IMG/VR virus record: IMGVR_UViG_3300044825_000535
Span: 1 to 20,491 of that record
Length of the DNA: 20,491 nucleotides
From: a virus
Reading direction: 5' to 3' (one strand)
In this document: positions 1 to 20,491 of the stretch, piece by piece
Numbering within the stretch: the first letter of the stretch is position 1
Layout of the letters: each line of letters begins with the position of its first letter
Program-made: the position numbers and the translations under genes
The notes under the pieces: model-generated
Database searches by the model: none
Seen by the model: only the letters and a program-made list of their open reading frames with translations
Told to the model about the DNA's origin: nothing

Positions 1-598
1 TAAATACTGAATCGCTATCTTCACAATAGAAGATATTTTCTACAGTAGTCTCTGCAGCAATTCCTTTAAAAACTAATTGACCATTCATTTTTTGAATTGA
101 TAGGATGTTGCAAAGCTCATTCGCTGGTGAATCAACAACGGATAACTCCATCAATGCATATTCTTTAATAAATCTTGTTGTCTTTCCTGTTGCCTTATTG
201 ACTTCATTTTCTGAATCAATGATCTTTCCGCCGATTGAAAACCCTTGTAGAGTTCCGTCCAAAATCTTTTCCCAGGTATCTTGTGCACCTTTAGAAATAT
301 ATGCATCTACATAAACACCGCTATAAAATTCTTTTGTGCTTGGATCATAAAATGTTTCTGGCTTAAATGAAAGCATCTTGCCAACTGCATTTGGTCCATG
401 CATTTCACGAATGTTTCCACGGAAAGATTCAAATGCCTTAAGGCTTGCTTCTGCAGTTACAAGATCTCCAGTTTGATCAACATTATCTAGTGTTGCAAAA
501 CCAGAAACTGTGCGCTTTTCACGATTAACTTTCGTGAATGGCACTGATAAATTGATATTGTCGCCGTTAGAAGACCACAAGGATTTCTCAATATTCAT
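1..598 (-). CDS. Prohead (capsid maturation) protease, XkdF/S78-like, 3' end outside window
   Basis: The reading frame begins at ATG 598 and stays open to the left edge, giving 199 visible residues of a longer protein. It resembles the phage serine proteases that trim scaffold and capsid proteins during head maturation (peptidase S78 / XkdF type). Visible landmarks are FATLDNVDQTGDLV near residues 34-47, the candidate catalytic His67 in REMHGP, the candidate nucleophile Ser121 in LQGFSIGGK, and the family-typical ELSVVDSPAN at 151-160. Its position just after the portal gene fits the usual portal-protease-capsid order, so a major capsid gene probably follows beyond base 1. No Shine-Dalgarno sequence precedes the ATG. 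Instead a TAAAAT hexamer ends 7 nt before it, so translation may be leaderless. The assignment rests on motifs and context; the C-terminal part cannot be judged. Confidence 0.85.
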   Translation of the reverse strand, partial: MNIEKSLWSSNGDNINLSVPFTKVNREKRTVSGFATLDNVDQTGDLVTAEASLKAFESFRGNIREMHGPNAVGKMLSFKPETFYDPSTKEFYSGVYVDAYISKGAQDTWEKILDGTLQGFSIGGKIIDSENEVNKATGKTTRFIKEYALMELSVVDSPANELCNILSIQKMNGQLVFKGIAAETTVENIFYCEDSDSVF

Positions 599-605
599 AT
601 GCTTA

Positions 606-634
606 ATTTTAGCGATTTGTATATAAAAAGGCAA
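606..634 (-). promoter_or_regulatory. Putative promoter giving a leaderless transcript of the protease gene
   Basis: On the minus strand TTGCCT (634-629), a 17-nt spacer and TAAAAT (611-606) are followed by 7 nt and then the ATG at 598. The gap between portal and protease genes (599-651) is AT-rich and has no ribosome binding site. This spacing would put transcription initiation at or next to the start codon. It is inferred from spacing and hexamer similarity only. Confidence 0.45.
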
Positions 635-651
635 ATAATGGTTGAGTAAGA

Positions 652-2229
652 CTATTCAACTTGAGGGCCATCGCCCTTTGCATTTCTGCCCTCACCAGAA
701 ATATCTGGAGAAGTATTTTCTCGCTCTTGATCTCTAGCTCTTGAATTATTAGCCTGGGCTCTTTGCTCTGCCTGCTGTTGTGGCTTTAATTCTACCACTT
801 GATCTCCATTTTCAAGAGGAACCATGCCCTTGCGAATACGAACTTCATTTGGAGTAATTACCTGCATTCTCAAATATCGCTCATCAATTTTAGATTGAGT
901 ATCTTCATCTGTAAGAGCCAATTCATTAAATTTTAATTGAAGGGCATCTGTCATTTCGCTAATAATTTTATTTAGTTTCTTTTCTAGATTTTCTTGTGCT
1001 GGACGACATACCTGCTCTTTAAATGTCTTATCTGCATCTCGTGCCGATGCCAGGGAAATTCCTTCTGGAGTTCCAATTTTATTTACTGGAGTTCTATGTG
1101 CCATCAAAATTTCATCACGATTTGATTTACGATAAACATTAAATGAGGACTCTTGTGGGTTAGCCTCAATTGGCTCCATCTTAAATTCTGTCTTAGATTC
1201 TGAACTATCTGCAGGCAATGGTATATATAGAGAACGATGATTTCTTCCCTTTAGCCCCACTTGGAAGAATTCAAGAAGCTTGCGCTCTGATTCTGCTGAT
1301 AGCTTCGCACCCTTTACTGTAATAATATATCTTGGTACCGCCTTGTTTTCAAAATAATCAAGGTTATACTTTCCAGCAAATTCATTTCCAGTCATTGCAT
1401 TTGCAGCGGCTACGATATCTGGGATACCGTAGTAATTATTCATTGGAGTATATTTCTTCAAATGAATAATTTCGTTTGGACGATCTGATCCATCTGCAAT
1501 TGGATTTGGAGTTTCTGTATCTCCGAAGTTACGGAAGAATACTGCCTTGCCATAAAGAAGCTGAATAAAGCCATCTCGCAAACGACGAACACGCATAGTC
1601 TTTGCTGGAATATGACCGATATATCCAATCTTTCCAGATGTTGTTCTGCCAATTTCAAGGTAGCCATTTCCAGTAGCTTCTACATCTGTATAAAACTTAA
1701 TAAGTGTTTCTTTAAATGTTTCTTCTTCGTTGCAATTTTCTAGCCAATCATGAAGATCTTGACGAATACGATTAAGCTTTCTACGTGCCCGCTCTAATTG
1801 ACGATCATCATTAATTCCATCAAATGCCTCCATTGTCTTTCGGGTTTCAATAAAATCAAAACCTAAGCCAACGATATTTGATACCTTAGCATTGACTGCT
1901 GCATAGTTATACGAAGAAATTTCATAAATCTGAGAAAGATATTCAAGGTTGTATGGGGGCTCAATAAGATCAAACATGTTGTAGCCAGATATAGCCTGAG
2001 CCATAAGATTCTGTTGTGTTTCTGTTCCATCAATTCCAACAAATCTCTTTTGAAGATCTCTAGATACTTTGCGACGAAATGCAGGAGATAAGCCAGATAC
2101 TTTTCTTAGCTCTTCTGCGCTTTCCATAAATGGATCATTAGTCTTTTCAACCTTATTGTTAAACATGAACCAATCATTAGAGTTGGAAATCTGAATCTCA
2201 TTAGATTCTGAATCTTCAATATGCTCCAT
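652..2229 (-). CDS. Phage portal protein
   Basis: This 525-aa protein has the length and features of a PBSX-type portal protein. The portal forms the dodecameric ring at one capsid vertex through which DNA is packaged and to which the neck and tail attach. Recognisable parts are an N-terminal charged region, YNYAAVNAKVSNIVGLGFDF in the first third, GNGYLEIGR and the HIPAKTMRVRR strand in the middle, YYGIPD near residues 266-271, LDYFENKAVPRYIITVKG near 290-310, and GISLASARDADKTF followed by the QVITPNEVRIRKGMVPL segment near the C-terminus. The last 50 residues are polar, Gln/Arg-rich and probably disordered. The start ATG overlaps the stop of the upstream 114-aa gene (TAATG), with GGGAG 8 nt upstream, so the two genes are probably translationally coupled. 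Confidence 0.93.
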   Translation of the reverse strand: MEHIEDSESNEIQISNSNDWFMFNNKVEKTNDPFMESAEELRKVSGLSPAFRRKVSRDLQKRFVGIDGTETQQNLMAQAISGYNMFDLIEPPYNLEYLSQIYEISSYNYAAVNAKVSNIVGLGFDFIETRKTMEAFDGINDDRQLERARRKLNRIRQDLHDWLENCNEEETFKETLIKFYTDVEATGNGYLEIGRTTSGKIGYIGHIPAKTMRVRRLRDGFIQLLYGKAVFFRNFGDTETPNPIADGSDRPNEIIHLKKYTPMNNYYGIPDIVAAANAMTGNEFAGKYNLDYFENKAVPRYIITVKGAKLSAESERKLLEFFQVGLKGRNHRSLYIPLPADSSESKTEFKMEPIEANPQESSFNVYRKSNRDEILMAHRTPVNKIGTPEGISLASARDADKTFKEQVCRPAQENLEKKLNKIISEMTDALQLKFNELALTDEDTQSKIDERYLRMQVITPNEVRIRKGMVPLENGDQVVELKPQQQAEQRAQANNSRARDQERENTSPDISGEGRNAKGDGPQVE

Positions 2230-2573
2230 TATCGTCTCCCATTATTCAAAGCCTTCATTTGATCTTTGTATTCTCCAATATCAAGCGGATCTGGGGTAAG
2301 ACCCCACTTTAATCTCTGTTGCTGCATTTCAAATTCTTCGTCATCAATCTTTCTTTTACCCGCCAAAAACTTAGGTTGACCTTCGTATATTCCATATGAT
2401 CTAACAGCCTTTGATAGCATTTCAATGCGCTGCCTATTTCCCTTTTTTGATGTTACGGAAAGATAATTGCCAGCATCATCGCCTATCCAGCGTCCGTCTG
2501 GCATTTCCCAGACATAGATACCAAGAATAGTCTCTTCATCATTAATCTTAAAATTTGTACGCTTGATATCCAT
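2229..2573 (-). CDS. Conserved phage protein of unknown function upstream of portal (114 aa)
   Basis: The protein begins MDIKRTNFKINDEETILGIY and carries YVWEMPDGRWIGDDAGNYLS, followed by a basic middle (SKKGNRQRIEMLSKAVRSYG) and KRKIDDEEFEMQQQRLKWGL near the end. I recognise no catalytic motif and do not assign a function. Its coupling to the portal gene suggests a head or packaging role. The frame is open further upstream to a TTG at 2624, which would add 17 residues, but that extension (LTRYGLRLKRVVKYWS) lies over an apparent promoter. ATG 2573 sits 8 nt after TAAAAT and has no Shine-Dalgarno, so I choose the short form. An alternative is a longer TTG-initiated protein. Confidence 0.7.
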   Translation of the reverse strand: MDIKRTNFKINDEETILGIYVWEMPDGRWIGDDAGNYLSVTSKKGNRQRIEMLSKAVRSYGIYEGQPKFLAGKRKIDDEEFEMQQQRLKWGLTPDPLDIGEYKDQMKALNNGRR

Positions 2574-2581
2574 AGACCAAT

Positions 2582-2621
2582 ATTTTACCACTCTTTTAAG
2601 TCTAAGTCCATATCTTGTCAA
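2582..2621 (-). promoter_or_regulatory. Putative promoter for the head-gene operon, leaderless type
   Basis: On the minus strand there is an extended -10, TGGTAAAAT (2590-2582), with TGGACT (2610-2605) exactly 17 nt upstream. The ATG at 2573 follows after 8 nt. A second option in the same stretch is TTGACA (2621-2616), a 17-nt spacer and TAAAAG (2598-2593). The element sits at the boundary between the adhesin array and the head genes, where a separate transcription unit makes sense. It is inferred from hexamers and spacing. Confidence 0.5.
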
Positions 2622-2634
2622 CAAGAATGACAGA

Positions 2635-4416
2635 TTATATGCTTTTTATTACTCGCCAGTCTTTATTATAGACGTTAACTGCAGATTCTGTCACAGTCAT
2701 TGACGGAACTGTTGCCGTAGTAATAGTTTTTGCGGTATATAAATTATAATGATTTTGAGCTACAGTTTGAGATAGCTGAGTCTTATATATTGAGATATAA
2801 CTATATAAGTTTCTTGGCCCCGCATCTGTCCAGGTATTAGATAATACCTTTACATTAAACCAAATTTTTGTGGTTACGGTAGAGGAGAATACTAAGACTA
2901 TATGATGGGTTTCTCCTGCCGTCAAAAATGCTGATATATTGGTGGCGGATGACCTGTCTACCCCATTTACATAAATTGCAGATATATTATTTTTTGCTAT
3001 TACCCCTGATCCATTCCAGGAAAAATAGGTATTTGATCCAGAAAATACTAAATAATTAGCGGCTGTAGAAACTGGAGTAAACATCATTTCAACCGAATAA
3101 ATATTATCAAGAGTATCTATAAAGAATCCTGGGGCATGTGGTCTAATGCCATTATCTGTTTTACGAGACAATATTGGATATACTAGAGATGATATATCAT
3201 AGTCCCAAATAGAGGCGTCTACTGTTCCCGCCGTAGGTTGCATAGAATCTATAAAGTCGCCGCCGTTGGCAGCATATATTCTTTTTGTATTATAAAAATA
3301 AAAATTAAGATTATATAGTTTAGGCAAATACTTGCTGGCATCGGTAGTTGCCAAAGTTATTTTGACATATACCATACCCGTGTTAGAAAAAGATCCTTCT
3401 TTGTATTGAGGAACTAATCTTCCATTTTCACATGCAGTATATGTAACGCCATCTGTACTTGTTTCTATTGTAACCCCAGCTGTTCCATACCATTCCACTT
3501 TAGACGACATAAATCCAGCGGATGAAGGTATTGAAAATTGATCATAAATAGTAAATGTTTTTGATGTTACAGTATCTGTTGGAACAACTGAAATATAATT
3601 TTCTAATTGATCATGATAAAGATTGGCATCATAAAACTCTGACCATTGTTTATCAGATGGGTAACGAAATACAAATGGCTTCTTTATATTATTATCACTC
3701 GTTAAAAATAATTGACCTTCATCTGGTTCAACAATTTGAAGCGGGCTAATTGTATTTGCATAATTAAAATGTGAGCGAATTTGATCAATTGATAAACTAT
3801 ATCTATATACTGCTGGGGCATCTACAATAAAAGAATCTGCTACATTTGCTGTTGGACCAATTTGTAATTGTACAGAAGTATTTGTAAAGGCAAACCCATC
3901 TAATGTTTTTGATGCCGCCAATACCCCGTTAACATAAATTGACATACTTGTAACTGAATATGTGCAAACAATATGCATAGATCTAGTTGACTCTTCACAT
4001 GTATAATCAAGTCTTTCTGTATCTAGATTAAATGCTATATTGCCTTTGTCCCAAAATATACCAATGTTTTCGGTGGGATCTGCAAAAATAGTTGTTGTAT
4101 TTGTTGTTGTTATATTTGGATATATCCATACCTCTAAAGAAAAATCATTATCTGATGTATATTTGTTTGCAAACCCGCCGCTGGCGGTAGAACCATAATA
4201 ATCCTTAGTAACAGGTAAAGTTATATATTGTGTAGTTGTTATTTTACTTCCAGACACCCCGCCTGGAATCAATGGAAAAATATTAGTTGTTAAAGATCCA
4301 GTATATGTTCCATTATTTCCACATCCAGAAGAATCAGATGCGGTTGTTCCAGATATTTCATCAAGCAGCCAAAATCCTATTGGATAATCTTTTAATACTT
4401 TTAGTTGATATGACAT
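2635..4416 (-). CDS. Virion protein with two LamG-like (concanavalin A-like) domains
   Basis: This 593-aa protein is probably a tail or appendage component. The first LamG-like beta-sandwich spans roughly residues 10-222. It begins with PIGFWLLDE, contains FSLEVWIYP and SIYVNGVLAAS, and ends with YRYSLSIDQIRSHFNYAN. A middle beta region (about 270-380) includes VTIETSTDGVTYTACENGR and VYVKITLATTDASKYLPKLY. A second LamG-like domain (about 400-570) includes YSVEMMFTP, AIYVNGVDRSS and the matching end IYKTQLSQTVAQNHYNLYTA. LamG folds bind carbohydrate in many proteins, so a role in glycan binding at the cell surface is plausible but inferred. AAAGGA precedes the ATG at a suitable distance. It is the last gene of the adhesin array before the head-gene promoter. 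Confidence 0.8.
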   Translation of the reverse strand: MSYQLKVLKDYPIGFWLLDEISGTTASDSSGCGNNGTYTGSLTTNIFPLIPGGVSGSKITTTQYITLPVTKDYYGSTASGGFANKYTSDNDFSLEVWIYPNITTTNTTTIFADPTENIGIFWDKGNIAFNLDTERLDYTCEESTRSMHIVCTYSVTSMSIYVNGVLAASKTLDGFAFTNTSVQLQIGPTANVADSFIVDAPAVYRYSLSIDQIRSHFNYANTISPLQIVEPDEGQLFLTSDNNIKKPFVFRYPSDKQWSEFYDANLYHDQLENYISVVPTDTVTSKTFTIYDQFSIPSSAGFMSSKVEWYGTAGVTIETSTDGVTYTACENGRLVPQYKEGSFSNTGMVYVKITLATTDASKYLPKLYNLNFYFYNTKRIYAANGGDFIDSMQPTAGTVDASIWDYDISSLVYPILSRKTDNGIRPHAPGFFIDTLDNIYSVEMMFTPVSTAANYLVFSGSNTYFSWNGSGVIAKNNISAIYVNGVDRSSATNISAFLTAGETHHIVLVFSSTVTTKIWFNVKVLSNTWTDAGPRNLYSYISIYKTQLSQTVAQNHYNLYTAKTITTATVPSMTVTESAVNVYNKDWRVIKSI

Positions 4417-4425
4417 TGTTATCCT

Positions 4426-5805
4426 TTACTTTGCATATCTGACTATTATAACGCCTGAACCGCCAGAACCTGCAGTCATTAATGTTCCATCGTTACCATT
4501 ACGGCCTCCGCCGCCGCCACCAGATCCACTATTTGCAGTAGCTGATCCAGCAGTTGTATTGTGAGCGCCATTTCCGCCTCCAGCCTGACCAAGACCATTT
4601 GTGGTTTGGAATGTAGGAGAAACATTATCTGCCCCACCTCCGCCGCCTCCTGCACGTGTTACAGCAGTTCCAGTTATTGAAGATGTAACTCCAGAGCCGC
4701 CATTCCATCCACGATTATCATTTATTGATGCAGTAACACCAACGCTTCCTGCACCACCACCTCCTGCACCACCGTTTGTATAGCTATTCATATGTCCGCC
4801 CGCATATCCCTGATTGGCAGTACCAGAAACACCAGCAGTAGTATTAGGTCCACCACCTCCGCCTGAACCACCAGTGGTTGCAACTTGAGTTGTGCTATTT
4901 GCGCCTCCTCCGCCGCCTCCATTTGATGTAATAGAACTAAAAACAGAATTGCTTCCAACTGTTCCAGATTTTTGTTCATAAATTCCGCCGCTTGCACCAG
5001 CACCACCAGCACCAATAGTTACAGTATAGTTAGTATTAGCTATTAGAGATAATGCAGATTCTGCACTTACCCCTCCACCAGATAATTCTCCGACCACTGA
5101 AGATCGGTATCCTCCTGCACCACCGCCCCCAGCACCAGGTCCACGACCTCCACCGCCACCGCCAGCAATTACAAGGTACTCGGCAGTAAGATTCTGAATT
5201 GGTGTAAATATACCACTTGTATTGAAAATATGATAGATATGGGTATCCGTGTCATACACCATTCCACCAGTCGCCTTGATCTGGGCAGTCGTGCGGGAGA
5301 TGCCATACAAGGTGGCTGTGGTGTGTTGAGAGAAATTTTGTCCGGAACCAGTCGTCAAGACCAATGATGTTATTGCGGCAGTATTAGACCAAAGAGTCGC
5401 ATAAAATGATTGGTATGAGGTAGTTCCATTTGTTTCGCTAACGGAATCTCCCGAAAAAGATTTATTGGTTGATCCCGTGTAGTTTGGAATATAAACAGAC
5501 GAATTAGCAAAAGTACTAGCGGTGCTAGTTGCTCCGTTGATAAGTCCTACTTCAAGATTTGATGTTGAACTTCCGGAACTTGCTCCTGTTCCATCTCCAA
5601 ATAATCTTCTCCAAGAAAATCCTGTAGTTGATCCGTTAGGTGTTACTATTAGACCGTCCGTAACAGATGAGTTTCCTGTTCTTGCGGAAACAAGTATTTG
5701 CAAATCAGTATAGGTCTGAGGGATATTGCTAAAGGTGATATTTGCAGCACCACCACTACCCACAGTGACGGTCTGAATTGCAACCATTGTGCCATTGAGT
5801 GCCAT
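4426..5805 (-). CDS. Glycine-rich adhesin, MALNGT type (cassette copy 2, third gene)
   Basis: This 459-aa protein has an N-terminal beta module (about 1-170) beginning MALNGTMVAIQTVTVGSGG, with ITFSNIPQTYTDLQILVSAR and the end SLVLTTGSG...TLYGISR. A linker follows (IKATGGMVYDTDTHIYHIFN), then a long glycine-rich domain (about 208-459) that opens with YLVIAGGGGGG, contains YTVTIGAGGAG and GTANQGYAGG, and closes with GSGVIIVRYAK. Such domains occur in phage receptor-binding proteins and can pack as polyglycine II helices with variable loops. Its loop near 4648-4690 is the SITGTAV type. It is the positional and sequence paralogue of the gene at 8623-9897. The ATG overlaps the upstream stop (TAATG). 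The DNA coding residues around the N-terminal module and linker looks more GC-rich than in the paralogue. A virion adhesin role is inferred. Confidence 0.85.
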   Translation of the reverse strand: MALNGTMVAIQTVTVGSGGAANITFSNIPQTYTDLQILVSARTGNSSVTDGLIVTPNGSTTGFSWRRLFGDGTGASSGSSTSNLEVGLINGATSTASTFANSSVYIPNYTGSTNKSFSGDSVSETNGTTSYQSFYATLWSNTAAITSLVLTTGSGQNFSQHTTATLYGISRTTAQIKATGGMVYDTDTHIYHIFNTSGIFTPIQNLTAEYLVIAGGGGGGRGPGAGGGGAGGYRSSVVGELSGGGVSAESALSLIANTNYTVTIGAGGAGASGGIYEQKSGTVGSNSVFSSITSNGGGGGGANSTTQVATTGGSGGGGGPNTTAGVSGTANQGYAGGHMNSYTNGGAGGGGAGSVGVTASINDNRGWNGGSGVTSSITGTAVTRAGGGGGGADNVSPTFQTTNGLGQAGGGNGAHNTTAGSATANSGSGGGGGGRNGNDGTLMTAGSGGSGVIIVRYAK

Positions 5806-7145
5806 TAGACTGCGTACCTCACAATAACTATTCCTGAGCCGCCTGCTCCTGAAGTGTTGGAGGATGCTCCACCACCACCGCCAGTATTTGCGGTTCCTGA
5901 TCCAGCAGTTCCGTTGTACGAACCTGCTCCACCGCCACCTGAACCTCCGGCACCACCGCCTGATGCGCCGTTTCCACCGCCACCTCCAGCGTATGTGACT
6001 GAAGAACCTGTAATTGAAATCGCGACTCCTGCGCCACCGGCTCCGCCGACTGTTGTGCCTGCATTACCTGCTGATCCTACGGCTCCCGCACCTCCACCGC
6101 CGCCACCTGCGTTGATATTACCTTGCCCGCCAGCGTAACCCTGATTGGCTGTTCCAGTTCCGCCGACACCATTTGTGTAAGGTCCCGTAAATTGCGATGA
6201 ACCACCGCCACCAGAACCACCAGTAGCACCAGTCCACGGACTAAAATTATTTGAACCACCGCCGCCACCGCCGGTTGATGTAACGGTTGCAAAAACTGAG
6301 TTATTACCATTAGTTCCCCGGACGGTAACTCCTGTTGCGGCTGCACCCCCTGCGCCAACAGTTACTGTGTAATTACTTCCACCTGTTAGAGCAAGCGCTG
6401 ATTCTATAGTTCCTCCACCGCCAGTAGCGGTAACGGTTGAACGTAAACCACCCGCACCACCTGCACCGCCAGAGTTATTTCCAGCCGTATCGCCACGACC
6501 TCCGCCTGCTCCACCTGCTACGACGAGATAGTCACAGGATAGGTTTGTCACTGGAGCAAAGACTCCAGAGGATCGGTAGATATGATACCAGTAGGTTCCA
6601 TCTGTGCGTACTTCATCTCCACCAAATGCCTTCGGGGAGCCAGCGCTGATGCCGTAGAGAGTGAAAGTGGAGCCAACAAGATAAGATTCTGCTCTATCAA
6701 GATATAACTGGATAGTGTTGATTGCGTTTGTACTTCTCCAAAGACCGACTATCGCTTCTAATGCTCCATAAGGAACATTGTTGTATCTTTGAATACAAGT
6801 TTTGTTTGTTGTGGTATTGGAATAGTTCATAATGTTGGTAATGTAAACACCCCAACCAGTAGTCATATGCGCTAAATCTGTGCGCCACACAGTTGTATTG
6901 GTAACTCTTCCACTTGAAGCCGCTGCTCCGTTACCAGATAACGCTGTTTGACTGTAGTTGCTTCCTGTATCTACTGATGCATTTCCAACTCGTATCAGCC
7001 CAATCGCAGCGCCAGTCAAAGATGTGTTTTGCACGATTATCAAATCAGTGTAGTTTTGAGGGATGCCACTAAAAGTAACACCAGTAGTACCGAGTAAGTT
7101 AGAACCAGTTACTGTATATGTAGCAATTGGTGTGTATGTGGACAT
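5805..7145 (-). CDS. Glycine-rich adhesin, MSTYTPIA type (cassette copy 2, second gene)
   Basis: This 446-aa protein starts MSTYTPIATYTVTGSN and has the IPQTYTDL-type beta module (VTFSGIPQNYTDLIIV near 23-38, ending STFTLYGI near 155-165). The linker AGSPKAFGGDEV and WYHIYRSSGVFAPV precede a glycine-rich domain from about residue 205 to the C-terminal GSGIVIVRYAV. The domain has the usual landmarks YTVTVGAGG and GTANQGYAGG, and a SITGSSVTYAGGG loop at about 5985-6030. Its N-terminus and linker match the gene at 9897-11213, but that paralogue has a different loop type. By eye the coding sequence is more GC-rich than neighbouring adhesin genes, suggesting a different origin. Start and stop both use 1-nt TAATG overlaps with neighbouring genes, so it is probably translationally coupled. 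Receptor binding is inferred from domain type. Confidence 0.85.
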   Translation of the reverse strand: MSTYTPIATYTVTGSNLLGTTGVTFSGIPQNYTDLIIVQNTSLTGAAIGLIRVGNASVDTGSNYSQTALSGNGAAASSGRVTNTTVWRTDLAHMTTGWGVYITNIMNYSNTTTNKTCIQRYNNVPYGALEAIVGLWRSTNAINTIQLYLDRAESYLVGSTFTLYGISAGSPKAFGGDEVRTDGTYWYHIYRSSGVFAPVTNLSCDYLVVAGGAGGGRGDTAGNNSGGAGGAGGLRSTVTATGGGGTIESALALTGGSNYTVTVGAGGAAATGVTVRGTNGNNSVFATVTSTGGGGGGSNNFSPWTGATGGSGGGGSSQFTGPYTNGVGGTGTANQGYAGGQGNINAGGGGGGAGAVGSAGNAGTTVGGAGGAGVAISITGSSVTYAGGGGGNGASGGGAGGSGGGGAGSYNGTAGSGTANTGGGGGASSNTSGAGGSGIVIVRYAV

Positions 7146-8575
7146 TATGCCTTTACCCCATACAAAGCAAAGGAGCTATTGGCTGTAAAATTAGCCCCTG
7201 AAGTTGCCGTAATAGTTAGTGAAGTAATAGCCGCTGTGTTTTCCCAACATCCGCTAGAAAAGAAAATAAAACCATTTGTATCATTCAAGTCTGCACCAAC
7301 AAGACTTCTAACGGTCTTTCGCTTGTTAGTATTCAAGTAATCTAATACGTCTACTATGCCCCCAGAAAAAACATTAGCGGTAGTCAAACCGCCACTTAGT
7401 CCAGAAACTCTTATACTTGTTATATTGCTTGTATAGCCATCAGATAAAACAGTGGCTCCATTTCCAAACAACCTGTGCAAGGAGTAATTATCCCCTGAAT
7501 CGCTATTGAATCTGAATGCCATTTGTTGACCAGCGTTTGATGCCGCTCCTTCTTCTCTAGCGTTTAGGCGTATTTGCAAGTGTTGGTAAGTTTGAGGAAT
7601 GTTGCTAAAAGTAATTGTTGACTGTGCCGAAGCCAGTGTGAACTCACCCAATGGGACCATTGCTCCTGGATCTAATACTTCAGGTGTAATTGAATTACTT
7701 GCAGAAGATGATAAGGATGTCCCATTTGAATTTGTAGCGGTAGCTGTAAATGTGTATGCTGTTCCATTAGTTAATCCTGTAAATGTATAACTTACATTAG
7801 ATGTAGTTTGAGTAGTTGTTGCAGGATTTGATGTAATTGAATATTGTGTTATTGACGATCCGCCTGTTGCTCCTGGGGTAATTGTGATATTTGCTACTGT
7901 ATCTCCAGCTGTTGCAGATAATGTTGGTGCCTGTGGCACAGTTGTTGCTGTAACTCCTGCTGATGCAGCAGATGCAGCAGATGTGCCATATGGGCTAGTT
8001 GATTGAACTGTATAGGTATATTGTGTACTTGAAGCAAGGCCTGTTACTGTTATAGGGCTTGAAGATCCTGTAAATGTTGTTGGAGATGTAGATGGAGATG
8101 GAGTAACTATAAAACTTGTTGGGGCTCCGCCGCTTGTATTTGGACTAAATGCAACTGATGCTTGTCCATTGTTGAATGCCCGCCCAGATCCTTGATTTGT
8201 TGCTGTTACGCCAGTTGGAGCAAGCGGGGCGGCAGCAATAGGAAACCATCCGTTTGAAGTATAACTTTCAAAATAATTTAATTCTGTGTTGTAGTAAAGA
8301 TCTCCAACAGCGGGAGATGCGGGACGAGATGCAGTATTTCCTCTTTGATATATTCCAGGAATTATATAAGGACTTGCGGGGGCATATGTAGATCCAGATG
8401 CAGAATATAAAATTTGACCAGCAGATGGAGATGTTGTTGTTCCAGTTCCCCCATATTGTGTAGGAACATTTGTATGTGCATCTAATGCATTGTTGGTGGC
8501 TAAAATGACGCCAGAAGTTTGAGATAAGCCATTTACATGAAGCTTATTTTTGACACGAAAATCTTTATCTGCCAT
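7145..8575 (-). CDS. Modular fibre protein: MADKDF tag, two FN3 domains, PLGEF beta module
   Basis: This 476-aa protein reads as a fusion of parts that are separate genes elsewhere in the window. Residues 1-16 are the docking-type N-terminus MADKDFRVKNKLHVNG. About 38-113 contains YGGTGTTTSPSAGQILYS and RPASPAVGDLYYNTELNYFE, a small beta repeat common in phage fibres. Two fibronectin type III domains follow at about 115-210 and 213-300 (landmarks SSPITVTGLASSTQYTYTV and FTGLTNGTAYTFTATATN). Residues 306-476 are the IPQTYTDL-type module beginning MVPLGEFTLASAQS and ending SSFALYGVKA. There is no glycine-rich domain. The start has a good Shine-Dalgarno (AGGGA), and an extended -10 lies upstream in a 47-nt gap, so this gene may open its own transcription unit. 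The C-terminal module is paralogous to the whole of 11214-11846. Confidence 0.85.
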   Translation of the reverse strand: MADKDFRVKNKLHVNGLSQTSGVILATNNALDAHTNVPTQYGGTGTTTSPSAGQILYSASGSTYAPASPYIIPGIYQRGNTASRPASPAVGDLYYNTELNYFESYTSNGWFPIAAAPLAPTGVTATNQGSGRAFNNGQASVAFSPNTSGGAPTSFIVTPSPSTSPTTFTGSSSPITVTGLASSTQYTYTVQSTSPYGTSAASAASAGVTATTVPQAPTLSATAGDTVANITITPGATGGSSITQYSITSNPATTTQTTSNVSYTFTGLTNGTAYTFTATATNSNGTSLSSSASNSITPEVLDPGAMVPLGEFTLASAQSTITFSNIPQTYQHLQIRLNAREEGAASNAGQQMAFRFNSDSGDNYSLHRLFGNGATVLSDGYTSNITSIRVSGLSGGLTTANVFSGGIVDVLDYLNTNKRKTVRSLVGADLNDTNGFIFFSSGCWENTAAITSLTITATSGANFTANSSFALYGVKA

Positions 8576-8604
8576 TTAGTTCCCTATCCCCAAATGTTTA
8601 GTTT

Positions 8605-8613
8605 ATTATAGCA
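8605..8613 (-). promoter_or_regulatory. Putative extended -10 promoter element inside the adhesin array
   Basis: TGCTATAAT reads on the minus strand in the 47-nt gap between the stop at 8623 and the start at 8575. It is a full-consensus extended -10. No good -35 lies 17 nt upstream (ACGCAA), which extended -10 promoters tolerate. A start site near 8598 would leave a short leader that includes the Shine-Dalgarno of the 476-aa gene. It is inferred from the motif only. Confidence 0.4.
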
Positions 8614-8622
8614 TTGTTTTAT

Positions 8623-9897
8623 TTACTTTGCGTATCTGACTATTACAACGCCTGAGCCGCCTGCTCCACCAAGACTCGGAGTAAATCCATTTCCTCCTCC
8701 GCCCCCATTTCCAGTATTTATTGTTGCTGTTGCTCCATTTGTAGCACCAGTAGTATTTCCTCCTGCACCACCAGTTGCATAGACAACTGATGTTCCAGTA
8801 ATTGATGATGTTGCTCCAGCACCACCTGCTGCTCCAGAACTTGAATTAGCAACTCCACCGATGGCTGTTGCTCCACCTCCACCGCAACCGCCTAAACCAG
8901 CAGAACTTGTTTGGCTTCCGCCAGCAAATCCCTGTCCTGCTGTTCCAGCGCCGCCAGCGGGGAGAACTCCAAAAATATCTCCGTTACCAGCGCCACCGCC
9001 AGAACCACCGTTGCCAGCATTGGTATCTTGGCGAGAGCCAAAACCTCCACCTATCGCTGTATAAAGAGAGCCAAAAACTGTATTGTTTCCATTAGAACCA
9101 TTAGTAAACTGGCTTCCGCCACCAGCACCACCACCACCGATAGTAATGGTTTGAGCAGAAGATAAAGAAACTCCAGTATAGGACAAATAACCACCAGCAC
9201 CACCACCACCAGCACCTCTTGAAGAAGAAGTTGCTCCAGCACCGCCGCCGCCACCGCCTGCTACAACAAGCAAATCACAACTAAGTGTTTGTAACGGTGT
9301 AAAAACGCCACTTGCATTGAAGAGGTGATAAACATGCGTATCCGTATCATACACTGTTCCACCAGTAGCCTTAATTTGACTTCCTGTACGAGAAATTCCG
9401 TATAAAGTTGCTGAAGACCCATTAGCCAAATTACCGTTTAGTGCATTTAAAGTAATTGATGTAATAGCAGATGTGGTAGAATTAGAAATTGCTTGCATAA
9501 CTAAATATGCTTCTGCAGCATTATTTTCTGCAGCGCTATCAGACATATATATTTTAACAGAATTGTTTTTATAATTAGGTATATATACAAGATTATTTGA
9601 AAACGTAGATGCGGTAGCATTAGCAGCAGGAACTCTTCCAGACCAAGTTTGTTCAAAATTTGTATTGGCACTTGCAACTGAAGAACCATTTCCAGTTATA
9701 TTTCTATATGTATAACCACTTGTTAAACCGTTAACTTGAAGTCCAAGTCCATCCTCTACTGTTGCCCTTGTAGAACGAGCAGAAATAAATATTTGCAAAT
9801 CATCGTAAGTTTGTGGTATATTTGTAAATTGAATTGTAGTTTGACCACCACTTAATGTTATGGTTTCAATTTTTATTGCTGTTCCTTGTAATGCCAT
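8623..9897 (-). CDS. Glycine-rich adhesin, MALQGT type (cassette copy 1, third gene)
   Basis: I place the start at ATG 9897 (MALQGTAIKIETITLSGG, 424 aa), because it forms a TAATG overlap with the upstream stop and matches the MALNGT paralogue. The open frame extends 25 codons further, but those overlap the upstream gene and encode an Arg/Trp-rich shadow. The beta module occupies about 1-165 (IQFTNIPQTYDDLQIFISAR; ITSITLNALNG; ATLYGISRTG). The linker IKATGGTVYDTDTHVYHLFN and a glycine-rich domain (DLLVVAGGGGGGGAG to GSGVVIVRYAK) follow. Within it, QTITIGGGGAG replaces the usual YTVTIGAGG, GTAGQGFAGG is present, and the loop near 8774-8820 is the SITGTSVVYA type. It is probably a virion receptor-binding protein. 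No membrane segment or signal peptide is visible, as expected for a virion component. Confidence 0.85.
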   Translation of the reverse strand: MALQGTAIKIETITLSGGQTTIQFTNIPQTYDDLQIFISARSTRATVEDGLGLQVNGLTSGYTYRNITGNGSSVASANTNFEQTWSGRVPAANATASTFSNNLVYIPNYKNNSVKIYMSDSAAENNAAEAYLVMQAISNSTTSAITSITLNALNGNLANGSSATLYGISRTGSQIKATGGTVYDTDTHVYHLFNASGVFTPLQTLSCDLLVVAGGGGGGAGATSSSRGAGGGGAGGYLSYTGVSLSSAQTITIGGGGAGGGSQFTNGSNGNNTVFGSLYTAIGGGFGSRQDTNAGNGGSGGGAGNGDIFGVLPAGGAGTAGQGFAGGSQTSSAGLGGCGGGGATAIGGVANSSSGAAGGAGATSSITGTSVVYATGGAGGNTTGATNGATATINTGNGGGGGNGFTPSLGGAGGSGVVIVRYAK

Positions 9898-11213
9898 TAG
9901 ACTAAGTACCTCACGATAACTATTCCTGAGCCGCCGCTGCCAGACGGACCAGCAACGCCTCCTGCTGACCATCCCCCTCCGCCGCCGCCAGCTGCACGAG
10001 TACCAGAAACTGCTGCTCTTGCAGCACCACCTGCAGAACCAGCGCCACCGCCACCATTTCCTCCAGAGTTAGGAGATGATGAAGATTCGTAAGTTGATCC
10101 TCCTCCGCCTCCTGCGTACCAAAATGTATTAGAAATATTTTGACCTGTTTGGGTAATAGATCCCCAAGATGAATAAGTGCTTGTGCCATTACCGCCAGTT
10201 CCTCCAGTATCAAAAGAACCGTTACCTCCTACTGCGCTTGCTCCACCACCACCGCCGCCTGCTCCGCGTCCAGAAGTAGCAAAACCACTACCACCAGCAA
10301 ATCCTTGACCCGATGTGCCAGAACCACCAGCAGATGCGGAACCTCCACCTTCACCACCACCGCCGCCGCCAGATCCTCCAGAAAGACCAGTAGAACCAGA
10401 GCCCCCGCCTCCGCCGCCGACTCCAGCAGTTAATGACGCAAAGGAGGAGTTGTTGCCTGAACCACCTCTAGTCACACTAGAACTTGTGCCTGCTCCTCCT
10501 GCGCCAACGGTTACAATACTGCGAGTATTGCTTGTTAGAGATTGCGAAGAGTGATAAACCAATCCTCCAGCGCCTCCTCCGCCACCATAAAAGTTGCCGC
10601 CTCCGCCGCCGCCACCTGCAACCACAAGAATATCGCAATTTATATTTTGCAAAGGTTCAAATAATCCAGAGGAAATAAATGCGTGATACCAATAAGTACC
10701 ATCATTTACAACGGTATCTCCACCAAATGCCTTCGGTGAGCCAGCGCCTATTCCATATAAAGTAAAGTTAGAGCCTGCGCTAAAAGTGTTAGCTGTGCTT
10801 GTATTAATAGTAATTGAGTTAATGGCAGAATTGGATCTCCATAGCCCAACAATTGCTTCTGTTGAAGTAGCAGCAGAAGAATGTCTGCTTATATAAATTT
10901 TATTAGTTGTACTATTTGAGTAATTTATAATTTGAATTATTGTCATTTGACGATTTGCAAAAGAATTAACTACATCAATATAAGAATCGGAATATCTACC
11001 TGTTGCAGCAGTAGAGCCTGTACCATAAAAAGCAGTACAGGAATAAAGTGCACTTGTATCACCATTAAATTTAATAGTTTTTGCATTTGAGCCACTAGCA
11101 ACTCCTTCAAAAATTAAGACAAGGTCAGTGTAGAATTGAGGTATGCCACTAAAAGTAATAGAGGTTGTAGAAGAAGAAATAGTTTGTGTTGCTATTGGTG
11201 TGTATGTAGACAT
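9897..11213 (-). CDS. Glycine-rich adhesin, MSTYTPIA type (cassette copy 1, second gene)
   Basis: This 438-aa protein begins MSTYTPIATQTISSSTTSIT and has the beta module with ITFSGIPQFYTDLVLIFEG and the end SNFTLYGIGAGS. The linker AGSPKAFGGDTVVNDGTYWY leads into a glycine-rich domain from about residue 198 (DILVVAGGGGGGGN) to GSGIVIVRYLV. The domain contains IVTVGAGGAG and GTSGQGFAGGSG. It carries the aromatic loop type (STYSSWGSITQTGQNI, then FWYAGGGGG) at about 10108-10190, unlike its N-terminal paralogue at 5805-7145. This loop type is otherwise found in 12411-13508 and 18369-19829. The start codon directly follows the upstream stop (TAAATG), so translation is probably coupled. A virion adhesin role is inferred. 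Confidence 0.85.
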   Translation of the reverse strand: MSTYTPIATQTISSSTTSITFSGIPQFYTDLVLIFEGVASGSNAKTIKFNGDTSALYSCTAFYGTGSTAATGRYSDSYIDVVNSFANRQMTIIQIINYSNSTTNKIYISRHSSAATSTEAIVGLWRSNSAINSITINTSTANTFSAGSNFTLYGIGAGSPKAFGGDTVVNDGTYWYHAFISSGLFEPLQNINCDILVVAGGGGGGGNFYGGGGGAGGLVYHSSQSLTSNTRSIVTVGAGGAGTSSSVTRGGSGNNSSFASLTAGVGGGGGGSGSTGLSGGSGGGGGGEGGGSASAGGSGTSGQGFAGGSGFATSGRGAGGGGGGASAVGGNGSFDTGGTGGNGTSTYSSWGSITQTGQNISNTFWYAGGGGGSTYESSSSPNSGGNGGGGAGSAGGAARAAVSGTRAAGGGGGGWSAGGVAGPSGSGGSGIVIVRYLV

Positions 11214-11846
11214 TTATACTACCCCATATAATGCAAAATTGCAGTTTGCTACGAGACTTCTTGCAAAGTCGCCGCCGCTGGCTATTCTTATGGATGTGAT
11301 AGCGTTTGTATTTCTCCATAAAGAAGAACTAAATCTGATATGACCTGGCTCTGTACCAGTTCCATTAGTCTCATTTCCACCTAAAATTTGCACAGCCTTA
11401 AATTTATTCGTATTTTTATAATCTAAGAAATCTGCAACAAATCCAGAAAACATGCCTGCAGTATGTCCAGAAGATGTTTGCGCCCCAAATATTCCACAAT
11501 TAAAATTTGATCCTGAACTGGCGGCAACGCTTACTCCATTTGCTTGTAGATAATGCCAAGAATAATTTGTACCGCTATCACCATTCAAGCGAAATGCAAG
11601 CGAGTCTTGTCCAGATGAAACTTCAGAACTTCTTGTAAGCATGCGAAGTTGAAGATGTGTATATGTTTGTGGAATGTTGGTAAACTCAACAAAAGATTGG
11701 GTAGAAGTAAGAGTAAACTCACCCAATGGAAACATGTTTCCTGTATCTGTTATAATTGGTGTGGATGTATTACCAGTTAAAAAACTTTTATATAAAGTTC
11801 TTTCTGTTTTAAATGTTCCTGGTGCAGATAATTTATATACGCCCAC
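11214..11846 (-). CDS. Single-module fibre protein with PLGEF/IPQTYTDL beta module (cassette copy 1, first gene)
   Basis: This 210-aa protein starts at GTG 11846, overlapping the upstream stop by one base (TAGTG), with GGAG repeated upstream. The first 37 residues (MGVYKLSAPGTFKTERTLYK onward) match nothing else in the window. Residues 38-210 are the beta module MFPLGEFTLTSTQSFVEFTN, IPQTYTHLQLRMLTR, LAFRLNGDSGTNYSWHYL, ending NCFALYGVV-like (actual NFALYGVV). The module is paralogous to residues 306-476 of the 476-aa protein at 7145-8575. There it is fused behind a MADKDF tag and two FN3 domains; here the MADKDF tag lies two genes upstream. A virion surface role is likely from context, but the module has no function I can name. 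Confidence 0.8.
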   Translation of the reverse strand: MGVYKLSAPGTFKTERTLYKSFLTGNTSTPIITDTGNMFPLGEFTLTSTQSFVEFTNIPQTYTHLQLRMLTRSSEVSSGQDSLAFRLNGDSGTNYSWHYLQANGVSVAASSGSNFNCGIFGAQTSSGHTAGMFSGFVADFLDYKNTNKFKAVQILGGNETNGTGTEPGHIRFSSSLWRNTNAITSIRIASGGDFARSLVANCNFALYGVV

Positions 11847-12148
11847 TATGAAATCTCCACTCCTGAGATGTGGAAGATCACCGTCGTTGCCGACGCAAGT
11901 CCTGTTATTGTTTCTGTGGCATTAATTACTTGCTTAATATCAATTACTGCTGAATCGTTTGCGCCTACTGTAATGTTTTCTGCAAGCTTTTGTCCGCCGA
12001 TTGAAAGAGTATATGTTGCTGAAGAACCTGCTGTATTTGTTACAACTATATTTGTAATAGATGTAGTAGTTGAGGAGGGAACAGTATAAAGAGTCTGTAC
12101 AGTAGTGGCTGCAGCTCCTCTAAATAATTTCTTTAATGTTGTTGGCAT
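11846..12148 (-). CDS. Small beta-rich phage protein ending HISGVEIS (100 aa)
   Basis: The protein begins MPTTLKKLFRGAAATTVQTL and is rich in Thr, Val, Ile and Ser with alternating hydrophobic positions, as in a beta-sandwich: SITNIVVTNTAGSSATYTLS, then IGGQKLAENITV, then VINATETITGLASATTVIFH. It is clearly paralogous to the 98-aa protein at 17657-17953; both end in ISGVEIS and both directly follow a MADKDF-type tag gene. Its function is unknown. Small beta proteins of this size in fibre loci are often structural adaptors, which would be consistent here but is inference. A strong GGAGG lies 4 nt before the ATG. Confidence 0.75.
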   Translation of the reverse strand: MPTTLKKLFRGAAATTVQTLYTVPSSTTTSITNIVVTNTAGSSATYTLSIGGQKLAENITVGANDSAVIDIKQVINATETITGLASATTVIFHISGVEIS

Positions 12149-12168
12149 AATTCCTCCAGTATATTATA

Positions 12169-12411
12169 CTATAATGCTCCTGCTAGGGTAAGAATTTGTA
12201 AATCTGTAATCGGTTGTGTGTCAAAAGAAACTGTTCCCCAATTAGTATTTGTTCCATCAGTTGTTAGATATTTTCCAGATTGAGAAGTTTGAACTGGCAA
12301 TAAAGCATTAAGAGCATTTGTTGATGATGTTTGTCCTGTTCCGCCTTCGGTAATTGGCAGGGGGGTTCCAAGATCTATTCCCTGTTTTACTTTAAAGTCT
12401 TTATCTGCCAT
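12169..12411 (-). CDS. Small tail-fibre-like protein with MADKDFKVK docking tag (80 aa)
   Basis: The protein begins MADKDFKVKQGIDLGTPLPI, followed by the fibre signature EGGTGQTSSTNALNALLPVQ and KYLTTDGTNTNWGTVS. The MADKDFKVK start is shared with 7145-8575 and, in altered form, with 17953-18357 and 18369-19829. The GGTGQT...NALLP segment is common in phage tail-fibre shafts. I infer that the conserved N-terminus attaches the protein to a common virion site. It always directly follows a glycine-rich gene in this window (TAATG overlap here). Its 80 residues make it much shorter than most fibre proteins, so it may be an adaptor rather than a complete fibre. Confidence 0.75.
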   Translation of the reverse strand: MADKDFKVKQGIDLGTPLPITEGGTGQTSSTNALNALLPVQTSQSGKYLTTDGTNTNWGTVSFDTQPITDLQILTLAGAL

Positions 12412-13508
12412 TATCCACCAACCTGAGATCTTGTATATCTAACAATTACTATTCCTGAGCCGCCGTTAGAACCAGCGTAAACTGGATTTCCTTGTCCTCC
12501 GCCACCTCCGCCACCAGTATTTGCTGAACCATTATTACTAAACAAGTCAAAATTTGTAGTTCCAGCACCACCACCGCCAGAGCCTCCAGTTCCACCTACT
12601 GTCCCCCCTTGTCCACCGCCTCCACCTGCGAACCAACGTGTTCCAGATATATTTTGTCCATATCCTGTTGCAGCTCCCCAGGTAGAGTACGATGAGGATC
12701 CAACTCCGCCATTTCCTCCAGTATTTGAAACTCCACCATTTGTAGCTGCTCCACCTGCGCCACCGCCACCTCCGCCAGATCGTGGAGCGCCACCGCCTAT
12801 ATCTTGAAATCCATTATTTCCAGAATTTCCCTGTCCAGCTGTTCCAGCGGCAAATTGTCCTGCTGGATTATATGCTCCTCCGCCGCCAGAGCCTCCTACC
12901 GCTGCAGTGTAATATGCAGAATTATTAAATCCTGCAGCATATCCGCCACCGACTGCTGCAGTTAAAGATCCGAATTGAGAATTACTGCCATTTGTTGGCA
13001 TTCCCCCTGCTCCATTTGATCCTGTTCCTCCAGCTCCAACTGTTACTGTATACGTTTGGCTAGATAAAGATTGTGATGTAAATGCTAAAAGGCCACCTGC
13101 TCCTCCTCCGCCTCCTGCTGCTCCACCTGCGCCACCTCCTGCAACAACTAAAATATCTGCGGTTATTGGACCATTTGATACCGATAGATTTCCAGTAGAA
13201 GAAAATGATCTATAATAATAAGTAGAATCGGAGGCTAAAATTCCTCCCGTCATAGAAGGAGTTAAAACTCCAACTGAGCCAATTAATTTCCAACCTTCAT
13301 TTGCAGTATACTGAATCAATCCATCTAAAGTTGTATCGTAATATAAATCACCAACAGCAGGAGATCCTGGACGATTTGCCGTGGTGCCACGAGCAAAGTG
13401 TCCATTTGCTCTTGTATTATGGCTAGAGATAGCCGCCGCTGTCTCTGTATCTGTCGCTAACGATGTAGCGGTAGAGAGAACGTTGGCAACATCTCTAGCC
13501 CTAGTCAA
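12411..13508 (-). CDS. Glycine-rich adhesin with MTRARD docking tag
   Basis: This 365-aa protein has a TTG start at 13508 (MTRARDVANVLSTATSLATD), supported by alignment with MSKARD in 14551-15855. Residues 1-30 are the docking-type tag and a short helical stretch. About 43-78 is the small beta repeat NRPGSPAVGDLYYDTTLDGL with GWKLIGS. A linker with TYYYRSFSSTGNLSV leads into the glycine-rich domain (about 115-360): DILVVAGGGAGG, YTVTVGAGGTG, GTAGQGNSG, the aromatic loop SSYSTWGAATGYGQNIS at about 12625-12700, and the end GSGIVIVRYTRSQVGG. The C-terminal SQVGG extension resembles SQIDG in 18369-19829 and differs from the shorter ends of the cassette genes. It is probably a virion adhesin. Confidence 0.85.
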   Translation of the reverse strand: MTRARDVANVLSTATSLATDTETAAAISSHNTRANGHFARGTTANRPGSPAVGDLYYDTTLDGLIQYTANEGWKLIGSVGVLTPSMTGGILASDSTYYYRSFSSTGNLSVSNGPITADILVVAGGGAGGAAGGGGGAGGLLAFTSQSLSSQTYTVTVGAGGTGSNGAGGMPTNGSNSQFGSLTAAVGGGYAAGFNNSAYYTAAVGGSGGGGAYNPAGQFAAGTAGQGNSGNNGFQDIGGGAPRSGGGGGGAGGAATNGGVSNTGGNGGVGSSSYSTWGAATGYGQNISGTRWFAGGGGGQGGTVGGTGGSGGGGAGTTNFDLFSNNGSANTGGGGGGGQGNPVYAGSNGGSGIVIVRYTRSQVGG

Positions 13509-13516
13509 TTATTTTA

Positions 13517-13912
13517 TTACTCCTCTGCTGGAAGCTCTTGATCTATTGTAATTACTTGCCAATTAAGGTCATCTTCTACCCACATATATGGGCCGCCCTC
13601 TGTTGGCATTGGTGTTGGGGCATTCCAAAGACATGTGTCTTCATCTAATACCCAAGAATCAAAAGGCTTTGGAGGAATGAATGCATCTCGTCCTGCATCA
13701 TATGTATATCCAATTCCTGCATAATTCTTACGAAGTGGAGTTCCACCATTTGAATGAACTCCGCCATGTGTATTATAGCTTGTCTTTACCCAAGTTCCAC
13801 CAAGATTTAAATCATTAGCCAAGAAGTCTTGACCACGATGCTCTTGATCATCTCCTACGACAAGAACTTGAACGACAACATTGTTTTCGTCAATTTGTGC
13901 AAAATGTGCCAT
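13517..13912 (-). CDS. Conserved phage structural protein, MAHFAxxDENN type (131 aa)
   Basis: The protein begins MAHFAQIDENNVVVQVLVVG and contains GGTWVKTSYNTHGGVHSNGG, LRKNYAGIGYTYDAGRDAFI, PPKPFDSWVLDEDTCLWNAP and a C-terminal MWVEDDLNWQVITI. This arrangement is familiar from T4-like cyanophages and other environmental phages, where it sits among tail-fibre genes; the biochemical role is not known to me. The SW...E..W.P.P.P...W...W pattern recurs in the 92-aa protein at 14276-14554. An ideal Shine-Dalgarno (AAAGGAGGT, 13919-13927) precedes the ATG, which suggests high expression. Confidence 0.8.
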   Translation of the reverse strand: MAHFAQIDENNVVVQVLVVGDDQEHRGQDFLANDLNLGGTWVKTSYNTHGGVHSNGGTPLRKNYAGIGYTYDAGRDAFIPPKPFDSWVLDEDTCLWNAPTPMPTEGGPYMWVEDDLNWQVITIDQELPAEE

Positions 13913-13933
13913 TTCTTTACCTCCTTTGATAAA

Positions 13934-14170
13934 TTAAATTACGAGAACTTCTGCTTCTTCTGCAGTTAATGGTTCTCCTGAAATAAGCTTTGCTTTTGCT
14001 GAAGCTTTAAGGGCAGCTTTTGCTGCTTCCGCCTCTTCACGAGCAGCCTGTTCTGCAGCGAATGCTGCTGCATCAGCTTCACGCTGAGCAATTTCTTCTG
14101 CTGTAAGAGGGACAATTGTTTGACGGCCTGTAGCACAGTCAACTACAATTTTTGTTAATGTTTCTGACAT
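13934..14170 (-). CDS. Small helical phage protein, Ala/Glu-rich (78 aa)
   Basis: The protein begins MSETLTKIVVDCATGRQTIV, then PLTAEEIAQREADAAAFAAE and a long Ala/Glu/Lys helix up to about residue 60. It ends with ISGEPLTAEEAEVLVI. The layout (short beta tag with a TG turn, a PLTAEE helix start, coiled coil, second TAEE turn) is common for small proteins beside phage fibre genes. An assembly or adaptor role is inferred, not shown. The 82-aa protein at 15858-16106 has a similar plan with little direct identity. GGAGG lies 5 nt before the ATG, and an extended -10 lies further upstream. Confidence 0.7.
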   Translation of the reverse strand: MSETLTKIVVDCATGRQTIVPLTAEEIAQREADAAAFAAEQAAREEAEAAKAALKASAKAKLISGEPLTAEEAEVLVI

Positions 14171-14190
14171 TTTATCCTCCTATCCGATAT

Positions 14191-14219
14191 ATTTTAGCAT
14201 TATATAATATATAAGTCTA
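14191..14219 (-). promoter_or_regulatory. Putative extended -10 promoter before the 78-aa gene
   Basis: TGCTAAAAT (14199-14191) with TAGACT (14219-14214) exactly 17 nt upstream closely resembles the element at 2582-2610 (TGGACT, 17 nt, TAAAAT). The predicted leader is about 14 nt and includes the GGAGG ribosome site. The element lies in the 105-nt gap 14171-14275, the largest gap in the array. It is inferred from the motif. Confidence 0.4.
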
Positions 14220-14262
14220 TTAGTTGTTTAGAATATCTAATTATTACTATTTTTGATCCACC
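14200..14262 (-). pseudogene. Remnant of the 3' end of a glycine-rich adhesin gene
   Basis: In the gap between the stop at 14276 and the start at 14170, one minus-strand frame encodes GGSKIVIIRYSKQLID (14262-14215) just after a TGA and with no start codon. It then runs to TAA at 14202-14200. This matches the C-termini of intact adhesins, GGSGIVIIRYTKSQIDG (18369-19829) and GGSGIVIVRYTRSQVGG (12411-13508), and the underlying bases also align. I read it as the tail of an eighth glycine-rich gene whose body has been lost. Conservation of 16 codons in a non-coding gap is hard to explain otherwise, although the tract is short. Confidence 0.65.
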
Positions 14263-14275
14263 TCAAAGGCATTGT

Positions 14276-14554
14276 CTACTCATAGGAATTTATTTCTACC
14301 CATTCTTGCCCCTGTTCATTCCACACAAAATTTAACCCATTAGGCTTTGGTTTTGGACAGATCCATTTACCTTCATTACGGGTCCATGATGCGAAAGGTT
14401 GTTCTGGGTAAAAGTAACCATCAACATAGTCTCCACCTATAACGGCGGGGTTTTCTTCGGCATATTCAATCCAACCAGTAGAATTCCACGATTCATTGCC
14501 GACAGAAATATTTATTACAACACTATTTTCATCCAATAAAGCAAAATTTTTCAT
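14276..14554 (-). CDS. Small phage structural protein, short relative of the 131-aa DENN protein (92 aa)
   Basis: The protein begins MKNFALLDENSVVINISVGN. It shares with the protein at 13517-13912 the xxFAxxDENxVV start and a C-terminal half with PFASWTRNEGKWICPKPKP and FVWNEQGQEWVEI. It lacks the central TWVKTSYN...GYTYD segment. The family accompanies fibre genes in environmental phages; its function is unknown. The ATG overlaps the upstream adhesin stop by four bases (ATGA), which implies coupling to the glycine-rich gene 14551-15855. Confidence 0.75.
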   Translation of the reverse strand: MKNFALLDENSVVINISVGNESWNSTGWIEYAEENPAVIGGDYVDGYFYPEQPFASWTRNEGKWICPKPKPNGLNFVWNEQGQEWVEINSYE

Positions 14555-15855
14555 TCTGAATACCTCACAATAACAAGTCCAGACTTCCCACTACCGCCGT
14601 TATTGTAGCCACCAGAACCAGCACCACCACCACCAGAACCATATGAAAAGCCATTACCAGGTGCAACAGCAGTAGTACCAGCGTCATTTGCACGACCACC
14701 ATTACCGCCACCAGTTCCAGCAGTTCCACCCGAACCAGGTCCAGTGCTACCACCAGCACCAGCAGAACCGCCGCCGCCCGACGAAACAACAGTCATTCCT
14801 GATAAAGTCGTAAAATTAGCAGACGTTAGTTGGCTATCAATGTTAGTAAGGGTATATCCTGCACCACCGTTTCCACCACTAGTTCCACCAGTTCCACCGA
14901 CTCCAGTTGCACCACCACCTCCACCTCCACCATAAAGCGGTGGTGAATTACCACCAGCACCACCATTGTTAGTGTTTGAACCACTGGCAGTACCGCCGTT
15001 TAGTGTGCTGCCACTTCCTACGCCTTGACCACCACCGCCAGATCCACCGTTTGCTCCAGGGGTATTACCTTGCGAGGCTCCACCACCGCCGCCAAGAGAA
15101 CTGACTATGGTAGATGATGACGGGCTGACTACGGTTGTAGTTCCACCAGTTCCACCTTTATTTGAACCACTTGTACTTCCAGTACCACCACCACCTATGG
15201 TTATTGTATAGTTTCCACTTACAAGATTTACATCGTTAAGTAAATCTAGTTCACCACCACCGCCTCCGCCACCCGTAAATGTTCCTCCACCGCCTCCGCC
15301 ACCAATTGAATATATGCTAGCTTGACCACCTATTGTTACAGAAAGAGTTCCATTTTCTGTAAAAATATGATAACGGGAATTGCCAACTGTTTTTACTTCA
15401 TTACCGCCTGTTGCTGAAATCATAAGAATTGGAGTAACGCTATTGCTTGCAGAAGATGCAGCACTAGATCCTTTTATATTTGTAGCCACAACCGTAAATG
15501 TATAAGATGTATCATTTGTTAATCCAGTAATTGTTATTGGAGAAGACGATCCAGCTTTTTTAATATTACCTGGAGTAGAAGTTACAATATATCCTAATAT
15601 ATCAGATCCGCCATTATCTACTGGAGGTGTAAATGATACTGTTGCTTGTGTATTTCCACGAGTTGCTGAAACAGATGTTGGAGCACCTGGAACATTTACA
15701 GATGAATCAAATGTGGAAAGTCTAGATGTATCAGAAATTCCGTGTACTGATGTAGTAGCATTATTATGAGAAGCAATAGCAGATGTTACTTCAGCATCTG
15801 TAGCCGCCGAAGTTGAGGCGGAAAACAGATTAGATATGTCTCTCGCTTTGCTCAT
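14551..15855 (-). CDS. Glycine-rich adhesin with MSKARD tag and one FN3 domain
   Basis: This 434-aa protein starts MSKARDISNLFSASTSAATD, an N-terminus widespread among phage fibre-type proteins. Residues about 56-142 form a fibronectin type III domain (PGAPTSVSATRGNTQATVSF; SSPITITGLTNDTSYTFTVV). The adhesin part starts near 147 with SATGGNEVKTVGNSRYHIF. The glycine-rich domain begins with IYSIGGGGGGG rather than the usual LVVAGGG, contains YTITIGGGG, and ends GSGKSGLVIVRYSE. Its loop near 14780-14860 (YTLTNIDSQLTSANFTTLSG) is a third type not seen in the other six proteins, and the QG(Y/F)AGG segment is missing. It is therefore the most divergent member of the set. Translation starts 2 nt after the upstream stop. 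Receptor binding is inferred. Confidence 0.85.
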   Translation of the reverse strand: MSKARDISNLFSASTSAATDAEVTSAIASHNNATTSVHGISDTSRLSTFDSSVNVPGAPTSVSATRGNTQATVSFTPPVDNGGSDILGYIVTSTPGNIKKAGSSSPITITGLTNDTSYTFTVVATNIKGSSAASSASNSVTPILMISATGGNEVKTVGNSRYHIFTENGTLSVTIGGQASIYSIGGGGGGGTFTGGGGGGGELDLLNDVNLVSGNYTITIGGGGTGSTSGSNKGGTGGTTTVVSPSSSTIVSSLGGGGGASQGNTPGANGGSGGGGQGVGSGSTLNGGTASGSNTNNGGAGGNSPPLYGGGGGGGATGVGGTGGTSGGNGGAGYTLTNIDSQLTSANFTTLSGMTVVSSGGGGSAGAGGSTGPGSGGTAGTGGGNGGRANDAGTTAVAPGNGFSYGSGGGGAGSGGYNNGGSGKSGLVIVRYSE

Positions 15856-15857
15856 AA

Positions 15858-16106
15858 TTATTCCGCATTCTTATTTATTGTATCTATTGATATCTGATTA
15901 ACAAATAATTGATTGGCTTCTTCTTCTGTAATTCCAAGCCGCTCAAATAAATCTAGTCTTTTTGTTTTATTTTCCTCTACTTGCTGCTGAAAAATATTAT
16001 TTTCTTCTAATGCAGATAAATATTCTGCATATTCTTCATCATTCATTTCCCTATCAACTATTTCATTAGTTGACTGATTATGTATTCTAATACTTGGTCT
16101 AGTCAT
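15858..16106 (-). CDS. Small helical phage protein (82 aa)
   Basis: The protein begins MTRPSIRIHNQSTNEIVDRE, continues MNDEEYAEYLSALEENNIFQ and a charged helix, then RLDLFERLGITEEEANQLFV. The plan is a short beta tag, a coiled coil and a final 'LGITEEEA' turn, as in other small proteins next to phage fibre genes and in the 78-aa protein at 13934-14170. I cannot assign a function; a fibre assembly or attachment role is a guess from position. The ATG overlaps the upstream stop by one base (TAATG). Confidence 0.7.
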   Translation of the reverse strand: MTRPSIRIHNQSTNEIVDREMNDEEYAEYLSALEENNIFQQQVEENKTKRLDLFERLGITEEEANQLFVNQISIDTINKNAE

Positions 16107-17155
16107 TATTTAGCTCCATATATATACATTGTGCCTGTTGAAAAGTTAGATGACATAACTGCAGATACGCTAGTTACTGCATTATTAAACATTGTTGTTC
16201 CGCCGCCATTAAATGCAGTCCAGTTTGTGCTTGGATTCCATATACCTCCGCCAAACCAATGAAACGTTTTCATGCTGCTTGCTCTACTATAATCATAAAC
16301 AATTAAAGATGTATTAAAGCTCGCTGGACCATCTACATAGGATCCAGTTCCTGGAAAAACTTGTGCATTATTTACTATAATTCCAGATTGGACTCCATAA
16401 CTTGCTATTGATCCAAATGTGTGTTCCGTATATGTATAATTATATCCTGTTGTATTTCCATTAAGCCTAAATGCTATTGTTGATCCACTTGCTGCATAAA
16501 AGTTTTTCAAAAATATATAAAGATTTGTATATCCCTGATCAATTCCAGAAACAGTAACTGTTGATTGTCCAGAAAGTGATGTGGTGCTTAATAAAGTCAT
16601 TCCACCAGACGATAGTGTTGTCCACGATGGAACTCCGCCAGAAACAGATAAAACCTGACCAGTTGATCCAATTCCAAGTCTTGCTGGCGTATTTGCTCCA
16701 GATGCATAAATAATATCTCCAGTAGTTGTTGTTAGTGTATTATTAATAACTCCAGATGCGCTTGTAATTGTTGGAGAAGTTAAAGTTTTGTTTGTAAGTG
16801 TTTGGGTTCCAGTTGTTGTAACTATTGAAGAGTCTACCTGGCTACTTGTAATATTTCCAGTAATTGATGTTGATGGAACAGATGCAACACTAAAATTATT
16901 ATAACAATTAATTTGAATAAAATCACTTGCTGCTAATGCAGTTAATCCAGTAATTGATGTTCCATTTGTGGCTGTATAGTCTTCACCACGTACTAATAGA
17001 ATACCGTTTAAATATACCTGTTCCTGCCCAGGAGTGTACGAAAGAGCCTGGTTGGCGTTATCATAGCCAGAAAGGCTTGTCTCGCCTCCTGCGGCTGTTT
17101 TACGCCATATAAGGCTAGTTAATACACCATTGGGTGATGGATATTGATCTATCAT
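16106..17155 (-). CDS. Modular tail-fibre-like protein with C-terminal IPQTYTDL-type beta module
   Basis: In this 349-aa protein, residues 1-98 form an N-terminal beta domain common in phage fibres (AAGGETSLSGYDNANQALSY; QVYLNGILLVRGEDYTATNG; ALAASDFIQINCYNNFSVAS). About 116-130 is the shaft motif GTQTLTNKTLTSPTI, also present in 19838-20491. About 146-180 is GDIIYASGANTPARLGIGST with GQVLSVSGGVPSWTT. Residues about 186-349 are a divergent copy of the IPQTYTDL beta module (VTVSGIDQGYTNLYIFLKNF; IAFRLNGNTTGYNYTY; ending GTMYIYGAK). The ATG overlaps the end of the HNH gene by four bases (ATGA). A role as a fibre or receptor-binding tip protein is inferred from the modules. Confidence 0.82.
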   Translation of the reverse strand: MIDQYPSPNGVLTSLIWRKTAAGGETSLSGYDNANQALSYTPGQEQVYLNGILLVRGEDYTATNGTSITGLTALAASDFIQINCYNNFSVASVPSTSITGNITSSQVDSSIVTTTGTQTLTNKTLTSPTITSASGVINNTLTTTTGDIIYASGANTPARLGIGSTGQVLSVSGGVPSWTTLSSGGMTLLSTTSLSGQSTVTVSGIDQGYTNLYIFLKNFYAASGSTIAFRLNGNTTGYNYTYTEHTFGSIASYGVQSGIIVNNAQVFPGTGSYVDGPASFNTSLIVYDYSRASSMKTFHWFGGGIWNPSTNWTAFNGGGTTMFNNAVTSVSAVMSSNFSTGTMYIYGAK

Positions 17156-17655
17156 AACGACATCTCCCTTTCTGACTCTTCTACTAATTCATAAAAACTT
17201 AAATAAATTATAGCATTTTCAAGAATTTGAATATTTTCTTTAAGAAGACCTATTGATGTATTGCAATTTTTACAAAGTAGTCCTCTAATCTTACCAGTTT
17301 TATGATTATGGTCTACAGCTAAATTATTTCCAGTACCACATTTTTCTTTGCATATTGCACAAACTTTATTTTGAGAATTTAATATAAACTCATATTCATT
17401 TATGGTTATCCCAAATTTTCGCCTAATATGACCTTCTCTAGATATTTTTTTTGTTTTTTCTAAATTTTTTTCTCTATATTTTCTTTGAGCTTCTAATTTC
17501 ATTTGTCTACTTTTTCTTATTTCAACAGGAAGGTTTGCCCAATATTGTCTTTGTTTTTCATTTCTACATTCTCTACACTGATACCCTTTAGGATGAAAGT
17601 TACTGATATCTTTGTATTGTTTACAAATTTTACAAGTTCTATTTTTAGCAGTCAT
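17152..17655 (-). CDS. HNH endonuclease, recombination endonuclease VII-like (probable homing nuclease)
   Basis: I start the gene at ATG 17655 (MTAKNRTCKICKQYKDISNF, 167 aa); upstream codons overlap the preceding gene. An N-terminal zinc-binding site is visible as Cys8, Cys11, Cys27 and Cys30. A basic linker (about 34-80) precedes the nuclease fold: Cys98 and Cys101 (VCAICKEKC), the catalytic DHNHKTGKIRGLLC (Asp114, His115, His117), then Cys127, Cys130 and Asn131. This is the phage HNH / endonuclease VII type, frequent as free-standing homing endonucleases that cut cognate DNA and spread their own gene. It could also resolve branched DNA. It sits between two fibre genes, 1 nt from one stop and overlapping the next start, without disrupting either. 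The DNA is markedly AT-rich and Lys-rich compared with its neighbours, consistent with separate origin. Confidence 0.9.
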   Translation of the reverse strand: MTAKNRTCKICKQYKDISNFHPKGYQCRECRNEKQRQYWANLPVEIRKSRQMKLEAQRKYREKNLEKTKKISREGHIRRKFGITINEYEFILNSQNKVCAICKEKCGTGNNLAVDHNHKTGKIRGLLCKNCNTSIGLLKENIQILENAIIYLSFYELVEESEREMSL

Positions 17656-17656
17656 T

Positions 17657-17953
17657 TTAAGAAATTTCAACCCCACTAATATGATATTTGACATCTGTAC
17701 TACTTGAAAATCCAGTAACTGTTTTAGATGTTGCAATTACTGTTTTAGGTTGTAGGGTTATTACTGTATTTCCCGCCACTGGAACAGTGGGAATAATATT
17801 TACGCCATCAATTGCAATTGTTATATATTGCTGAGTTGAAGATGTGTTTGATATAACAATATCTGTCAAAACAGACTTTGTGGTGGTGGTAAATAATGTG
17901 CCAGAAGTTGTAGCAAATGATCCTCTAGCAAATAATACTGGTTCTACTGGCAT
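17657..17953 (-). CDS. Small beta-rich phage protein ending HISGVEIS (98 aa)
   Basis: The protein begins MPVEPVLFARGSFATTSGTL and has the same plan and length as the 100-aa protein at 11846-12148: VLTDIVISNTSSTQQYITIA, then IDGVNIIPTVPVAGN, then TVTGFSSSTDVKYHISGVEI. Alternating hydrophobic residues suggest an all-beta fold. In both places it follows a MADKDF-type tag gene and precedes a gene carrying the IPQTYTDL module, here with the HNH gene in between. Its function is unknown; a virion adaptor is plausible. The ATG overlaps the upstream stop (TAATG). Confidence 0.75.
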   Translation of the reverse strand: MPVEPVLFARGSFATTSGTLFTTTTKSVLTDIVISNTSSTQQYITIAIDGVNIIPTVPVAGNTVITLQPKTVIATSKTVTGFSSSTDVKYHISGVEIS

Positions 17954-18357
17954 TAGTATACCCCCATCAAAGCATATGTGTCTGCATTATTTGCAGTATC
18001 CGAAAATGTTATTGTAGTTGTATCTGTTCCAACACTGTCTGCAAATGTGGCACCTATAATATTTATTGTACCACGGGGATTTACAGTTGTTCCATTATTT
18101 TTAATTACTTGATTATAAAGTTTTCCCCATTGAACATTTGTTCCATTTGACTGTAATGCATAATTTATTGTATTGCCATCTTGAATTGGAAGTAATGCAT
18201 TTATGGCATTAGTTGCTGTAGTTTGACCTGTTCCTCCCGCCGAAATTGGGAGGGTAGCAGATGAAGAAATATTTCCACTAGAATCGGTTGTTAAGATAGC
18301 AGCAGATGAAATCGGGATATTTAATCCAGATTTTACTTTAAAATTTTTATCTGCCAA
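17953..18357 (-). CDS. Tail-fibre-like protein with LADKNFKVK docking tag, TTG start (134 aa)
   Basis: The best start is TTG 18357, giving (M)ADKNFKVKSGLNIPISS, because AAGGAG (18365-18370) lies 7 nt upstream and the product aligns with MADKDFKVK proteins. The open frame extends to 18450, but those 31 codons overlap the upstream adhesin and look like its shadow (Trp/Arg-rich). After the tag comes the fibre signature LPISAGGTGQTTATNAINAL and NYALQSNGTNVQWGKL, as in the 80-aa protein at 12169-12411. An extra C-terminal beta stretch follows (INIIGATFADSVGTDTTTIT) with the end YALMGVY. It is probably an attachment or shaft protein, inferred from the family. Confidence 0.75.
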   Translation of the reverse strand: MADKNFKVKSGLNIPISSAAILTTDSSGNISSSATLPISAGGTGQTTATNAINALLPIQDGNTINYALQSNGTNVQWGKLYNQVIKNNGTTVNPRGTINIIGATFADSVGTDTTTITFSDTANNADTYALMGVY

Positions 18358-18368
18358 TTGCTTTCTCC

Positions 18369-19829
18369 TTATCCATCTATTTGAGATTTTGTATAGCGAA
18401 TTATAACTATTCCTGAACCACCTGCGCCACCAACAAATCCAGCTATACAACCACCACCGCCGCCGCTATTAGCCAAACCACTATTTATTGATCTATTTAG
18501 TCCACCGCCTCCGCCTAAACCTCCGTTGGCATTAGTATTGCTGCTTCCAGGACCTCCAGCTCCTCCTCCAGCAAACCAATATGTTCCAGCAACATTGTGT
18601 CCAAATCCAGTTGCAAGGCCCCATGAAGAATACGATGAAGATCCATTTCCCCCAGCACCAGCTTGACAACAAAAAGCTGGATTTGTACTTCCTCCTGCCG
18701 CCCCAGCGCCACCGCCGCCACCGCCAGTTTGATATTGACTAGCAGCATATTGTCCACTTCCTCCATTATTTCCTTGTCCTGCTGTTCCAAGGCCTCCAGT
18801 TGCAGTTCCAGTGCTAGATCCTCCACCTCCAGAACCACCATTACTTCCTACTCCGCCTCCTACACTAGCACCCCTGCCTCCGCCAATTGCTGTGGAGGAA
18901 CCAAAAGAAGAATTTGTTCCGTTTGAAGAAGTTCCACCTGCACCAACGCTAACATTATAAGTGCTAGGTGTTAGATTAACTGCTGATTGATATAATAATC
19001 CTCCAGCTCCTCCTCCACCGCCTTGCTGATTACCAGAGCCTCCACCAGCAATTATCAATATGTCCGCTGTTACAGGTTTTCCACTAACTGTAAGCGTACT
19101 TGTTGAAGCAAAGGATCTATAATAATATGTAGTATCTGAAGACAATGTTCCACCAGTAAGTATTGGAGGTCCATCTGTAGTTATTTGATTTGATAAGCTT
19201 GAAGAAGAAGACGTTCCAAGAGCATTTGTAGCTGTAACCGTAAATGTATAACTTGTGCTTCCAGTCAAACCAGTTACTGTAATTGGGCTTGATGATCCAG
19301 AAGCAGTAATATTTCCTGGATTTGAAGTAGCGGTATAAGATGTAATTGTAGAATTTCCAGTATCTGATGGGGCGGTAAATGCTACTGTTGCTGTTGTCAT
19401 TCCAGTTGCTGTCGCAGTTCCAATAGTAGGGGCATCTGGTGCATAACCAATAATTGTAGTTAAATTACGAACTAATTTATATCTAACTAATGTGGTTGCA
19501 GCATCTGTTACAGTAATTTGCAAAATAGCATTTGTTGATGCGGTAGTAGCGGTAACTGCAACTCCTGTCATTGTTCCGCCTGTTTCTACAATACCAAATT
19601 CTGTCATATCAACATTTGTGCCATCAGTTTGAACTAATACTTTTGATGTTCTAATCTTAGAACCTTGCGTTAGAGTAACAGTATATTCAGCAGAAAGAAA
19701 TTCATTTAATGCAATAGTATCAACAATGGTGGCGGAATTAGAGGTAATTGTTTCTTGAATAATTGATGTGGGAATAGAACTTGAATCAATATCTATTCCT
19801 CCAGTTGCTCTAAAATTCTTTCTTGCCAT
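18369..19829 (-). CDS. Glycine-rich adhesin with QGSKIR module and FN3 domain
   Basis: This 486-aa protein starts MARKNFRATGGIDIDSSSIP, a divergent relative of the MADKDF tag. Residues about 28-125 are the QGSKIR module (NSATIVDTIALNEFLSAEYT; QGSKIRTSKVLVQTDGTNVD; TEFGIVETGG), nearly repeated at the end of the preceding gene. About 131-218 is a fibronectin type III domain (APDAPTIGTATATGMTTATV; SSPITVTGLTGSTSYTFTVT). The glycine-rich domain (about 258-480) runs from DILIIAGGGSG through YNVSVGAGG, GTAGQGNNGG and the aromatic loop SSYSSWGLATGFGHNVA (18570-18645) to GSGIVIIRYTKSQIDG. A Cys pair (FCCQAGAGG) is unusual for these proteins. GGAGG precedes the ATG at 5 nt. Receptor binding is inferred. 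Confidence 0.85.
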   Translation of the reverse strand: MARKNFRATGGIDIDSSSIPTSIIQETITSNSATIVDTIALNEFLSAEYTVTLTQGSKIRTSKVLVQTDGTNVDMTEFGIVETGGTMTGVAVTATTASTNAILQITVTDAATTLVRYKLVRNLTTIIGYAPDAPTIGTATATGMTTATVAFTAPSDTGNSTITSYTATSNPGNITASGSSSPITVTGLTGSTSYTFTVTATNALGTSSSSSLSNQITTDGPPILTGGTLSSDTTYYYRSFASTSTLTVSGKPVTADILIIAGGGSGNQQGGGGGAGGLLYQSAVNLTPSTYNVSVGAGGTSSNGTNSSFGSSTAIGGGRGASVGGGVGSNGGSGGGGSSTGTATGGLGTAGQGNNGGSGQYAASQYQTGGGGGGAGAAGGSTNPAFCCQAGAGGNGSSSYSSWGLATGFGHNVAGTYWFAGGGAGGPGSSNTNANGGLGGGGGLNRSINSGLANSGGGGGCIAGFVGGAGGSGIVIIRYTKSQIDG

Positions 19830-19837
19830 AATTCCTC

Positions 19838-20491
19838 CTAGATTAATACCTCTTGAATTTTAACTGTTGCATTTGTTGAAGCTGCATCTGTTATTGTTAC
19901 TTGAAGAACACAGTTTGTGCTAGATGTTGTAGCTGCAACCAGTATACCATTCATTGGTCCACCAGTCTCAACAACACCAAATTCTGTATAATCTACAGAT
20001 GTGCCATCAGTTTGTGCAATAACTTGTGAGCTTCTAATTTTTGAACCTTGCTTTATTGATACTAAATATTTAATTGTAGTAAACGCATTTAATGCAGTTG
20101 TATCAACGGTTGTTGCAGAATTAGTATTTATTGTAGTAGTAGATGTTGTACCTATTACTTTATTTGTAAGAGTTTCTGTTCCCGCCAAAGTTGCAAAATC
20201 TGCGTTTGATAATGCTGTATTAAATTCTGCTAATGTTCCAGATAATGTATTACTTGCAAGATTTATTGTTTTATTAGTAAGTGTATTGGTTGAAGATATA
20301 GTAGGAACTACAACTCCTTCAACTGTTATAACACCAGCAGCTGATCTTGCTATTGTGGTATCAGAAGCGTGTCCAAGTTCAATACTTCCAAGCCCCAAAG
20401 CTTGTGTAGTAGAGGATGTAATTCCAGATACTGGAAGTCCAGTTGCATTTGTTAATGTTGCTGATGATGGGGTTCCTAGAGCTCCACCATT
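19838..20491 (-). CDS. Tail-fibre-like protein, 5' end outside window
   Basis: The frame is open to the right edge, so the 217 visible residues are the C-terminal part of a larger protein; a TTG at 20398 is internal and not the real start. The visible part begins NGGALGTPSSATLTNATGLP, a signature frequent in phage tail-fibre shafts. It is followed by LGHASDTTIARSAAGVITVE, the shaft-like repeats NTLTNKTINLASNTLSGT and GTETLTNKVIGTTST, and a C-terminal QGSKIR module (TINTNSATTVDTTALNAFTT; QGSKIRSSQVIAQTDGTSVD; TEFGVVETGG) ending ATVKIQEVLI. The last module is paralogous to residues 28-125 of the next gene. It is probably a fibre or baseplate-attached protein. Confidence 0.8.
   Translation of the reverse strand, partial: NGGALGTPSSATLTNATGLPVSGITSSTTQALGLGSIELGHASDTTIARSAAGVITVEGVVVPTISSTNTLTNKTINLASNTLSGTLAEFNTALSNADFATLAGTETLTNKVIGTTSTTTINTNSATTVDTTALNAFTTIKYLVSIKQGSKIRSSQVIAQTDGTSVDYTEFGVVETGGPMNGILVAATTSSTNCVLQVTITDAASTNATVKIQEVLI

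Follow-up and report, generated by a model that had tools for sequence, protein, structure and literature searches.

T-even and lambdoid phages are classic cases of tail-fibre gene mosaicism. Tailed phages are documented to swap the genes for tail fibres and receptor binding in mosaic fashion, for example in cryoconite phages (PMC7468147), and phages E7 and F5 of 'Ca. Nanopelagicales', which have 39-kb genomes, carry a host-recognition island (PMC10202952). The window analyzed here is the whole stretch of DNA of a 20.5-kb virus record (20,491 nucleotides) with genes on the minus strand. Its low end encodes a prohead protease and a portal protein; beyond these, tail adhesin genes and small genes form an array. 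E7 and F5, which are freshwater actinophages, resemble the window in their variable tail-fibre region. In contrast, the portal protein of the window is approximately 60% identical to those of large Streptomyces phages such as BillNye, a likeness from which we infer that the host is probably an actinobacterium.

As in the tail-fibre mosaicism described previously (PMC7468147), host-recognition genes in the window appear to have been replaced by recombination while the flanks were kept. Unlike in those cases, the window contains a short untranslated 3' remnant at the breakpoint, and its boundary carries a promoter-like element that is conserved; we found no report of such adhesin remnants in the published literature searched. 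The remnant is a clear mark left by a familiar process, adhesin exchange in phages, and does not represent a novel type of system; it is ordinary phage mosaicism with unusually well-mapped edges.

The remnant in the gap at 14171–14275

The gap at 14171–14275 is the longest intergenic gap in an otherwise tightly packed array. Read on the minus strand, it comprises a 13-base junction (14263–14275), the adhesin-like sequence GGTGGATCAAAAATAGTAATAATTAGATATTCTAAA (14227–14262; GGSKIVIIRYSK), the heptamer CAACTAA, the promoter-like element TAGACT-17 bases-TAAAAT (14191–14219), and the sequence AGGAGG (14176–14181), read as the ribosome-binding site of the following 78-aa gene (13934–14170, minus strand) and conserved in position in relatives. 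The 78-aa protein had no match among named phages, and an Rfam search of the window returned nothing. The 92-aa gene upstream of the gap (14276–14554, minus strand) and the 131-aa gene at 13517–13912 both match phrog_7759, a family of unknown function, and recur beside adhesins in relatives; they are possible fibre assembly partners.

Adhesins of the window match the Pfam family Gly_rich_2 (PF21722). Those at 18369–19829 (65.7 bits) and 12411–13508 exceed its curated cut-off, and a 434-aa protein falls just under it (23.5 against 24.3); the remnant, being only the last 10–12 codons, is too short for whole-domain scoring. An earlier note had read positions 14200–14262 as a single peptide; from 14262 to 14200 the minus strand encodes GGSKIVIIRYSKQLIDLYII-stop. 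The tail part of that reading (14262–14227) stands, whereas its "KQLID" match is coincidental: adhesin-coding homology is limited to about 14262–14227 and ends at RYSK, positions 14223–14200 are spacer and promoter-like sequence, and "QLID" corresponds to the stop codon, spacer, and -35 box in the ungapped counterpart in locus L211. A TGA (14265–14263) lies immediately upstream, there is no in-frame ATG, GTG, or TTG, and the scrap is untranslated; its presence can be explained without assigning it any function. We considered whether ribosomes might reach the tail from the 92-aa gene by programmed frameshifting and rejected this, since the TGA directly precedes the tail in the tail's own frame and a frameshifted ribosome would need to enter between the two.

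The tail has also decayed. Glycine occupies tail position 4 in all 69 of 69 distinct intact tails, compared to lysine in the remnant, and the stop codon has been lost: RYAK-stop in L211 corresponds to RYSK-CAA in the window, with CAA (14224–14226, minus strand) in place of a presumed ancestral TAA (ungapped match, 59 of 75 positions identical). The remnant combines the features of a pseudogene fragment, namely homology to a 3' end, untranslatability, loss of invariant features, and intact counterparts in L031 and L211.

Similarity to adhesin tails was compared with that of shuffled sequence. The ungapped DNA match of the remnant to the tail of the 18369–19829 adhesin scores 24; when the gap was dinucleotide-shuffled 3,000 times and each shuffle compared with all seven intact adhesin tails of the window, the best score was 18. 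Against a 30-nt profile built from 63 distinct intact tails of other phages, the remnant scored 22.7–25.3 bits (22.7 with gap background), compared to a maximum of 13.5 among 20,000 gap shuffles, and comparable scores occurred elsewhere in the window only at true adhesin ends. Homology is also evident independently of this motif: by BLASTN, window positions 13555–14262 align to L031 in one contiguous alignment (E = 1e-86) that runs over the 131-aa and 78-aa genes and the promoter-like element into the tail. Shorter alignments extend to L211 (14165–14263, E = 1e-15) and L220 (14188–14262, E = 7e-7), and all three stop at 14262/14263, the edge of the remnant. The shuffle comparison, which the earlier note had proposed, and the profile and alignments thus bear out its reading of an adhesin C-terminus, and the stop just upstream and the lack of a start codon are confirmed; the gap holds a real decayed adhesin 3' end. 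A search of viral contigs for the exact pattern of tail plus -35 box yielded no match.

Intact counterparts were found in relatives. In L031, a 448-aa glycine-rich adhesin ending GGSGLVIIRYSI-stop lies 65 bases before a homologue of the 78-aa gene, in the order adhesin, element, 78-aa gene, and 115-aa gene of the 131-aa family. L211 is syntenic with the window on both sides, with homologues of the 98-aa gene, the 349-aa gene (418 aa in L211), and the 82-aa gene; after the last come a single adhesin of 838 aa with an MSKAR start, the element, a gene of the 131-aa family, and an adhesin of the MTRARD type, and the ungapped match runs through both tail and element. L031, whose adhesin directly precedes the 78-aa homologue, comes close to the check proposed in the note, an intact glycine-rich gene between the 92-aa and 78-aa genes of related phages. 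Among the relatives found, none combined a close homologue of the 92-aa gene with an adhesin between that gene and the element. In this region, identity of L031 and L211 to the window is only about 70–78%, and none of the relatives examined is a close one that preserves the arrangement before the swap.

The promoter-like element and remnants beside it

The element at 14191–14219 (minus strand), detected by consensus scan, matches sigma-70/SigA-type hexamers at 9 of 12 positions, with a 17-nt spacing inside the 16–18 nt range sought and an extended -10 (TGC, i.e., TGn). It is likely a promoter of this type, as predicted from its sequence. Intact adhesins precede the same element in at least seven other phage records, a comparison which shows that the predicted promoter predates decay of the tail. 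The suggestion that decayed coding DNA may have become regulatory is accordingly unsupported. The view of the scrap as a remnant of gene turnover beside a likely promoter is upheld.

By hand count, TAGACTTAT...TG(n)TAAAAT with 17-nt spacing occurs at 22 distinct array junctions; the loci were fetched by patterns containing the element, and its exact sequence was therefore not sampled independently. The patterns permitted other spacings, and every array junction nonetheless had 17 nt. Upstream of the element are eight intact glycine-rich tails (seven of them complete, the eighth truncated at a contig end), seven adhesins of another end type (GTITF/GSITF-like), three other genes (in L022, L200, and L203), and four remnants (in the window, L190, L216, and L217). 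The TAG stop itself forms the start of the -35 box in five intact genes (L022, L193, L195, L210, and L223). Most relatives carry a dyad between the hexamers (ATCATT...AATGRT), and that of the window differs (TTATATA.TATATAA); these dyads may be putative operators. Within the window, the gap at 8576–8622, after the intact adhesin at 8623–9972, contains a promoter-like TGCTATAAT. In bacterial genomes, 13 scattered matches to the element in unrelated taxa were judged likely to be chance.

A second remnant lies directly before the conserved element at L276:6748–6817 (equivalent to L190:548–617). Here, a 440-aa adhesin ending PGVIIISY-stop is followed by a 71-aa DUF6171 gene, GGCGGTTCA-TGA-GTTGTAATAGTTAGATATCCAGTTTAA, and the element. 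The remnant reads GGS-stop-VVIVRYPV-stop and begins, as in the window, at GGSG codons; its new TGA now closes the 71-aa reading frame. The portal protein of this phage is 82% identical to that of the window. This remnant is independent of the window's and has the same layout, and the two are the only glycine-rich-type tail remnants in 2.07 Mb of fetched loci.

Tiny frames resembling a gene start fused to an adhesin tail were observed in L216 (minus strand, before the element) and at L217:820–872. Their tail parts are the last 5–6 codons of another adhesin type (MSYQLKVIKDYPLGFWPLDESSGIITF-stop and MAIRKFSTSSTGTITL-stop), and L216 retains a full MSYQL gene copy further on; these shorter candidate remnants are less certain. 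Two other candidates, L122:400 and L113:3622, were rejected: the glycine-rich body is apparently present in another frame, and they look like frameshifted genes or sequencing errors.

Origin of the remnant

We consider it fairly probable that the remnant is the tail of a resident glycine-rich adhesin, displaced when a glycine-rich domain and the 92-aa gene were brought in by recombination. The starting state would have been a glycine-rich tail adhesin with an MSKAR-type head and this tail. Recombination would have imported a foreign glycine-rich adhesin domain with its trailing 92-aa gene, and the right breakpoint would have fallen at GGSG-coding sequence just short of the end of the resident gene, so that the tail was kept, along with the promoter-like element that directly follows it. 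The head and tail of the old adhesin would now bracket the incoming segment, the head beginning the 434-aa protein and the tail forming the remnant. Further deletion may have been disfavored because the 78-aa gene would thereby lose its promoter.

The 434-aa gene (14551–15855, minus strand) is a probable chimera, in which a resident-type head and fn3 domain (residues 1 to about 139) are joined to a donor-type glycine-rich domain. It begins with the same MSKAR head as the 838-aa adhesin of L211, whereas its glycine-rich domain, together with the 92-aa gene, corresponds to a separate cassette in L002–L008; there, the head in front of the pair is different and shorter, and the genes that follow are unrelated. 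Window positions 14277–14647 are 78% identical to L002 at the DNA level. Donor-type BLASTN matches are confined to 14277–15419, the strongest reaching the 14652–14277 region. Nine further distinct array loci give matches that start at 15428–15431, where fn3 ends, and the match to a tenth, L200, starts at 15442. At the right edge, resident matches stop at 14262/14263 and none crosses. The intervening junction, ACAATGCCTTTGA, falls outside both donor-type and resident homology, which end at its flanks, a point against the swap. Sequence comparison thus shows the right edge within 14262–14276 and suggests a left edge at about 15419–15431, giving a putative incoming segment of 14276–15425 (minus strand). 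The head and the tail appear to derive from one resident gene. A search with the 434-aa protein at full length matched just four loci, all weakly. One weak match, to L100 (65%), crosses the left junction and also counts against the swap, since the join between fn3 and the glycine-rich domain could predate the event. Further points against it are the lack, among the relatives found, of a close one in the pre-swap state and the fact that both remnant-bearing contigs are metagenome assemblies.

An endonuclease VII/HNH-type gene lies within the adhesin array at 17152–17736 (minus strand; PF02945, 83 bits) and could drive nearby exchange. A similar-looking gene directly follows the promoter-like element in L214.

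The main competing explanation follows the earlier note, in which the remnant was taken for the trace of an eighth adhesin that stood separately between the 92-aa and 78-aa genes and lost its body while its tail stayed. Relative G002 (L031/L277) lends this some weight, given that the interval from its 82-aa gene to the element contains several genes, including two glycine-rich adhesins, and that the adhesin adjoining the element has a different head type; the window's remnant could likewise be a separate lost adhesin. However, this history requires both an insertion and a deletion rather than one replacement, and L211 has a single MSKAR-type adhesin in this interval, with the same head as the 434-aa gene. 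We regard an eighth adhesin as probably wrong, with perhaps a minor share of the probability, and one replacement inside the resident adhesin is probably the simplest reading.

Selection on the scrap as an upstream part of the promoter, i.e., an A+T-rich UP-like element or a binding site, is improbable. The scrap is indeed A+T-rich and abuts the -35 box, a position occupied by intact tails and remnants alike. Elsewhere, however, unrelated DNA lies upstream of the element (LYGIG-stop, GSITF-stop, or a phrog_7759-like gene), and coding accounts for conservation in relatives. An assembly chimera, misjoined at repeated glycine-rich sequence, is more improbable still: the coding strand of the window contains 13 copies of GGNGGNTCA, and repeats of this kind are easily misassembled, but a misjoin would not produce the decay of the tail (glycine to lysine, stop lost), the DNA upstream of the join is not glycine-rich, and a second contig shows this layout as well, there with another partner gene. 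Chance resemblance, despite an A+T-rich gap and a short protein match, can be dismissed given that none of the 3,000 or 20,000 shuffles matched the observed scores and that, for three relatives, an unbroken alignment leads from the element into an intact tail.

Adhesin exchange and its traces

Adhesin swapping is usually inferred by comparison of whole genes. The displaced tail fixes one breakpoint to approximately 13 bases, tells which end is older, and suggests that the promoter-like element limits the extent of replacement. We tentatively propose that the 3' GGSG sequence and the element together form an exchange boundary that is used repeatedly, with displaced tails as its markers, an extension less likely to hold than the single replacement. 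If true, adhesin domains and their small partner genes would be swapped repeatedly at the GGSG/element point, and the leftover tails would be usable for counting and dating switches in host recognition. Searches of metagenomes for such tails could count past changes in host recognition.
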